Part shown: positions 1 through 64,000 of the stretch, piece after piece
Layout: each line of letters opens with the position of its first letter
How positions within the stretch are numbered: position 1 is the stretch's first letter
Assembly: GCF_004300825.1 (NCBI RefSeq)
Contig: NZ_CP036250.1
Span: 1,612,001 to 1,676,000 of the forward strand
DNA: 64,000 nt
Source of the DNA: Egicoccus halophilus
Lineage (GTDB): Bacteria; Actinomycetota; Nitriliruptoria; Nitriliruptorales; Nitriliruptoraceae
Direction of reading: 5' to 3'
Position numbers and translations under genes: made by a program
Notes under the pieces: generated by a model
Database searches by the model: none
Seen by the model: the letters and a program-made list of their open reading frames with translations, nothing else
What the model was told of the DNA's origin: nothing

Positions 1-240
1 CCAGCCCTCGTGGTCCTCGAGCGGACTCACGGACAGGCCGATGACCTTCACGCCGCGCTTGTCGAACTCGTCCTTGAGGTTGGCGACGGCACCGAGCTCG
101 GTGGTGCAGACCGGGGTGTAGTCCTTCGGGTGGCTGAACAGCACCGCCCAGTCGTCGCCCTTCCAGTCGTGGAAGTTGAGCTCACCCTCGGTGGTGGGAG
201 CGGTGAAGTTCGGGGCCTCGTCTCCGAGTCGGATGGCCAC
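1..240 (-). CDS. 1-Cys (Prx6-type) peroxiredoxin, 3' end outside window
   Basis: Thiol peroxidase that reduces hydrogen peroxide and alkyl hydroperoxides in the cytoplasm. Only the first 80 codons lie in the window; the C-terminal part runs off the left edge. The thioredoxin-fold N-terminus is clear: IRLGDEAPNF near residue 3, then the peroxidatic loop PVCTTE with Cys45, then GLSVSPLEDH. The PVCTTE form and the SVSPLEDHEGW stretch fit the Prx6 (1-Cys) group rather than AhpC. The start is GTG at 240, preceded by an AGGAAGGA ribosome binding site about 8 bases upstream. Identification is firm; the absence of a resolving cysteine cannot be checked here. Confidence 0.9.
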   Translation of the reverse strand, partial: MAIRLGDEAPNFTAPTTEGELNFHDWKGDDWAVLFSHPKDYTPVCTTELGAVANLKDEFDKRGVKVIGLSVSPLEDHEGW

Positions 241-433
241 AGCTGGTCCTTCCTGGTAGGGAACCCGTTGTCGAAGGCGACGTCGGGGGCCGGACACCTC
301 TGGTCCGGGGCACCGACCGCAGTGGTCGGGCGCGTCGCCGACGACCGTACGGAGCGGTGCCCGGCGATCGCGCGACGTCGAAGTGCCAACCGTGCAAACC
401 GCCCCGGGTCACCGGTCAGCGGGAGGGCCGCCC

Positions 434-1438
434 TCAGAACAGGCTGACCTGCTCACCGGACACCGGCGAGGTGGTCACCGGGGTGGGCGCGGCCGCGGCG
501 AAGGCACCGACCAGGTCGTCGGGATCCGACGGGATCGGCGGGAGTGGCGGTGGCGGCGGCGTGGTGACGGCACGGACGAAGCGACGGGCGGCCGCGTACA
601 GACCGAGACCGTCCATCGTGGCCTCGACCCGGCGGTGGTCGACGCCGGCGGCCACGGCGCCCTCGACGTCGACGGACAGGTGGGGGATCGGCGCCATCAG
701 CTCGAGGTTGCGCAGCACGCGGTCGCGACTGGAACGCAGCGCCGCCTCGACCCGCGGGGCCAGATGTTGCAGCGCGTCGTACATGGCCAGGACGCTGCCG
801 TAGTCGCGCACCAGACGGGCCGCCATCTTCGGGCCGATGCCGGTGGCGCCCGCCAGACCGTCGGACGGGTCACCGCGCAGCGCGGCGAGGTCGGTGTAAC
901 CGGCGGGCGGCACGCCGTACTCGTCCTGCACGGCGGCCTCGTCGTAGACCTTGAGGTCGGCGAAGGTCGCGCGTGGACGCAGCAGCCGGGTGTTCGGCCC
1001 CACCAGCGCGGTCAGGTCCCGGTCGGAGCTGAGCACGTCACAGGGCCACCCGCGTTCGGCGCAGGTGTCCACCGTGGCGGCGAGCAGGTCGTCGGCCTCG
1101 GCACCGTGGATCTCGGCGACGGTGAACCCGCAGTCGCGCAGATGGCCACGCAACGCCTGGAGGTGACCGGGCAGGTCGGGGTGCGTGGCGGCGCGATTGG
1201 CCTTGTACTCGGGATGGTCGAGCTTGCGCTGGTTGGTCGGGTGGTCGAAGCCGACCACGACCGCGTCGTAGGGACCCTCGATCCAGGCGGAGGCGAGCAT
1301 CCCGACCACCGCACCGGTCACGAACGGGATCGACCATCCCTCGCGTTCGGCCTCCGCGCGAGCGCTGTGGAAGCCCCGGTGCCCGAGGGAGTTGCCGTCC
1401 ACGGCGAGGACGCGGGGCGACGCGGGAGGAGGGGGCAC
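434..1438 (-). CDS. 5'-3' exonuclease (flap/PIN-fold, PolA N-domain type)
   Basis: Stand-alone 334-residue homologue of the 5'-3' exonuclease domain of DNA polymerase I, expected to cut 5' flaps and RNA primers. The metal-binding acidic residues sit in LAVDGNSLGHRGFH (about residue 11), GFDHPTNQRK (63), GAEADDLLA (112) and SSDRDLTAL (136). The helix-hairpin-helix that binds DNA is DGLAGATGIGPKMAARLV (about 192-210). A proline-rich stretch near residue 290 leads into the C-terminus. The start is GTG at 1438. Actinobacteria often carry such a paralogue beside full-length PolA. It is divergent from the SDR gene starting at 1531. Confidence 0.9.
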   Translation of the reverse strand: MPPPPASPRVLAVDGNSLGHRGFHSARAEAEREGWSIPFVTGAVVGMLASAWIEGPYDAVVVGFDHPTNQRKLDHPEYKANRAATHPDLPGHLQALRGHLRDCGFTVAEIHGAEADDLLAATVDTCAERGWPCDVLSSDRDLTALVGPNTRLLRPRATFADLKVYDEAAVQDEYGVPPAGYTDLAALRGDPSDGLAGATGIGPKMAARLVRDYGSVLAMYDALQHLAPRVEAALRSSRDRVLRNLELMAPIPHLSVDVEGAVAAGVDHRRVEATMDGLGLYAAARRFVRAVTTPPPPPLPPIPSDPDDLVGAFAAAAPTPVTTSPVSGEQVSLF

Positions 1439-1530
1439 GGCGGGTCCTGGCGGTCGTGACGTCGGAGCCGACGGTAGCGAACCAGTAGCCTCGTTCCGTC
1501 CAGGATCGCCGCGAGCCAGAAGGAGAACGG

Positions 1531-2313
1531 GTGCAGGGTCGCGTCCGACGCGCGCTGGTCACCGGTGCCTCCTCCGGCATCGGCGAAGCCTTCGCCCGGC
1601 ACCTCGCGGACCGGGGCGTCGAGGTGGTGCTGGTCGCCCGCCGTGCGCAGCACCTGCACGCCCTGGCGGACACGCTGCCCACGGTGACGGAGGTGCTGGG
1701 CGCCGACCTCACCCGGCCGGCCGAGACCCGCCGGGTGGAGGAGCGGCTCGCCGCCACCACGGCTCCGGTCGACCTGCTGGTCAACGCGGCCGGCGTGGGT
1801 GCCTACGGCGCGTTCGGTGAGCTGGACGTGGACGAGCAGACGCGGCTGACCACGCTCAACGCCGTCGCCCTGCTGCGCTGCAGCCGGGCGGTGCTGCCGC
1901 AGCTGCTGGCCCGCGACACCGGCGGCATCGTGCAGGTCGGGTCGCTGGCGGGCTGGCAACCGGATCCGTTCGCGGCCGTCTACGGGGCCTCGAAGGCGTT
2001 CGTGCACGCCCTCGGGCAGGCCCTGCACGAGGAGACCCGGGGAACCCGCGTCACCGTGAGCGTCGTGGCCCCCGGGCTGACGGCCACGGGCTTCGCGGCG
2101 GCGTCGGGCCAGCGGTTGCCGACGTCCTCCCCGGTCCTGGTCCGGTCACCCGACGAGGTCGTGACGCACGCGTTGCGCGGCTTCGCGCGGGGCCGGGCGG
2201 TCGTCACCCCGAGCCGCGCCGACCGCGTGGTGGCGGCTGCGGCCCGCCGGGCTCCCGACGCGGTGACCCGTCGGGTCTCGGCGCTGACCCACCGTCGCCT
2301 GGTGGCGTCGTGA
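1531..2313 (+). CDS. short-chain dehydrogenase/reductase
   Basis: Classical SDR, 260 residues, NAD(P)-dependent oxidoreductase of unknown substrate. The cofactor motif TGASSGIG is at residues 11-18, the structural NAAG motif near 87, catalytic Ser138 in VQVGSLAGW, and Tyr151/Lys155 in YGASK. The start is GTG at 1531 after an AGAAGGAG ribosome binding site. A TAGCCT -10-like hexamer lies at 1486-1491. The stop overlaps the start of the next gene by four bases (GTGA), so the two are translationally coupled. The YGASKAFVHALGQALHEE region resembles SDRs annotated as DltE-like or 'SDR family NAD(P)-dependent oxidoreductase'; the substrate cannot be told from sequence. Confidence 0.92.
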   Translation: MQGRVRRALVTGASSGIGEAFARHLADRGVEVVLVARRAQHLHALADTLPTVTEVLGADLTRPAETRRVEERLAATTAPVDLLVNAAGVGAYGAFGELDVDEQTRLTTLNAVALLRCSRAVLPQLLARDTGGIVQVGSLAGWQPDPFAAVYGASKAFVHALGQALHEETRGTRVTVSVVAPGLTATGFAAASGQRLPTSSPVLVRSPDEVVTHALRGFARGRAVVTPSRADRVVAAAARRAPDAVTRRVSALTHRRLVAS

Positions 2314-2774
2314 GTGCGCAGGCGGCCGTCGACGACCCGGTGCACCTGCGCTTCCTGCAGGTCCGCGGCCTGCCGCTGCTGGTGGCGGCGGTCGGGCCCC
2401 ACGGCCGGGGACCGCGGTTGTTGGCGGCACTGGACGAGCGCGGTCTGCCGGCGATCGCCGGCTTCCTCGGGGTCGACCTGCCGCGTGGTGCCCGGATCGG
2501 TTTCTCCGTGGACGCCGACGACCTGCGCCTGGTCGACGAGCAGGACGCCACGCTGCTGCGCGCGCCTCGGGCCGCCGTCGATGCCGGCTGGCTGGCGGCC
2601 GCCCGCCGCGTGCGCGGGACGATGCTCGTCGTCGTGCGCGACACGGTGCTCTCGGCCGACGAGGATCCCGTGGCGCTGGCGGCGCGGATCGACACCCTGG
2701 CCCGGGCGGGTGCCGTGAGCGGCGCGATCGTCGGGGTGGTCGAGGAGCGCCCGACCCTGCCGCTGCTGTTCTGA
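2310..2774 (+). CDS. uncharacterised protein coupled to SDR gene
   Basis: 154-residue soluble protein that I do not recognise. It has no signal peptide, membrane segment or cysteine motif; it is rich in Ala, Leu, Arg and Val and looks like a compact alpha/beta fold. The GTG start at 2310 overlaps the TGA of the SDR gene, which supports a two-gene operon and a real gene. It may modify or stabilise the SDR or act in the same pathway, but nothing in the sequence shows that. It ends 27 bases before the convergent EamA gene. Confidence 0.75.
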   Translation: MSAQAAVDDPVHLRFLQVRGLPLLVAAVGPHGRGPRLLAALDERGLPAIAGFLGVDLPRGARIGFSVDADDLRLVDEQDATLLRAPRAAVDAGWLAAARRVRGTMLVVVRDTVLSADEDPVALAARIDTLARAGAVSGAIVGVVEERPTLPLLF

Positions 2775-2801
2775 GCGCTGGCGGTCGCGTGGCGTCGCGG
2801 C

Positions 2802-3761
2802 TCAGGTCTCGCGGGCGGTGACCTCGGCGGCCTCGCGTGCCCGCCGGCGTCGCGCGGTCGCGATCGCCACGCCGATCAGTACCAGTGGTGCGCCGAACGC
2901 GAACGGCCCGGCCGGCAGTTCGTCGAGCAGCAGCCAGGCGAGCAGTCCGGCGCCGACCGGTTCGGAGAGCACCACGATCGACACCACGGTGGCCGGCACG
3001 CTGGCGAGCAACGTGTTGAACACGGTGTGGCCGAGCAACTGCGGACCGATCACGATCCCGGCGATGGCGAGCCAGGTGGTCGGGGCGTAGCCCACCAGCG
3101 GTACGCGCAGCAGCAGGCACACGACGAGCAGGACCAGGGCGGCCCAGGCGTACACGACGCACGAGTACACCGTCGCGGGGACGTCACGTCGGGCGACCCG
3201 CCCGACGAGCAGGTAGCCGGTGATGGCGATCGCCCCACCGAAGGCCATCGCGTCCCCCAGCAGCGCCTGCCGGCCGAAGTCCAGTGCCGTGGCGTCACCG
3301 ACCCCGATCACGACCGCCCCCACGATCGTCAGCGCCATGCCGACCACCGTGCGGCGCTCGGTCCGCTCGTGCAGCCACCACCAGCCGCCCAGCGCGACGA
3401 ACACCGGCGACATGGTGACCAGGGTCACCGCGCTGGCCACGGTGGTCAACGCCAGTGCCCCCTGGAACAGCGCGAAGTGCAGCGCCAGGGAACACCCGGA
3501 GCCGAACAGCTGTCGGTGGCGGACGGTCGTCAGTGGCCGACCCGCTCGGCGCTGGCGGCGCACGGCCGACGGGGCCAGCGCCAGTGCCCCCAGGGCCGTG
3601 CGCCAGAAGGCCACGGCGAGGGCCGGTGCGCTGCCCTGGGCGGCGGTGGCGACCCCGGGGTCCTCGCCCATGGCGACGCGGGCCAGGATCGCCGACGTCG
3701 ACACCGCGACGGCGCCGATCAGCAGGCCGAGCAGGACGGCAGGGCGGGGAAGGGGGCGCAC
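2802..3761 (-). CDS. EamA-family (DMT superfamily) permease
   Basis: Inner-membrane exporter-like protein of 319 residues with about ten hydrophobic segments arranged as two EamA repeats (roughly 10-145 and 165-300). The conserved A-x-x-FWRT start of repeat 1 is visible (ALAVAFWRTALGALAL), and LSEPVGAGLLAWLLLDE matches the EamA repeat 2 consensus. Substrates of the family include amino acids and other metabolites; none can be assigned here. The C-terminus is Arg-rich. The start is GTG at 3761; on the minus strand a TAGGAT hexamer lies at 3766-3771, only four bases away, so the transcript may be nearly leaderless. It is divergent from the DUF2087 gene across 32 bases. Confidence 0.9.
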   Translation of the reverse strand: MRPLPRPAVLLGLLIGAVAVSTSAILARVAMGEDPGVATAAQGSAPALAVAFWRTALGALALAPSAVRRQRRAGRPLTTVRHRQLFGSGCSLALHFALFQGALALTTVASAVTLVTMSPVFVALGGWWWLHERTERRTVVGMALTIVGAVVIGVGDATALDFGRQALLGDAMAFGGAIAITGYLLVGRVARRDVPATVYSCVVYAWAALVLLVVCLLLRVPLVGYAPTTWLAIAGIVIGPQLLGHTVFNTLLASVPATVVSIVVLSEPVGAGLLAWLLLDELPAGPFAFGAPLVLIGVAIATARRRRAREAAEVTARET

Positions 3762-3793
3762 ACGGCGATCCTAGTGCCGCTACACCTGGGTCC

Positions 3794-4333
3794 ATGGACG
3801 CCATGGATCTGCTGCGCACCCTGCTCGAGCCCTCGCGTCTCGCCGTGGTCGGCGCCGTCGCGCTGCGCTGGGCGAGTGCCGACGACCTCGCGACGTCGAC
3901 CGGTGTCCGCCGTCGGGACGTCGTACGCACGCTCGCGCCGCTGGTGCAGGCCGGGTTGGTCACGCGCGAGGGGGAGCGCTACCGCCTCGACGAGGCCGCC
4001 TGGCGGTCGGTGTCGCAACAGCTGCCACAGGCCGCACCACCGCACCCGCGGATCGCCTTCGGCATGACATCCGACGAGGCGGACGTCCTCGGTCGGTTCT
4101 TCACCGGCCAGCGGCTGACCGAGATCCCCGCCTCGTGGAGCAAGCGCCTGGTCGTGCTCGAACGGTTGGCGCTCGAGTTCGAGCCCGGGCGCCGTTACAC
4201 CGAGGCGGAGGTCAACGCACTGCTCGCACCGTTCCACGACGACTACGCGAGCCTGCGACGCCACCTCGTCGACGAAGGGCTGCTCGACCGCGACCGGGGG
4301 GTCTTCTGGCGCTCGGGCGGGCGCGTGGTCTGA
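3794..4333 (+). CDS. DUF2087 protein with N-terminal HTH
   Basis: 179-residue protein combining an ArsR/MarR-like winged helix at about 5-70 (LLEPSRLAVVGAVALRWASADDLA, then GLVTREGERYRL) with a C-terminal DUF2087 domain at about 95-175 (RFFTGQRLTEIPASWSKRLVVLERLALEFEPGRRYTE read in pieces, ending in LRRHLVDEGLLDR). DUF2087 proteins are small actinobacterial and firmicute proteins thought to be transcription-related, but their role is not established. The ATG at 3794 is chosen because it begins the HTH; a second ATG three codons later is possible. The 3' end overlaps a possible small gene on the other strand. Confidence 0.85.
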   Translation: MDAMDLLRTLLEPSRLAVVGAVALRWASADDLATSTGVRRRDVVRTLAPLVQAGLVTREGERYRLDEAAWRSVSQQLPQAAPPHPRIAFGMTSDEADVLGRFFTGQRLTEIPASWSKRLVVLERLALEFEPGRRYTEAEVNALLAPFHDDYASLRRHLVDEGLLDRDRGVFWRSGGRVV

Positions 4334-4512
4334 CCCGTGTGGGTGGTCCGACCCGGGCGGGTGGTCCGACCCGGACGCGACGGGACGGCCCGCACCTGCA
4401 CGACGAGCCCCTCGGCCCAGGCGACGGCGCGCGCGAGGCCGACGAACAGCGTCGGGACCAGCGCCACGACGACGAGCAGGCCCAGCAGCGCCAACAGTTC
4501 GAACGAGGCCAC
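4243..4512 (-). CDS. possible small membrane protein
   Basis: 89-codon frame starting GTG at 4512 after a GGAAGG ribosome binding site. It has one clear hydrophobic helix (residues 2-27, FELLALLGLLVVVALVPTL) followed by a basic, Thr-Arg-Pro-rich tail. The first 60 codons lie in the otherwise empty space between two genes; the last 30 overlap the 3' end of the DUF2087 gene and are probably less constrained. The tail is built from a direct DNA repeat at about 4341-4375 (GGTGGTCCGACCCGG repeated). It could be a genuine one-pass membrane peptide or a chance frame. Confidence 0.45.
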   Translation of the reverse strand: MASFELLALLGLLVVVALVPTLFVGLARAVAWAEGLVVQVRAVPSRPGRTTRPGRTTHTGQTTRPPERQKTPRSRSSSPSSTRWRRRLA

Positions 4513-4575
4513 CGTCTGCCTTCCACCGGGACTCGGCGGACGAGGGTACGGCGGCGGGGCGCCGGGTGCGCTGCG

Positions 4576-6543
4576 TCAGTCGCTGCGGGTGATCCGACCT
4601 TCGGCATCGATGTCCGCGGTCAGCGCCTCGTCGCCGGCGACGACCTCGAGCCGGTGTCCGTCGCCATCGGCGTGCAGGGAGGTGCGGACCTCGGCCCGCG
4701 GATCCACGGCCGCCAGGACCGTCACCAGCGCGAGGTCGTCGGTGGTGTGGCGGAACTCGACCGTCGGTGCCGCGACGCGCTCGTGCACCCGCGGTGAGCG
4801 CCAGCCCTGGTAGGGATCCTCCCGGCCGACGACGACCTCGGTGCCGTCCGACGGTACGGAGGTCCCGGGCCACGGGACCTGCTCGACGACCAGCGTCGTG
4901 TCGTCGGCCTCGGCCTCGACCCGTCCCGGAGCGGTCACGTGCGCCGTCAGCTCGGCGGGCAGGTGCCAGTGCTGGGTCATGGTCCGCGGCTCCGGCCCGG
5001 CTGCGCGGTCGAGCACGACGACCACGTCGGGGGAGGAGGCGATCATCACGGTCCGCTCCCGAGGGAAGCGCGGGTACGACGGGTCGCGGACCGCGAGGAC
5101 GTCCGCACCGTCGCGGAAGTCGGTCACGAGCAGCTCGGTCGGCGCGCTGTCGAACGGCTCGTCCTCGATCGTGAGCACGTTGTGCGCCCGCAGGCCACGC
5201 AGGAACGCCCGGTAGGACGTGTCCTGGTACCCCACGTGGCCGGAGTCGACGAGCAGGTCGCGGCCGCGGGCGTACCAGAGCAGCGAGGTGCGGTCCTCGT
5301 GGCCGTGCACGAGGCGTTCGGGGCCGAAGCGCAGTGCCCACCAGGACGCGTCGGTGAAGTCCTGACCGCCCGTGCCCCACGAGGAGCGGCCGAAGGCGTA
5401 CCCGACCTCGAACACCGCGGTGCGCGCGTCGGGCGGCGTCCCCTGCGCACCGAGGTGGTGCGCGTGGGCCATCGGGGTGCCCTCGACGTCGTCGGGACGG
5501 TCCGTGGCGTACGAGTCACCGATGTTGGGCAGGTGGCCGTCGGGCTTGGTGGCGTGGGCGAGGAAGGCCGGCATGGCCTCGACGCGCTCGCGCAGGTCGT
5601 CGGACACCTCGTCACCGCAGTGCTCGACGTGGTCGAGCAGCAGCGCGAACCGGCGGTGGACGTAGAGGTCGTAGCCCGGTGCCTGCTCGTTGCTGCCGCC
5701 GTCGGGATGCAGGGCGGCCGCGGCGAGCACCTCGGTGCGCTCGCGGGCGTGGTCGCGCAGGTCGTCGTCCTCGAGCGCGCAGCCGACCGCGTACAGGGCG
5801 AGGTTGTCGTCGAGCCCGTGATTCCAGTCCCCGCTGTAGTGCTCGATCAGGAACTCGGCGTGGTCGGCCAGGAGTTCGTCGAGTCCGTCGGCCGGTCCCG
5901 TCCGCTCGCGCAGGCAGATGAGCACGTTGGCGCGGTGGCGGACCGCCTCGGCGGCCTGCCCGGTCAGCTCGGCGACCTCGTGTCGCTCGGCCCAGTCGGC
6001 CACCACGTCCTGGGCGAAGCGCAGGCCCGCGGGGTCCTCGGCACGGATCGCCGACCCGAGCCAGCGCAACGAGGAGAACCACAGCCGCCAGGTCGCGTCG
6101 CCGTAGGGGTCCAGACCCCAGTCGATCCCCCCGGCGCCGTCGCGGACGTCCACGGGCGCGCGGTCGTTGAGGACCACCTGGCCGGCGAGCACGTCGTCGA
6201 GCGGGTTCGCGCGACCCAGTCCCGAGAACCCGGGACACAGCGGCGCGTCGGCCGCGGGACCGGGTCCGGGGTCGCCACCGGCGACGTCCGTCGCCGGCCC
6301 GTCCGGAGCGGACGGGTCGGGCGGGGGCGGGGGCGCGGCCTCGTCGACGGTCGGGGTCTCGGCCGGTCGCGTCCGTGTCGGGTCGAGGACGGCGTCCGAC
6401 GCGGTGTCCGGGCCGGCGAGGTCACCGGCCGGGGACGACCAGGGAGGCGAGGGCGAGGCGCCGACGAGAACGCTCGTCAGCAGTGCGAGCGCGGCCACCG
6501 CGGCGATCCCGATGCCGCCACGTGCCGCTGCCCGCGTTCGCAT
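4576..6543 (-). CDS. secreted heparinase II/III-like polysaccharide lyase
   Basis: 655-residue exported protein. An Arg-rich start plus a hydrophobic core (about 9-28) forms a signal peptide, followed by a Pro/Asp/Ala-rich linker to about residue 105. An (alpha/alpha) toroid domain of the alginate lyase/heparinase type follows (about 110-360; WGLDPYGDATWRLW, EHYSGDWNHGLDDNLAL, PDGGSNEQAPGYDLYVHRRF). A C-terminal beta-sandwich of the Heparinase II/III family comes last (about 365-655; SSWGTGGQDFTDASWWALRF, HGHEDRTSLLWYARGRDLLVD). It is likely to act on an acidic cell-wall or environmental polysaccharide outside the cell. It is a single gene; a TAGCGT hexamer lies on the minus strand about 26 bases upstream of the start. 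Specificity is unknown. Confidence 0.87.
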   Translation of the reverse strand: MRTRAAARGGIGIAAVAALALLTSVLVGASPSPPWSSPAGDLAGPDTASDAVLDPTRTRPAETPTVDEAAPPPPPDPSAPDGPATDVAGGDPGPGPAADAPLCPGFSGLGRANPLDDVLAGQVVLNDRAPVDVRDGAGGIDWGLDPYGDATWRLWFSSLRWLGSAIRAEDPAGLRFAQDVVADWAERHEVAELTGQAAEAVRHRANVLICLRERTGPADGLDELLADHAEFLIEHYSGDWNHGLDDNLALYAVGCALEDDDLRDHARERTEVLAAAALHPDGGSNEQAPGYDLYVHRRFALLLDHVEHCGDEVSDDLRERVEAMPAFLAHATKPDGHLPNIGDSYATDRPDDVEGTPMAHAHHLGAQGTPPDARTAVFEVGYAFGRSSWGTGGQDFTDASWWALRFGPERLVHGHEDRTSLLWYARGRDLLVDSGHVGYQDTSYRAFLRGLRAHNVLTIEDEPFDSAPTELLVTDFRDGADVLAVRDPSYPRFPRERTVMIASSPDVVVVLDRAAGPEPRTMTQHWHLPAELTAHVTAPGRVEAEADDTTLVVEQVPWPGTSVPSDGTEVVVGREDPYQGWRSPRVHERVAAPTVEFRHTTDDLALVTVLAAVDPRAEVRTSLHADGDGHRLEVVAGDEALTADIDAEGRITRSD

Positions 6544-6643
6544 GCACCCCGTCCTGGTCGAACCGGCAGCACGCTAACCAGCGCGGCCGACGGGCGGTCG
6601 TGCCCGCCACCGCGGATCGGACGGCGGCCGGCCACCAGCCGGC

Positions 6644-7789
<1,146 letters not shown>

Positions 7790-7965
7790 CCCCCGGCATG
7801 CCCCCGGATCGCCCCGGTGGCGCCTGCTCGTCCACGCTCGCTCGCACCCTACCGGCCGGCTGCCCCAACCGGACCTGCGGATTCGTGGCGGCGACGACCC
7901 CGGCACGGACTCTCAGCTGTTCTTCAGTTCGGTCCACGGTGGGTCCCCCACCCGGCGTGCGTGGC

Positions 7966-9792
7966 TCAGTCGACGGTGAGCTCGAGCCAGCGGTCCTCGG
8001 CGGCGGTCAACTCCCCCTCGACCTGGTGGAGCTCGGCCTGCAGTCGGCCCAGCCGGGCGACATCGGTGGCGGCCGCGGCCATGTCGGCGTGCAGACGGTC
8101 CCGACGCGCCCCGAGGCGCTCGACCTGCTGCTCGAGCCGGCGTGCCTCCTTGCGGGCCGCCTGCCGGGCCTTGTTGTCCTGGGCGCTGGCCGTGGGGGCC
8201 GCGGCCTCGGCGGCCGCGCGGTCGGCGGCGGCGCGGGTCCGCAGCCGGTGCTCGTTGCGGTAGGACTCCCAGTCGAGGTGCTCGGTGAGCCGGCCGTGTT
8301 CCACGGCGACGATGCGGTCGGTGAGCCGGTCGAGTACGTAGCGGTCGTGCGAGGCGACCACCAGGGTGCCCCGGAAACCGTCGAGGTGGTCCTCGAGGAC
8401 CGTGAGCGTGTCGAGGTCGAGGTCGTTGGTGGGCTCGTCGAGCACCAGCACGTTGGGCGCGGCGACCAGCAGGTGCAGCAGCGCGACCCGCCGACGCTCG
8501 CCGCCCGAGAGCCGTTCCAGCGGGGTGCGCTGCAGTTGTCCGTCGAAGCCGAAGCGCTCCGCCAACCGGTGCGCGGGCAGCGTCTCGCCGTTGGCGAGCG
8601 GGACGAACGGGGCGATGTCGAGCACCGTGTCGAGCACGGTGCGGTTCTCGTCACCGGCGCTGCTGCCGGCTGAGGTGGGTCCCGCCGGTCCCGGGGCTCG
8701 CAGTTCCTGCTCGTAGAGCGCCAACTCGACCGTGGTACCGACACGGACCTCACCCGCGTCCGGCGCGAGCCGACCGGTGAGCACGTGCAGCAGGGTGGTC
8801 TTGCCGGCCCCGTTGGGACCCACGATCCCGACCCGCTCGCCCGGGCCGATGCCGAGGTCGACACGGTCGAGCACCGTGTGCTCGCCACGGCGGACGGTGA
8901 CCTCGCGCAGGTCGAGCACGTCGTTGCCGAGCCGGGTGCGTCCGGTGCCGAGGTCCAGCGGCTTCGCCTCGAGGTCCCCGGCGGCCGCATCGCGCAGGAC
9001 CTCGACCTGCTCGACCCGGAACCGGGGCTTGGAGGAGCGGGCCTTGGGGCCGCGACGCAGCCAGGCGACCTCCTTGCGCAGCAGGTTGCGGGCGCGGGCG
9101 GTGGAGCGCTCGCGCGAGGCGGCCCGTTCGGCGCGGGCCTCGAGCAGCGACGAGTACGACCCCTCGTGCCAGTGGACCTGGCGGGGTCGCTCCGTCCCGG
9201 ACGTGCCGGCGTCGGCGAGGTCGAGCATCCGGTTGGCGAGCCGCTCGAGCACGTAGCGGTCGTGGGTGACCAACACCAGCCCGCTCGCCCGCCGCCGCAG
9301 TTCGTCCTCGAGCCAGTCGATGGTGTCGACGTCGAGATGGTTGGTCGGCTCGTCGAGGATCAGCAGGTCCGAGGGCGCGAGCAGGGTCTGCGCGACCGCG
9401 ACGCGCCGTCGCTGGCCGCCCGACATCCGCGCGGTGGACTGCTCGGGGTCGATGCCGACCACGTCGAGCAGCCGTTCGGCCTCGTGCGGTGCCGCGGTGG
9501 GATCCCCGGCGAGCACGACGTCGAGCGCGCGTTCGTCGGTGAGGCGGGGCTGCTGCGAGAGCATCCCGATGCGCAGGCCGCTGCGCGGGACGACGCTGCC
9601 GGCGTCGGGCGGGCGCTCGCCCGCGATGATCCGCAGCAGCGTGGTCTTCCCCGAGCCGTTGGGGCCGACCAGGCCGACGCGATCGTCCGAGGTCAGGCCG
9701 AAGGAGGCGCCCGTGAAGAGGGTCCGGCCCTCCACGGACGCCGCGACGTTGTCGAGCGACATCAGGTGCATGGCGGCGGAGGGTAGGCTCAT
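7966..9792 (-). CDS. ABC-F ATPase (duplicated ABC domains), Uup-like
   Basis: Soluble ABC-F protein of about 608 residues with two nucleotide-binding domains and no membrane segments. NBD1 has Walker [10 protein letters not shown] (about 38-46), signature MSGGQRRR and Walker [16 protein letters not shown]2 has [17 protein letters not shown] and [13 protein letters not shown] basic, Arg-rich linker with [16 protein letters not shown] lies between them, and a charged coiled coil ends the protein (about 530-605). The family acts on ribosomes or in DNA transactions. The SKPRF linker and the C-terminal coiled coil are Uup-like. ATG at 9792 gives the longest form; ATG at 9771 (MHLMSLDNV) or 9762 are also possible since no clear ribosome binding site decides. 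It is divergent from a second ABC-F gene with only 33 bases between starts. Confidence 0.93.
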
Positions 9793-9825
9793 CGGCTCGC
9801 CACCGCCGTTTCCGCGAGGCCCGTC

Positions 9826-11922
<2,097 letters not shown>

Positions 11923-11990
11923 ACGCCCCAGGGTCCTGGGGTGCCGTACGGGGCCGGGGTGGCATGACGCCGGTGTCACCTTGCGCGCCG

Positions 11991-12017
11991 CGGAACGGAT
12001 GCGCGAACATCGTTCCG
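11991..12017. promoter_or_regulatory. inverted repeat upstream of thiolase, possible operator
   Basis: CGGAACG and CGTTCCG form perfect 7-base arms; the inner GATG/CATC extends the pairing to about 10 bases with one bulged G. It lies between the end of the ABC-F gene (11922) and the thiolase start (12085). Size and position suit a TetR-type operator or a short hairpin. No regulator is next to it. Confidence 0.4.
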
Positions 12018-12084
12018 TGACGGGAGGCACCGGTGGTCGTCCCGTCGGTCCGACGCCGCGTTGCCCGACCGAACGGAACCGAAC

Positions 12085-13265
12085 GTGCCCGAGCTCTCCG
12101 ACGCCTACTACGTCGACGGCGTCCGTCTGCCCATCGGGCGGGCCAAGGACACCGGCTACTACGCCGGCACCCGCGCCGACGACCTGTCCGTACGTGCCAT
12201 CCGTGCGCTGCTGGACCGCAACCCGTCCGTGCCGGCCGACCGGATCGACGACGTGGTCTGGGCCGCGACCGCCCAGGTCGGTGACCAGGGACTGACCCTG
12301 GGCCGGTCGCTGGCGATCCTCGCCGGACTCGGCAAGCAGGTCCCCGGCTACGCACTCGACCGCATGTGCGCCGGCGCCCTGACCGCCATCGTCAACGGGG
12401 CCAACGCCATCCGCGTCGGCGCGCAGGACCTCGTGCTCGCCGGTGGCGTGGAGCACATGGGCCACCACCCGATGGGGGCCGAGGTCGACCCGAATCCGCG
12501 GTTCCTGTCGGACCGCCTCGTCGACGGCTCCGCCCTCGTGATGGGCAACACGGCCGAGAACCTGCACGACGAGTTCCCCGCGGTCACGCGCGAGCGCTGT
12601 GACGAGTACGCGCTGGGGTCGCAGGAGCGGGTCGGCAAGGCGCAGGCCGACGGTGCCTTCGACACCCACGTCGTGCCGGCCACGGTGTGGTCGGCCGAGG
12701 ACGGCTGGCGGGTCGTGCGGGTCGACGAACACCCCCGGCCGGGCACCACGATGCAGGACCTGACCAAGCTGCGCTCGCCGTTCCGCCCCGGCGGGTACGT
12801 CACCGCCGGCAATGCGGCCGGCCTCAACGACGGCGCCGGCGGCGTGCTGCTCGCGTCGGGGACGGCCGTCGACGAGTACGGGCTGACGCCGACCATGCGC
12901 ATCCGCGACTACGTGTTCGTCGGCGTCGAGCCCGAGACGATGGGGTCGGGTCCGATCCCGGCCACCGAGAAGCTGCTCGCACGCCGGGGCCTGTCGATCG
13001 ACGACCTCGACGTCATCGACATGAACGAGGCCTTCGCGGTCCAGTGCGTCGCCTTCCTCGACCACTTCGGCCTGCCGCTCGACGCGCCGCACGTCAACCC
13101 TACGGCGGGGCGATCGCCATGGGCCACCCGCTGGCGTTCTCCGGCGCGCGGCTCGCGATGGAGGTCGCCACCTACTTCCAGCGCACCCCCGACGCCCGGC
13201 TCGGGCTGACCACCATGTGTGTCGGGCTGGGCATGGGCGCCGCCGTGCTGTGGGAGCGGGTGTGA
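12085..13265 (+). pseudogene. fadA: acetyl-CoA acyltransferase (thiolase, FadA-like), frameshifted
   Basis: Beta-ketoacyl-CoA thiolase, last step of fatty acid beta-oxidation, broken by a one-base deletion. From GTG at 12085 the frame reads a normal thiolase (YYVDGVRLPIGRAK; nucleophile Cys95 in DRMCAGALTA; MNEAFAVQCVAFLDHFGL) up to HVNP at 13099. The next codon would be TAC, but only three Cs are present (13098-13100), so the frame turns to out-of-register sequence ending at 13209. In the +1 frame the family sequence resumes at once: YGGAIAMGHPLAFSGARL with the catalytic His, then TMCVGLGMGAAVLWERV with the second active-site Cys, stopping at 13265. One extra C would restore a roughly 393-residue enzyme. 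The partner fadB-like gene follows and looks intact, so a sequencing error in a C-run is as likely as a true mutation. Confidence 0.88.
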
Positions 13266-13316
13266 CCCCCTCCGGACCCGCGGCACGCACCACCTCGACC
13301 TCTCTGGGAGTGACCG

Positions 13317-15425
13317 ATGTCTGACGACGCCAACTCGACGGCCACCCGCGACCGGGTGTACACGCGCTTCAAGCTCACCTACGACGACTCGCCGACGGCC
13401 GGCCGGCTCGCGATCCTGACCATGGACAACGGTCGGGACCACACCAAGCCCAACACCTTCGGGGCGCAGGCCCTCGCGTCGCTCGACGAGGCCCTCGACG
13501 AGTTCGAGACACAGACCGACGTCAAGGGACTGCTGCTCACCGGCAAGCAGTTCATCTTCGCCGTCGGCGCCGACCTGACCCAGTTCACCGGCATGGACGC
13601 CGAGGCTGCCCGTGCGGGCGGCGAGGGCGGTCATGCCGTCTTCGCCCGCCTGATGGCGCTGCCGTTCCCGACCCTGGCCGCCATCAACGGCGCCTGCATG
13701 GGTGGTGGACTCGAGATCGCCCTGCACTGCGACTACCGCACCGTGTCGACCGGCGCGGCCGCGATCGCGTTCCCGGAGGTGTTCCTGTCGATCGTTCCCG
13801 GTTGGGGCGGCACGCAGCTCGCCCCCCGGGTCGTCGGTGCCCGCAACGCCCTCGACGCCATCGTGGTCAACGCGCTCAACAACAACAAGGTGATGAAGCC
13901 CCGGGAGGCCTTCGAACGCGGGTTCGCCGACCGGCTGATCGACTCGGCCGTGTTCCTCGACGAGTCGCTCGCCCTGCTCGAGCGATTGGTGACCGGGCAG
14001 GAGACCATCGAGCGTCCGGGGGCCGACGGGGTCGACCCGACCGAGGGCCTCGACGAGGCGCTGACCGACGTCCGCGCGTTCGTCGACGCGAAGGTGCACG
14101 GCGCCACCCGCGCGCCGTACCTGGCGCTGGAGCTGATCGAGTTCGCCGCCCGTGGTGGTGACCTCGACGAGGGCCGCCGCAAGGAGTCCGAGGCGCTCGC
14201 GCAGCTGCTGCCGGCCGACCAGGCCCAGGCGTCGGTCTACGCGTTCGACCTGGTGCAGAACCGGGCGAAGAAGCAGCCCTGGCGACCCGACGCACCGCCA
14301 CGCCGGCTGTCGAAGGTGGCCGTGGTCGGTGCCGGCCTGATGGGTGCCCAGCTCGGTGCCCTGCACCTGCAGCGACTCGAACTGCCGCTGGTGCTGAAGG
14401 ACATCGACGAGGGCGTTCTCGACCGCTGCCGCGAGCACGTCGAGGGCGAACTCGACAAGCAGGTGGCCAAGGGCCGCCTCAAGCCCGGCAAGGCCGCGTT
14501 CCTCAAGGGGCTGGTCACCTACACCACCTCGTACGACGACGTCCGGGGCGCCGACTGGGTGATCGAGGCCGTCCTCGAGCGCATGGACCTCAAGCAGGCC
14601 ATCTTCGCCGACCTCGAGGAGGTGCTCGACGAGGGCGCCGTCCTGGCCACCAACACCTCGTCGCTGTCGGTGGGGGAGATGGCGGCGAAGCTTGCGCACC
14701 CGGAACGGGTCGTCGGGTTCCACTTCTTCAACCCGGTGGCGGTCCTGCCGCTGGTCGAGGTGATCCGCCCCGAGGGCGTGTCCGACGCGGCGATGGCGAC
14801 CGCCTTCGACGTGGCGAAGAAGCTGCGCAAGACCGGCGTGCAGTGCGCCGACCGGCCGGCGTTCATCGTCAACCGGTTGCTCAGCCGCTTCAACGGCACC
14901 GCCGTGCAGGCGTTGCGGCGCGGCAACGACTTCCGCGAGATCGACGAGGCGGTCAAGGGCCTCGGGCTGCCGATGGGGCCGTTCGAGCTGTTCGGCCTGG
15001 TCGGGCTCCAGGTCGCGTTCCACACCGCCGAGACGCTCGCCGAGGCCTTCCCCGACCGGTTCGTGATCGACGACAACTTCCGCGCCATCGCCCACGCCGA
15101 CGTGCCGGGGATCTACGACTGGTCCGCCGGCGGTGAGGTCTTCGCGGCGGTGCGTGCGGCCGTCGAGGTGGACGCGGACGCGACGCCGATGAGCGCCGAC
15201 GAGATCCGCCGGGTGGCGCTCGAGGCAGCCGCCGACGAGTGTGCGCGGATGCTCGACGACGGCACGGTCGCCGACGCCCGCGACATCGACACCGGCATGA
15301 TCCTCGGTGCGGGCTTCCCGTTCTTCCTCGGTGGGCTGTGCCGACACCTCGACCAGACCGGAATCAGCCAGGCCGTCGCCGGCCGTCCCCTGGTCACCGC
15401 CGAGGACCACGCCCAGACCCCCTGA
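13317..15425 (+). CDS. fadB: fatty acid oxidation multienzyme (enoyl-CoA hydratase / 3-hydroxyacyl-CoA dehydrogenase)
   Basis: 702-residue bifunctional enzyme carrying out hydration of enoyl-CoA and NAD-dependent oxidation of 3-hydroxyacyl-CoA. The crotonase domain (about 20-270) has the oxyanion segment NGACMGGGLEIALHCDYR and both catalytic Glu positions (GGGLE and AFPEVFLS). The NAD-binding domain starts at VAVVGAGLMGAQLG (about 335). The dehydrogenase motif TNTSSLSVGEMA and the catalytic His in GFHFFNPV follow, then two C-terminal 3HCDH domains with FIVNRLLSRF. The ATG at 13317 follows a GGGAG ribosome binding site, 51 bases after the thiolase end. The fadA-fadB order forms a two-gene operon for long-chain fatty acid breakdown. 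Confidence 0.95.
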   Translation: MSDDANSTATRDRVYTRFKLTYDDSPTAGRLAILTMDNGRDHTKPNTFGAQALASLDEALDEFETQTDVKGLLLTGKQFIFAVGADLTQFTGMDAEAARAGGEGGHAVFARLMALPFPTLAAINGACMGGGLEIALHCDYRTVSTGAAAIAFPEVFLSIVPGWGGTQLAPRVVGARNALDAIVVNALNNNKVMKPREAFERGFADRLIDSAVFLDESLALLERLVTGQETIERPGADGVDPTEGLDEALTDVRAFVDAKVHGATRAPYLALELIEFAARGGDLDEGRRKESEALAQLLPADQAQASVYAFDLVQNRAKKQPWRPDAPPRRLSKVAVVGAGLMGAQLGALHLQRLELPLVLKDIDEGVLDRCREHVEGELDKQVAKGRLKPGKAAFLKGLVTYTTSYDDVRGADWVIEAVLERMDLKQAIFADLEEVLDEGAVLATNTSSLSVGEMAAKLAHPERVVGFHFFNPVAVLPLVEVIRPEGVSDAAMATAFDVAKKLRKTGVQCADRPAFIVNRLLSRFNGTAVQALRRGNDFREIDEAVKGLGLPMGPFELFGLVGLQVAFHTAETLAEAFPDRFVIDDNFRAIAHADVPGIYDWSAGGEVFAAVRAAVEVDADATPMSADEIRRVALEAAADECARMLDDGTVADARDIDTGMILGAGFPFFLGGLCRHLDQTGISQAVAGRPLVTAEDHAQTP

Positions 15426-15502
15426 CCCGCGAATCGCCACGCCGGGCCGCGTGCGGGCGGTCCGGTCGGCGTCCGCCCGCGGCCGCCCCCGCGCGACGGC
15501 AC

Positions 15503-15542
15503 ACGTGCGTCCTGGTCCGAACCACCGGTCCAGGACGCACGT
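15503..15542. terminator. strong hairpin downstream of fadB
   Basis: ACGTGCGTCCTGG (15503-15515) pairs perfectly with CCAGGACGCACGT (15530-15542), with a 14-base loop that itself can partly pair. There is no T-run, as is usual in high-GC genomes. It may end fadB transcription, but it is also the first member of the palindrome field that surrounds the next gene. Confidence 0.55.
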
Positions 15543-15752
15543 GCGTCGGGGGCGCCTCCGTGCGTGCGTCCTGGTCCGGATCTCGCCGGCCGGGGACGCA
15601 CGTGCGTCGGGCCTGGCGCCTTCGGGGGCCTGGCGCCTTCGGGGGCCCTGGCGCCTTCGGGGGCCTGGCGCCTTCGGGGGCCCTGGCGCCTTCGGTGGGG
15701 CCTCGTTGCGCTTTCCGGGTCAGCGCCCGTTGCGCTTTCCGGGTCAGCGCCC
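15503..15752. repeat. palindrome and tandem-repeat field, 3' side of DUF559 gene
   Basis: The noncoding stretch 15426-15743 holds three repeat types. (1) The 14-base palindrome GACGCACGTGCGTC at 15534-15547 and 15595-15608, with a half-copy at 15503. (2) Five tandem copies of CTGGCGCCTTCGGGGGC starting at 15613, 15630, 15648, 15665 and 15683 (alternating 17/18-base spacing). (3) Two 24-base copies starting GTTGCGCTTTCCGGGTC at 15705 and 15729, the second running into the 3' end of the DUF559 gene. No gene is supported in this stretch. Confidence 0.85.
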
Positions 15753-16664
15753 GCCGGCGCGACGCGTGGCACGCAGCTCGAGGCACGTGCGGAGCACCGC
15801 GACGAACTCCGGCCACTCGCGGTGGAACATCTCCCACGTCAGCCCGAGCACGAGCCACTGGTCGCCGGCCGCGGCGATGGCGTTCTGCCGCTCCACGTCA
15901 CGCTTCAGTTGTGCCGCGCTGGCGTGGAAGCTGAACCCGAGGCACTCGACGGCCACACCCTGTGCGAGCCACACGAGATCGAAGAACCGGGGCCCGAGGT
16001 GCGTCTTTACCGCCTCCTGCTGACGGTCGGGCGCCAGTCCCTCCTCGCGCAGTCGTCCGACGGCGTGGAACTCGAAGCCCGAGTCCGAGCCGTCGTCCTG
16101 CAACTCCGAGACGAGTGCAGACAGTCGGCGACGCCCGGGGAACCGTTGGTCGCGCTCGAGCAGCGCGGCGACCTCGGCGAGGATCGCCCGGTCCCGGACC
16201 CGCGCGTCGATGACGAGGTTGCGCAAGCGCGCCGCGTCGGCACGCCGGGCCAGCTCGCGCAGCATCCGAGCGGCCGTGACCACCGCGACGCCATCGATCG
16301 TCGTGCGGTCCACGGCCGGCAGCGACCGCGTCCGACGTGCGACCAGCTGTTGGGTGGTGATGTCGCCGACACCGACCGGACGCAGCAGTTCGACGCGGGC
16401 GGGGGCGGCTCGGAGCAGGCCGTGGAGGTTCGCTGCCGTCCAGCCCGTGGCGACGCTGCCCGCCACGCCCCGCGTCGCACCGTAGGCACGGGCCACCCCG
16501 GAGGCCGGAGCTCCGGGCAGCAACCAGACGCCGGGGGCCACCATCCGCCATCGCTCACGCTGCGCCTTCGACTGCAGCGTCTGCCGCGGGATCCCGGCCA
16601 TCGGCGCGTCCGCGAGACACACGACCCCGTGCCGCGCGATCCGGTGCAGTTCGTACCATCCCAT
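15744..16664 (-). CDS. AbiEi-like / DUF559 (Vsr-fold endonuclease-like) protein
   Basis: 306-residue protein of a family common in actinobacteria. The N-terminal part (about 1-110; ELHRIARHGVVCLADAPMAGI, RWRMVAPGVWLLPGAP) resembles the AbiEi-type antitoxin winged helix. The C-terminal part (about 205-300) is DUF559-like, related to very-short-patch-repair endonucleases: FFDLVWLAQGVAVECLGFSFH carries the expected acidic residue, followed by KRDVERQNAIAAAGDQWLVLGLTW. Molecular function is not established; no AbiEii toxin partner is present. The ATG at 16664 begins the conserved region; the longer upstream frame is repeat DNA. The gene sits alone, flanked on both sides by the ACGCACGTGCGT palindromes. 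Confidence 0.8.
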   Translation of the reverse strand: MGWYELHRIARHGVVCLADAPMAGIPRQTLQSKAQRERWRMVAPGVWLLPGAPASGVARAYGATRGVAGSVATGWTAANLHGLLRAAPARVELLRPVGVGDITTQQLVARRTRSLPAVDRTTIDGVAVVTAARMLRELARRADAARLRNLVIDARVRDRAILAEVAALLERDQRFPGRRRLSALVSELQDDGSDSGFEFHAVGRLREEGLAPDRQQEAVKTHLGPRFFDLVWLAQGVAVECLGFSFHASAAQLKRDVERQNAIAAAGDQWLVLGLTWEMFHREWPEFVAVLRTCLELRATRRAGGR

Positions 16665-16757
16665 GCCTGGCAGTCTTGCGGACGCACCGCCGCAGCGACC
16701 GCCCGGCAGGCATCTCACGGTGGACAACCGCACCGCGGCCGGCCGGCCCGCGGCCTG

Positions 16758-16870
16758 GACGCACGTGCGTCGAAGCACGGGTCCGTGCGGATGAGGACGC
16801 ACGTGCGGATCGTCGGTCCACGCACGTGCGTCGAAGGACGGGTCCGTGCGGATGAGGACGCACGTGCGTC
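16758..16870. repeat. palindrome field with 61-base direct repeat, 5' side of DUF559 gene
   Basis: Within the gap 16665-17036, GACGCACGTGCGTC occurs perfectly at 16758-16771 and 16857-16870 and with end mismatches at 16796-16809 and 16819-16832. A longer unit (16761-16807) is repeated at 16822-16868 with one mismatch, a 61-base period that includes GGGTCCGTGCGGATGAGG. The palindrome is the same one found on the other side of the DUF559 gene. Apart from these and the gltA terminator hairpin I see no gene in the gap. Confidence 0.85.
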
Positions 16871-16979
16871 GGCCAAGGGCCGGCCGGGAGGCGGGGGTAG
16901 GCGCGCAGGTGAGAGGAGGGCGGCCAACACGCGTGAGGGGAGCGCGGTGAACCGGCGTGAGAAGGCCGGTGGGGACGTC

Positions 16980-17008
16980 GACGGCCGGCGCCTGGGGCGC
17001 CGGCCGTC
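16980..17008 (-). terminator. hairpin after citrate synthase
   Basis: Perfect 13-base stem GACGGCCGGCGCC / GGCGCCGGCCGTC with a TGG loop, 28 bases past the gltA stop on the minus strand. No U-tract; a very stable GC hairpin of the kind that ends genes in this genome. Confidence 0.7.
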
Positions 17009-17036
17009 GCCGAGTGCGTGGGTGGAGCGCTTCCGG

Positions 17037-18329
<1,293 letters not shown>

Positions 18330-18453
18330 CGGGCAGGGGTCTCCTGGTAGGTCGAGAGCGGCGGGGATCACCCCCGAAACTAGCGGGCGCGTCGCCCGAC
18401 CGCGTTCTCGGGGCTCGGCCGGGGAGGCAGACGCCGACGGTGGTCCGGGCGCG

Positions 18454-18951
18454 TCAGGCCGAGCCGGTGTCCCGCGCGCGCTCGGCGATGCGCTGCAGCG
18501 CGGCGGCGAGCACGCGGGCCTCGTCCTCGTCGAGCAGGGACGTGAAGTGCTCGTCGACCCCCCGCAGGTGCGTCGGAGCGGTCGCCTTGAGCGTGGCGAA
18601 CCCGTGCTCGGTCAGCTCCGCGAAGGTGCCGCGACGGTCGTCGGGGCAGGCCGCCCGTCGCACGAGCCCCTCCGACTCCATGCGATCGACCAGCCGGGTC
18701 AGGCCGCTCTTGGACAGCAGCACCGCCTCGGCGAGCTCCTGCATGCGCAGGCGCTGGTCGTCCGCCTCCTGCAGGTGCACCAGCACGTCGTACCAGGCCA
18801 GCGGCAGGTCCACCTCGTCACGCAACTCGCGGGCGAGGACCTCGGTCACGCGCGCGTGCGCCTCGAGGAACGCCCGCCAGGCCGCCAGGCGTTCGGCGGG
18901 GATCCGGCCCGGGCGGTCGGTCGGGGAGGTCGCTGCGGTGCTCGTGCTCAT
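18454..18951 (-). CDS. MarR-family transcriptional regulator
   Basis: 165-residue winged-helix repressor, dimeric DNA-binding protein usually responding to phenolics, oxidants or lipids. LAWYDVLVHLQEADDQRLRMQELAEAVLLSKSGLTRLVDRMESEGLVRR, read across about 50-100, is the classic MarR HTH and recognition helix; the wing follows with DDRRGTFAELTEHG. The ATG at 18951 is supported by a TACGCT -10-like hexamer eight bases upstream (minus strand 18960-18965), so the mRNA is probably leaderless. No obvious target gene is next to it. Confidence 0.92.
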   Translation of the reverse strand: MSTSTAATSPTDRPGRIPAERLAAWRAFLEAHARVTEVLARELRDEVDLPLAWYDVLVHLQEADDQRLRMQELAEAVLLSKSGLTRLVDRMESEGLVRRAACPDDRRGTFAELTEHGFATLKATAPTHLRGVDEHFTSLLDEDEARVLAAALQRIAERARDTGSA

Positions 18952-18959
18952 GGCGGCGC

Positions 18960-18965
18960 AGCGTA
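18960..18965 (-). promoter_or_regulatory. -10 element (TACGCT) of leaderless MarR gene
   Basis: TACGCT on the minus strand, eight bases before the ATG at 18951. It fits the TANNNT -10 consensus of actinobacteria and leaves no room for a ribosome binding site. Confidence 0.5.
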
Positions 18966-19036
18966 CCCCGCGCCGCGGGGCGCGGTCCGCGAAGGCCGAC
19001 GCGACCGCGCCGATGTCCCGGCCCCCAGCATGCCGG

Positions 19037-19876
19037 TCAGCCGACCGTGTCGTCCGCTCCGGCGTCCTGGACCGTGACGGTGCCGGTGGCCCCGGACGGC
19101 TGACAGAGCGGGCACCAGTACACGAGGCGCTGCTGCTCACCGAGATGTCCCGACGCCACCGGGATCCCGCAGCGTCGACAGGGCTGGGCGCCGCGGCCGT
19201 ACACCCACAACGTCCCCGGTGGTGCGCCGGTCACGGTCGTGCGCTCGGCGGCGTCGAGGTTGGCGCGCAGCAGCCGGCCGGCCGTGGCGAACAGGGCGTC
19301 GACCACCGTGTCGGGCACCGTCCCGAGCACGGCGTGCGGGTCGACGCCGTGGAGGAACGCGACGTCGCAGCGGTAGACGTTGCCGATCCCGCACGCGACG
19401 GTCTGGTCGAGCAGTACCTCGCCGATCGCACGCGACGGGTCCTGGCGGGCGACGCGTTGGCGCACCTCGTCGAGGTCGGGTGCGGGGTCGCACAGGTCCG
19501 GACCGAGCCGTCGCAGGGCGGGATGACGGCGCAGCCCGGACTGGTCGAGGATTTCGACGACCGGTGCGGCGAAGCACACCGCCACCGCACCGGGGACCGC
19601 CAGCACGACCCGGGCCGCCCGCGGCGACTTCCGCCACCGCTCACCCGGCCGGTAGACGTGCCACGAACCGGTCATGCGCTGATGGGTGTGCACGACCAGG
19701 CCGTCGGAGGTGGTGATGAGCAGGTGCTTGCCACGGGCCTCGACCCGTTCGACGGTCGCGCCGATCGCCGGTAGCGGCGGTCGGACACGCGGGACCTCGA
19801 CGCGGGTCAGCGGCTTGCCGACCAGCACCGGGCGCAGCGCCGCGGCCGTGCGATGAATCGTGTCTCCCTCGGGCAT
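19037..19876 (-). CDS. nei: endonuclease VIII-like DNA glycosylase (Fpg/Nei family)
   Basis: 279-residue base-excision repair enzyme that removes oxidised bases and nicks the abasic site. The N-terminus MPEGDTIHRTA has the catalytic Pro2 and Glu3; starting with PEGDTI rather than PELPEV marks the Nei rather than Fpg branch. The H2TH motif is in the centre (GEVLLDQTVACGIGNVYRCD, about 160-180). The C-terminal zinc finger CRRCGIPV...YWCPLC (about 238-262) carries four cysteines. The ATG at 19876 follows a TACGCT element six bases upstream, so it is leaderless. It lies downstream of, but is separated by hairpins from, the histone gene. Confidence 0.95.
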   Translation of the reverse strand: MPEGDTIHRTAAALRPVLVGKPLTRVEVPRVRPPLPAIGATVERVEARGKHLLITTSDGLVVHTHQRMTGSWHVYRPGERWRKSPRAARVVLAVPGAVAVCFAAPVVEILDQSGLRRHPALRRLGPDLCDPAPDLDEVRQRVARQDPSRAIGEVLLDQTVACGIGNVYRCDVAFLHGVDPHAVLGTVPDTVVDALFATAGRLLRANLDAAERTTVTGAPPGTLWVYGRGAQPCRRCGIPVASGHLGEQQRLVYWCPLCQPSGATGTVTVQDAGADDTVG

Positions 19877-19882
19877 GAACTC

Positions 19883-19888
19883 AGCGTA
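19883..19888 (-). promoter_or_regulatory. -10 element (TACGCT) of leaderless nei
   Basis: TACGCT on the minus strand with a six-base spacer to the ATG at 19876; no Shine-Dalgarno sequence fits in between. Transcription would start at or next to the A of ATG. Confidence 0.55.
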
Positions 19889-19946
19889 CGACGCGTCGGC
19901 GACCCGCCACGGCGCGCACCACCGCCCCGGCAACGCCGACACACGC

Positions 19947-19977
19947 GACGAGCCCCCGCACGCGGCGGGGGCTCGTC
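19947..19977 (-). terminator. 13-bp hairpin between histone and nei genes
   Basis: GACGAGCCCCCGC pairs perfectly with GCGGGGGCTCGTC around a five-base loop (ACGCG). It is the second of two hairpins downstream of the histone gene. Confidence 0.7.
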
Positions 19978-20008
19978 GGTGTCCGGTGGCCGGCGGAAGG
20001 CCGGCCGA

Positions 20009-20039
20009 CGGTGGGATGCGGCGTGAGCCGCTCCCACCG
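20009..20039 (-). terminator. 13-bp hairpin directly after histone stop
   Basis: CGGTGGGA-T-GCGGC / GCCGC-TCCCACCG with a GTGA tetraloop and one bulged T, starting ten bases past the histone stop codon. With the following hairpin it should insulate nei from histone transcription. Confidence 0.75.
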
Positions 20040-20048
20040 ACGCTGCTC

Positions 20049-20225
20049 TCAGAGGTCGTACGGACGCAGGGTGCCGCGGCCGTTCTCCTTGGCACGCGCA
20101 GCGGCGTCCTGGAGCAGCGCGTTGATCTTTTCGTTGAGCGCGTCGGGAAGGCTCGAGTCCATCCGCAGCTCGAGGCCCTTGACGGCCTCCTTCACCTTGC
20201 TCTGCACGATCAGCGATTCCGCCAT
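20049..20225 (-). CDS. bacterial histone-fold protein (DUF1931/HBb type)
   Basis: 58-residue basic protein that matches the bacterial single-histone-fold family (DUF1931; Bdellovibrio Bd0055 is a studied member). VQSKVKEAVKGLELRMDSS aligns with the first helix and loop, LPDALNEKINALLQDAAARAKENG with the long central helix, and GRGTLRPYDL with the C-terminal R-x-T-x-x-P-x-D-L signature that in histones packs loop 2 and helix 3. Bacterial histones dimerise and bend or coat DNA in the nucleoid. The ATG at 20225 has an AAGGAGA ribosome binding site at ideal spacing, and two strong hairpins follow the stop: features of a highly expressed small gene. It is separated from lhr by 118 bases. Confidence 0.85.
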   Translation of the reverse strand: MAESLIVQSKVKEAVKGLELRMDSSLPDALNEKINALLQDAAARAKENGRGTLRPYDL

Positions 20226-20343
20226 GACGGTCTCCTTCGGTGTGAATTTCGGGAGCGGACCGGCCGGGGACCATAGAACCCGTGCTGCACACAACGCCAG
20301 CACCCGACCCGCGCCGAAGGGGCCCGGCCACGCGACGGGCGGC

Positions 20344-23300
20344 TCAGGAACGACGCGTCAGACCCCGGTAGCCGACGGTGAAGCCGGCCTGCTCCAGGGC
20401 CGCGACCCACGTGGGCTGCTCGTGGACGGCGACGCCGTCCACCCGGGTGACCTCGAGCTTGCGCAGCCGGCCGCCGCTGACCAGCCACCCCAGGGCGGCG
20501 AGCCATCGCTGCGGTGGCTGCGGATGGCCGAAGGTGGCCAGGCTGCGCCCGCCGCGCTCGATGAACAGCGCCGGTCGACCGTCCACGAGGAGCACGAACG
20601 CGCCGGCCGCCCGCGCGGGTCGCCCCGGGCTGTCGGGCCAGGGCAACGCGGCGCCGTAGGGCTGGGCCGGGTCGGTGGCGGCGAGAAGCACGACCCGGCC
20701 CTCGCCACGGTCGGCGGCGTCGACGTACAGCTCCTCCTCGGGCACCTCCCGATGTCCGCGAAGGCGGTCCATCGCCCCGGAAACGGCGAATTGCGCCGCT
20801 CCGAGGCCGGAGACGACGTAGCCGCGCCGGACCTGACCGGCCTCCTCCATCGCCTTGAGCACCGGATAGACCGCACTGAACCCGCCAACGATCGACTCGA
20901 CACGCAGCGCCTCCCGGGTGAGCACCCCGTGGCGCTCGAGCAGCTGCTCGGCGAGCGCATGGGTGCGCTCGGTCCGGGTCGGGGCGGGGGTGAGCAGGTC
21001 CCGGGTCAGCGACCAGCGCCCCTGGGCCGACGGCGGTCCCAGGCGGGTGAGCCGTCCCGGACGTGGGCGGCCACCCCGCCCGCCGGTACCACCGCGCCGC
21101 GGCGCCCCCAGGGCACGGACCGGCGCGTAGGTGTCGTTGGTGACCTCGCCGGCCCACACGAGGTCCCACAGGGCGGCCAACACGAGATCCTGGTCGGCGA
21201 CCCCCGAGGCGGCGAACAACTCGGGCCAGAACGACGCACCCCGCTGCGCGAGGTGCGCACGCAGGGCGTCGTGCACGTCGCCCTCGGGCGGTTCGCCGAC
21301 CGGTTCGGGTGCCAGCAGCGCCACCTGGTCACGGAAGCACAGCACCACCCGTCCGTCGCTGGCACCGAGCGGTTCGACCCCCAGCCACACCACCTCACCG
21401 GCGGCCACGAGCTGGTCGAGGTCACTGGCCCGGTAGCCATCGAGGCGGGCCGGCAGCACGTCGGCCTCGAGCACCGACGCCGGCACCGGCACCCCCTGCA
21501 GCTGCCCGACCGTCTCCACCAGCGCGTCGAGTCCGCGTCGCGAGCCGCCCGACGCCGCCCGCACCTGCTGCCACACGGGCAGGAACCGGCCCAGCGCCCC
21601 GGCGTCGACCGGCTCGACCTCGGCCCGCAGCGCCGCGAGCGAGCGTCGCTTGAGCCGGCGCAGCACCTCGCGGTCGACCCACTCACGCTGCACGCCCCCC
21701 GGTCGGAACTCGCCATGCAGGACCCGGTCCTGGCGCTCCAGCCAGCGCAGGGTCGCCTCGACCCGTTCGACCGGGAGCGTCAGCCGGGCCGCGCACTCAC
21801 CGATGGGGAACGGGCCGTGGGTGCGGGCGTAGCGGGCGACGAGGTCGCCGAGCGGGTCGTCGACGGGGTCGGTGAAGGCCGCGGGCAGGCCCGGCGGCAG
21901 GGCCACGCCGATCGCGTCGCGCAGCCGGCTCGCGTCCTCGGCGGCGGCGTAGCGCACCTCGCCGCCGAGGCGGACCTCGATGGCGCGGCGCTCGGTCAGC
22001 AGCTGCTCCAGCCAGCCGGTCGGGTCCTCGACGGCCCGCTCGGCGAGCTCGGCCGCGGTCAGCTCGCCCAGTCGGCGCAGCACGTCGTGCAGTTCGTCGG
22101 CGTCCCGGGCCCGACGGTCGAGGCCCGCCTCGACCTCGCCCACCCCGGCGGGGGCGTCCAGCGGCGCGAGATGCTGGAGCTCGCGCTCGAGGGCGGCAAG
22201 CACGTCGGCGTCGAGCAGCTCGCGCAACTCGTCGCCGCCGAGCAGTTCACGCAGCAGATCGGCGTCCAACGCCAGTGCCGCCGCGCGACGCTCGGCCAGC
22301 GGTGCGTCGTACTCGTACATGTACTGCCCGACCCAGCCGAACAGCAGCGACTGGGCGAACGGGGACGCCGAGGGGGTCTCGACGGTGACCAGGCGCACCT
22401 TGCGCGCCCGCAGGTCGCGCAGCAGGTCGCGCAGTCCGGGCAGGTCGAACACGTCCTGCAGACACTCGCGCGTGGCCTCGAGCAGGATCGGGAAGCTCGG
22501 GTAGCGCGAGGCGACCTGGAGCAGGTCGGCGGCGCGCTGGCGTTGCTGCCACAGGGCCGTGCGCTGGCCCGGGCGGCGCTTGGGCAGCAGCAGCGCCCGG
22601 CCGGCGGCCTCGCGGAACACGGTCGTGAACAGGGCCGTGCCGGCGAGCTGGTCCACGACCAGCGACTCGACCTCGTCGGGGTCGATCAGCAGCTCCTCGA
22701 GAGGAAGCTCCTCCTCCGCCTCCTGCAGTCGCACGACGATCCCGTCGTCGGCCCACAGCATCTCCGGATCGAGTCCGACCGCACGCAGGCGGCGTTCGAT
22801 CGCCATCGCCCACGGCGCGTGGACCTGCGCCCCGAACGGCGAGAGCAGGCACACCCGCCAGTCGCCGAGCTCGTCGCGGAAGCGCTCGACGACGATCGTC
22901 CGGTCGTCGGGCAGCGCGCCGGTGACCTGTGCCTGCTCCTCGAGGTAGGCCACGAGGTTGTCGGCCGCCCACGGGTCGAGGTCGGCCTGCTCGCGCAGCC
23001 GGGCCACCTCGGCGTCGCGGTCGTCGCCGGCGGCGGCGTGGACCTCGCGGTGGAAGGTGCCGATGGCCCGGCCGAGCTCGAGCGGCCGCCCGGGGCCGTC
23101 ACCGTGCCAGAACGGCAGCTTGCCGGGCTCACCGGGCGCGGGGGTGACCACGACCCGCTCGTGGGTGATGTCCTCGATGCGCCAGGTCGAGGCGCCGAGC
23201 ACGAACGTCTCGCCGGGCCGCGACTCGTGGACCATCTCCTCGTCGAGCTCGCCGACCCGCGTGCCGTCGGGCAGGAACACGCCGAACAGGCCCCGGTCGG

Positions 23301-25065
23301 GGATGGTCCCCGGGTTGGTGACCGCCAGGCGCTGCGCGCCGGCGCGGCCCCGCACCGTCCCCGCCACGCGGTCCCACACCAGCCGGGGTCGCAGCTCGCT
23401 GAACTCGTCGGACGGGTAGCGGCCCGCGAGCAGGTCGAGCACGGCGAACAGCACCTCGTCGGCCAACTCGGCGAACGGCGCCGCCCGGCGCACGACCTCG
23501 GCGAGGTCCTCGATCGTCCACTCCTCGAGCGCGACCATCGCCACGACCTGCTGGGCGAGCACGTCGAGCGGGTTGCGCGGGTAGCGGGTCGACTCGATCT
23601 CGCCCGCGTGCATGCGCTGCACGACGACGGCGGTCTCGACCAGGTCCCCGCGGTACTTGGGGAACAGCACCCCGCGCGAGGGCTCGCCGACCTGGTGGCC
23701 GGCACGGCCGATGCGCTGCAGGCCGCGGCTGACCGCACCGGGGGAGGCGACCTGCACGACCAGGTCGACCGCGCCCATGTCGATGCCGAGCTCCAGCGAG
23801 GAGGTCGCGACGAGTCCGCGCAGCCGCCCGGACTTGAGCTCGTCCTCGATGGCGAGGCGCCGCTCGCGTGACAGCGAGCCGTGGTGGGCCTTGACCAGCT
23901 CGGGCGGTGGGGCGTCGCGGTCCCGCCCGTAGTCGTCGAGTGCCGCCTCGAGCTCCGCTCCCTGCAGGCCCTGCGCCCGCAGACTCGCCTCGTGCTCACG
24001 CAGGGCGTGCAGCTCGTTGAGCTTGGCGGCCAGGCGTTCGGCGAGCCGGCGGGCGTTGACGAAGATCAGCGTCGATCGGTGCTCGAGCACGAAGTCGAGC
24101 AGCCGTGGGTGCACCGCCGGCCAGATCGAGCGTCGCGCCGGCCCGGCCGCGGCGGGACCGCCGGACAGCGGCAGCGCGTCCTCGCTCGGCAGCTCCGAGC
24201 CGAGGTCGCCCATGTCCTCGACCGGGACGACGACCTGCAACTCCAGTGGCTTGCGCACCCCGGCGTCGACGATCGTCACCGGCCGTGGGCGCCCCTGCTC
24301 CTGCCCGCCGAGGAACCGGGCGACCTCGTCGAGCGGTCGTTGCGTGGCCGACAGCGCCACCCGCTGCGGCGCGGGCCGCGGTGCCTGGTCGGGTTCGAGC
24401 CCGCCGTGGCGGACCTCGTGCTCGAGCCGTTCGAGGCTGAGCGCGAGGTGGCTGCCGCGCTTGGTGGGTGCGAGCGCGTGGATCTCGTCGATGATGACGG
24501 TCTCGACGGAACGCAGCGTCTCGCGTGCCCGCGACGTCAGCATCAGGTACAGCGACTCGGGCGTGGTGATCAACACGTCCGGCGGGGTGCGGCGCAGGCG
24601 TTCGCGCTCGCTCGCGGGTGTGTCCCCGGTCCGCACGCCGACCTCGGGCCGGTGCACCGCCGTCGCGGCGTCCCCGCCCCGGCCACCGTGCCCGAGCCGC
24701 TCGGCCGCGAGGCGGATGCCCTCGATCGGGGCCCGCAGGTTGCGGTCGACGTCGACGGCCAGGGCCCGCAGCGGGGAGACGTACACCACCCGCAGCCGTT
24801 GGTCCTTGGCCGGCACCGGCGCGGTCATGAGCCGGTCGATCGCCCACAGGAACGCGGTCAGCGTCTTGCCCGAGCCGGTCGGCGCGAGGATCAGGGTGTG
24901 CTCGCCCGCCGCGATCGCCGGCCAGCCCTGGACCTGCGCGCCGGTCGGCGCCGCGAAGGTGGTCGCGAACCACGTGCGCACCGGCGGGCTGAAGCGGGAC
25001 AGGACCGCGTCGGCGTCGTCGACCGGGTCGTCGCGCGGGCGGTCTGCGGGCTTCGGGTCGCTCAT
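20344..25065 (-). CDS. lhr: Lhr-type superfamily 2 DNA helicase
   Basis: 1573-residue ATP-dependent 3'-5' helicase involved in DNA repair; length matches long Lhr proteins (E. coli 1538). The helicase core (about 25-420) shows Walker A LAPTGSGKT, TTPESLY, DEIH box (VIIDEIHAL), motif III LSATQRP, and motifs V/VI in VATSSLELGIDMGAVDLVVQ and LQRIGRAGHQ. The Lhr winged helix and beta-barrel follow (about 420-860). The large C-terminal Lhr-CTD continues with FAVSGAMDRLRG, RLRKLEVTRVDG and a short basic tail. The ATG at 25065 has a TAGCGT -10 seven bases upstream, so it is leaderless. The IS110 element lies immediately upstream and may have replaced the upstream promoter region. Confidence 0.96.
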   Translation of the reverse strand: MSDPKPADRPRDDPVDDADAVLSRFSPPVRTWFATTFAAPTGAQVQGWPAIAAGEHTLILAPTGSGKTLTAFLWAIDRLMTAPVPAKDQRLRVVYVSPLRALAVDVDRNLRAPIEGIRLAAERLGHGGRGGDAATAVHRPEVGVRTGDTPASERERLRRTPPDVLITTPESLYLMLTSRARETLRSVETVIIDEIHALAPTKRGSHLALSLERLEHEVRHGGLEPDQAPRPAPQRVALSATQRPLDEVARFLGGQEQGRPRPVTIVDAGVRKPLELQVVVPVEDMGDLGSELPSEDALPLSGGPAAAGPARRSIWPAVHPRLLDFVLEHRSTLIFVNARRLAERLAAKLNELHALREHEASLRAQGLQGAELEAALDDYGRDRDAPPPELVKAHHGSLSRERRLAIEDELKSGRLRGLVATSSLELGIDMGAVDLVVQVASPGAVSRGLQRIGRAGHQVGEPSRGVLFPKYRGDLVETAVVVQRMHAGEIESTRYPRNPLDVLAQQVVAMVALEEWTIEDLAEVVRRAAPFAELADEVLFAVLDLLAGRYPSDEFSELRPRLVWDRVAGTVRGRAGAQRLAVTNPGTIPDRGLFGVFLPDGTRVGELDEEMVHESRPGETFVLGASTWRIEDITHERVVVTPAPGEPGKLPFWHGDGPGRPLELGRAIGTFHREVHAAAGDDRDAEVARLREQADLDPWAADNLVAYLEEQAQVTGALPDDRTIVVERFRDELGDWRVCLLSPFGAQVHAPWAMAIERRLRAVGLDPEMLWADDGIVVRLQEAEEELPLEELLIDPDEVESLVVDQLAGTALFTTVFREAAGRALLLPKRRPGQRTALWQQRQRAADLLQVASRYPSFPILLEATRECLQDVFDLPGLRDLLRDLRARKVRLVTVETPSASPFAQSLLFGWVGQYMYEYDAPLAERRAAALALDADLLRELLGGDELRELLDADVLAALERELQHLAPLDAPAGVGEVEAGLDRRARDADELHDVLRRLGELTAAELAERAVEDPTGWLEQLLTERRAIEVRLGGEVRYAAAEDASRLRDAIGVALPPGLPAAFTDPVDDPLGDLVARYARTHGPFPIGECAARLTLPVERVEATLRWLERQDRVLHGEFRPGGVQREWVDREVLRRLKRRSLAALRAEVEPVDAGALGRFLPVWQQVRAASGGSRRGLDALVETVGQLQGVPVPASVLEADVLPARLDGYRASDLDQLVAAGEVVWLGVEPLGASDGRVVLCFRDQVALLAPEPVGEPPEGDVHDALRAHLAQRGASFWPELFAASGVADQDLVLAALWDLVWAGEVTNDTYAPVRALGAPRRGGTGGRGGRPRPGRLTRLGPPSAQGRWSLTRDLLTPAPTRTERTHALAEQLLERHGVLTREALRVESIVGGFSAVYPVLKAMEEAGQVRRGYVVSGLGAAQFAVSGAMDRLRGHREVPEEELYVDAADRGEGRVVLLAATDPAQPYGAALPWPDSPGRPARAAGAFVLLVDGRPALFIERGGRSLATFGHPQPPQRWLAALGWLVSGGRLRKLEVTRVDGVAVHEQPTWVAALEQAGFTVGYRGLTRRS

Positions 25066-25072
25066 CGCGGCG

Positions 25073-25078
25073 ACGCTA
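25073..25078 (-). promoter_or_regulatory. -10 element (TAGCGT) of leaderless lhr
   Basis: TAGCGT on the minus strand with a seven-base spacer to the lhr ATG at 25065. The sequence beyond it belongs to, or abuts, the IS110 left end, so any -35 or activator site may have been replaced by the insertion. Confidence 0.55.
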
Positions 25079-25097
25079 ATGGGTGTCGACCGTCCGG

Positions 25098-25289
25098 TGT
25101 TACTGCAGGATGGTCGAGAGCCGCCGGTCGGTCAGCACTGTATGACGCAGGACCTCGAGTTCTACGGCTAGATCGTGCGCCGGCTGGTCGGTGAGGTCGA
25201 CCTTGATGGCTGGTGGGATGACGTGCTTCGAGCACTGAACCATTAGGGCGCTGCTGGTCGCCTCGGCTCACACGACGATCGGGAGGACG
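25098..25289 (+). ncRNA. candidate IS110 bridge RNA region (left end)
   Basis: Noncoding left end of the IS110 element, less GC-rich than its surroundings. Short hairpins are visible, for example GTGCT-TCG-AGCAC at 25223-25235. By analogy with characterised IS110-group elements this region should be transcribed as the guide that pairs with donor and target DNA. No loop sequences could be matched to the flanks by eye, so this is a positional inference only. Confidence 0.35.
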
Positions 25290-26507
25290 ATGGATGCGTT
25301 GTTCGTAGGACACGATTGGGCAGAGGATCATCACGACGTTCACCTGCAGGACCGCGAGGGTCGGCAGCTCGCGCAGGTGCGACTAGCTGACGGGGTCGAA
25401 GGGATCGCCAGGTTCCATGCCCTGATCGCCGAGCACGCCCAGGACCCGGCCAGCGTGGTGATCGCGACAGAGACCGACCGGGGCCTGTTCGTCGCCGCGC
25501 TGGTGGCTGCCGGCTACCGGGTGTTCGCGGTGAACCCGGTCTCGACCGCCGCCTACCGGACACGGCACTCGACCTCGGGTGCGAAGTCCGACCCCGGGGA
25601 CGCCAAGGTGCTAGCCGACCTGGCCCGCACCGATGTGCGCAACCACCGGCCCGTGGCCGGCGACAGCGAGCTCGCCGTCGCGGTCAAGGTGCTCGCACGG
25701 GCCCATCAGGGGCTGGTGTGGACCCGTCAGCGGCAGGCCAACCAGCTGCGCTCGACGTTGCGGGAGTTCTACCCCGCTGCACTCGAAGCGTTCGACGATC
25801 TGGCGTCGGGTGACGCGCTGGCGCTCTTGGCGGTTGCGTCGACGCCTGAGCAGGGCCGGCGGCTGTCACGATCCAAGATCGCCGCGGCACTCCGGCGTGG
25901 GGGCCGGCAACGCAACATCGACCGGCGCACCATCGAGATCCAGACCGCCCTGCGCGCCGAGCATCTCCACGCCCCCGCCATCGTCGCCGACACGATGGGC
26001 GAGGTGGTGTCCTCGCTGGTCGCGGTCATCGCCACGATCCAGACCCAGATCAGCCAGCTCGAACAGCAGTTGAACGAACGTTTTGAGGCGCACCCGGACG
26101 CCAAGATCATCCGTTCCCTGCCAGGACTGGGGATGATCCTCGGCGCCCGGGTGCTCGCAGAGTTCGGCGATGACCCGAACCGCTACGACACCGCGAAGTC
26201 TCGCAAGAACTACGCCGGCACGTCACCGATCACCAAAGCCTCCGGCAAACACCACGTCGTGCTCGCCCGCTACGCCCGCAACAAACGCCTGGCTGACGCC
26301 TGCTACCAGTGGGCCTTCTCCGCCATCACCGCCAGCCCCGGCGCACGCGCCTTCTACGACCAACGCCGCGCCGCGGGCGACACCCACCACCGCGCCCTGC
26401 GCGCCCTCGGCAACCGGCTCGTGGGCATCCTCCACGGCTGCCTACGCCACCACACCCTCTACGACGAACACATCGCCTGGGCACACCGGCTCACCCTGGC
26501 TGCTTGA
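25290..26507 (+). CDS. IS110-family transposase (DEDD recombinase)
   Basis: 405-residue RNA-guided recombinase. The N-terminal RuvC-like DEDD domain (about 1-165) begins FVGHDWAEDHHDVHL with the first Asp, has VVIATETDRGLFVAALVAAGY with the Glu, and ends near SGAKSDPGDAKVLADLAR with the paired Asp residues. A coiled coil (about 245-275; TIQTQISQLEQQLNERF) links to the C-terminal Transposase_20 domain, with SLPGLGMILGARVLAEFGD and the SRKNYAGTSPITKASGK segment that contains the catalytic serine region. All conserved blocks are in frame, so it looks functional. The ATG at 25290 follows GGGAGGA. Confidence 0.95.
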   Translation: MDALFVGHDWAEDHHDVHLQDREGRQLAQVRLADGVEGIARFHALIAEHAQDPASVVIATETDRGLFVAALVAAGYRVFAVNPVSTAAYRTRHSTSGAKSDPGDAKVLADLARTDVRNHRPVAGDSELAVAVKVLARAHQGLVWTRQRQANQLRSTLREFYPAALEAFDDLASGDALALLAVASTPEQGRRLSRSKIAAALRRGGRQRNIDRRTIEIQTALRAEHLHAPAIVADTMGEVVSSLVAVIATIQTQISQLEQQLNERFEAHPDAKIIRSLPGLGMILGARVLAEFGDDPNRYDTAKSRKNYAGTSPITKASGKHHVVLARYARNKRLADACYQWAFSAITASPGARAFYDQRRAAGDTHHRALRALGNRLVGILHGCLRHHTLYDEHIAWAHRLTLAA

Positions 26508-26643
26508 CACCTACGACCGTGGGATATCTAGCCGGCGGTCGGGACACCGCCGGTCCGGGTCTCCTCCGTCCGCCGTCCTCCCGTCCACCGCCGCGACGGC
26601 GTCGAATTCCCTCGCCTGCTCGCTGCCATCGTCGGACCCGATC

Positions 26644-28011
26644 GTGACCACCACCGTCGTCCTGTTCACCCGCGACCTGCGGGTGACCGACCACCCGGCG
26701 CTCGCCGCCGCCGCGGCCGAGGCCGACCGCGTCGTGCCGCTGTTCGTGCTCGACACCGGCATCCTGGCCTCGCGCTACGCCGCGCCCAACCGGATCGGCT
26801 ACCTCGTCGAGGCGCTCACCGACCTGCGGGCCCGGCTGCGCGAGCGCGGTGGCGACCTCGTCGTCCGGCGCGGCGACACCCTCGCCGAGGTCGTCGAGGT
26901 CTGTCGCGTCACCGGCGCCGACCGCGTCCGCCTGTCGGCCGACCACAGCGCCCACGCCCGACGCCGGGTCGCGGGCCTGCAGGCACGTGGTGCCGAGCAC
27001 GGGTTCAGCGTCTCCCAGCATCCGGGCGTCACGGTGGTGGCGCCCGAGGCGGTCCGCCCCACCGGCGGCGACCACTTCCGCGTGTTCACGCCGTACTGGC
27101 GCCGATGGGAGGCACAGCGCCGCCGGCCACTGCTCGCACCGCCCGACGAGGTGGTGCTGCCGGACGCGGTCGTGCCCGGTGACCTCCCGGCCTGGCACGC
27201 GCTGGTCGAGGGCGAGCGCTCGCCCGAGGTCCTGACCGGCGGCGAGACCGCGGCCCGCGAGCGCCTCGACGCCTGGTTCGAGGCGAACGAGGTGGCCGGC
27301 TACGCCTACACCCGGGACCGGCTGGCGGCGCACACGTCCCGGCTCTCCGCGGACCTGCACTTCGGCTGCCTGTCGCCGGCGGAGATCGACGCGCGGGTCG
27401 ACCGTCGCCGCACCGGCCACGAGTCGTTCGTCCGCCAGCTGTGCTGGCGCGAGTTCAACACCCAGCTGCTGGCCGCCAACCCGGACCTGCCGTACGCCGA
27501 GCTGCGCGGCCGCGGTGACCGTTGGCGCGTCGACGAGGAGGCGTTCGCCGCCTGGCAGGCCGGGGAGACCGGCTATCCGGTGGTCGACGCCGGCATGCGG
27601 CAACTGCGCCGCGAGGGGTGGATGCACAACCGGGTGCGGCTGCTGACCGCGTCGTTCCTGACCAAGCACCTCTACGTCGACTGGCGGCTCGGTGCCTGGC
27701 ACTTCATGGACTGGCTGGTCGACGGCGACCTCGCCAACAACTTCGCGCAGTGGCAGTGGGTGGCCGGGACGGGCACCGACTCGCGCCCCAACCGCATGTT
27801 CAACCCGGTCACGCAGGGGCAGCGCTTCGATCCTGACGGGGGCTACGTGCGGGCTCACGTGCCCGAGCTGGCCGACCTGCCCGGCGGCGCGGTGCACGAA
27901 CCGTGGGCCGCGCGGGACACGCTGTTCGCCGGTGTGGACGACGGCTACCCCGCCCCACTGGTCGACCACGCCGAGGCCCGCGAGCGGTTCCTGAGCGCGC
28001 GCGGACGGTGA
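26644..28011 (+). CDS. phr: deoxyribodipyrimidine photolyase (class I, cryptochrome/photolyase family)
   Basis: 455-residue flavoprotein that repairs UV-induced pyrimidine dimers with blue light. The N-terminal alpha/beta antenna domain starts VVLFTRDLRVTDHPAL. The C-terminal helical FAD-binding domain is clear: YAYTRDRLAAHTSRLSADLHFGCLSP, FVRQLCWREFNTQLLAANPDL, WQAGETGYPVVDAGMRQL, EGWMHNRVRLLTASFLTKHLYVDWR, and NNFAQWQWVAGTGTDSRPNRMFNP. The GTG at 26644 begins the conserved region. The IS110 right end lies about 100 bases upstream, so the promoter may have been altered. Confidence 0.96.
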   Translation: MTTTVVLFTRDLRVTDHPALAAAAAEADRVVPLFVLDTGILASRYAAPNRIGYLVEALTDLRARLRERGGDLVVRRGDTLAEVVEVCRVTGADRVRLSADHSAHARRRVAGLQARGAEHGFSVSQHPGVTVVAPEAVRPTGGDHFRVFTPYWRRWEAQRRRPLLAPPDEVVLPDAVVPGDLPAWHALVEGERSPEVLTGGETAARERLDAWFEANEVAGYAYTRDRLAAHTSRLSADLHFGCLSPAEIDARVDRRRTGHESFVRQLCWREFNTQLLAANPDLPYAELRGRGDRWRVDEEAFAAWQAGETGYPVVDAGMRQLRREGWMHNRVRLLTASFLTKHLYVDWRLGAWHFMDWLVDGDLANNFAQWQWVAGTGTDSRPNRMFNPVTQGQRFDPDGGYVRAHVPELADLPGGAVHEPWAARDTLFAGVDDGYPAPLVDHAEARERFLSARGR

Positions 28012-28047
28012 CCCCGCCCGCGTGCGGACAGGTGGCATCCGGTGACC

Positions 28048-28053
28048 TAGCGT
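28048..28053 (+). promoter_or_regulatory. -10-like element (TAGCGT) of PIG-L gene
   Basis: TAGCGT 37 bases upstream of the ATG at 28091, giving a short leader that carries the GGAGGAGGGA ribosome binding site. Confidence 0.4.
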
Positions 28054-28090
28054 GCCCCGCAGACAGACGTCGAGACGGAGGAGGGACCCC

Positions 28091-28804
28091 ATGGGCGAGC
28101 TCGAGACCCTGCCGGAGGACTGGGACCGGGCGCTGGCCATCGTGGCCCATCCCGACGACATGGAGTGGGGCGCCGCCAGCGCCGTGGCCCGCTGGACCGC
28201 GCAGGGCAAGGACGTGCGCTACCTGCTGGTCACGCGAGGCGAGGCCGGCATCGCGACCATCCCACCCGACGAGGCCGCGCCGCTGCGCGAACGCGAGCAG
28301 CGCGCCAGCTGCGACGAGATCGGGGTCGAGGTGCTCGAGTTCCTCGACCACCCCGACGGGCTCGTGGTCGCCGACCTCGTCCTGCGCCGGGACCTCGCCG
28401 CGGCGATCCGTCGCCACCGCCCCGACGTGCTGATCGGCATCAGCTACCGCGACTCGTGGGGCGGGACCAGCTGGAACCACGTCGATCACCGGGCGGTCGG
28501 CGTGGCGATGCTCGACGCCGCGCGCGACGCCGCCAACCCCTGGGTGTTCCCGGAGGAGGGCGAGCCGTGCGACCCGGTCGAGTTCGTCGCGTTCTCGGGT
28601 TCGACCGCACCGACCCACGTGGTCGACGTCAGCGACCACCTCGAGGCCGGCATCGCGTCCCTGCGCCACCACGAGGTGTACCTGCGCGAGCTCGGCGACG
28701 AGGGAGGGCAGGACACGATCCTGCAGTTGCGCTCCTGGGCACGGCAGGCCGGGAAGCAGGCCGGCGTGGACGCGGCCGTGGTCTTCGAGCTGCGCACGCC
28801 CTGA
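28091..28804 (+). CDS. PIG-L family (LmbE-like) zinc deacetylase
   Basis: 237-residue metal-dependent N-deacetylase. The zinc and catalytic motif AHPDDMEWG (about residues 17-25) has the His-Pro-Asp-Asp signature, and NHVDHRAVG (about 135) supplies the second metal His plus the catalytic His. Family members deacetylate N-acetylglucosamine conjugates such as mycothiol precursors (MshB, Mca) or small-molecule amides. The length (about 240) is shorter than MshB or Mca (about 290-300), so the substrate is uncertain. The ATG at 28091 follows GGAGGAGGGA. Confidence 0.92.
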   Translation: MGELETLPEDWDRALAIVAHPDDMEWGAASAVARWTAQGKDVRYLLVTRGEAGIATIPPDEAAPLREREQRASCDEIGVEVLEFLDHPDGLVVADLVLRRDLAAAIRRHRPDVLIGISYRDSWGGTSWNHVDHRAVGVAMLDAARDAANPWVFPEEGEPCDPVEFVAFSGSTAPTHVVDVSDHLEAGIASLRHHEVYLRELGDEGGQDTILQLRSWARQAGKQAGVDAAVVFELRTP

Positions 28805-28908
28805 GGGCGGTCCGGCGGGACACCGTGCGGCTGCGGGCACCGGCCCCGTGCTCGCTAGCCTGACGCGCCGTCGCGTCGCTGCGACGTCCGCCGTGCCTGG
28901 AGGCCATC

Positions 28909-29673
28909 GTGCAGCTCACCGACCGTTCCGTCGCCCTCGTCACCGGAGGTGCCTCCGGCCTCGGCAACGCCACCGCCCGGGCCCTGCACGCCAAGGGTGC
29001 GCACGTGCTGCTGCTCGACCTGCCCAGTGCCGACGGGGACGCCGCCGCCGAGCAGGTGGGGGAGCGGGCACGGTTCGTCCCCACCGACGTGACCGACCCC
29101 GACGCGGTGTCCGAGGCGATCGCCCAGGCCAGCGAGGTCGGGGAGTTGCGGGTGGCGGTCAACTGCGCCGGTGTGGGCTGGGCGTCGCGCGTGCTGGGCA
29201 AGCAGGGCCCCCACGACCTCGAGCTGTTCCGCAAGGTCGTCGAGGTCAACCTGATCGGCACGTTCAACGTCCTGCGCCTGGCCGCCCAGGCGATGGCGTA
29301 CAACGAGCCCGACGACGGCGACCGCGGCGTGATCGTCAACACCGCCTCCATCGCCGCCTTCGACGGCCAGATCGGTCAGGCCGCCTACAGCGCCTCCAAG
29401 GGCGGGGTCGCCGGGCTGACCCTGCCGGTCGCGCGGGACCTGGCCCGCCACCAGATCCGGGTCTGCACCATCGCGCCGGGCACCTTCGACACGCCGATGC
29501 TGGCCGGCCTGCCCGCGGAGGCGCGCACCGCGCTGGCCGAGGACATCCCGCACCCGCACCGCCTCGGACGCCCCGACGAGTTCGGCCTGCTGGCCAGCCA
29601 GATCGTCGAGAACTCCTATCTCAACGGCGAGGTGATCCGGCTCGACGGGTCACTGCGCATGGCGCCGCGTTGA
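28909..29673 (+). CDS. SDR oxidoreductase, HSD10-like 3-hydroxyacyl-CoA dehydrogenase
   Basis: 254-residue [19 protein letters not shown] (about 11-26) is the cofactor loop, DLPS near 37 ends the strand that selects NAD, NCAG is at about 84, and the catalytic Tyr160/Lys164 are in YSASKGG. The overall sequence, in particular [38 protein letters not shown] read across 125-170 and [12 protein letters not shown], is typical of type 2 3-hydroxyacyl-CoA dehydrogenase (HSD17B10), which acts in branched-chain and fatty acid oxidation. The GTG at 28909 follows GGAGG. A TAGCCT -10-like hexamer lies at 28856-28861. Confidence 0.92.
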
Positions 29674-29690
29674 GGACGGACGGCGAGCAG

Positions 29691-29696
29691 TACGCT
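29691..29696 (+). promoter_or_regulatory. -10-like element (TACGCT) of WS/DGAT gene
   Basis: TACGCT between the HSD10-like gene and the acyltransferase, 37 bases before the GTG at 29734. The short leader contains the AAAGGA ribosome binding site. Confidence 0.4.
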
Positions 29697-29733
29697 CGCC
29701 CGGGACGCACGACAGGCGGTCGAAAGGACGCGC

Positions 29734-31242
29734 GTGGACGAGCGAGCCGGTGAGCTGCGGGACCGCGACGGTCGGGACCGTTCCGGTCGGGACGCCGACG
29801 GCCGGGAGCACGGCGAGCGGCTGAGTGCCCTCGACGCGGTGTTCCTGTCGATGGAGGCGCCCGACCGGCACATGCACGGTGGCAGCCTGATGGTCTTCGA
29901 CCGTCCGACCGGTCCGGACGGCCCGGAGGACTTCGACCACACCCGGTTCCTGCGGCTGGTGCGTGCCCGACTGTCCCTGGTGCCCCGCTACCGGCAGAAG
30001 CTCGCCGCTCCGCCGCTGCCGGTGGGCAATCCGGTGTGGGTGGACGACGAGCACTTCGACCTCTCCTACCACGTGCGTCACGCCGCGCTGCCGCGGCCGG
30101 GCTCGATCCAGCAGTTGAGCGAGTACTGCGCCCGCATCCTGTCGCGTCCGCTGGACCGTGACCGCCCGCTGTGGGAGCTCTACGTCATCGAGGGGCTCGA
30201 GGACGGTCGGTTCGCCGTGCTCAACAAGACCCACCACGCGATGGTCGACGGGCGTTCGGGCATCGACCTGACCAGCGTGCTGCTGGACACCGAGCCCGAC
30301 GTGGCGCCGCAGTTGCCGTCGCCGTCGCCGTGGTCGCCGGCGCCCACCCCCGGCGCCGGGCAGTTGCTGCGCGACGCCGCCCGCGACGCGTTGCGCAACC
30401 CGGCCGCCCTGGTGACCGCGGGTGGCCGGCTGGTCGCCGCACCGACGACCACGCTGCGGCGGGCGATGTCGCTGGGTCGCGTGGCCGCCTCGATGACGCG
30501 TGCGACGCTCGTGCACGGCGCGCCGCGCAGCCTGCTCAACCAGCCGCCCGGTCCCCACCGGCGCTTCGCCATCCAGCGCATCGCGCTCGAGGAGGCCAAG
30601 CGGGTCAAGGACACGTTCGGCACGACCGTCAACGACGTGGTGCTGGCGGCCGTCGCCGACGCCACGGGCCGCTACCTGCGTGGCCACGGGGCGGTGACCG
30701 ACCGCCTGTGGTTGCGCGCCATGGTGCCGGTGAGCACCCGCGCCGGATCCGAGCAACACGCGTTGGGCAACCGGGTCGTGTCGGTGTTCGTCGACCTGCC
30801 GGTGTTCGAGCAGGACCCGATCGAGCGGTTGCGCATCTGCCACGAGGCGATGGCCGGCGTCCGCTCGACCCACCATGCCGTCGGCGCCGACTTCCTGATC
30901 GGGTTGGGGGAGTTCGCACCGCCGACGCTGCACGCGATGGCCGCCCGGGCGGCCGTGCACAGCCGGTTGTTCAACTTCCTGGTCACCAACGTCCCGGGTC
31001 CGCAGCAACCGGTGTACTGCCTCGGCGCCCGACTGATCGGGTCGTTCCCGTTCACGCCGTTGACCGCGACCCAGTCGTACGCGGTCGGACTGACCTCGAC
31101 CGACGGCTGGCTCAACTTCGGCTTCACGGCCGACTACGACACGCTGCCCGACATCGAGCGGGTCACCGGGTACCTGCGCGACGCCTTCGACGACCTCTGC
31201 CGGTGCGCGGACGCCGTGACCGCCACCGCCCGCGACCGCTGA
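29734..31242 (+). CDS. wax ester synthase / diacylglycerol acyltransferase (WS/DGAT)
   Basis: 502-residue O-acyltransferase that makes triacylglycerol or wax esters from acyl-CoA, often used by actinobacteria for storage lipid. After a charged, repetitive N-terminus (about 1-28), the catalytic HHxxxDG motif appears as THHAMVDG (about residues 168-175). The C-terminal WES_acyltransf domain begins near 300 ([46 protein letters not shown]). The start is GTG at 29734. It lies between the HSD10-like SDR and dut; the 26-base gap to dut suggests co-transcription with the latter. Confidence 0.95.
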
Positions 31243-31268
31243 CGTCCCGGCGAGGTCGAGGAGACGAC

Positions 31269-31748
31269 GTGAGCGACGACGTGCGTGACGACGTGTTCGA
31301 CGACGTGGTCCTGTCCGTGCGACGCCTGCACCCGGACGCGGTCGTGCCCACCTACGCCCATGCCGGTGACGCGGGGCTCGACCTCAGCAGCACCGAGGAG
31401 GTCGTCGTCGCCCCCGGCGCGCGGGCCGCGGTGCCGACGGGACTGGCGCTCGCGATCCCGCCGGGGTGGGTCGGTCTCGTCCATCCGCGCTCGGGACTCG
31501 CGCGTCGCCACGGGCTGACGGTGGCCAATGCGCCCGGGACGATCGACGCCGGCTACCGCGGCGAGGTACTGGTGCTGCTGGTCAACCTGGGCGCCGAGCC
31601 GGTCACCCTCGCCCGGGGCGAGCGGGTCGCGCAACTGTTGCTCCAGCGGGTCGGACGTGCGTTGGTACGGGAGGTCGATGCGTTGGACGACACGGCGCGT
31701 GGAGCGGGTGGTTTCGGGTCCTCGGGGCGGGGCGTCGGCGCCGGCTGA
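31269..31748 (+). CDS. dut: deoxyuridine 5'-triphosphate nucleotidohydrolase (dUTPase)
   Basis: 159-residue trimeric dUTPase that converts dUTP to dUMP, keeping uracil out of DNA and feeding dTMP synthesis. All five motifs are present: AGDAGLDL (motif 1), [10 protein letters not shown] (2), [13 protein letters not shown] (3, with the catalytic Asp), [11 protein letters not shown] (4) and GGFGSSGR (5, the flexible C-terminal arm). An acidic N-terminal extension ([11 protein letters not shown]) is unusual. The GTG at 31269 follows GAGGAGAC. It is followed by tRNA-Gly. Confidence 0.97.
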
Positions 31749-31767
31749 GCGCACCCGGCTGCGCCGT

Positions 31768-31797
31768 TTTGCTCCGCGCGGCCGGGCCGGTTACCTT
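31768..31797 (+). promoter_or_regulatory. promoter of tRNA-Gly
   Basis: TTTGCT at 31768-31773 and TACCTT at 31792-31797 with an 18-base spacer, the latter ending 12 bases before the mature tRNA 5' end. This is one of the few lower-GC patches in the region. Confidence 0.55.
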
Positions 31798-31809
31798 TCC
31801 CAACCGCAC

Positions 31810-31886
31810 GCGGATGTAGCTCAGTTGGCTAGAGCGCCACCTTGCCAAGGTGGAGGTCGCGAGTTCGAATCTCGTCATCCGCTCCA
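31810..31886 (+). tRNA. tRNA-Gly (anticodon GCC)
   Basis: 77-base tRNA including an encoded CCA end. The acceptor stem GCGGATG / CATCCGC, the D-loop with AGCTCAGTTGG, the anticodon stem CCACC / GGTGG around TTGCCAA (anticodon GCC at 31844-31846), and a T-arm with GTTCGAATC all fold cleanly. The discriminator base is T followed by CCA. It decodes GGC and GGT glycine codons. It is followed at once by a hairpin and then by a truncated gene. Confidence 0.97.
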
Positions 31887-31940
31887 CGACACGAGCGACG
31901 GCCGCCCTTCCGGGGGTGGCCGTCGCTCGTTCTCGTCGTG
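31887..31940 (+). terminator. hairpin after tRNA-Gly
   Basis: GAGCGACGGCC (31893-31903) pairs perfectly with GGCCGTCGCTC (31918-31928); the flanking CACGAC / GTCGTG extends the stem. A short T-containing tract follows. Probable terminator of the tRNA transcript. Confidence 0.75.
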
Positions 31941-31947
31941 TCGACCG

Positions 31948-33179
31948 GTGTGCGTCGGCCCGCAGCGGCTGCGTCCGACCGCGGTGCACCCTTTCGTCTT
32001 CGGCCCCCGGGAGGTCGGCGGAGGGCTCGTCGGTCGGCTGGCGACCCGTGACTACGAGTGGTACGTCAACGGTGTGCACCGGCCAGCGGACAAGCCGGAC
32101 AAGCGGCCGACCCGCCGAAGGGGGCGGCTCACCGTGCCGGCCGCGGTCGCCATCTCCGGGGCGGCCATCGCCCCGTCGATGGGGAAGATGACGCGTCCCT
32201 CGCTGCGGTTCCTGCTGGCCCTGGCCAACCTGCGTCTCGGCGTCTGGTTGCCCAACCCCTCGAACGTCGCGGCCGTGGTCGCGTCGGGCGTTCCGTCCGA
32301 GCCCGGGCGCGCAGACGGGGGTCCGTACCGGCCGAACCTGGTGCCACGCGGGGCGACGACGCGGCGCGGTCGTCTGAAGCGGCGGTGGCTGCACTGGCAC
32401 CGCCGCCATCCGCGGATCGTCGACTGGTGCAGCGCCCCGGGGGTGCCGAGGCCCTTCGCCCTGCTGCGGGAGGTTGCCGGGTCGCACGGCAAGGACCGTC
32501 GGTTCCTGTACGTGACCGACGGTGGCCACGACGACAACCTCGGCCTGGTGGAACTGCTGCGCCGCGGGTGCACCGAGATCTACTGCCTGGACGCGTCGGG
32601 GGACCACCCGGGGCGTTCGCCGCCGCGCTGGGGGAGTCGCTGGCCGCGGCACGCGTCGACCCCGGGGTGGACGTCGACCTCGACCCCGGCGAGATGCTCG
32701 AGCCGCGGTCGGATCCCGACGCGCCGGTCCGGTTCCGCCGCCCCTACCAGCTCGGGGAGTATCGGTTCCGCGACGCACCCGGGACGACGGGACGCCTGGT
32801 GTACCTGCGCCCGGCGTTGGTCGACGACCTCCCCTGGGACGTGCGGGCCTACGCCGCCAAGGACAAGGTGTTCCCGGCCAACCCGACGACGAGCCAGCTC
32901 TACACCGGTGAGCGCTTCGAGGCGTACCGGGTGCTCGGGCGGCACGCCGCCACGAAGGCGATCGAAGCGGCGATCGAAGCGGAGGAGGAGGACCGGAAGC
33001 GTCGGGGAGCCGTGGCGAGCCCGGCGGCCGACCAGGACGCGGGACGCGCCGTCGATCAGGACGCGGGTCGCGCCGTCGACTCGTCGCGCCCGGGTCGAAC
33101 GCGTCGCGTCCGGGTTCCGCGGCGCCGCGTCGGGCAGAACGTCGCAGCCTCCGGTGGTCGCTGGATCCGCCACGCGTAG
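31948..33179 (+). pseudogene. patatin-like phospholipase C-terminal fragment, frameshifted
   Basis: Remnant of a large actinobacterial patatin-like membrane protein. The preserved part begins with VGPQRLRPTAVHPFVFGP and GGLVGRLATRDYEWYVNG, followed by the conserved block AAVAISGAAIAPSMGKMTRPSL and then FLYVTDGGHDDNLGLVELLR (patatin Asp-Gly-Gly motif region). The N-terminal part, with the GxSxG nucleophile and membrane helices, is missing: sequence similarity fades at about 31950, just after the tRNA terminator. At 32610-32613 a run of four Gs (five expected) shifts the frame; family sequence resumes in the other frame with AFAAALGESLAAARVDPGVD and runs to 33179. The tail has a VDQDAGRA repeat. 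It is non-functional as written. Confidence 0.8.
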
Positions 33180-33298
33180 CGTTCTCGCCAGCGCCTATCA
33201 GCGCTCTTGCGGGTTGTCCAGTGGCTCGGTACGGTCGTCTGGTCGGGTGTCAAGCAACGGGACCTGGCGTCTACCGACTTCGACGACAGGCGCCCACC

Positions 33299-33616
33299 GT
33301 GCTGATCCCCTCTTCCTCCTCTCCACCGCCGACGGCGGCGGATCTCGACGCGCTCGAGCTGACCGGCTGCGTCGTCTGTGGTGACGACTCCGCGGTCGGG
33401 ACGGTGTGTTCCCGCAGCTGCGCGGCGGCGGCGCAGCACCAGATCGCCGCCAACGTGGCCGAGCTGCACCGCCTCCCGCGCAACTCGGCGTCGCGCTCCC
33501 GGCGGCAGTTCCTCACCGCCCGCAACGGACGGCTGACCGACGCGATGCTGGCCTGGCGCCCGGACGTCGCCCCCGGCAGTGAACAGGCCGCCTCGGCGCA
33601 GTTCGCCGAGAAGTGA
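33299..33616 (+). CDS. small protein with zinc-knuckle-like cysteines
   Basis: About 105 residues, not recognised. A Ser/Pro-rich N-terminus (about 4-12) leads to a cysteine cluster CVVC-x9-C-x3-C (about 23-40), resembling a treble-clef or zinc-ribbon site. A basic helical region follows (LHRLPRNSASRSRRQFLTARNGRLTDAMLAWRPD). It resembles short HNH-lineage or DUF-type zinc proteins of actinobacteria but lacks any catalytic motif I can name. The GTG at 33299 is the best placed start; GTG/ATG codons upstream would add unconserved residues. Sits between the patatin remnant and the peptide operon. Confidence 0.6.
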   Translation: MLIPSSSSPPPTAADLDALELTGCVVCGDDSAVGTVCSRSCAAAAQHQIAANVAELHRLPRNSASRSRRQFLTARNGRLTDAMLAWRPDVAPGSEQAASAQFAEK

Positions 33617-33761
33617 CGCTCGGCCCGTAGCGGGCATGGGCGCGAACGGGTCGCCGCGGTCCGGACTGGTTGCGGAACCGACGCTCGCGTGGGGCCGTCC
33701 TCGGGCGCGGATGGCTACCGGCCTGCCCGGACGGCCCCGCCCGGGCGCGGTGCGGCGGGCC

Positions 33762-33767
33762 TAGGCT
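33762..33767 (+). promoter_or_regulatory. -10 element (TAGGCT) of the Asp-rich peptide operon
   Basis: TAGGCT at 33762-33767, 34 bases before the peptide ATG at 33802. The leader contains a very strong GAGGAGG ribosome binding site at 33790-33796. Confidence 0.55.
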
Positions 33768-33801
33768 CGGTGCATCTCTCAGCGACTTCGAGGAGGCACC
33801 G

Positions 33802-34020
33802 ATGCGAGTGCAGGGTCTGACCGACGCCGACATCGAGACCGTGGGCGGGACGGCGACCAGCCCGACCGCCGACGTCCAGGACGGCGACGCCACCGACGTC
33901 CAGGACGGCGACACGGGCGACGCCGACGGTGCCGACGCCGACGGCAGCGACGGTGACGCGACCGACACGGCCGACGGTGACGCCACCGACGGTGCGGACG
34001 CCGACGGGACCGACGCCTGA
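33802..34020 (+). CDS. Asp-rich repeat peptide with Gly-Gly leader (putative RiPP precursor)
   Basis: 72-residue peptide. The first 16 residues, MRVQGLTDADIETVGG, look like a short leader of the kind ending LTDxDLExVxGG in double-glycine peptides. The remaining 56 residues use almost only Asp, Ala, Gly and Thr (with a few Ser, Val and Gln) in irregular repeats of the type DADG, DGDATD and VQDGD; there is no Cys, Lys, Arg or aromatic residue after the leader. A perfect ribosome binding site (GAGGAGG) and TAGGCT promoter precede it, and the JmjC oxygenase gene starts two bases after its stop. The most economical reading is a substrate peptide for the two downstream redox proteins. A role as an acidic metal-binding peptide is also possible. 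Confidence 0.7.
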   Translation: MRVQGLTDADIETVGGTATSPTADVQDGDATDVQDGDTGDADGADADGSDGDATDTADGDATDGADADGTDA

Positions 34021-34021
34021 C

Positions 34022-35188
34022 ATGACGACCAGCACCTCGTCCCTGGCGCGCCTGGTCGGGGATGCTCGGGCCTTCCTGGACGACGTGTTCGGGAAGGCCC
34101 CGTTGCACATTCCGGCCGGCGCCCCCGACGTCTTCGACGACCTGTTGGGGCTCGACCACGTCGACGACATCGTCGCCACCGCGGGGTTGCGCGCCCCCTC
34201 GTTCCGGCTGGTGAAGGACGGGGCCACGGTGCCGTCCTCCCGCGTCACCCGGCGCGTGCGGATCGGATCGCGCCCGGTCGACGACCTCGCCGACGTCGCC
34301 GCCGTGCACGCGGCCTTCGCCGACGGCGCCAGCGTGGTGCTGCAGGGCCTGCACCGCTCGTGGCGACCCGTCGCCGAGCTGTGCCGCGCCCTCGAGGCCG
34401 AGCTCACCCACCCGGTGCAGGCCAACGCCTACCTCACGCCACCGGTGGCACAGGGCCTGCACCTGCACGAGGACCCGCACGACGTGTTCGCGGTCCAGAC
34501 CCACGGTGTCAAGCGCTGGGTCGTGCACCCGCCCGGGCAGGACGAGCCGTGGGACCTCGAGCTCAAGCCCGGTGACGTGCTCTACCTGCCGGCGGGCACC
34601 CGACACGCCGCGCAGACCGTCGAGCTGCCGTCCCTGCACCTGACGATCGGTGTGCGGACGATGCGGTGGTCGACGCTGGCCCGCCGGGTGTTCGACCGGG
34701 CGTTGACCGAGGTGGATCTCGACGCCACGGTGCCGGCCGGGTGGGCGAACGAGCCCACGGCCCACCGCGAGCAGCTCGCCGCCGGTCTCGAGGCGCTGGC
34801 GGACGCCCTGCGTGCCGGGGACGCCGAGGCCGCCCTGACCGACGCGGCCGAGGACTTCTGGACCAACCGCGTCCCGGATCGGCGCGGTGGCCTCCGGGAC
34901 CTGCTCGCACTGGACGAACTCGACGACCTCACGCCGCTGCGCGTGCGTGCGGGCACCGGTGCCCGGGTGGTCGCGGCGGCCGACGCGGTCGAGTTGGTCC
35001 TGGCCGACCGCCGACTGCGGCTGCCGGCCGCTCTGTCCGACACGCTGGGCCGGATCGTCGCGCAGGACCGGCTCCGGCCGGTCGATCTCGACGACCAGCT
35101 CGACGAGGGCAGCCGCTTGGTGCTCTGTCGTCGGCTGGTACGGGAGGGGCTGCTCACGCTCGACCGGGGAGCCGAGGACCGGGCGTGA
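34022..35188 (+). CDS. JmjC/cupin 2-oxoglutarate-Fe(II) oxygenase (ROX-like)
   Basis: 388-residue non-haem iron oxygenase of the cupin_4 / ribosomal-oxygenase type. The iron triad is intact: His149 and Asp151 in LHEDPHDVF and His195 in GTRHAAQT; the spacing and PHDVFAVQTHGVKRW match the YcfD pattern. A dimerisation helical part follows, and the C-terminus (about 330-385; LGRIVAQD, RLVREGLLTL) is the winged-helix found in ROX enzymes. Known relatives hydroxylate Arg or His in ribosomal proteins. Here the gene is wedged between the Asp-rich peptide (one base away) and the sucrase-ferredoxin gene (four-base GTGA overlap), which points to the peptide as substrate. That assignment is inference. 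Confidence 0.88.
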   Translation: MTTSTSSLARLVGDARAFLDDVFGKAPLHIPAGAPDVFDDLLGLDHVDDIVATAGLRAPSFRLVKDGATVPSSRVTRRVRIGSRPVDDLADVAAVHAAFADGASVVLQGLHRSWRPVAELCRALEAELTHPVQANAYLTPPVAQGLHLHEDPHDVFAVQTHGVKRWVVHPPGQDEPWDLELKPGDVLYLPAGTRHAAQTVELPSLHLTIGVRTMRWSTLARRVFDRALTEVDLDATVPAGWANEPTAHREQLAAGLEALADALRAGDAEAALTDAAEDFWTNRVPDRRGGLRDLLALDELDDLTPLRVRAGTGARVVAAADAVELVLADRRLRLPAALSDTLGRIVAQDRLRPVDLDDQLDEGSRLVLCRRLVREGLLTLDRGAEDRA

Positions 35189-36078
35189 CCGGGCGTTGCG
35201 CCATGGGCTCGCGCGCCCGCGGGGAGCGGCCGTTGGGCACCGCCTCACGGGCACGACGGTGGCTGCTGCTCGAGCAACCCGGCCCGTGGGGCCGCGACGC
35301 GGTCGCGGAGTCCGACCTGCCGCCGTCGGTGGCCGCCCACCTGGAGGCGGTGGCGCGCGAGCTGCCGGCCCGGGTCCTGCTGCTGCGGCGTCCGGGCGGG
35401 GAGCGGCCGTTGGGCACGGAACGCCGGCTGTACGCGGGCGTCACGACAGCGCACGGCAGCTGGCTCGAGGCGCTCGAGCTCGACCACGTCGACGACGTGC
35501 TCGACCTCGACCTGCAGGGGCTGCGCGAGGGCACCACGGTCGGGGGCGTGCGGGTGATCGATCCGCTCTACCTCGTGTGCACCAACGGCAAGCACGACCC
35601 CTGCTGCGCCAAGTTCGGCCTGCCCGTCGCGCAGGAGCTCGCCGAGGTGGTGGGGCAGCGGGTCTGGGAGTGCTCGCACGTGGGCGGTGACCGGTTCGCC
35701 GGCAACCTCGTGTGCCTGCCCGACGGGCTGTTCTACGGGCAGCTCGACCCCGCCAGCGCCCGGACCGTCGTGGCGGCCCACGAGGGTGGACGCATCGAGC
35801 TGCGCCACTTCCGGGGTCGTTCCTGCCACGCCTTCCCGGTCCAGGCGGCCGAGGTGCTGGTACGGGAGCGGCTCGACGTGCAGGGCACGGACGCGATCGA
35901 GGTGGTGGACGTCGAGCGGCAGGGCGACCGGCACGTCGTGCGGTTCCTCGAACCGGGTGGCGGGCGGCTGCGCGCCGAGCTGGTGACCGCACACGACACC
36001 GAGCCGGTGCCGCTCACCTGCCACGGCGGGCCGGCCCGGGCGCCACGCTACGAGCTCGTCGACCTGCGGTCCGAGTGA
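35185..36078 (+). CDS. sucrase-ferredoxin-like (Apd1 family) [2Fe-2S] protein
   Basis: 297-residue thioredoxin-fold ferredoxin of the Suc_Fer-like family. Recognisable blocks: LVCTNGKHDPCCAKFGLPVAQ with Cys132, Cys140 and Cys141; VWECSHVGGDRFAGNLVCLPDG with Cys163 and His165; HFRGRSCHAFPVQAAEVLVRE. The yeast member Apd1 binds a [2Fe-2S] cluster with two Cys and two His. A redox-partner role for the upstream oxygenase is plausible. The GTG at 35185 overlaps the upstream stop (GTGA); ATG at 35203 is an alternative. A duplicated nine-base block encoding GERPLGT occurs at about residues 13 and 72. The downstream alkB gene has its own promoter. Confidence 0.9.
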   Translation: MTGRCAMGSRARGERPLGTASRARRWLLLEQPGPWGRDAVAESDLPPSVAAHLEAVARELPARVLLLRRPGGERPLGTERRLYAGVTTAHGSWLEALELDHVDDVLDLDLQGLREGTTVGGVRVIDPLYLVCTNGKHDPCCAKFGLPVAQELAEVVGQRVWECSHVGGDRFAGNLVCLPDGLFYGQLDPASARTVVAAHEGGRIELRHFRGRSCHAFPVQAAEVLVRERLDVQGTDAIEVVDVERQGDRHVVRFLEPGGGRLRAELVTAHDTEPVPLTCHGGPARAPRYELVDLRSE

Positions 36079-36092
36079 CGACGCACGGTGAG

Positions 36093-36114
36093 TCGAACGG
36101 ATGTTCGATAGGCT
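36093..36114 (+). promoter_or_regulatory. LexA (SOS) box fused to -10 element of alkB-like gene
   Basis: TCGAACGGATGTTCGA at 36093-36108 is a perfect 16-base match to the mycobacterial/actinobacterial SOS box TCGAAC-N4-GTTCGA. It abuts TAGGCT at 36109-36114, which is followed by a seven-base spacer and the ATG at 36122. LexA bound here would block RNA polymerase directly. Strong evidence that the gene is DNA-damage inducible. Confidence 0.85.
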
Positions 36115-36121
36115 GGGCCGC

Positions 36122-36733
36122 ATGAGCGACTTCGCCTGGCAGAGCTCACTGTTGGGGGCCTGTGCCCCGAGCGTGGACGAGGACTTCGACGCCCTCGTGC
36201 GCACCGAGCTGTCCGCCGGGGCCTGGGTCGACCACCTGCCGGGATGGTTGCAGGGGGCCGACGAGGTGTTCGCCACGGCACTGCAGGAGCTGCCGTGGGG
36301 GCAGCGCACCCAGCGGCTCCACGGGCAGGATCTGCTGCAACCGCGGCTGACGGCCAGCATCCCGGTCGCCGACCCGCCGGCGGGGCTCGAGATCCTGCCC
36401 CGGATCGGACGACTGCTCGACGCACGCTACGGCCGACACTTCGAGCGGGTGGGCGCGAACCTCTACCGCGACGGGCGCGACTCGGTGGCCTGGCACGGCG
36501 ACCGCATCGCCCGCGACCTGCCGCAGGCAGTGATCGCCATCGTCTCGCTCGGCGAGCCGCGGACCTTTCGGCTCCGGCCGCGCGACGGGGGCGCCAGCAT
36601 CGGGTTCTCGCTCGGTGCCGGGGACCTGCTGGTGATGGGCGGCAGCTGTCAGCGGACCTGGCAACACACGGTCCCCAAGGTCGCCAGCGCCGGGCCCCGG
36701 ATCAGTCTGACCTACCGTCACGCCTACCCGTGA
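36122..36733 (+). CDS. alkB: AlkB-like 2-oxoglutarate-dependent dioxygenase
   Basis: 203-residue Fe(II)/2-oxoglutarate enzyme of the AlkB family, expected to demethylate alkylated DNA or RNA bases. The nucleotide-recognition lid precedes NLYRDGRDSVAWHGDR, which contains the substrate-specificity segment and the iron-binding His-x-Asp; the second iron His is in TWQHTVPK and the 2-oxoglutarate Arg in RISLTYRHAY. The ATG at 36122 is leaderless behind a LexA box. This separates it functionally from the preceding peptide operon. Its 3' end overlaps the convergent OpgC-like gene by 32 bases. Confidence 0.93.
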   Translation: MSDFAWQSSLLGACAPSVDEDFDALVRTELSAGAWVDHLPGWLQGADEVFATALQELPWGQRTQRLHGQDLLQPRLTASIPVADPPAGLEILPRIGRLLDARYGRHFERVGANLYRDGRDSVAWHGDRIARDLPQAVIAIVSLGEPRTFRLRPRDGGASIGFSLGAGDLLVMGGSCQRTWQHTVPKVASAGPRISLTYRHAYP

Positions 36734-37865
36734 CCGCGGTGGTCGTCGGCGTCGTCGCCGCGGCACGCTCCCGGCGGGTACGCGCCTGGCCCTCGCGGAA
36801 TCCCGCCCAGGCCCAGCTCACCACGAGGGTGAGCAGGGCGTAGCCGGCGGCGATCCATCCGCTGCGTCCGGAGAAGGGCAGGAACGGAAGGGCGACGATG
36901 GCGAAGCGGGAGATCACGAACGCGTCCAGCGCCTTGCGTCCGATGCGGGCGACGGCGCGTCGGACGCCGGCGAACCAGCCGCGGTCGGTGACGAACTGCA
37001 CGACGGCGTACAGCAGGGCGACGCCGCCCAGCGACACCAGGATCCGCAGCGGCCCCATGGCGCCCTTGCCGTAGAGCGCGAAACGCAACTCCTCCTCGAC
37101 GACGCCGCCCGGCGTGACCGGCACGTCCATCACGAGCAGCCGCGCGAAGGCGATCAGCGCGCCGGTGACCAGCGCGACGACGGCGACGGTGCGCCGGTCG
37201 GTGAGCCAGCGGCGCAGCTCCCAGCGTTCCCAGCGCCAGCCGAGCAGCATCCCGACGAAGAACAGCGCCTGCCAGCCGCCCCACGACCAGAAGCCACGAA
37301 CCCCCGGCGCCTCCGGCAGCGTGAAGGGGACCGGTGCGAGCCACGCGGCGACGTACACGCCGGCGACGATCGCCGCGACCGTCCACAGGCGCTCGGCCCG
37401 GAACAGCGGCAGCAGGGCCGCGACGAGCAGCATCAGCACGATGTAGACACTCAGGATGCCGAAGTACTGCGGATTGAGCTGCAGGGTGGCGGCCGCCGTC
37501 AGCGCGCCGTCCCAGCCGCCGTAGCGCGCCACGTCCGTCCACGCCGCGGCGGTCGCCACCTGCTGCGCGACGAGCAGGGCGATGACGAGCGGTACGACGT
37601 GGGCGACGTAGAGCAGGCCGGCCCGCCGCAGGGAGGCCTCTTCCACGGTGCGCAGCGGCACGGTCGCAGCCCGGCGCTGATGCACGAGCCCGAGCACGAT
37701 GCCCGAGATCAGGAAGAACCCCGACGCCCCGTCGAACAGCGAGGTCGTGCCGGCCTTGACCACCCGGTCCGGCACGGAGCCGGGCGCGAGGTGGGCGAGC
37801 GTCATGGACACCAGGCACAGTCCACGGATCAGGTCGAGGGTCACGTCGCGGCCCGCGGCAACCAT
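36702..37865 (-). CDS. OpgC-like acyltransferase-family membrane protein
   Basis: 387-residue integral membrane protein with about ten helices, matching the OpgC domain of the acyltransferase 3 superfamily. The N-terminal signature DLIRGLCLVSMTLAHLAPGS places the Arg and His used by the family near residues 14-25, followed by GASGFFLISGIVLGLVH. OpgC proteins succinylate periplasmic glucans; in actinobacteria the acceptor is unknown. The C-terminus is a basic Thr-rich cytoplasmic tail. The ATG is at 37865. The gap from here to the next gene (37866-38207) holds no gene; it contains a short GACC tandem repeat at 38127-38143. Confidence 0.87.
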   Translation of the reverse strand: MVAAGRDVTLDLIRGLCLVSMTLAHLAPGSVPDRVVKAGTTSLFDGASGFFLISGIVLGLVHQRRAATVPLRTVEEASLRRAGLLYVAHVVPLVIALLVAQQVATAAAWTDVARYGGWDGALTAAATLQLNPQYFGILSVYIVLMLLVAALLPLFRAERLWTVAAIVAGVYVAAWLAPVPFTLPEAPGVRGFWSWGGWQALFFVGMLLGWRWERWELRRWLTDRRTVAVVALVTGALIAFARLLVMDVPVTPGGVVEEELRFALYGKGAMGPLRILVSLGGVALLYAVVQFVTDRGWFAGVRRAVARIGRKALDAFVISRFAIVALPFLPFSGRSGWIAAGYALLTLVVSWAWAGFREGQARTRRERAAATTPTTTAVTGRRDGRSD

Positions 37866-38207
37866 GGGTCCCCCTGCTGATCCCCGACTCGGCCGGACGG
37901 CACGCGTCGAGCGGCACGCTACGCAGGTACGCGCACGGTGGCTCGTGTCCGGCAGGCCGGGGCCACCCCGTCGTCCGCAGGGGGCGCGACGTCGGATCGT
38001 CGCGGGCCGTGGTCGCCGACCTCCGTACGGTCACGTCGTACCCGGTCGACGTCACCGCGAGACGCCCGGCGGACGACGGTGGCGCGGGTCCCGCCGTCGG
38101 CCGGTGACCGCTTCGCTGGCGTGCGCGACCGACCGACCGACCGATGGCGGCGGCGCTGGCGCCCGTGGACGGACGGTGCGCGACGTCCCGCCGAGCAGGA
38201 GAACCCC

Positions 38208-38876
38208 GTGGCCGTGCTCCCGACCGGCTTCCGAGCGCTGGCCTTCCTCCGGGGCGCGCGGGCGTTCCACCCCCGCGGACTGGTGTTCGCCGCCCGTTGG
38301 GAGCCGACCCCGCAGGCCGGGCAGCTGCTGCGCGGCTCGCCGCTGCTCGCGGCGAGCCGCCCGGCGATCGTCCGGCTCTCCCGGGGTGTCGGCCTGCCGG
38401 TGGGTGCCCCCGATCTGCTCGGTCTCGCGGTCAAGCTGCCCGACACGTACGGCGCCGGTCGCGACCAGGACCTGCTGTTGACGTCGACGGGCGCCGGGCC
38501 GGTGGGCCGACACGTGCTGCGTCCCGCCCGGGCCCTGACGACGAGCTACTCGACGCTGTTGCCCTACGAACTGCCGCACCTCGGGCGACGCACGTTGGTG
38601 GCCCACGCGGCCGCAGGCGAACCGCGGCGCACCTACGCCGAGGTCGCCGACGGCGCTGCACCGCCAGCGTTCGTCGTGGCCATCGCCGGCGGCCCGGTGC
38701 TGGCCCGGGTGCGGGTGACGCCGGACCCTCGCCCGACGGACGACGGCACGGTCGACTTCGACCCCTGGCACACCGGCCGCGACCTGGTACCGGTCGGACT
38801 CGTCAACCGTCTGCGTCGCCCGACCTACGGCGCCAGCCGCGCCGGCCGACGCCGCCGGGCCGCCCGGCGCGCCTGA
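38208..38876 (+). CDS. catalase-superfamily-like protein
   Basis: 222-residue protein resembling small actinobacterial proteins that are related to the catalase fold and often annotated 'phosphodiesterase' without experimental support. FHPRGLVFAARW, IVRLSRGVGLPVGAPDLLGLAVKLPDTYG and DFDPWHTGRDLVPVGLVNRLR read like fragments of the catalase barrel (family positions RFS-x-G, G-x-A-x-K and the PWH segment). The distal catalase His-Asn pair is not evident, so peroxidase activity is doubtful. The GTG at 38208 follows AGGAG. The C-terminus is very basic. Confidence 0.65.
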   Translation: MAVLPTGFRALAFLRGARAFHPRGLVFAARWEPTPQAGQLLRGSPLLAASRPAIVRLSRGVGLPVGAPDLLGLAVKLPDTYGAGRDQDLLLTSTGAGPVGRHVLRPARALTTSYSTLLPYELPHLGRRTLVAHAAAGEPRRTYAEVADGAAPPAFVVAIAGGPVLARVRVTPDPRPTDDGTVDFDPWHTGRDLVPVGLVNRLRRPTYGASRAGRRRRAARRA

Positions 38877-38966
38877 GCCCGACCCTCCGCCCGGAGGCGC
38901 CGACCACCGCGATGCCGGCGAGGGCACACCTCGGTGCCGGAGCGTGTCGTGCGCGGCGGGGGTGGG

Positions 38967-38992
38967 TAGGCTGCGGTTAGTGATCGTTCACT
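38967..38992 (+). promoter_or_regulatory. -10 element and TetR-type operator of acyl-CoA dehydrogenase operon
   Basis: TAGGCT at 38967-38972 is followed at 38979-38992 by AGTGATCGTTCACT, a palindrome of the form AGTGA-NCGN-TCACT. The palindrome covers the expected transcription start, 20 bases before the GTG at 39013. The third gene of the operon encodes a TetR regulator, the natural candidate to bind it. Confidence 0.65.
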
Positions 38993-39012
38993 TTCGGGAG
39001 GGAGACGTTCGC

Positions 39013-40203
39013 GTGAGTACCGACGAACGCGCACGGGTGGAGCACCAGCTCGAGGCACTGTTCGCCTCGCACCCGCCGGCGGACACGCCGGAGCAGGAGT
39101 TCTGGGGCGCCCAGTTCGACCACGGCCTGGCCTGGGTGCAGTTCCCCGAGGGGCTGGGCGGACTCGGGGTCGGCCCCCGCTGGCAGTCCGAGATCAATCG
39201 TCGCATCGAGGCCGCCGGCGGCTCGGTCGCCAACCGCTACCGCAACATCCTGGGCATCGGGATGGGCGCCGGCACGCTGATCGCGCACGGCACCGAGGAG
39301 CAGCAGCGCCGCTGGCTGCGCCCGATGTTCACCACCGAGGAGGTCTGGTGCCAGCTGTTCTCCGAGCCGGGCGCCGGCTCGGACCTGGCGGCCCTGTCGA
39401 CGACCGCGGTCCGCGAGGGCGACACCTGGGTGGTCAACGGGCAGAAGGTGTGGAACACCCTGGCGCACCTCGCCAAGTGGGGTCTGCTGGTGACCCGCAC
39501 CGATCCGGACGTGCCCAAGCACGCCGGGTTGACCTACTTCGTGGTCGACATGGAGGCGCCCGGCGTCGACGTGCGCCCGCTGTACCAGATCACCGGTGAG
39601 GCGGAGTTCAACGAGGTCTACTTCGACGACGCCCATGTGCCCGACGAGTTCCGCATCGGCGAGGTCGGGGAGGGCTGGTCGGTCGCGATGACCACGCTGA
39701 TGAACGAGCGGGTCGCCATCGGCGGCAACGTCGCGCCGCGCGGCAGCGGCGCCATCGCCCACGCGGTCGCGGCCTGGGAGCGCACCGACCGCGACGACCC
39801 GGTCGCCCGCGACCAGCTGCTGGCCTACTGGATCGAGGCCGAGGCACTGCGTCTGACGGCGATCCGTGCCGGCGAGGCCGCCAAGCGCGGCACCCCCGGA
39901 CCGGAGGGCTCCACCGCCAAGCTGCACTGGGCGGACCTCAACAAGGCGATCACCTCGTTCGCCATCGACCTGCTCGGCCCCGACGGCATGACCTACCCGG
40001 CCGGCTACGAGTTCGTCCGTCCGGAGCTGACCTCCTCGCGCACCGAGGACGTCCACAAGGCCTACCTGCGCTCGCGGGCCAACTCGATCGAGGGCGGGAC
40101 GAGCGAGATCATGAAGAACATCCTCGGCGAACGGGTGCTCGGTCTGCCCGGTGAGCCACGGGTCGACAAGAACGTCGCCTGGCGCGACGTGCCGCGCAGC
40201 TGA
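39013..40203 (+). CDS. acyl-CoA dehydrogenase, subunit 1
   Basis: 396-residue flavoenzyme of the acyl-CoA dehydrogenase family, oxidising acyl-CoA at the alpha-beta bond. Flavin and substrate blocks are clear: QLFSEPGAGSDLAALSTTA (about 117-135), VNGQKVWNTLAHLAKWGLLVTRT, and the C-terminal helical domain with SIEGGTSEIMKNILGERVLGLP. The N-terminal helical domain is short. It is followed 16 bases later by a second, diverged subunit; such adjacent pairs form alpha2beta2 FadE heterotetramers in actinobacteria, often for bulky or sterol-type acyl-CoAs. The GTG at 39013 follows GGGAGGGAGA. Confidence 0.93.
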   Translation: MSTDERARVEHQLEALFASHPPADTPEQEFWGAQFDHGLAWVQFPEGLGGLGVGPRWQSEINRRIEAAGGSVANRYRNILGIGMGAGTLIAHGTEEQQRRWLRPMFTTEEVWCQLFSEPGAGSDLAALSTTAVREGDTWVVNGQKVWNTLAHLAKWGLLVTRTDPDVPKHAGLTYFVVDMEAPGVDVRPLYQITGEAEFNEVYFDDAHVPDEFRIGEVGEGWSVAMTTLMNERVAIGGNVAPRGSGAIAHAVAAWERTDRDDPVARDQLLAYWIEAEALRLTAIRAGEAAKRGTPGPEGSTAKLHWADLNKAITSFAIDLLGPDGMTYPAGYEFVRPELTSSRTEDVHKAYLRSRANSIEGGTSEIMKNILGERVLGLPGEPRVDKNVAWRDVPRS

Positions 40204-40219
40204 CGCGAGGGAGACGGAC

Positions 40220-41368
40220 ATGACCACGGACACCCAGCGTCCCGCGACGGCGGTGACCTTCGTCGAGACCGACGAACAACGGCAGTTGCGCGAGATGCTG
40301 CGCGACTTCCTCGGCGCGCGCGCCACCTCCGAGCGCGTCCGCGAGGTGATGCAGACCGACACCGCCCTCGACGACGCGGCCTGGAAGGAGTTGGGCGAGT
40401 ACGGCCTGCTCGGCCTGACGATCGCGGAGGAGCACGGTGGCGCGGGCTCGAGCTTCGTCGAGCTGGCCATCGTGATCGAGGAGGCCGGCAAGCGGCTGCT
40501 GCCCGCGCCGCTGCTGTCGAGTGCGGTGCTGGGCACCACCGCCCTGCAGGTCGGCGCCTCCGCCGAGCAACAGGCCCGGTGGTTGCCCGACGTCGCCACC
40601 GGTGCCAGCCGACTCGCTCTGGCCCACCTCGACGAGCGCGGGCGCATGACCGCCGACCCGGGCGTGACCGCCACCCGCGACGGCGACGGTTGGGTGCTCG
40701 AGGGCGCCGCCGGCTACGTCGTCGACGGTCACACCGCCGACCTCCTGGTGACGGCCGCGACCAGCGAGGACGGACTGCAGCTGTTCGTCGTGCCCGCCGA
40801 GGCGGCCGGGCTCGCCCGGGAGTCGCTGCCGACGCTGGACCTGACCCGGCCGTTGGCGAGCATCCGCTACGACGGGGTACGCGTGCCCGAGGACGACCGA
40901 CTGGCCGGTGAGGCGGTGACCGCACTGCACGACGCGGTCGCGGCCGGGATCGTCGCGATCGCCTGTGAGCAGGTCGGCGGCGCGCAGCAGGTGCTGCACC
41001 TGACCACCGGCTACGCCCGCGAGCGCATCCAGTTCGGTCGCGCCATCGGGTCGTTCCAGTCGGTCAAGCACCGGCTCGCCGAGGACCTCGTGAAGCTCGA
41101 GGCCGCCCGTTCGGCCGCGCTGCACGCCGCGCGCGCCGTGGCCGCCGGCGACCGCGAGGAGATCGCGATCGCCGCGCCGCTGGCCAAGGCACTGTGCAGC
41201 GAGGTGTACGAGGCGATCGCCGCCGACGGCATCCAGCTGCACGGCGGCATCGGGTTCACCTGGGAGCACGACGCGCACCTGTACTTCAAGCGGGCCAAGG
41301 CGACCAAGCTGCTGCTCGGCGACCCGCACCTGCACCGCCGGCTGCTCGGCGACGTGCTCGGACTGTGA
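40220..41368 (+). CDS. acyl-CoA dehydrogenase, subunit 2
   Basis: 382-residue acyl-CoA dehydrogenase-like subunit. LRDFLGARA, GLLGLTIAEEHGGAGSSFVEL and LAEDLVKLEAARSAALHAARA are family positions; QLHGGIGFTWEHDAHLYFKRA holds the C-terminal active-site region. The flavin loop in the middle (residues about 115-160) is weakly conserved compared with subunit 1, as expected for the non-flavin half of a heteromeric enzyme. The ATG at 40220 follows GCGAGGGAGA. It overlaps the TetR gene start (GTGA). Confidence 0.92.
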   Translation: MTTDTQRPATAVTFVETDEQRQLREMLRDFLGARATSERVREVMQTDTALDDAAWKELGEYGLLGLTIAEEHGGAGSSFVELAIVIEEAGKRLLPAPLLSSAVLGTTALQVGASAEQQARWLPDVATGASRLALAHLDERGRMTADPGVTATRDGDGWVLEGAAGYVVDGHTADLLVTAATSEDGLQLFVVPAEAAGLARESLPTLDLTRPLASIRYDGVRVPEDDRLAGEAVTALHDAVAAGIVAIACEQVGGAQQVLHLTTGYARERIQFGRAIGSFQSVKHRLAEDLVKLEAARSAALHAARAVAAGDREEIAIAAPLAKALCSEVYEAIAADGIQLHGGIGFTWEHDAHLYFKRAKATKLLLGDPHLHRRLLGDVLGL

Positions 41369-41979
41369 GCGTCCCGGCCGGTGATCCGACCCCGGCGGCC
41401 GCCGTCCCCGCGACCTCGCGGGGGCGGCGGCGTCGCGAGGCCGTCCTCGACGCGGCCGAGCAGCTGTTCCTCGAGCACGGCTTCCACGGCACGAGTGTCG
41501 ACGACCTCGGTGCCGCCGCCGGCATCTCCGGCCCGGGCCTGTACCGCCACTTCGCGTCCAAGGACGCGCTGCTGATGGCGGTGCTCGACCGGATCTGGGG
41601 CCAGTTGCGACCCGCGATCGACCGGGCGGCGACCCAACCGCCCGACGAGGCGTTGGACACCCTGCTCGACGCCCAGCTCGAACTCGCCCTCGGCCAGCCC
41701 TCGGCGCTGGTGCTGCTGGTGCGCGAGCTGCGTCACCTGCCCGAGGACTACCGGCGGCTGGCCGACCGCAACCACCGTCGCTACCTCGACGCGTGGGTGG
41801 ACGCCCTGCGCCGCCGTGCCCCGGCGCTCGACGACGCCGAGGCCCGCGGGACCGTGATGGCCGTGCACGGCCTGATCGACTCGGTGGCACTCAACCCGCA
41901 GGCTCGCCACCTGCCGCAGCGACGTGACTGGCTGCACGGTCTGGCCACCGCCGTGCTCGCCCGCGCGACCGGCCACTGA
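41365..41979 (+). CDS. TetR-family transcriptional regulator
   Basis: 204-residue regulator. The N-terminal HTH (about 18-65; RRREAVLDAAEQLFLEHGFHGTSVDDLGAAAGISGPGLYRHFASKDALL read in parts) is canonical TetR. The C-terminal helical ligand domain likely senses an acyl-CoA or related pathway compound. The GTG at 41365 overlaps the stop of acyl-CoA dehydrogenase subunit 2, so it is co-translated with its presumed targets. The palindrome at 38979-38992 is a candidate operator, giving autoregulation of the operon. Confidence 0.93.
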   Translation: MSVPAGDPTPAAAVPATSRGRRRREAVLDAAEQLFLEHGFHGTSVDDLGAAAGISGPGLYRHFASKDALLMAVLDRIWGQLRPAIDRAATQPPDEALDTLLDAQLELALGQPSALVLLVRELRHLPEDYRRLADRNHRRYLDAWVDALRRRAPALDDAEARGTVMAVHGLIDSVALNPQARHLPQRRDWLHGLATAVLARATGH

Positions 41980-42051
41980 CCCGACCGGCGGGACCGGCAC
42001 GTGTCGGGCAGGATGGCTCGTGTCCGCCGCCTCCCGACCCGAGAGGGCCCG

Positions 42052-42345
42052 ATGCCGAAGGCCTACTGGATCAACACGGTCCGCAGCGTCCGTGACACCG
42101 ACCGGTTGCGCGCCTACGCGGAGCTCGCCGGCCCCGCGATCGCGGCCTTCGACGGCCGGTTCCTCGCCCGTGGCATGCCGGCGGCGGTGTACGAGGCGGC
42201 CGCGGACGAGCGCACGGTCGTCATCGAGTTCCCGGCGGTCGAACGTGCCGTGGCGTGCTACGAGAGCGCCGACTACCAGGCGGCGCTCGAGGCGTTGGGC
42301 GACGGCGCGGTGCGCGACATCCGGATCGTCGAGGGGCTCGCCTGA
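42052..42345 (+). CDS. DUF1330 protein
   Basis: 97-residue ferredoxin-like fold protein (dimeric alpha-beta barrel superfamily). KAYWINTVRSVRD, FDGRFLARG and VVIEFPAVERAVACYESADYQAAL are the family blocks. DUF1330 function is unknown; some members are stress-linked. The ATG at 42052 begins the domain. It stands alone between the TetR gene and the phosphohexomutase. Confidence 0.9.
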   Translation: MPKAYWINTVRSVRDTDRLRAYAELAGPAIAAFDGRFLARGMPAAVYEAAADERTVVIEFPAVERAVACYESADYQAALEALGDGAVRDIRIVEGLA

Positions 42346-42425
42346 CCTGGCCGCCCTGGTCTGGTCGGCCTACCGGTGGTCGACGGCACGGCCCCCCGGT
42401 GGGGTCGCCGACGCCGGTGCCCGCC

Positions 42426-42431
42426 TAGGCT
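42426..42431 (+). promoter_or_regulatory. -10 element (TAGGCT) of leaderless phosphohexomutase gene
   Basis: TAGGCT with a seven-base spacer to the ATG at 42439, the same arrangement as at alkB. No ribosome binding site is possible in the spacer. Confidence 0.6.
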
Positions 42432-42438
42432 CGCCGAC

Positions 42439-44175
42439 ATGACTGCACACGATGACGCCACCACCGCCGCCCTCGCCGACCTGCAGGCCCGTGCCACGGC
42501 CTGGATCGCGGGTGACCCCGACGAGACCACCCGCGCCGAGCTGCAGTCGCTGGTGGACGCCGGCGACGAGGCCGAGCTGCAGGAACGGGTCGGCGTGCCG
42601 CTGGAGTTCGGCACCGCCGGACTGCGCGGCGTCGTCGGCGCCGGCACCAACCGCATGAACCGGGCGGTGGTGCGCCGGACCAGCCGTGGGCTGGCCGACC
42701 ATCTGCTCGCCACGGTGCCCGACGCGGCCCAACGGGGCGTGGTCGTGGGCTTCGACGCCCGGCTCGACTCGGAGACCTTCGCCCGTGACGCCGTGGCGGT
42801 GTTCGCCGGCGCGGGCCTGCAGGTGCGGTGGTTCCCCTCGCCGCGTCCGACCCCGCTGGTCGCCTACGCACAGAAGGTCCTCGACGCGGCGGCAGCAGTG
42901 GTGATCACGGCCAGTCACAACCCGCCCGAGTACAACGGCTACAAGGTCTACGCCGAGGGCGCCGCGCAGATCGTGCCGCCCGCCGACGCGGCCATCGCGG
43001 CCGCCATCGAGGCCGTCGGCCCCGCGAAGGACCTCCCGCTCGCCGACCCGCTGGCCAGCGAACTCGTCGCGCCGGTGCCGGCGTCGGTGGTGGACCGCTA
43101 CCTCGACGAGCTCGCGGCGGCGCGTCCGGACACGCCGGGGCCCGACCTGACACTGGTCTACACGCCGTTGCACGGGGTCGGCGGCGAACTGGTGCAGCGG
43201 GCGATGGCCGCGGCCGGGTTCGACGACCTGCACGTGGTGCCCTCGCAGGCCGAGCCCGACGGCCGCTTCCCGACCGTGCGCTTCCCGAATCCCGAGGAGC
43301 CGGGCGCGATGGACGCCGCGGTCGAGCTGGCCCGCGAGGTCGACGCGGACCTGGTGATCGCCAACGACCCCGATGCCGACCGGCTGGCCGCCGCGGTCCC
43401 CGACGGTGCCGGCGGCTACCGGCTGTTGACCGGCAACCAGATCGGCGTGCTGCTCACCGATCACCTGCTGTCCGGGACCGACGCCGACCGCCCGCTGGTG
43501 GTGGCCTCGATCGTGTCCACCCCGATGTTCCGCGACGTCGCCGCCGCCCACGGCGCCCACGCCGAGTTCACCCTGACCGGGTTCAAGTGGATCTGCGCGG
43601 CGGCGCGTGACCTCGAGCGGGCCGACGGGCGCTCGTTCGTCTACGGCTTCGAGGAGGCGCTCGGCTCGTCGGTGGGCACGGTCGTGCGTGACAAGGACGG
43701 CATCGGTGCCGCGGTCGCGTTCGCCGGCCTGGCCCGGTCGCTGGCGGCCGAGGGCCGCACCGTCGCCGACCGACTCGAGGAGCTGTACCGGCGCCACGGC
43801 CTGTGGGTCAGCCACCAGCACTCGATCACCCGCCCCGGCACCGCCGGGCTGGCCGAGATCGCCCAGGCCATGGCGTCGTTGGCCGAGCGGGTCCCCGAGG
43901 AGCTGGCCGGCCAACAGGTGCTGTCGACCCTCGACTACCGCGTCGGCGCCGAGCAGCGTCCACCGTGGCTCGAGGCGCACGACATGGTCGCGATCGAGCT
44001 CACCGACGGTCGTGCGCTGATCCGCCCGTCGGGGACCGAACCGAAGCTCAAGATCTACGTCGACCTGCGCGGCGAGCTGCGGCAGGACGACGACCTCGAG
44101 GCGCGCTCGACCGAGTTGCTCGCACGCGCCGACGCCGTCGCCAGGGACCTCGCCTCCTTCGTCGGCTTGGGGTAG
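42439..44175 (+). CDS. phospho-sugar mutase (phosphoglucomutase/phosphomannomutase)
   Basis: 578-residue alpha-D-phosphohexomutase interconverting sugar 1- and 6-phosphates. Four signature loops are present: catalytic serine TASHNPPEYNGYK (about 155), metal loop NDPDADRLAAA (about 310), sugar-specificity GFEEALGSSVG (about 400) and phosphate loop RPSGTEPKLKIY (about 530). Length and the GTAGLRG segment near residue 55 place it with the PGM2/PgcA-like mutases. It is leaderless. It is followed 82 bases later by fructose-bisphosphate aldolase, another central carbon gene. Confidence 0.95.
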   Translation: MTAHDDATTAALADLQARATAWIAGDPDETTRAELQSLVDAGDEAELQERVGVPLEFGTAGLRGVVGAGTNRMNRAVVRRTSRGLADHLLATVPDAAQRGVVVGFDARLDSETFARDAVAVFAGAGLQVRWFPSPRPTPLVAYAQKVLDAAAAVVITASHNPPEYNGYKVYAEGAAQIVPPADAAIAAAIEAVGPAKDLPLADPLASELVAPVPASVVDRYLDELAAARPDTPGPDLTLVYTPLHGVGGELVQRAMAAAGFDDLHVVPSQAEPDGRFPTVRFPNPEEPGAMDAAVELAREVDADLVIANDPDADRLAAAVPDGAGGYRLLTGNQIGVLLTDHLLSGTDADRPLVVASIVSTPMFRDVAAAHGAHAEFTLTGFKWICAAARDLERADGRSFVYGFEEALGSSVGTVVRDKDGIGAAVAFAGLARSLAAEGRTVADRLEELYRRHGLWVSHQHSITRPGTAGLAEIAQAMASLAERVPEELAGQQVLSTLDYRVGAEQRPPWLEAHDMVAIELTDGRALIRPSGTEPKLKIYVDLRGELRQDDDLEARSTELLARADAVARDLASFVGLG

Positions 44176-44257
44176 AACGGGAACCTCCCGCCGCATCCGC
44201 ACCCGCGGTGACACCGCACCCGCACGCGTCCGCCACCACGCCAACAGGAGCTGCCAC

Positions 44258-45280
<1,023 letters not shown>

Positions 45281-45287
45281 CCTGCGC

Positions 45288-45632
45288 GTGCAGCCCCTGC
45301 CGGAGGAACGTTTCGAACAGCTCGTCGGGGAGGCCCTCGACGAGGTCCCCGACGAGCTGTTCGCGCAGTTCGACAACGTGGTGGTCCTGGTCGAGGACCG
45401 CCACGAGGACGAGCCGGACCTGCTCGGGATCTACGAGGGCATCCCGCTCACCGAACGCGACGAGTACGCCGGTGCGATGCCGGACGTGATCCGCATCTTC
45501 CGGCTCGCGCTGTGTGACGTGTGCGAGGACGAGGACCACCTCGTCGACGAGATCTACGTGACCGTCGTGCACGAGTTCGCCCACCACCTCGGCATCGACG
45601 ACGACCGGCTCCACGAGCTCGGCTGGGCCTGA
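45288..45632 (+). CDS. zincin-like metallopeptidase family protein
   Basis: 114-residue minimal metalloprotease-like protein (PF06262, 'zincin-like'). The zinc motif HEFAHHLGIDDDRLHELG (about 93-110) gives HExxH plus a third ligand at short distance. Very acidic overall. Family members are small actinobacterial and proteobacterial proteins without known substrates. The GTG at 45288 is eight bases downstream of the aldolase stop, suggesting co-transcription. Confidence 0.9.
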   Translation: MQPLPEERFEQLVGEALDEVPDELFAQFDNVVVLVEDRHEDEPDLLGIYEGIPLTERDEYAGAMPDVIRIFRLALCDVCEDEDHLVDEIYVTVVHEFAHHLGIDDDRLHELGWA

Positions 45633-45718
45633 GTCCGACACGGCGGTCGCGGCGCCGGACGCCGAGCGGGTTCCCGGCGATCACGACGCGGCCGCCCATG
45701 GCCGGCGGTCGACTGCCG

Positions 45719-45724
45719 TACGCT
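45719..45724 (+). promoter_or_regulatory. -10-like element (TACGCT) of CNNM/CorC gene
   Basis: TACGCT 31 bases before the GTG at 45756; the leader contains GAGGT as a weak ribosome binding site. Confidence 0.4.
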
Positions 45725-45755
45725 GGCGTCCCCTTCTTCGAGGTCGCGGTCACCT

Positions 45756-47054
45756 GTGAACGACATCGGCGTCCAGCTCGGGCTGGTCGCGTTCCTCATC
45801 GTGCTCAATGCGGCGTTCGCGGGTTCGGAGATCGCGTTGATCTCCCTGCGGGAAGGCCAGCTGGCGCGCCTCGAGCAGCGTTCGACGGCCGGTCGGGCAC
45901 TCGCGCAGTTGGCGCGGGAACCGAACCGGTTCCTGTCCACGATCCAGATCGGGATCACGCTCGCCGGGTTCCTGGCGTCCGCGACCGCAGCGGTGGCGCT
46001 GGCCGAACCGCTGGTCGAGCCCCTGTCCTTCCTCGGAGGAGCGGCCCGCCCCGCGGCGATCCTCACGATCACGCTCGGCCTGACGTTCGTGACCCTGGTC
46101 TTCGGTGAGCTGGCGCCGAAGCGTCTGGCGATGCAACGGGCCGAGAGTTGGGGTCTGCTGGCGGCTCGGCCACTGATGCTGGTGTCGAAGGTCGTGGCGC
46201 CGGCGATCTGGCTGCTCTCGCTCGCCACCGACCTCACGGTCCGGTTGTTCCGGGGCGATCCGGACGTGGACCGTCAGGCCGTCACCAGCGAGGAGATCCG
46301 CGATCTGGTCGCGGCGCAGACGTCCTACACCGACCAGCAGCGTCAAATCATCGACGGTGCGCTCGAGGTCGCGGACCGCACCTTGCGGCAGATCGTCGTG
46401 CCGCGCTCGCGGGTGGTCGCCCTCGCGGCGGACACGCCGGTCGAGCAGGCGCTGCGACGGCTGGCCGCTGCCGGTCACAGTCGAGCACCGGTGTTCACCG
46501 ACGAACTGGACGACGCGGACAGGACCGTGTCGGTGCTGGGGCTGGTGGGGCGGGCCGGTCTCGTCGGCGACCATGCCCGGCCGGCGACCGCCCTGCCCGA
46601 GTCGCTCAACGCCGTCGTGGCACTGCGGGAGCTGCAGTCCGCGCGGCAGCAGTTGGCCCTGGTCGTGTCCGAGCACGGTGGGGTGGAGGGGATCATCACC
46701 GTGGAGGACCTGGTCGAGGAGCTCGTCGGCGAGATCTACGACGAGCACGACCGCGACGTGCAGACGGTGGTCCGGGAGGCGGGCGGGGCCATGGTGGTGC
46801 CGGGAAGCTTCCCCGTGCACGACCTCGAGGACCTCGGGGTGCCGGTCGAGGTGGACGACGGTGAGGCCATCACGATCGGCGGACTGGTCGTCGAACAGCT
46901 CGGTCGGATACCCGTGGCCGGCGACCGGATCGCGCTGGCCGGCCGCGGCTTCGAGGTGCTCTCCGTACGGCGACGCATCGCCGAACGGGTCCGGATCGAG
47001 GCGCCGCCGCACGCATCACCCTCGACGGCGCCCACGACCCCACCCAGCGAGTGA
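45756..47054 (+). CDS. CNNM/CorC (hemolysin) family membrane protein
   Basis: 432-residue protein with the DUF21-CBS-CorC_HlyC layout of magnesium/cobalt efflux proteins. The DUF21 membrane domain (about 1-175) has AFAGSEIALISLREGQLARLEQ and STIQIGITLAGFLASATAAVAL and about four helices. A CBS pair lies at about 195-325 (VPRSRVVALAADTPVEQALRRLAAAGHSR; GVEGIITVEDLVEELVGEIYDEHD). The C-terminal transporter-associated domain follows (about 335-415). The C-terminus is Pro/Ser/Thr-rich. The start is GTG at 45756. Convergent with the amidase gene across 19 bases. Confidence 0.93.
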   Translation: MNDIGVQLGLVAFLIVLNAAFAGSEIALISLREGQLARLEQRSTAGRALAQLAREPNRFLSTIQIGITLAGFLASATAAVALAEPLVEPLSFLGGAARPAAILTITLGLTFVTLVFGELAPKRLAMQRAESWGLLAARPLMLVSKVVAPAIWLLSLATDLTVRLFRGDPDVDRQAVTSEEIRDLVAAQTSYTDQQRQIIDGALEVADRTLRQIVVPRSRVVALAADTPVEQALRRLAAAGHSRAPVFTDELDDADRTVSVLGLVGRAGLVGDHARPATALPESLNAVVALRELQSARQQLALVVSEHGGVEGIITVEDLVEELVGEIYDEHDRDVQTVVREAGGAMVVPGSFPVHDLEDLGVPVEVDDGEAITIGGLVVEQLGRIPVAGDRIALAGRGFEVLSVRRRIAERVRIEAPPHASPSTAPTTPPSE

Positions 47055-47073
47055 CCGCGCGTCGCTCGAGCCG

Positions 47074-48522
47074 TCAGCCGACCAGCACGGGAGCCCGGCG
47101 CGTGGACCACGGGTGGGCGCGCTCGAGGTCACCGGCCAGCGCGAGCAGCGTGGCCTCGTCGGCGTACGGCGCCGAGAACTGCACGCCGACCGGCCATCCC
47201 TCGGGCGAGGTGCCCATCGGCAGGCTGATCGCCGGGTTGCCGGTCACGTTCGCGAGCGCCGTGAACGGCGCCACGGTGAAGATGGCGTCGTACCAGCCCT
47301 GCGCACCCAACGACGGGTCGTCGCCACGCAGTTCGCCGATGGCGACGTTCGGGACGGCTGCGGTCGGCGTCAACAGCAGGTCGTAGTCCTGGTGGAACGC
47401 GGCCATGCCACGCGTGACGGTGTTGAACACCCGCTCGACCGCGTAGAGGTCGAGGGCCGACAGCGAGGCGCCGTACTCCGCGCAGGCCAGCGTCGTCGCC
47501 TCGACCGTGTCGGGCCCGGGCGTGACGCCCAACGCCGCGGCGACACCGGCGAGACCGTCCGCGAGGAAGCTGCACCACACCTTGAGGTTGGCGTCGTCGA
47601 ACGCTTCGGCATCCAGCGCGGGAGCCGCCTCCTCGACGTGGTGCCCCAACTGCTCGAGCGCGGCAGCGACGTCGCGCACGGCCTGGGAGCAGGCCGGGTC
47701 GACGGCACGGCCCTCCCGGAGAAGCGGCCCACACAACGGCGCGGTGCTGACGGCGATGCGCAGCGGGCGGCTGCCGGCCTCGGCCAGGCGGCGGTAGGGG
47801 GCCGGTGGGTCGGGCAGCAGGTGGCCGTCACCGGGGGCGGCGCCGTGGACCGCGTCGAACAGTCCGGCGCTGTCACGCACGGTGCGGGTGAGCGCGAACT
47901 CGACGCCCAGACCGAACAGCGGGTCGGCGTAGTCGGGTCCGGGGCTGACCCGTCCGCGGGAGGGCTTGAGGCCGACGAGTCCGCTGAACGCCGCCGGGAT
48001 GCGGATCGAGCCGCCGCCGTCGTTGGCGTGGGCGACCGGCACGACGCCGGCGGCGACCAGGGCGGCCGAGCCGCCGCTGGACCCACCGGGGGAGCGCTGC
48101 GGGTCCCACGGGTTGCGGGTCGGGCCGTGGAACACCGGTTCGGTGACCGTGCTGAACCCGAACTCCGGGGCGGCGCTGACGCCGATGGTCGCCAGGCCGG
48201 CGGCACGGAACCGCCGCATCAGCTCCGAGTCGTACGGGAACGGGACGCCAGGTCCGAGCAGCCGCGAGCCCATGTGGTGCGGCACGCCCTCGGCGTGCAG
48301 GACCAGGTCCTTGACGACGAACGGCACGCCCGCGAAGGGGCCGTCCTCCGCATGCGCCAGCGGGGTGTCGAACGGTCCCTCGACCACGGCGTTGAGCGTC
48401 GGCTCGACCGCGTCGAGGACGGTCCGGGCCGCGGTGGCGGCCTCACCGGCGCTGACCTGGCCGGTGCGGATCAGCTCGGCCAACTCGGTCGCGTCAGCTC
48501 GCGTGTACTCGTCGACGTCCAT
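47074..48522 (-). CDS. amidase (amidase signature family)
   Basis: 482-residue amidohydrolase. The Ser-cisSer-Lys triad is present: Lys in [12 protein letters not shown] (about 72), cis-Ser in [16 protein letters not shown] (about 150) and the nucleophile Ser in [24 protein letters not shown] (about 175). The C-terminal part ([28 protein letters not shown]) fits stand-alone amidases rather than GatA, and no gatB/gatC neighbours are present. The ATG at 48522 follows GGGAGGA. Confidence 0.93.
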
Positions 48523-48614
48523 GCTCGGTTCCTCCCTCGCCCGCTTCGACCACCCGCTCCCGAGGTGGACCGGGGGAACGGTACGGACGGGGGCCACGGC
48601 CGGCGTCGGTAGGA

Positions 48615-49652
48615 CTACCGATTCGGCGGCGTCCCGCCGGGGCGTGCGAGGACCCGGCCGACGTCGGCGAGCCGACGGTGGTCGGCGACCGGCAGCAGCA
48701 GCCCGTCACGCCGCGCCAACAGGGCCGCCTCGGTCCGGTTCGCACACGCGAGCTTGGCCAGCAGGCGTTCGACGTGGGTGTGGACGGTCCGCACGCTCAC
48801 CACGAGGTCGTCGGCGATCGCCTGGCTCGAGGCCCCGGTTGCCAGCGCGGTGAGCACCTGCAGTTCCCGTTCGGTGAGGCCGGCCGGCGCGTCCACCTGG
48901 TGGCTCGTCACCAGCACGGCACCGCCGTCGACCGCGGCCGACGGAACCCGGTGCAGACGGAGGCGGTGCAGGTCACGACCGTGCCGCAGCAGGAAGGTGG
49001 TGTCCCCGTCGAGCGTCCGGGCCGCCCGCAACACGACCGCCTCGTCGTCCGGATCCGCCAGCACCGGCGGAGCCGTCCGGCCCGGGTAGGGCATCCACCC
49101 GCCGTCGGTCGACCAGGCCGCGGTCGACGCGTCCGGCGGGCAGCACCCGGGACACGCCTGGTGACGCGGGTGGCGCCGGTCGACCAACCGGGCCAGGCTG
49201 TCGCCGATGGCGCCGAGGAACTCGCGGGCACTACGATCGAAGGTCCGCTCGTCGACGGCCGAGAAGTGGGCCATGCCGACGAGCTGCCCATCGCGCCGCA
49301 GCGCCACCGACAAGCCGTCGCGGAAGCCGGCGGGTTCGAGGTGCTGCTCGAAGAACGCGCTCTGCTGGAAGCCGGCCTCCGGGAGCTCGGAGATGGACGG
49401 CGGCAGGGCGGCACCCGACACCAGCGACCACCAGGGGGTGGCGCGGAAGGTGTGCGTCGCGTGCCAGGCCAGGGTCGAGGGATAGCCGCGCGTCGCGAGG
49501 GACTGCGGCCCGGTCGCGGTCTCGGCCACCAGTTGGCCGGCGTCGCAGCGCAGGGCGTCCGCCAGTAGGGCCACCGCCCGCCCGTGCGCGTCCGGTTCAC
49601 CGCCCAGCGTGCCGAGTTCGGCGGCGGCGACGACATGACGCGTCTGCAGCAT
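48615..49652 (-). CDS. LuxR-family regulator with N-terminal GAF-like sensor
   Basis: 345-residue transcription factor. The C-terminal LuxR HTH is clear (about 275-335; [44 protein letters not shown] read in parts). The N-terminal part (about 1-160; [43 protein letters not shown]) resembles a GAF sensor domain. A Cys-rich patch CPGCCPPD (about 170) sits between them and could bind metal or respond to redox. The ATG at 49652 follows GGGAG. It is divergent from the ABC exporter operon across 207 bases, and may regulate it. Confidence 0.88.
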
Positions 49653-49859
49653 GGGGTCTCCCGGTGCGGCGGCCCGACGCTGCCGCGCCGCGCAGTTGTA
49701 GCCGCCGCCGGCCGTCGCCGTGGCCCGATGCGCGGTCGTGGGCGGTCGGTGTCGTGGACGAACAGGGCGCCCGGCCGCGTCACGCGGCCTATCGTCGACC
49801 CCGGTCGGTAGATCGACGGTGTTCCGACGTTCGGCACCGAGGACGACAGGAGACCGGCG

Positions 49860-50807
49860 ATGCCCGTCATCGAGGTGCAGGGGCTGCACAAGCGGTACGG
49901 CGACACGGTCGCCGTCGACGACGTGTCGCTCGAGATCGAGGACGGGGAGATCTTCGGCATCCTCGGCCCCAACGGGGCCGGCAAGACCACGCTCGTCGAG
50001 TGCCTGGTCGGACTGCGACGCCCGGACGCCGGACGTGTGCGGGTCCTCGGGCTGGACCCGCAGGTCGACGGCCGTCGCGTGCACGAGCAGGTCGGCGTCC
50101 AGTTGCAGGAGAGCCGCCTGCCGGAGGCGTTGCGCGTGCGGGAGGCGCTGGAGCTGTACGCCTCCTTCTACCGTGACCCTGCCGACCCGGACCGGCTCCT
50201 GCGCGAGCTCGGCCTGCACGACAAGGCCACGACCGCCTTCGAGGACCTCTCCGGCGGTCAGCAGCAGCGCCTGTCGATCGCGCTCGCGCTGGTGGGCAAC
50301 CCACGGATCGCCGTGCTCGACGAACTCACCACCGGCCTCGATCCGCGGGCCCGCCGGGACACCTGGCACCTGATCGAGCAGGTCCGCGCCTCCGGCGTCA
50401 CGGTCGTGCTCGTGACCCACCTCATGGACGAGGCCGAGCGGCTGTGCGACCGCCTCGCCGTCCTCGATCGCGGCCGGGTGGTCGCCGTCGACACACCGGC
50501 CGGGCTCGTCGCCGGTGTGCAGGCCGGCGCCCAGCTGCGGTTGCGGACCGTCCCGCCGGTGGACACCGCCGTCCTGGCCGGGCTCGGCGTCGTCAGCGAG
50601 GTGCGCCACGAGGGCGAGGAGCTGGTGGTGACCGGTGACGGTGACCTGTTGCACGCCGTCGTCGGGGCCGTTCACGACGCCGGGGCCGTCGTCGTGCGCG
50701 CCAACCTCGGACAACCCAGCCTCGAGGACGCCTTCGTCGCCATCACCGGTCGTGACCAGGTTCCCGACGAACTGCGTGACGACGCCCACGACGAGGTGAC
50801 CGCATGA
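49860..50807 (+). CDS. ABC-2-type exporter, ATP-binding subunit
   Basis: 315-residue ATPase of the DrrA/CcmA-like group. Walker [10 protein letters not shown] (about 40-48), Q-loop VQLQESRLPE, signature LSGGQQQRL, Walker B AVLDELTTGLD and H-loop VTHLMDEAERL. Note Glu-Leu-Thr-Thr instead of the usual Glu-Pro-Thr-x in the D-loop region, a variant common in this group. A C-terminal regulatory extension (about 225-300) follows. The ATG at 49860 has an ACAGGAGA ribosome binding site. It overlaps the permease gene by four bases (ATGA). Confidence 0.95.
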   Translation: MPVIEVQGLHKRYGDTVAVDDVSLEIEDGEIFGILGPNGAGKTTLVECLVGLRRPDAGRVRVLGLDPQVDGRRVHEQVGVQLQESRLPEALRVREALELYASFYRDPADPDRLLRELGLHDKATTAFEDLSGGQQQRLSIALALVGNPRIAVLDELTTGLDPRARRDTWHLIEQVRASGVTVVLVTHLMDEAERLCDRLAVLDRGRVVAVDTPAGLVAGVQAGAQLRLRTVPPVDTAVLAGLGVVSEVRHEGEELVVTGDGDLLHAVVGAVHDAGAVVVRANLGQPSLEDAFVAITGRDQVPDELRDDAHDEVTA

Positions 50808-51547
50808 GCCCGCTGGCCCGGCTGACCGCCACCGAGTTCGCCCTGGTGCGACGGGACCGGTCGGCACTGCCCCTGACGTTCCTCCTGCCGCTCGGCCTGC
50901 TGGTCGGCTTCGGACTGGGCGACGGGATGCGGGAGCGGATCCCGGAGCTCGGCGGGTTCACCGCCTTCGAGATCTTCATCGTCCCGATCGCGCTCGTGCT
51001 GGTCGTGACGATGCTGCCCCTGCAGGTCCTGCCGGTGACGCTGGCCAGCTACCGGGAGCGCGGGGTGCTGCGTCGGATGGCGACGACGCCGGTCCACCCG
51101 GGCGCCCTGCTCGGCGCGCAGCTGCTCGTCCACCTCGGCATGCTCGTCGGCAGTCTGGCGTTGACCGCCGCGGTGGCGGTGTTCGGGTTCGGCGTGAGCG
51201 TGCCCACCTCGGCCGGCGGGGTGGTCGGGATCCTCGCGCTCGGTGCGGCGGCGCTGTACGCCATGGGTGTCGCCGTCGCCGCGTTGGCGCCCAAGGCCAG
51301 CACCGCCACGGCGATCGGCATGGGGCTGTTCTTCCCGCAGTTGCTGCTCGGCGGCCTGATGGTGCCGGCCGACCAGCTGCCCGAGGTGATGGCACGCGTC
51401 GGGGAGTTCCTCCCGGCCGGTGCGACGCTGCACGGGTTGCAGGCGGCCTGGACCGGCGAGGGCGTGGCGACGCTCCACCTCGTCGTCCTGGTGGCTTGGG
51501 CCCTCGGCCTCGGCGTCGTGGCAGCGCGCCGGTTCCGCTGGGACTGA
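50804..51547 (+). CDS. ABC-2-type exporter, permease subunit
   Basis: 247-residue ABC-2 membrane protein with six hydrophobic segments (about 20-35, 50-70, 95-125, 130-155, 165-190, 225-243). TPVHPGALLGAQLLVHLG and ATAIGMGLFFPQLLLGGLMVPADQLPEVM are typical of the family. It partners the upstream ATPase through a four-base overlap. The exported substrate (drug, lipid or peptide) is not indicated; the divergent LuxR-type gene is a candidate regulator. Confidence 0.94.
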   Translation: MSPLARLTATEFALVRRDRSALPLTFLLPLGLLVGFGLGDGMRERIPELGGFTAFEIFIVPIALVLVVTMLPLQVLPVTLASYRERGVLRRMATTPVHPGALLGAQLLVHLGMLVGSLALTAAVAVFGFGVSVPTSAGGVVGILALGAAALYAMGVAVAALAPKASTATAIGMGLFFPQLLLGGLMVPADQLPEVMARVGEFLPAGATLHGLQAAWTGEGVATLHLVVLVAWALGLGVVAARRFRWD

Positions 51548-51606
51548 CCGGCGGACGCGGCTGGACGGCGGGAGCGGTGTCACGACGCGAGGAGCCGCCG
51601 GGGACG

Positions 51607-51954
51607 TCAGCCGCCGGCCATGGCGCCGACCACGGCGAACGGCTCGTCGCCGCGTACGACCGCCTCCGGCAGCGGGTCGTCGACCGGGTCGTGCGACAGG
51701 TCGCGCCCGCAGGCGTAGAACCGCACGAACGCCCGCCGACGGCCCGTGCCATGGTCGCGGATCGTGCCGCGCAGGACCGGGTAGGTGGTCTCGAGTGCGT
51801 CCAGCACGGCGCGGACGGTCACCGGGGTCGCGACCTCGAGGTGGACCTCGCTGCCGGTCCGCGCGAGCGTGCGCAGGTGCGTGGGGAGCTTCACGCGGAC
51901 ACGCGCGGCGGTCGCCGGCGGACCCGCGGCGTCGGTGGGTTCGGTCGTGGTCAT
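51607..51954 (-). CDS. MoaD/ThiS-like ubiquitin-fold protein
   Basis: 115-residue beta-grasp protein ending in the diagnostic Gly-Gly (GAMAGG). [35 protein letters not shown] and [10 protein letters not shown] match MoaD/ThiS sulfur carriers. A 20-residue Thr/Pro/Ala N-terminal extension precedes the domain. The ATG at 51954 overlaps the stop of the upstream propeller gene (ATGA), so the pair is co-translated. No moaE, thiF or thiG lies nearby. Confidence 0.9.
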
Positions 51955-53066
51955 GGCAGCGTCTGCGCTTCGACCGACAGGATCCGCGGCAGGCCGGTCA
52001 CGATCGGCGACCACGAGTCCCCGGCGTCGGCGGAACCGAACAGCTGCCCACTGGTGGTGCCGACGTACACGCCACACGACTCGAGCCGGTCGACCGCGAG
52101 CGCGTCGCGCAGGACGTTGGTGTAGCAGTGCGCTTGCGGCAGTCCCTTGGTCAGCGGCTCCCACTCGCCGCCCCCGGTGCGGCTGCGGAAGACCTTGAGC
52201 GCCCCGTCGATCGGGTAGTGCTCGGCGTCGCTCTTGATCGGCACGACGTAGACCGTCTCGGGCTCGTGGGCGTGGACGTCGACGACGAAGCCGAAGTCGG
52301 TGGGCAGGTCGCCGCTGACCTCGTACCACGAGCCGCCGCCGTCGTCGGAGCGCATCACGTCCCAGTGCTTCTGCATGTACAGCGTGCGGGGGCGCGAGGG
52401 GTGCCGGGCGATCTTGTGGACGCAGTGGCCGACCTCGGCCTCCTCCTCGGGGATCTCGCCCGAGGCGAGTCCCTGGTTCGCCGGCCGGAACGTCGCGCCG
52501 CCGTCCTCGGACAGGAACACCCCGGCCGCCGAGATGGCCACGAGGATCCGCTGGTCGTCGCTGGGATCGAGCACGATCGTGTGCAGGCACAACCCGCCGG
52601 CGCCCGGCTGCCAGGAAGATCCGGAGGTGCCCTTGCGCAACCCCGCCAGCTCGGTCCAGCTCGTCCCGCCGTCGTCGGAGCGGAACAGCGCCGCATCCTC
52701 GATGCCGGCGTAGACGACGTCGCGGTCGGTCAGCGACGGTTCGAGGTGCCAGACCTTGGCGAACTCCCACGGGTGCGGGGTCCCGTCGTACCACTGGTGG
52801 GTGCCGGGGTCGCCGTCGTAGGCGAACTCGTTGCCGACCGGCTCCCATGACCGTCCGCCGTCGTCGGAGCGCTGCACGATCTGGCCGAACCAGCCACCGG
52901 CCTGGGAGGCGTAGAGGCGGTCCGGGTCGACCGGCGAACCCTGGACGTGGAACACCTCCCACCCGCCGAACAGCGGTCCCTGCACGTCCCAGGACTGCCG
53001 TCGCTCGTCGGACCGCAGCACGAACGCGCCCTTCGCCGTCCCGACCAGCAGTCGTACCCCGGTCAT
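51951..53066 (-). CDS. BNR/sialidase-like beta-propeller protein
   Basis: 371-residue repeat protein with BNR (Asp-box) motifs, for example [13 protein letters not shown] (about 75), [14 protein letters not shown] (about 135), [26 protein letters not shown], and [12 protein letters not shown] near the C-terminus, forming a sialidase/VPS10-like propeller. No signal peptide is present, so it is cytoplasmic. Such proteins are found beside MoaD-like genes in many actinobacteria; their activity is unknown and the sialidase triad is not evident. The ATG at 53066 follows GAGGAGGA. Confidence 0.9.
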
Positions 53067-53215
53067 GCGTTCCTCCTCGTGTCGTTTCCACCCGTCGGGA
53101 GACGACGCCGACGGGTGGAACTCATCGGTGGACGACCGACGAGTTTCGGGCCGATCCCGGGGTCGACCTCGTCGAGGAGGCAGCAGCTTCGCACGCACAC
53201 CGGAGGAGGAGCACG

Positions 53216-53356
53216 ATGGCGCGTCGGGACGAGGTGCGGCGCCTCGCGCTCGCACGACCGGGGACGACCGAACGGATCGGCGGCTCCGACCACCTGCCGC
53301 AGTGGCGGGCGCCCGTCCGGCTGGTGCGGCGCTACCTCGCGGAGTCCTCGGGGTGA
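53216..53356 (+). pseudogene. MmcQ/YjbR-like N-terminal remnant
   Basis: 46 codons, [20 protein letters not shown] onward, that match the N-terminal helix of MmcQ/YjbR DNA-binding-like proteins (normally about 115 residues). The rest of the domain is gone; the frame ends inside the 3' end of the histidine kinase on the other strand. The strong GGAGGAGG ribosome binding site is still present, which suggests recent decay by deletion, or a small functional peptide. The gap 53067-53215 holds nothing else. Confidence 0.5.
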
Positions 53357-54510
53357 GCGTCGCGTGACCGGTCGGTGTCGGGCAACCGCAGGCGGAACAC
53401 CGCGCCGGCGCCCGGCTCGCTGATCACCTCGATGGCGCCGTCGTGGAGCTCGACCAGCTGGCGCGCGATCGCCAGCCCGAGACCGGTCCCGCCGCTGCTG
53501 CCCCGCTCGAAGCGTTCGAACATCCGCTCGAGCAGGTCGTCGGGGATGCCCGGCCCGTCGTCGTGCACCTCGACGATCACCGTCGGCCCCTGTCGGTGGG
53601 CGCGGATGCTGACCGTGGTCCCCGGCGGCGTGTGCCGGGCGGCGTTGCCGAGCAGGTTGCGCAGGATCCGCTCCAACGCCTGCCGGTCGATGGAGATCCG
53701 CAGGTCGTCCGGGACGTCGACGCGGGTGGTGTGCTCGCGCAGGACCGGGGCCATGTCGGCCAGCAGCTGGGCGGTGAAGTCGGCCAGGGGGAGCTGCTGG
53801 GGTCGGAACTCGACCCGTCCCTCCTGCAACAGTGTGTACGCCCGCAGGTTGTCGACCAGCTCCTGCATCGAGCGGGCGTTGGAACGCAGACGTTCGTGGA
53901 CGTCGGGCAGTTCGTCGTCGGGGATCTGCCCGGCCAGGACCAGGTCGAGGAAGCCGTTGATGCCGACGATCGGGGTCTGCAGGTCGTGGGCGATCATCGA
54001 GACGAAGTCGCGACGCCAGCGGTCGAGCTCCTCCAGCCGTTGCACCGCCTGTTGGCGCTCTTCGAGCGCCCGTTCCCGCGCCTCGGTGGCCAGGTGGGCC
54101 TCGGTCATGTCGCGGGTGACCTTGGCGAAGCCGGTGTGCTGCCCGTCGTCGTCGAACAGGGCGGTGATGACCGCGTCGGCCCAGAAGCGGGTGCCGTCCT
54201 TGCGGACCCGCCAGCCGCTGTGCCGGGTGCGTCCCTGCTCGCGGGCGGTCGCCAGCAGGCGGTCGGGGAGCCGGTCGGCCCGGTCGGGCGCGGTGTAGAA
54301 CACCGAGTAGTGCTGGCCGATGATCTCGTCGGGGCGGTAGCCCTTCAGCCGCTGCGCGCCCGGGTTCCAACTCTCCACGCGGCCGGAGACGTCGAGCAGA
54401 TAGATGGCGTAGTCGGAGACGCTCTCCACCAGGAGCCGAAACCGTTCCTCGCTCCAGCGCAGTGCCCCCGTGGCACTGCTGGGCCCCAGCTCGTCCAGGG
54501 AGTTTCCCAC
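53332..54510 (-). CDS. PAS-domain sensor histidine kinase
   Basis: 392-residue soluble kinase with no membrane helix. A PAS domain (about 20-135) has [34 protein letters not shown] and [15 protein letters not shown]; the PAC end is [13 protein letters not shown] short coiled coil leads to HisKA with the phospho-acceptor in [23 protein letters not shown] (about 165). HATPase motifs: N-box [15 protein letters not shown]1 DDGPGIP, G2 GTGLGLAIA. No response regulator is adjacent. The GTG at 54510 is chosen; a TAGCGT hexamer on the minus strand at 54540-54545 excludes longer starts. It is divergent from the flavodoxin. Confidence 0.92.
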
Positions 54511-54718
54511 GCGCGTCCCATCTCGCCGGCTCGTGACGAACGCTACCGACCGACGGTGGCCGACAGACCACGGTCGAGCGGACATCCGCCGGCCAGGTGG
54601 GACCTTGGACCCGGCGCGGCAGGGACCGCTGTGCCCTGCCGGTACCGACACCTCAGGCGCATGCTGCGACACGAGGAGCCCGTCGGCGGCTCGGATGTCC
54701 CTCGGAGGAGGTACGGCC

Positions 54719-55219
54719 ATGCAGGTCCTGATCGCGACCGCGTCCCGGCACGGCAGCACCCGGGAGATCGCCGCGTGTCTCGGTGAACGCCTGGCCGGCC
54801 ACGGCCTGCGGGTCGTCGTCGCCGACGCCGAGGTCGTCACCGACCTCGACGGCTACGACGCGGTCGTACTCGGCAGCGCCGTGTACGCCGGTCGGTGGGT
54901 CGAGGCGGCCCGGCTGCTCGTCGCCCGACTCGGCGACGAGCTCGCGGAGCGGCCGCTGTGGCTGTTCTCGTCCGGACCGGTGGGGGACCCGCCGCGGCCG
55001 TTGGAGACGGCGCAGGAACCGCGGGACCTGCTCGACCGGTTCGGTGCCCGTGAGCACCGCGTGTTCGCGGGCAAGCTGGACCGCTCGGTCATGAGCGTCG
55101 GTGAGCGGGCGCTGGCCCGGGTCGTACGGGCGCCGGAAGGCGACTTCCGCGACTGGGCCGCCATCGCGGCCTGGGCCGACGAGATCTCGACCCAGCTGGC
55201 TGCCGCTCCGACCGTCTGA
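54719..55219 (+). CDS. flavodoxin-domain protein (HemG-like)
   Basis: 166-residue FMN-binding flavodoxin-like protein. IATASRHGSTREIAACLGERL (about 5-25) is the phosphate loop, GYDAVVLGSAVYAGRWVEAAR (about 44-64) the isoalloxazine-contacting loop, and PLWLFSSGPVGDPP the third. It resembles HemG-type menaquinone-dependent protoporphyrinogen oxidases and general flavodoxins; no haem genes are near, so a generic redox role is safer. The ATG at 54719 follows GGAGGAGG. Confidence 0.9.
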   Translation: MQVLIATASRHGSTREIAACLGERLAGHGLRVVVADAEVVTDLDGYDAVVLGSAVYAGRWVEAARLLVARLGDELAERPLWLFSSGPVGDPPRPLETAQEPRDLLDRFGAREHRVFAGKLDRSVMSVGERALARVVRAPEGDFRDWAAIAAWADEISTQLAAAPTV

Positions 55220-55223
55220 GTCG

Positions 55224-55532
55224 TCAGCGCGGCCCGAGGTCGGGGACCTCGACCCGGTCGCGCTCGTCGATCTCCCGCAGCACCCGCGCCGGGTTGCCCA
55301 CGGCGACCACGCCGGCGGGCAGGTCGCACCGGAACGTCGGCTTGACCACCACGTCCTCGCCGCACGAACCGAGCAGCTCCCGCAGCAGCTCGTCGCGCCC
55401 TGCCTGCTCGTCGTGGCCGGTGGCGTCGTACTGGTCGAGCAGTCGCTGGGCGCGGGCGTTGGCCGCGGCGATGTCCGGGTCGTCGGCGCGGTAGAGCGCA
55501 CCGCGGCGCAGTCGGTCGAACGTCTCGCTCAT
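55224..55532 (-). pseudogene. maltose O-acetyltransferase-like with internal deletion
   Basis: 102 residues in one open frame: the N-terminal Mac domain of maltose/galactoside acetyltransferases (DRLRRGALYRADDPDIAAA ... LLRELLGSCGEDVVVKPTFRCD) joined directly to the C-terminal hexapeptide end (LPAGVVAVGNPARVLREID). In normal relatives about 90 residues of left-handed beta-helix with the catalytic His separate FRCD from this segment. The junction lies near residue 70 (about 55323). The reading frame survives, but the acetyl-CoA site and catalytic His are lost, so it cannot work as an acetyltransferase. The ATG at 55532 starts the domain. Confidence 0.75.
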
Positions 55533-55608
55533 CGGCTGGGCTCCTCCGGCGGTCGTGTGCCGTTCGGCGGTCGGGTGGAGCGCGGTCGTCGAGCGGCGGG
55601 CGCCGGTG

Positions 55609-56565
55609 TCAGCTGGCTGCCCGCCGGGTGTCGGCGGCGGCTTCACGCAGGGCCCGCAGCACGTGGTTGCCGTCGCCGAGCAGACGCTTGAGGTGCCGCT
55701 CCAGCCCGGCGATGGGATACAGGTTCTGCGGTGCGCGCCGGTCCTTGTGCGGTCGGGAGGCGAATCGGGGCAGCCGGGCCGCGGCGAGGTCGGCCAGGCG
55801 CGCGGCCTCGCCGACACCGACGTCGGCGCTCGCCTCGCACCGCACGATGCCGGCCCACGGATGCTCCCCGCCGTAGGGCAGACGCAGGTACCACGAGAAG
55901 CGGGTCCAGGAGGACTGCGCGAGGAACAGCGGTGTGCGCTGCCCGGGCAGCAACGCCCCGACGACGTGGCGCACCTCCTCGGGCAGGTAGGCCACGTGGT
56001 GGCTCTTGACGTAGCCGATCGCGTGGTCCACCTCGACCGAGCCGTCCAGGGGCCCGTCGAGCACCAGCAGTCCGATCTCGCCGACCTCGTCGGGCCAGCG
56101 CAGTCGGTCGAGCAGGCGCCGCTCCAGCCGTCGCAGCCGCTCCTGCATGCCACGCTGGAGTGCCGCCGGGTCGTCGTCGGCGACCGCCCGTGGCTCGAAT
56201 CGTCCGGCGCGGGTGGTCAGCGGCGCGAAACCGGCCGGTCCGACCAGCAACCGCTGCACCTCGGCCGAGGTGATCGTGGCCCGCTCGCCGGCGCAGCACA
56301 CGGCGCCGGCCGCGATGGAGACGGCGGCGGCCTGGCGGACCTCACCGTCGGGGCCGTCGCCGTTGCCCCACACGACACCTTCGACGCGCCGCACGCCGTC
56401 GACGAACCCGACCGGGACGTCGGGGGTCGTAGCCGGCGCGCGGGGCGCCCACCGGTCGACGGGGACCTCGACGGTCGGATCGACCTCGCCCGGCCCGGTC
56501 GGCAGGTCGTCGCCGCCTCCGGGGGCACCGAACTCCGGTGACCAGCTGTCCACGGCGAGCCTCAC
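55609..56565 (-). CDS. NurA-like nuclease domain protein, third gene of sbcDC operon
   Basis: 318-residue protein resembling NurA-type 5'-3' nucleases (RNase H-like fold). FVDGVRRVEGVVWG (about 78-91) supplies the first catalytic Asp and LLVLDGPLDGS (about 178) the second; GYVKSHHVAYL, RTPLFLAQSSWTRFSWYLRLPYGG, HPWAGIVRCEAS and FASRPHKDRRAPQNLYPIAGLE follow, as in actinobacterial members encoded next to sbcC. In archaea NurA works with HerA, Mre11 and Rad50 in end resection. The GTG at 56565 overlaps the sbcC stop (GTGA). No HerA-like ATPase is in the window. The assignment rests on motifs and context. Confidence 0.75.
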   Translation of the reverse strand: MRLAVDSWSPEFGAPGGGDDLPTGPGEVDPTVEVPVDRWAPRAPATTPDVPVGFVDGVRRVEGVVWGNGDGPDGEVRQAAAVSIAAGAVCCAGERATITSAEVQRLLVGPAGFAPLTTRAGRFEPRAVADDDPAALQRGMQERLRRLERRLLDRLRWPDEVGEIGLLVLDGPLDGSVEVDHAIGYVKSHHVAYLPEEVRHVVGALLPGQRTPLFLAQSSWTRFSWYLRLPYGGEHPWAGIVRCEASADVGVGEAARLADLAAARLPRFASRPHKDRRAPQNLYPIAGLERHLKRLLGDGNHVLRALREAAADTRRAAS

Positions 56566-59084
56566 GCGGCGCCCCCCTCGTCGAGCGGTGCGGCGGCAGC
56601 GACCGTCGCCGCTGCGGTCCCGACCTCGACGTCGGGTCCGGCGTCGGTCAGGGTCTCGCCGGCGGACAGCCGCCGGACCACCGAGCCGGACGGGCCCTTG
56701 CGCACCTCGAAGCGCACCGGCAGGCGCTCGGCCAGGTCGGCGACGTGGGTCACGATGCCGACCATCCGCCCGCGGCTGCCGAGCTCCTCGATGGCCGCCG
56801 CGACCACGTCGAGCGTGTCGGCGTCGAGCGTGCCGAACCCCTCGTCGAGGAACAGCGACTCGAGCCGCGCGGCGCCCTCGGCCGCGAGGTCGGCGACGTG
56901 CTCCGCCAGGGCCAGGGCCAGGGCCAGGGAGGCCAGGAAGCGCTCGCCGCCGGACAGGCTGCGCACCGTGCGTGGCTCGTCGGCATTGCGGTGGTCGACG
57001 ACGAGGAACTGGTTGGTGTCGTCGAGGGCGAGCGAGTACGCACCCGACGACAGGTCGCGCAGGATCCCCGACGCGCCGACCACGAGCAGTCGCAGGGCCC
57101 GGTTCAGCAGCCAGCGTTCGAACCCGTCGGCACGCAGGTGGTCGCCCAGGGCCTTGGCCACCGCCTGCGCCTCGCGGGCCGCCGTCAGCTCCTCGCGCGC
57201 CTGCCCGGCGCGTGCCAGCCGGTCCTCGAGCACCTCGAGTCGGGAACTGGCCCGTTCGCGCGCCGTGGCGACGGCGAGCGCCGGCGCGGTTCCGGCCGGC
57301 AGCTCGACGCCGACGCCGGCGCCGACGCACTCCGCGCGCAGTCGGCCGTCGAGTTCGCGCCAGCGGGCCTTGGCCCGCTCGACCTCCTGGAGCGCGGTCG
57401 CGGCGCGCTGGCTGGCCTGCGGGACCTGCTCGCGAGCCCACGCGAGCAGCTCCTGCCAGGCGGCGACGAGGTCGTTGCGGTCGACGGCCGGCGGCGAGAG
57501 GGCCGCGACGGCGTCGCGGGCGGCGTCGAAGGCGGTCCAGGCGGCACGTTCGCGGCTGCGTAGCTCGTCGGACGCCGCCGCGGCGGCACGTGCGTCGGCC
57601 CGCGCCTGACGTTCGACGCCGCGGGCACCCGTGAGGGCCTGCTGCGCCGTGCGCACCCGCTGCTGCAGCGCCGTCACGGCCGCCGGGTCGGCGGCGACGC
57701 CGAGCGACCCGGCCACGTCGTCGCGGCGGGCGGCCAACTCCTCGAGGCGCTCGGCGTGGGCCACGACGGCCTGGTCGGTCGCCGCCGCCTGTCGTTCGGC
57801 CGTCCCCTGTGCGCGACGGGCCGTCTCGAGCGCCTGCTCCGCGGTGCGCAGCGCGGCGCGGGCCGCGTCGGTGCGTTCGGCCGGTGGATGGGAGGGCAGG
57901 AGCCGCACCTCGGCGTGGCAGACCGGGCAGTCGGCGCCGACCTCGAGGTGTTCGGCCAGCGTGGCGGCGAGCTCGCTGCGTGTGGCCGCCTCCACGGCCT
58001 CGCGCGCGTCGGAGACCGCCTGTGCGCTGCGGGCCTCCTCGGTCGTGGCGTCGGCGGCGTCGCGGGCCGCCTGGCGCGCTGCCTGCGTCAGCTCCTGCCG
58101 GCGGGCGTCGGCCGCCGCCAGCTCCTCGAGGACCCGGGCCAGCGTCGCGACGTCCTCACCGGCCGGGAGCGCCTCGAGGGTCTGCTCCGCGCTCTCCACT
58201 GCGGCCGATGCCTCGGCGAGCGTCGCCTCCGCCGCCGTGCGCCGCTCGGTGGCCTCGCGCAGCTGCCCCCCGAGCTCGGCCGTACCGGGTGGCTGTCGCA
58301 GGTCGGTCAGCACCGCGGCGGACCGCTTGGCCTCGTCGGCCTCCTGCCGTCGACGGCGGCCCTCCTCGACGATCTCGTCGAGCTGCGGCTGCAGCTCCTC
58401 GCAGCGGACCGCGAGCTGCCGCAACGTGTCCAGCCGCGCGGCAACCTGGTCGCGTGCCTGCGGCGTGGCCTCGGCCAGCTCCCCGTCGAGCCGTCGCTGC
58501 AGTTCGGCGACCCGCGCCTCGGCCTGGGTCGCACGCAACCGGGCGCGCTTGCCGATGGCCTCGTACACCCCGAGGTCGAGCAGCTGCACCAGCAGGTCGG
58601 CGCGCTCGGCGGGCTTGGCGAACAGGAACCGGTCGAACGCTCCCTGGGGGAGCACCACCGAACGGGTGAACTGTTCGAAGCTGAGACCCAGCAGCCGCCC
58701 GACCGCCGCGGACAGCTCGTCGGCGTTGCCCGCCAACGTCACCACACCGCCCGCGGTGACGTCCTCGAGCCGCGCCTCCTTGGTGGTGGCGCCGGTCTTC
58801 GTGCGACGCACCACGCGCGTGGCCTGATAGGTGCGTTCGGCGATCGTGAACGTCAGCCGCACCCGGGCTTCGTTGCGGCCCTGGTTCACGATCGGGGCGA
58901 TGAGCCGCCGGTCGTCGTAGCGCGGCACGTTGCCGTACAGCGCGAACACCACCGCGTCGATCAAGGAGCTCTTCCCCGCGCCCGTCGGACCCGACAGCAC
59001 GAACAGCTCCGCATCGGCGAACTCGACCGTGGTCGCGTCCCGGAAGCTGCTGAACCCCTCCAGCTCCAGTCTGGTCGGCCTCAT
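56562..59084 (-). CDS. sbcC: SbcC (Rad50-like) exonuclease ATPase subunit
   Basis: 840-residue SMC-like ATPase of the SbcCD double-strand end processing complex. Walker A SGPTGAGKSSLIDAV (about 32-46), Q-loop VVLPQGAFDRFLFA, long charged coiled coils, zinc hook CPVC at residues 386-389, returning coil, signature RSLSGGERFLASLALALALAEH (about 700) and Walker B LESLFLDEGFGTLD. The protein is a little shorter than E. coli SbcC (1048), with shorter coils. The ATG at 59084 overlaps the sbcD stop, and its own stop overlaps the nurA-like start. A GGGCCA tandem repeat at about 56906-56929 encodes the ALALALA stretch after the signature. Confidence 0.96.
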   Translation of the reverse strand: MRPTRLELEGFSSFRDATTVEFADAELFVLSGPTGAGKSSLIDAVVFALYGNVPRYDDRRLIAPIVNQGRNEARVRLTFTIAERTYQATRVVRRTKTGATTKEARLEDVTAGGVVTLAGNADELSAAVGRLLGLSFEQFTRSVVLPQGAFDRFLFAKPAERADLLVQLLDLGVYEAIGKRARLRATQAEARVAELQRRLDGELAEATPQARDQVAARLDTLRQLAVRCEELQPQLDEIVEEGRRRRQEADEAKRSAAVLTDLRQPPGTAELGGQLREATERRTAAEATLAEASAAVESAEQTLEALPAGEDVATLARVLEELAAADARRQELTQAARQAARDAADATTEEARSAQAVSDAREAVEAATRSELAATLAEHLEVGADCPVCHAEVRLLPSHPPAERTDAARAALRTAEQALETARRAQGTAERQAAATDQAVVAHAERLEELAARRDDVAGSLGVAADPAAVTALQQRVRTAQQALTGARGVERQARADARAAAAASDELRSRERAAWTAFDAARDAVAALSPPAVDRNDLVAAWQELLAWAREQVPQASQRAATALQEVERAKARWRELDGRLRAECVGAGVGVELPAGTAPALAVATARERASSRLEVLEDRLARAGQAREELTAAREAQAVAKALGDHLRADGFERWLLNRALRLLVVGASGILRDLSSGAYSLALDDTNQFLVVDHRNADEPRTVRSLSGGERFLASLALALALAEHVADLAAEGAARLESLFLDEGFGTLDADTLDVVAAAIEELGSRGRMVGIVTHVADLAERLPVRFEVRKGPSGSVVRRLSAGETLTDAGPDVEVGTAAATVAAAAPLDEGGAA

Positions 59085-60334
59085 GCCTGCTCCCTCCCGC
59101 CACTGGGGGCGTCTCGCGCGCCGCGCTCGCTGCGTTCACTCGTCGCCTCGCCGGGCTCGGGGCGGATGGTCTCCTCGAGGAGCTCGGCGAACAGCCGGTC
59201 CAGGCGCGGATCGGCGATGCCCTGGTCGGCGAGGTACTCGGCGAACAACGCGACCGGGGACTGGCGCAGGTCCTGGGCGTCGAACGCCGCGTCGAGCTCC
59301 GTGCCCGGGGCGTCGTCGTCGGTCGGTCGGAGCACGCTGACGTCGACCGCCTGCGGCAGGGCGTCACGCACCTGGTCGGCCAGGCCGGGACGCGGCGGCT
59401 CCTCGAGCTGCACCCGCACGAAGTCGTCGCCGAGCTCGCGGCCGCGGGCCAGCACCTGCTCGACACTGCCGCGCAGCGTGCGCATCCGACGGCCGGCCGT
59501 GAGGTCGACACCCTCCACCTTCGCCGGCGTGTCCGGGGCCGCCTCGACCAGCAGGACCTGCTTCGCGCCCCGGTCCGCCTCGCCGAAGTCGAGGTGCAAC
59601 GGCGAGCCGCAGTACCAGGTCGGTGCCGGCCCCGGCACCCGGTGGGGAAGGTGGAGGTGCCCGAGCGCGACGTAGTGGGCGGTGGCGGGGAAGGCCTGCG
59701 GAGGGACCACGTAGTCGAAGATCGTGTGGGCCTGCCGTTCGCCTCCACCGAGCACCGGCTCGCCGGAGGCGACCGTGAGGTGGCCGGCGACCACGTCGAC
59801 GGTGTCGCCGGAGCCGAAGTCCGCCGTCAGCGCCGCGAGGATCCGCCGCGCCCGGTCGGCGTAGGTCGAGGACTGTTGCGCGGCGTCGTGCGCCATCAGT
59901 TGGTCGCCGGTCACGATCGAGCGCTGGGAGAGGAACGGCACGAGTGCGACGCGGGCCACCTCGCCCGAGGGCGTGGGCAGGTCGAGCACACCGCCCTGGT
60001 CGGGGCGCAGGATGCGGTCGGCGAGGTGCACGTTGCCGAGCTCGAGCAGCGGACGCACCGCCGCCCACCGCCGCGGGTTGTCGTGATTGCCGGCGAGCAC
60101 GACCACGTGCGCGCCCGTCGCCGCGAGGTCGAGCAACGCGCGGTAGACGATCGCCTCGGACTCCGCCGAGGGGGCGGCGGTGTCGAACTGGTCGCCGGCG
60201 ACCAGGATCAGGTCGACCTCGCGTTCGTGGGCGATGCCGGCGATCTCGGCGAGCACGGCCCGGTGTTCGTCGGCACGGCTACGGCCGCGGACGGTGCGAC
60301 CGACGTGCCAGTCACTGGTGTGGAGGATGCGCAT
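59081..60334 (-). CDS. sbcD: SbcD (Mre11-like) exonuclease nuclease subunit
   Basis: 417-residue Mre11-type phosphoesterase. The five metal motifs are present: HTSDWHVGRT (about 5-14), VAGDQFDTAAP (about 46), VVLAGNHDNPRRW (about 79), VAGHLTVASG (about 165) and YVALGHLHLPHRV (about 202). The C-terminal capping domain follows, and the tail (EPGEATSERSERGARD) is low complexity. The ATG at 60334 is preceded by TAGAGT six bases upstream, so it is leaderless and heads the sbcD-sbcC-nurA operon. Confidence 0.96.
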   Translation of the reverse strand: MRILHTSDWHVGRTVRGRSRADEHRAVLAEIAGIAHEREVDLILVAGDQFDTAAPSAESEAIVYRALLDLAATGAHVVVLAGNHDNPRRWAAVRPLLELGNVHLADRILRPDQGGVLDLPTPSGEVARVALVPFLSQRSIVTGDQLMAHDAAQQSSTYADRARRILAALTADFGSGDTVDVVAGHLTVASGEPVLGGGERQAHTIFDYVVPPQAFPATAHYVALGHLHLPHRVPGPAPTWYCGSPLHLDFGEADRGAKQVLLVEAAPDTPAKVEGVDLTAGRRMRTLRGSVEQVLARGRELGDDFVRVQLEEPPRPGLADQVRDALPQAVDVSVLRPTDDDAPGTELDAAFDAQDLRQSPVALFAEYLADQGIADPRLDRLFAELLEETIRPEPGEATSERSERGARDAPSGGREQA

Positions 60335-60340
60335 GGCGCC

Positions 60341-60346
60341 ACTCTA
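60341..60346 (-). promoter_or_regulatory. -10 element (TAGAGT) of leaderless sbcD
   Basis: TAGAGT on the minus strand with a six-base GC spacer to the ATG at 60334; there is no room for a ribosome binding site. Heads the three-gene DNA end-processing operon. Confidence 0.55.
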
Positions 60347-60520
60347 CGGAGCCGCTGCGACGCGTCCGTCCAACCCCGCCACGCCACGCGGCGGTGGAAG
60401 ACCGGCGTGGGTGCCGGCTCGTGTGCAGCACATTCGGCCGCCGCCCGCCGACGGTGCTGTCTGAAGATGCGCTGAACGCTCGGGGCGGCCGAACGGCGGA
60501 AGAATCGGTCGGGTGTTTCG

Positions 60521-60526
60521 TATCTT
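60521..60526 (+). promoter_or_regulatory. -10-like element (TATCTT) of surface protein gene
   Basis: TATCTT in a low-GC patch 80 bases before the ATG at 60607, leaving a leader of about 75 bases with a GAGGGG ribosome binding site. The rest of the gap 60347-60606 shows nothing else. Confidence 0.45.
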
Positions 60527-60606
60527 CCCTCGGTCGCGTTCGCGACGTCGCGTGTGCCGGCCAATCGGGGCTCTCGGCCACGCCATCTCACGAGGGGTAC
60601 ACGTTC

Positions 60607-61998
60607 ATGCAGTCAGCTCTGCTCTTGCGTCGTCACCGCGCCCTGCTGGCCGGGGCGCTGGCGGCGACGCTCGCCGCCGGAGCGGTCGCCGCTCCCAGCG
60701 CCCTCGCGCAGGTCGAGGACGACGGTGCGGTCGTCGACACGCCGAGCGACGTCGGGGAGCCGTCGGCGGGGACGGGTGATCCGGCCGAGACCGGAACCGA
60801 CCCGTCGGAGGCCGACGGGGACGCGCCGGCACCCGGGACCGGGGAACCCGGGACGGGGGAACCCGGGACGGGGGAGCCGGGGACCGACGCACCCGGTACC
60901 CAGGCGCCGGGCACGGAGGAGCCGGGGAACGCACGACCCGAACCCGCAGAGCCCGGTACGGGGACCGACGAGCCCGCCACCGGCGGGGAGCCGACCGAGG
61001 ACGGCGACGGCGCGCCCGTGGGGACCCAGGCCGTCCGCTGCGACGCGGAACGGCTCGACGACGAGGACGAGGTCGCCTACCTGTTCGTACCGGGCGAGCG
61101 CGTCACCTGTGTCGCCGAAGGGCTCGACCCCGCTGCCGACGCCGTGTTCGAGGGCGAGCTGTTCGGCCTCACCGAGGCGGACCTCGGTGAGGCGGGCGAG
61201 GACGTGGAGGACCGCCCGATCGAGGTCTACGAGCAGGTGCTCACGCCGGCCGCCGACGGCACCGCGACCTTCGCGTTCGCCGTGCCCGCCGAGGTGCTCG
61301 TCGGTGAACTGTTCGGTGTCGTGCGTCAGGGACGGTCCGGCGCCGAGACCTTCCACCACGAGTTCTACGGCCTCGTGTTCGGTGGCTTCGAGCTGACCTT
61401 CGGGGAGCTCGACTGCCCGGACCCCGTCACCGCCGGCACCACCGGTACCTGCACCGCGCAGGACATGACCGCCGGGGAGTTCGCGTACGCGGTCCAGTAC
61501 TTCAGCCTGCAACAGCTCGTCGAGCAGATCCGCGACCTCGGTGACCTCGTCGCGGACCTCGAGGCGGGCGAGATCGACGACGAGGAGGCCTTCGAGCTGT
61601 TCGGCGAACCCGACGTCGTCGGTGTCGCGAACGCCGGTAGCGACGGGGTCGGCAGCTTCGACTTCGCCGTCCCGACGGGTCGTCAGCTCGACTTCTACGT
61701 GGCGGTCGCCGCGCAGGAGTCCGGCTACCTGGCGCTGAGCGCAGGAGAGATCGTCCCGGCCGGCACCGGTGGTGGCACCGGGGGCAGCACCGGGGGCAGC
61801 ACCGGGAGCAGCACCGGGGGCAGCACCGGTGGCACGTCGAACGGTGGCGCGACGCCGGTCGCGGTCGTCCGGCCCAACCGGGTCGAGGCCGGCGCGGGCG
61901 GTGCCGCCGAGGACACCGGCCTGACCGCGCTCGTTGGCCTGCTCGGGCTGGCCGCCGTCACCGGCCTGTCCGGCACGCGTCGCCTCCTGCGTCGTTGA
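60607..61998 (+). CDS. secreted, repeat-rich cell-surface protein with sortase-type C-terminus
   Basis: 463-residue exported protein. Signal peptide at 1-34 (LLLRRHRALLAGALAATLAAG ... PSALA, cut before QVEDD). Next a Pro/Gly/Glu/Thr-rich stalk (about 35-137) with three copies of GTGEP, then an acidic folded domain (about 140-380) with four cysteines likely forming two disulfides (RCDAERL/VTCVAEG; LDCPDP/TCTAQD). A GGSTGGSTG linker follows (about 385-410). The C-terminus has a sorting-signal layout: EDTG, a hydrophobic helix (LTALVGLLGLAAVTGLSG) and RRLLRR. The sortase gene begins at its stop codon, so this is the likely dedicated substrate. The ligand or structure it builds is unknown. Confidence 0.85.
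   Translation: MQSALLLRRHRALLAGALAATLAAGAVAAPSALAQVEDDGAVVDTPSDVGEPSAGTGDPAETGTDPSEADGDAPAPGTGEPGTGEPGTGEPGTDAPGTQAPGTEEPGNARPEPAEPGTGTDEPATGGEPTEDGDGAPVGTQAVRCDAERLDDEDEVAYLFVPGERVTCVAEGLDPAADAVFEGELFGLTEADLGEAGEDVEDRPIEVYEQVLTPAADGTATFAFAVPAEVLVGELFGVVRQGRSGAETFHHEFYGLVFGGFELTFGELDCPDPVTAGTTGTCTAQDMTAGEFAYAVQYFSLQQLVEQIRDLGDLVADLEAGEIDDEEAFELFGEPDVVGVANAGSDGVGSFDFAVPTGRQLDFYVAVAAQESGYLALSAGEIVPAGTGGGTGGSTGGSTGSSTGGSTGGTSNGGATPVAVVRPNRVEAGAGGAAEDTGLTALVGLLGLAAVTGLSGTRRLLRR
61756..61834 (+). repeat. GGSTGGSTG-encoding tandem repeat
   Basis: Repeats of a 12-base unit (ACCGGGGGCAGC) in the surface protein gene, giving a flexible Gly-Ser-Thr linker before the C-terminal anchor. Likely variable in length between strains. 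Confidence 0.7.
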
Positions 61999-62003
61999 CC
62001 GAC

Positions 62004-62627
62004 GTGTCGCCGACGTTCCGCGTCGGCCGCCGCCACCGCCTCGTCGCGGTGGCGGCGGCCGCGGTCATGCTGGCCCTCGGCAGTTGCGCCGTCGACTCGG
62101 GCGAAGAGTTCGCCGCCCCGCCGGCGCCGGCCATGACCCCGGACGCCACCCCGCCTCCCGTCGCCGCACCGGTCGAGCCGGCGGTTCCCGACGGCATCCC
62201 CGTCCGGGTCGCCGTCCCCGCGATCGCGGTCGACGCGGAGCTGGTGTCGCTCGGGCTGGCCGACGACGGCGCCATGGAGGTGCCCGACTTCGGTCTCGCC
62301 GGCTGGTACGCCGAGGGCCCCATGCCCGGCCACCCCGGACCGGCCGCCATCGCCGCGCACGTCGACTCGCGACAGGGCCCCGACGTGTTCTTCCGACTGC
62401 GTGAACTCGTGGCCGGCGACATCATCCTGGTCCACTACGACCGTGGCGACGTCGCCGAGTTCGTGGTCGAGTCCTCGACCCGTACGCCCAAGGACGAGTT
62501 GCCGGTCGACGACATCTGGCCGGTCACGAGCGAGCGACGCCTCACGCTGATCACGTGCGGCGGCGAGTTCGACCGCAGCACCCGGCACTACGTCGACAAC
62601 GTGGTCGTGTACGCCGCTGCGGCCTGA
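62004..62627 (+). CDS. class F sortase (lipoprotein-type)
   Basis: About 207-residue sortase that would attach the upstream surface protein to the cell wall. The N-terminal hydrophobic segment ends LALGSC, a lipobox, suggesting a lipid-anchored sortase; a Pro/Ala linker follows. The catalytic triad is present: His in IAAHVDSRQGPDVFFRL, Cys185 in LTLITCGGEFD, Arg in RSTRHYVDNVVVYA. The short length and TCGGxFD context place it in class F. The GTG at 62004 is the preferred start; a TTG at 61995 overlapping the upstream TGA is possible and would mean tight translational coupling. Confidence 0.9.
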   Translation: MSPTFRVGRRHRLVAVAAAAVMLALGSCAVDSGEEFAAPPAPAMTPDATPPPVAAPVEPAVPDGIPVRVAVPAIAVDAELVSLGLADDGAMEVPDFGLAGWYAEGPMPGHPGPAAIAAHVDSRQGPDVFFRLRELVAGDIILVHYDRGDVAEFVVESSTRTPKDELPVDDIWPVTSERRLTLITCGGEFDRSTRHYVDNVVVYAAAA

Positions 62628-62648
62628 TGCCGCTCGAGCCCGGGTCCG

Positions 62649-64000
62649 TCACTGGTAGGAGACGAACACCGGCAGCGGATCGAGGTCCAGGACCTGCGAC
62701 GGGGTGGCGGTGGGCGAGTCCTCGTCGTAGAAGTTCTTCCAGCCCCACAGCCAGCGGTCCTCGGCACCGGCGGTGATCGCCGCATAGGTGTCGTATTTCA
62801 CGCCGAGCGGGCCCTGGCCGTCCATGTGCACCACGCCGGCGAGTTCGGGACCGACCTCGATGGTGTCCCGGTCGGGCAGCATCGAGAAGCGGAACTGGTG
62901 CAGCAGCAGCAGCTTCTGCGGCAACTGCTCCTCGCGGACCAGTTCGGCCAGCCAGTCGGCGACCCGCTGGACCTCTTCCGCCTCGACCGCACCGATCTGT
63001 CGCAGGTGCACCTGGTCGTCGCGCAGCCGCCACTCGGGGTCCAGCGCGAGTCCGACGTGCGGCTCGCGCAGCAGGTCCTCGTACTCGCGGGCCTGGTCGA
63101 GGAAGTCGGTGCGCCCCGGCTGCAGATCGAGGATGACGTAGATGCCCTCCTCGGCGGCCCGCTCGATCCACGGCCACAGCACGTCCGGGTCGATCCGGTT
63201 GCTGTAGTCGCCGCGGCTGCCGGCCTGCGCCGCGGCGACGGTCGTGATGATCTCGAACGCCGGCAGGACCTCGTAGCCGTCGGCACCGTAGGGCTCGGCG
63301 ACCTCCCGCAGCCGCGCGATGGTCGCGTCGAGCCCCTGCTCGCCGAGGGCACCGAGCACCGGCGAGCCGGGGGTGCCGTACAGCGCCACCATCCGCTCGC
63401 GGTCGAACAGCGTGTAGCCGCCGTTGGGCAGGGGCGGCGAGCCGAGCACCGTGCGCAGCTGCCAGTCGGCGGCCTCGGCGTCGAGGGCACCCACGAGCGC
63501 GAGCCGCTGGGGATCGACCTGCTGCAGACGCTGCGTGCGCTCGGGGTCGCGCCAGGGCGCCTGGCCGTCGACCGGGAGCAGGGCCTCGTCGCGGCCGCCG
63601 GCCGCGGCGGCGGCGAGCGCGTAGCCGGCCTCGTCGGTCGGGTCGGCCAACCACGCGACCTCGGCGGGCTCGCCGTCGAAGCGTGCGGTGGTGCTGGCCT
63701 CCGCGTCGACGCCGAGGTCGACCAGTCGTCCGGCCAGCTCCTGCGCGTCGTCCTCGCTCCGGGCGAGGACCTCGAGGCGCAGCGAGGCCGGCAGCGTGGT
63801 CACGGCCGCTTCGAGCGCGTCCGCGTCCTCGGGCAGCGGCAGCAGCGGCGTTCCCTCGCCCGCACGCGCGAGTGCGGCGGCGCGCGAGCCGGTGTCTCCC
63901 TCCACGACGGCCAGCACGTGTGCGGCCTCGAGGTGCTCGACGACCTCGACGGCGAGCGGCAGCGCGCCGGCTCCCTCGTCCGTGCCGTCCGTGGCCCCGG
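62649..64000 (-). CDS. uncharacterised protein, possible TIM-barrel domain, 5' end outside window
   Basis: At least 450 residues; the frame is open to the right edge, so the N-terminus is missing. The visible N-terminal part (ALPLAVEVVEHLEAAHVLAVVEGDTG, then Ala/Leu-rich helices) resembles cell-wall-binding repeat 2-like or periplasmic sensory modules. The C-terminal about 300 residues look like an enzyme barrel with motifs EVLPAFEIITTVAAAQAG, GIYVILDLQPGRTDFLDQA, HVGLALDPEWRL and VVHMDGQGPLGVKYDTYAAI. I do not recognise a named family. Convergent with the sortase gene across 21 bases; a surface role is possible. Confidence 0.7.
   Translation of the reverse strand, partial: GATDGTDEGAGALPLAVEVVEHLEAAHVLAVVEGDTGSRAAALARAGEGTPLLPLPEDADALEAAVTTLPASLRLEVLARSEDDAQELAGRLVDLGVDAEASTTARFDGEPAEVAWLADPTDEAGYALAAAAAGGRDEALLPVDGQAPWRDPERTQRLQQVDPQRLALVGALDAEAADWQLRTVLGSPPLPNGGYTLFDRERMVALYGTPGSPVLGALGEQGLDATIARLREVAEPYGADGYEVLPAFEIITTVAAAQAGSRGDYSNRIDPDVLWPWIERAAEEGIYVILDLQPGRTDFLDQAREYEDLLREPHVGLALDPEWRLRDDQVHLRQIGAVEAEEVQRVADWLAELVREEQLPQKLLLLHQFRFSMLPDRDTIEVGPELAGVVHMDGQGPLGVKYDTYAAITAGAEDRWLWGWKNFYDEDSPTATPSQVLDLDPLPVFVSYQ

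Follow-up and report, generated by a model that had tools for sequence, protein, structure and literature searches.

A predicted single-fold histone encoded between lhr and nei in the actinobacterium Egicoccus halophilus

Introduction

Egicoccus halophilus is a salt-lake actinobacterium of the family Nitriliruptoraceae (class Nitriliruptoria). A stretch of 64,000 nucleotides of its genome, here called the window (assembly GCF_004300825.1, contig NZ_CP036250.1, positions 1,612,001 to 1,676,000), contains a 58-codon open reading frame. An earlier note, made from the letters alone, had read it as a single-domain histone of the DUF1931 family, unusual for a phylum said to rely on Lsr2 and HupB, and had proposed a profile search and a structure prediction. 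The locus raises the question of whether the reading frame encodes a histone, to which kind of histone the protein belongs, and what place such a protein may have in the nucleoid of this lineage.

Bacterial histones are described as rare and patchy, with examples from Bdellovibrionota, Spirochaetota, Planctomycetota, Myxococcota, Elusimicrobiota, and Chlamydiota; Actinomycetota are not named in the sections of the literature drawn on here (PMC12701072, PMC11390915, PMC10627809). According to the same sections, alpha3 histones comprise face-to-face (FtF) tetramers, bacterial dimers, and further types (PMC12701072, PMC11390915). FtF alpha3 histones have a single fold, a short alpha2, and an alpha3 of 3–4 residues, and their dimer–dimer contact retains the profile positions R48 and N52, both of which are missing from the bacterial dimers (PMC11390915). 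Histones of the FtF kind wrap DNA in some archaea and in Leptospira, about 60 bp in the case of HLp, and in Leptospira the FtF histone occurs in the absence of HU (PMC12701072). Bacterial FtF histones with charged tails have also been described (PMC11390915). A literature search covering titles and the opening lines of abstracts returned nothing on histones of Nitriliruptoria, whose genomes may be listed in supplementary tables, and a term search of PMC13088155 returned neither Actinomycetota nor Nitriliruptor.

The Gene and Its Flanking Signals

The histone gene occupies positions 20049–20225 of the minus strand, with an ATG at 20225–20223 and a stop codon at 20049, and encodes the protein MAESLIVQSKVKEAVKGLELRMDSSLPDALNEKINALLQDAAARAKENGRGTLRPYDL. 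A longer reading frame with a GTG start at 20303 is also possible; in relatives, conservation starts at the ATG at 20225. That this is a real gene is confirmed by the presence of the same tailless form in relatives, a low pN/pS, a Shine–Dalgarno sequence, and the retention of lhr and nei as neighbors. The gene is under strong purifying selection, with pN/pS values of 0.06–0.25 against nine relatives. The ribosome binding site already described in the earlier note is AAGGAG at 20232–20237 (minus strand), 6 nt before the ATG. It has equivalents upstream of the genes of relatives, and a purine-rich Shine–Dalgarno-like stretch, judged by eye, precedes the histone gene in 21 of 21 loci. No consensus sigma-70 promoter was found at the gene.

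The stacked hairpins reported after the stop codon are real, with a folding energy of −121 kcal/mol (z −5.3) for the entire stretch; they number three, however, and not two. On the minus strand, hairpin 1 lies at 20009–20039, hairpin 2 at 19988–20006, and hairpin 3 at 19947–19977. The last is the strongest, with 13 pairs, a GC-rich stem, and no U-tract, and is the probable transcript end. In all 21 loci, the 120 nt past the stop include a strong hairpin, with energies ranging from −27 to −47 kcal/mol; because this hairpin is kept despite diverging sequences, the histone gene most likely terminates its own transcript. No consensus terminator is called 3′ of the gene, since a T-run is absent.

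Predicted Fold and Closest Structures

An AlphaFold model of the monomer, built on a 69-row alignment, has a pLDDT of 92.8 and folds as a histone, with predicted helices alpha1 at residues 8–17, alpha2 at 26–47, and a one-turn alpha3 at 55–57. The short alpha2 and the three-residue alpha3 are those of FtF alpha3 histones. The top Foldseek match is HLp of Leptospira perolatii (9qt0, E 8.4e-5, rmsd 0.9 Å over 56 columns; 0.8–0.9 Å over the comparisons with HLp), followed by HTkC of Thermococcus kodakarensis and then by HBb of Bdellovibrio. VIA-align gave Z scores of 9.2 for HLp (9qt1), 8.4 for Bdellovibrio Bd0055 (8fvx), 8.3 for HTkC, and 6.3–6.4 for HMfA/HMfB. With phmmer against PDB sequences, the E-values were 1.9e-7 for HLp, 9.5e-6 for HTkC, and 0.03 for Bd0055; with the 69-row profile they were 1.9e-19, 2.3e-16, and 7e-13 for HLp, HTkC, and the Bdellovibrio histones, with archaeal histones next at 0.002–0.01. 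By sequence, profile, and Foldseek, the closest solved relatives are thus HLp, then HTkC, and then the Bdellovibrio histones, HTkC and Bd0055 being tied by VIA-align. The model and these matches support the reading of the 58-residue protein as a single histone fold.

The proposed membership of DUF1931 did not survive the profile search. DUF1931 (PF09123) is the sole Pfam match, at 17.4 bits (E 0.0053) against a gathering cut-off of 21.8 bits, and it covers 34 residues and 34 of the 138 profile positions. NCBIfam gave no match to the 58-residue protein, and the Pfam scan gave none to HU/IHF (PF00216). The DUF1931 proteins are pseudodimers, or doublets, described as lacking DNA-binding residues in the section of PMC12701072 drawn on here. 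They share the histone fold, and a portion of their profile is similar to the C-terminal region of our protein; they have two folds per chain, however, whereas ours has one. The score below the cut-off and the 58-residue single-fold length therefore rule out DUF1931 family identity. DUF1931 proper was found in 8 of 396 Actinomycetota genomes, none of them listed in the histone-bearing order. Absences from that family search are imperfect, because it omitted a two-fold chain in the genome G035 that scores 37.7 bits in a direct scan.

Relationship to FtF Histones

The residues that characterize the FtF profile, K16, R48, N52, R54, T56, and D61, correspond to K12, R44, N48, R50, T52, and D57 of the Egicoccus protein. 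In alignment A1, which was collected by similarity search and from which all invariance figures are taken, R44, N48, R50, T52, and D57 are invariant in 39 of 39 rows, and K12 is lysine in 31 and arginine in 8. A second alignment, A2, is biased for R44, N48, R50, and T52, since one of the two search patterns behind it itself contains these residues. R49, N53, R55, and D62 of HLp map onto R44, N48, R50, and D57, the R50–D57 clamp being invariant in all 39 rows, and the DNA-contact residues S14, K15, K17, K21, T57, and R59 of HLp are S9, K10, K12, K16, T52, and R54 here. HLp K54 and T56, also noted at DNA, are replaced by G49 and G51. The R44/N48/R50/D57 pattern, together with HLp and HTkC as nearest solved relatives, places the protein with the FtF alpha3 histones, as far as sequence and a predicted structure can tell.

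R21 is invariant in the 39 rows; HLp has M26 at that site, and arginine is also found there in HTkC and in several relatives from Myxococcota, Planctomycetota, and CPR. It aligns by a weak profile match (E 0.59) with the sprocket arginine R19 of HMfB, to which it may correspond. The sprocket arginine is described as not conserved in bacterial histones in the part of PMC10627809 drawn on here. The protein is close to neutral, with a pI of 6.2 and a net charge of 0, whereas the HLp core has a pI of 9.1 and HBb one of 9.25. Judged from sequence, this near neutrality would be the main oddity for a protein expected to bind DNA strongly.

Three solved histones serve for comparison. HLp (PDB 9QT0–9QT2) is 42–43% identical, has a single alpha3 fold, keeps R49/N53/R55/D62, and comes from a genome without HU, according to the sections of PMC12701072 drawn on here. 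It differs in phylum, in M26 instead of R21, in K54/T56 instead of G49/G51, in a pI of about 9 instead of 6.2, and in the location of its gene near smc and map, whereas ours lies between lhr and nei. HTkC, an archaeal FtF histone (PDB 9F2C; PMC11390915), shares the fold, a partial FtF signature, and the arginine at the R21 site; it is 38% identical, with extra residues before loop 1 and a glutamate at our N48. HBb, or Bd0055 (PDB 8CMP, 8FVX), is a dimeric histone described in PMC10627809 with the histone fold, short alpha2, truncated alpha3, and RD clamp that are also present here. It is, however, 31–34% identical and has serine and aspartate in place of the arginine and asparagine of the FtF tetramer interface. 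The bacterial-dimer class is defined by the absence of the R48/N52 equivalents, and both are present and invariant in our protein as R44 and N48.

The lhr–Histone–nei Locus

The upstream neighbor of the histone gene is lhr, encoding a large helicase-related protein (20344–25065; PF19306, PF08494), and the downstream neighbor is nei, encoding a MutM/Nei-type DNA glycosylase (19037–19876; PF01149, PF06831), as the earlier note had it. They are followed by a gene for a MarR-type regulator whose start is uncertain (18454–19140) and by a citrate synthase gene (17037–18371), both recognized by domain scan and by their recurrence at the loci of relatives. All of these genes are on the minus strand. 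The order lhr–histone–nei–marR–citrate synthase, on one strand, recurs in relatives and is complete in Salsipaludibacter (L075) and in G010 (L035). Among 29 relative loci, several of them on contigs that end early, lhr lies 5′ of the histone gene in 24 and nei 3′ of it in 21.

The histone gene thus stands among DNA-maintenance genes in the window, as had been stated; the link to repair that such a position might suggest is weak, because in three genomes of 1.7 Mb (loci L064, L067, and L074) the histone gene still lies next to marR and citrate synthase, and the locus contains neither lhr nor nei. Six genomes from sister families without the histone (G037, G050, G051, G052, G053, and G060) have lhr and nei side by side on the same strand; the lhr stop overlaps the nei start in G050 (TGATG), and 2 bases separate the two genes in G037. 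Since the pair is adjacent or overlapping where no histone is found, the histone gene most likely entered an already coupled lhr–nei pair.

Several other features of the surroundings were recorded. An IS110-family transposase gene (25290–26507, plus strand) lies just upstream of lhr, between it and a photolyase-like gene, and in the relatives L013 and L014 lhr adjoins that photolyase-like gene with about 90–160 bp between the matches. The palindrome GACGCACGTGCGTC occurs five times, once with a mismatch, at 15534–15547, 15595–15608, 16758–16771, 16819–16832, and 16857–16870. The copies form two clusters flanking a 352-residue minus-strand reading frame with an AbiEi-type domain, and five copies were found in 0 of 100 shuffles. 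Tandem repeats of 17/35 and 24 bp lie beside the same reading frame at 15609–15753.

Distribution of the Histone

The Egicoccus genome, a single contig of 3.98 Mb, contains one histone copy. Its relatives that carry names are Nitriliruptoraceae MAGs and Salsipaludibacter albus of the class Nitriliruptoria. The set used for the class comprises 61 genomes, of which 35 belong to the family Nitriliruptoraceae, one (G035) to a sister family that together with it forms the histone-bearing order, and 25 to other families, these being the ones returned by a relatives search of the class. The histone is present in 31 of the 35 family members, in the one sister-family genome, and in 0 of the 25 others; the tailless form occurs at 66–100% identity in 30 of the 35. 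The four family members without a match are 61–88% complete, and among those at least 90% complete the histone is found in 14 of 14, including three with small genomes of 1.7 Mb. Profile A1, applied to the 49 class genomes at least 80% complete, matched 24 of 26 in the order and 0 of 23 outside it.

Across the phylum, 396 genomes at least 90% complete were scanned, with 16 first-look candidates scored per genome. Matches were found in 15 genomes, which are all 15 members of the histone-bearing order in the set, and in 0 of the 381 others, in agreement with the view that histones are unusual in Actinomycetota. A pattern-limited search of 84,980 species genomes returned 80 loci, none of them by title from Actinomycetota outside the class, some titles reading just ‘Actinomycetota’. 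The closest non-actinobacterial loci are from DPANN archaea, at up to 52% identity, followed by Myxococcota and Planctomycetota. Recent transfer or contamination as the source of the gene is ruled out by synteny and by its persistence in 30 of the 35 family genomes. In a tree of 89 rows and 58 columns, from which the truncated row L077 had been removed, two changes are needed to account for the 39 Nitriliruptoria rows, of which a set of 30 groups at 94/77, and the tailed rows are unplaced; the tree does not separate an archaeal from a bacterial origin.

HU, Lsr2, and mIHF

Neither of the proteins on which Actinomycetota had been said to rely was found in Egicoccus: its genome gave no match to HU (PF00216), the domain of HupB, and Lsr2 was found in 0 of the 61 class genomes, Egicoccus included, with Corynebacterium glutamicum as positive control. 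HU matched in 1 of the 36 genomes of the order, compared with 23 of the 25 other class genomes. The single match lies in G024, which would otherwise be a counter-example with HU and no histone, on a 3.6-kb contig of 45% GC. Since five other sampled contigs of that genome are 68–74% GC, the HU contig is counted as a contaminant, and with it discounted no credible HU is present in any of the 36 genomes, the raw count staying at 1 of 36. mIHF was found in 54 of the 61 class genomes and in 31 of the 36, Egicoccus among them.

One family member, G015 (88% complete), has neither histone nor HU detected, and two further Actinomycetota genomes (G039, G059) likewise show neither. In the phylum set, HU is missing from 112 of the 381 genomes outside the order, none of which has a histone match, so HU can be lost in the absence of a histone. 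Histone gain and HU loss map to one branch and are one evolutionary event; the genome counts are therefore not independent. Fisher tests on the distribution treat related genomes as independent, and no weight is placed on them.

A Tailed Sister Histone

In addition to the tailless histone, many genomes of the family encode another, about 50% identical, whose fold is preceded by a tail of 50–79 residues made of KKTAA or KKAT repeats (L046, L047, L048, L049, L078–L082, L089, L096, and L112). The tail presumably resembles the lysine tail of HupB. The histone and HU do not have a fold in common. In AlphaFold models the tail is unstructured (block pLDDT 46–61) and the core is folded (86–92). The tailed gene adjoins a PAC2-family gene and a methyltransferase gene where compared, at a locus common to Nitriliruptoraceae and its sister family, so the tailed copy may be the older one. 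No tailed histone was found in the Egicoccus genome, which lost it by a clean deletion: 652 bp of the PAC2–methyltransferase locus of G002 correspond to 97 bp.

A KKTAA match at position 3928737 of the Egicoccus contig is not a tailed histone. It belongs to a topoisomerase I-like protein (L147), whose KKTAAKK tail is like those of the tailed histones. The sister-family genome G035 encodes, beside a tailed histone, a 125-residue chain with two alpha3 folds (L042:5986–6363, minus strand).

Discussion

The protein is a histone of a known kind in a new lineage. Our preferred reading is that it is probably a tetrameric FtF alpha3 histone that wraps DNA and takes HU's place as a general chromatin protein; its dimer and tetramer, the wrapping, its abundance, and the replacement of HU are what we infer, with Leptospira as precedent. 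Two 58-residue chains would form a handshake dimer, and two dimers would make up a ring-like tetramer by contacts of the alpha2 end, loop 2, and the short alpha3, with R44, N48, R50, and D57 involved. DNA would run along the rim of the tetramer, contacted by S9, K10, K12, and K16 of alpha1 and by R21, T52, and R54 of the loops. Wrapping would involve a short length of DNA, about 60 bp in the case of HLp, without preference for sequence, and the histone would act as a general nucleoid protein instead of HU and alongside mIHF.

The main competing explanation accepts the histone and separates it from the loss of HU: the protein would be minor or conditional, and mIHF or another, unknown protein would carry the nucleoid. 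The phylum genomes that lack both proteins and the retention of mIHF speak for it, as does the chance that a gain and a loss share one branch. Against it stand the presence of the histone in every family genome at least 90% complete, even the three of 1.7 Mb, the strong purifying selection, and the contrast in credible HU between the order (0 of 36) and the rest of the class; we regard it as rather unlikely. An HBb-like dimer that bends DNA, in place of a wrapping tetramer, would have the same monomer fold, and the Z scores of 8.1–8.4 to HBb chains in VIA-align, obtained with a predicted model, are compatible with it. This is improbable, given that R44 and N48 are invariant at positions where the bacterial dimers have neither residue, according to the part of PMC11390915 drawn on here, and that the sequence is more similar to HLp and HTkC than to HBb.

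Slightly less probable again is that the protein, despite its histone fold, has no part in packaging DNA and serves, for example, as an accessory of Lhr or of the glycosylase in repair. Its gene's location, with lhr on one side, nei on the other, and all three on the same strand, and the net charge of zero would suit such a role; the small genomes that keep the histone without either neighbor, the histone-less sisters with lhr and nei side by side, and the retained DNA-contact lysines of alpha1 argue against it. That the protein belongs to the DUF1931 pseudodimers is very improbable: the sole Pfam match and the name of HLp in the PDB, ‘DUF1931 domain-containing protein’, would point there, and the sub-threshold score, the partial coverage of the profile, and the single short fold point away.

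Beyond the preferred reading of an FtF histone in place of HU, a wider scenario is possible, which we hold as doubtful. In the order as a whole, nucleosome-like chromatin may have taken over from HU/HupB, with an FtF histone gained on the stem and HU lost. The ancestral copy would have been tailed, its long lysine tail being like that of HupB or H1, and a tailless copy would later have come to lie between lhr and nei. Chains with and without tails may mix in one tetramer, the dosage of tails tuning compaction, and Egicoccus would be left with one near-neutral histone and mIHF.

With a histone kept throughout and HU not detectable, this culturable lineage of actinobacteria would be a second case beside Leptospira in which a histone apparently stands in for HU, and its close HU-bearing sister lineages offer a comparison. 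One can thereby test whether HU is replaceable by a histone in a bacterium, what effect this has on supercoiling, and how a lysine tail on a histone compares with that of HupB.

Follow-up and report, generated by a model that had tools for sequence, protein, structure and literature searches.

JmjC-type enzymes are already known from RiPP pathways. In biphenomycin-type pathways, the JmjC/cupin enzymes BipG and PbsQ hydroxylate a core ornithine (PMC12707348, PMC12257519); there, hydroxylation is one tailoring step among those of several enzymes and is directed at a single Orn made by arginase. RRE-JmjC (PF08007) fusions appear in a 2025 update of RRE-Finder, which also says that bacterial relatives occur in RiPP-like contexts (PMC12710340); the fusions in the main text of that paper are fish and algal proteins, for which no precursor, Asp-repeat peptide, or Suc_Fer partner is given. 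The third group of relatives comprises NO66, MINA53, and YcfD, ribosomal oxygenases (ROX) with an HxD...H iron triad.

The locus described here, from Egicoccus halophilus, consists of genes for a small Asp-rich peptide, a JmjC oxygenase, and a Suc_Fer-like protein. Like the biphenomycin-type pathways, it includes a JmjC-type 2-oxoglutarate (2OG) oxygenase that is predicted to act on the core of a ribosomal precursor; however, at most loci this oxygenase is the sole recognizable modifying enzyme, and Asp-rich repeats make up the core. Like the RRE-JmjC fusions, it joins a JmjC_2 domain to a strand-strand-strand-helix-helix-helix domain, and it shares with NO66, MINA53, and YcfD the fold over the whole length, the triad, the 2OG-type residues, and a winged helix, but it is only about 20% identical to the latter enzymes, is found beside, and tracks, a small peptide, and is not known to have a ribosomal protein as its substrate. 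In the open-licence literature, which was the scope of our search, neither the Asp-repeat peptide nor the three-gene cassette was found to have been described. We consider the cassette a candidate new RiPP class, and most likely one that makes an undescribed family of modified acidic peptides.

Organization of the Locus and Its Upstream Region

The window, i.e., the whole stretch of 64,000 nucleotides that was analyzed, belongs to the 3.98 Mb, single-contig genome of a high-GC actinobacterium. The cassette comprises the following features (window positions):

33725–33736, + strand: GCCCGGACGGCC, putative −35 or regulatory element (aligned upstream regions of congeneric loci)
33762–33767, + strand: TAGGCT, possible −10 hexamer, its position kept in the genus
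33790–33796, + strand: ribosome binding site GAGGAGG (sequence)
33802–34020, + strand: peptide ORF, 72 aa (read from the sequence)
33802–33849, + strand: peptide leader MRVQGLTDADIETVGG, motif L-x-[DE]-x-[DE]-[IM]-x-T (conserved among homologous peptides)
33850–34020, + strand: Asp-rich repeat core TATSPTADVQDGDATD...DADGTDA plus stop (sequence, peptide comparison)
34022–35188, + strand: JmjC_2/ROX-type Fe(II), 2-oxoglutarate oxygenase, 388 aa (Pfam, conservation, model)
35185–36078, + strand: Suc_Fer-like protein with thioredoxin-like ferredoxin domain, 297 aa (Pfam, model)

A preliminary description of this DNA had reported tight coupling of the three genes and a ribosome binding site before the peptide, both of which are confirmed on the sequence; the oxygenase ATG (34022) is located one base past the peptide stop, and the oxygenase stop codon (35186–35188) is part of a four-base overlap with the Suc_Fer gene, which starts with GTG at 35185. 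The strong promoter also reported could not be substantiated, as a scan upstream of the peptide ORF found no σ70 consensus and TAGGCT and the upstream GCCCGGACGGCC are all that is present. The latter element recurs upstream of the cassette in congeneric genomes and could be the signature of a promoter class or regulon; it is not unique to the cassette locus, with 19 exact copies in the genome (6 for a reversed control). Putative IdeR/DtxR, Zur, and CsoR boxes, represented by consensus strings, matched upstream of the peptides no better than in shuffled sequence.

Only the peptide, oxygenase, and Suc_Fer genes recur widely between genera in the neighborhoods examined (i.e., the window, 17-kb neighborhoods from 20 genomes, and two further loci). 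The lack of a protease or transporter, already remarked on for this locus, extends to these neighborhoods, in which no conserved protease or exporter was found; this is no bar to a RiPP pathway, because host proteases can serve.

Pairing of Peptide and Oxygenase across Actinobacteria

Oxygenase homologs were found in 36 of 61 relatives and in 58 of 396 genomes sampled from the phylum; ordinary ROX-like paralogs are counted in the second figure. An Asp-rich ORF was present directly upstream of the oxygenase at 52 of 54 homologous loci, representing approximately 17 actinobacterial families; the test called for an Asp-rich, low-complexity C-terminus ending just before the oxygenase and made no use of the leader motif. 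Since only 1 of 346 other long neighborhood ORFs passed the same test (and that one without the leader motif), the pairing of peptide and oxygenase is not due to chance. One of the two misses represents a run of N (L023) and the other a peptide outside the composition filter (L087); both show the leader motif by eye. A later search covering another family found the peptide at 20/20 loci and a Suc_Fer gene at 18/20, with four of these loci coming from genomes seen before. The preliminary description had named a conserved leader with a variable Asp-rich core as support and the lack of a conserved upstream peptide in relatives as evidence to the contrary; the peptide is present at nearly all loci, and across the phylum the leader is common while the cores are lineage-specific. 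The cassette in this respect shows the arrangement expected of a RiPP pathway, with a short precursor gene beside the modifying enzyme, a conserved leader, and a distinct core.

In the tree, the enzymes associated with a peptide group together (4 label changes, compared to 11.3 after shuffling), and one of the two main core types described below (type B) tracks a single enzyme clade with 99/99 support. ROX-like JmjC paralogs in other actinobacterial genomes fall mostly outside the peptide-bearing groups and are not accompanied by a peptide.

Leader and Core of the Putative Precursor Peptide

The 72-residue Egicoccus peptide (MRVQGLTDADIETVGGTATSPTADVQDGDATDVQDGDTGDADGADADGSDGDATDTADGDATDGADADGTDA) shares its leader motif with peptides that have completely different cores. 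The strict pattern occurs in 40 of 52 leader zones, as compared to 0.7% of shuffled zones, and the motif or a close variant occurs in 55 of 57 curated peptides, a set whose selection partly relied on a looser form of the motif. Two type-B peptides (L051 and L081) do not carry it. The leader had been described as ending in Gly-Gly, which holds for the Egicoccus peptide but not as a conserved feature, as congeneric peptides show VGTAT or VGTTT at the leader/core junction and others VP, QG, or VW.

Type-A cores, including the Egicoccus one, are built from DGDATD, DADGTDA, and similar units and vary in length; many of them, again including that of Egicoccus, lack His altogether and contain few Asn residues, if any. 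Type-B cores, found in one actinobacterial family (f29) and some others, usually consist of three copies of GEGPADGGSNPxGHDGGADGTA and are nearly invariant among genera; their His and Asn are near-invariant, with GHDGG and SNP present in nearly every copy. Single variants include GDAAGAGAGDAS repeats in G017, DDENLDAPGEHSQDTGDE repeats in G164, and ADGTDQGVxGGTYGPRDA repeats that follow a leader of the usual type in G050 (L076/L092). At one locus (L054 in G188), an oxygenase of the type-B clade is preceded by an Asp/Glu/Gln-rich peptide with neither leader motif nor repeats. Asp accounts for at least 5% of each core (57/57) and for 28% of core residues overall, and in the 57 curated peptides is mostly followed by Ala or Gly; Gly, Ala, and Thr likewise occur in every core, while His and Asn occur in some only, and Cys is absent from all 57. 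All peptides are of low complexity, carry a net negative charge of 13 to 43, and had no NCBIfam match.

Codon-level comparisons indicate that the core is under purifying selection. Among congeneric peptides, dN/dS was approximately 0.13–0.33 for the core and 0.08–0.15 for the leader, with few sites in each; type-B repeat units from nine genomes differed by 165 synonymous and 31 non-synonymous codon differences, and repeat copies inside one gene by 103 and 15, respectively. This excess of synonymous changes shows that the repeats are maintained as protein and are not merely recent DNA duplications; together with the control ORFs, these tests rule out a low-complexity artefact or wrong reading frame.

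The JmjC Oxygenase

The oxygenase matches JmjC_2 in Pfam (E = 3e-20) and has no NCBIfam match. The iron triad reported previously (His149, Asp151, and His195) is intact and invariant in 54 homologs, as are K164, N135, Y137, and T139, with K164, N135, and T139 representing 2OG-type residues; R62, Q133, Q159, and others are likewise common to these homologs. The AlphaFold model (pLDDT 94.8) aligned over its whole length with NO66 (Z = 29, 367 residues, rmsd 5.0), followed by MINA53 (Z = 26) and YcfD (Z = 18–19), and NO66 was also retrieved by a profile search on the sequence (E = 5e-38). The protein thus shows the structural hallmarks of ROX enzymes, i.e., a JmjC domain with HxD...H, a helical domain, and a winged helix. 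R62 is a candidate substrate-binding residue, because it is located in or beside a gap of the NO66 alignment.

In the predicted model, the C-terminal winged helix (residues 306–380) consists of strands 306–308, 315–318, 322–326, and 331–335 and helices 336–347, 353–356, and 362–374, an order of strands and helices that matches the one defining the RRE in PMC12710340. Comparison of this domain with PqqD-type RREs by hhalign did not yield a match (E = 0.099, probability 0.6%); RREs are known to diverge past the point of sequence detection.

The Suc_Fer Protein

The third protein matches Suc_Fer-like (PF06999) with E = 3.4e-21 and 76.6 bits (Pfam cut-off 34.9), and part of its model (pLDDT 95.3) matches the Aquifex thioredoxin-like [2Fe-2S] ferredoxin (probability 1.00, target TM approximately 0.7, E approximately 0.005). 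It shares the Pfam family and this ferredoxin-like domain with Apd1/Aim32. The motif of Apd1 is HxGGH; the cassette protein, in contrast, carries C-x7-CC ... HxGGD, with H165-x-G-G-D169 invariant in 44 homologs. As the second His is missing in all of these, a bis-His [2Fe-2S] site of the "Apd1-type," the label used in the preliminary description, is not supported. Besides C132, C140, H165, and D169, the invariant residues include three Cys beyond those of Apd1/Aim32 (C5, C141, and C279).

The Suc_Fer gene adjoins the oxygenase gene at 46 of the 52 loci where the downstream sequence allowed this to be assessed. No Suc_Fer match was found anywhere in the genomes G247 and G314 (100% complete) and G050 (93%), all of which carry the peptide and oxygenase; Suc_Fer is therefore not essential to the cassette, and an obligate role of the ferredoxin is not supported. 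In one genome (G118; L083:8480-10027), Suc_Fer is fused to a SAM-dependent methyltransferase domain, possibly representing a second peptide modification.

Proposed Function and Alternative Explanations

We consider it fairly probable that the cassette is a minimal peptide-modification system composed of a leader-bearing precursor, a JmjC enzyme that hydroxylates its Asp core, and a Suc_Fer partner. In the precursor encoded by the small gene, the motif L-x-D-x-D-I-x-T would mark the leader for recognition, and the Asp-rich repeats would form the core; the oxygenase, with its NO66/YcfD fold, would bind the leader, perhaps through the winged-helix domain with its RRE-like order of strands and helices, and would oxidize the core repeatedly, the likeliest reaction being C-3 hydroxylation of Asp in D-G and D-A units. 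Suc_Fer, common in these cassettes but not indispensable, would act as redox partner, perhaps holding the enzyme iron in the ferrous state, and the leader would presumably be cleaved off. Judging from sequence comparisons, the peptide is most likely the substrate hydroxylated by the oxygenase, and Asp is the best candidate target, because it is the prominent reactive side chain present in every core, while His and Asn are present in some only.

Asp is not the sole candidate target, given that Gly, Ala, and Thr occur in every core and that His and Asn are near-invariant in type B, and it is possible, if doubtful, that the oxygenase modifies the peptide to a product other than hydroxy-Asp (e.g., hydroxy-His or hydroxy-Asn in type B, an oxidative cross-link, or the result of other 2OG chemistry). 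NO66 and MINA53, the nearest relatives of solved structure, hydroxylate His, which counts against the Asp reading, the GHDGG and SNP of nearly every type-B copy would offer such an enzyme its residues, and 2OG-oxygenase macrocyclization in RiPPs is the subject of work cited in PMC12710340. However, both core types are served by one enzyme family, in which the active-site residues do not vary, and many type-A cores lack His and have little or no Asn. The three-domain fold shared with NO66 and YcfD would also suit an ordinary ribosomal oxygenase acting on a ribosomal protein, with the acidic peptide representing a separate small protein such as its regulator or chaperone; this is unlikely in view of the strict pairing with the peptide, the common leader motif, the agreement between core type and enzyme clade, and the position of the peptide-less ROX-like paralogs, mostly outside the peptide-bearing groups. 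The gene context argues for a substrate other than a ribosomal protein. Most improbable of all is that the peptide works without modification, as an acidic buffer for metals or as a disordered scaffold, and binds the two proteins, which would form a redox or oxygen-sensing pair; while the strong negative charge and low complexity of every peptide and the ferredoxin-like domain of Suc_Fer would fit such a role, the division into a conserved leader and a repeat core is the layout of a peptide that undergoes modification, and the boxes of iron, zinc, and copper regulators sought upstream of the peptides were not found.

Given that no exporter is conserved and that the type-B core hardly varies, the product may be used by the cell itself; such conservation is closer to that of a house-keeping molecule than to that of a variable RiPP of the antibiotic type, and would imply a physiological role shared among genera, not chemical warfare. 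The product could remain inside the cell as an acidic ligand for metals, although metal binding is speculation. More broadly, one may tentatively picture a phylum-wide RiPP class, a rather doubtful extension at present, in which a ROX-type JmjC enzyme with a ferredoxin-like partner makes a poly(β-hydroxyaspartyl) iron or calcium ligand and the winged helix binds the leader; if true, the winged-helix domain common to ribosomal oxygenases would link ROX enzymes and RREs, which would suggest a purpose for this domain in ribosomal oxygenases. JmjC enzymes would also move from late tailoring steps to the role of sole modifiers. A precursor-enzyme pair in approximately 17 actinobacterial families represents a ready test case for new peptide chemistry.

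Other Features of the Neighborhood

A gene encoding an AlkB-like 2OG-Fe(II) oxygenase (36101–36733, + strand) is located directly downstream of the cassette; it is kept in the genus only and was therefore rejected as a fourth member. A phage origin was not supported by any match in phage records, and the search for a plasmid origin returned just partial, low-identity matches to ROX-like cupins, mostly from Streptomyces; a role in anti-phage defence was likewise set aside, with no PADLOC match. Within the window, a tRNA is located at 31810–31883, and an Rfam match (83 bits) to the actinobacterial sRNA Ms_AS-4 at 26117–26198 on the − strand. Outside the window, at a distance of approximately 82 kb, a stretch of 6 kb encodes three PqqD-like (RRE) domains (G000:C1:1758202-1764014), possibly representing a separate RiPP or related cluster.
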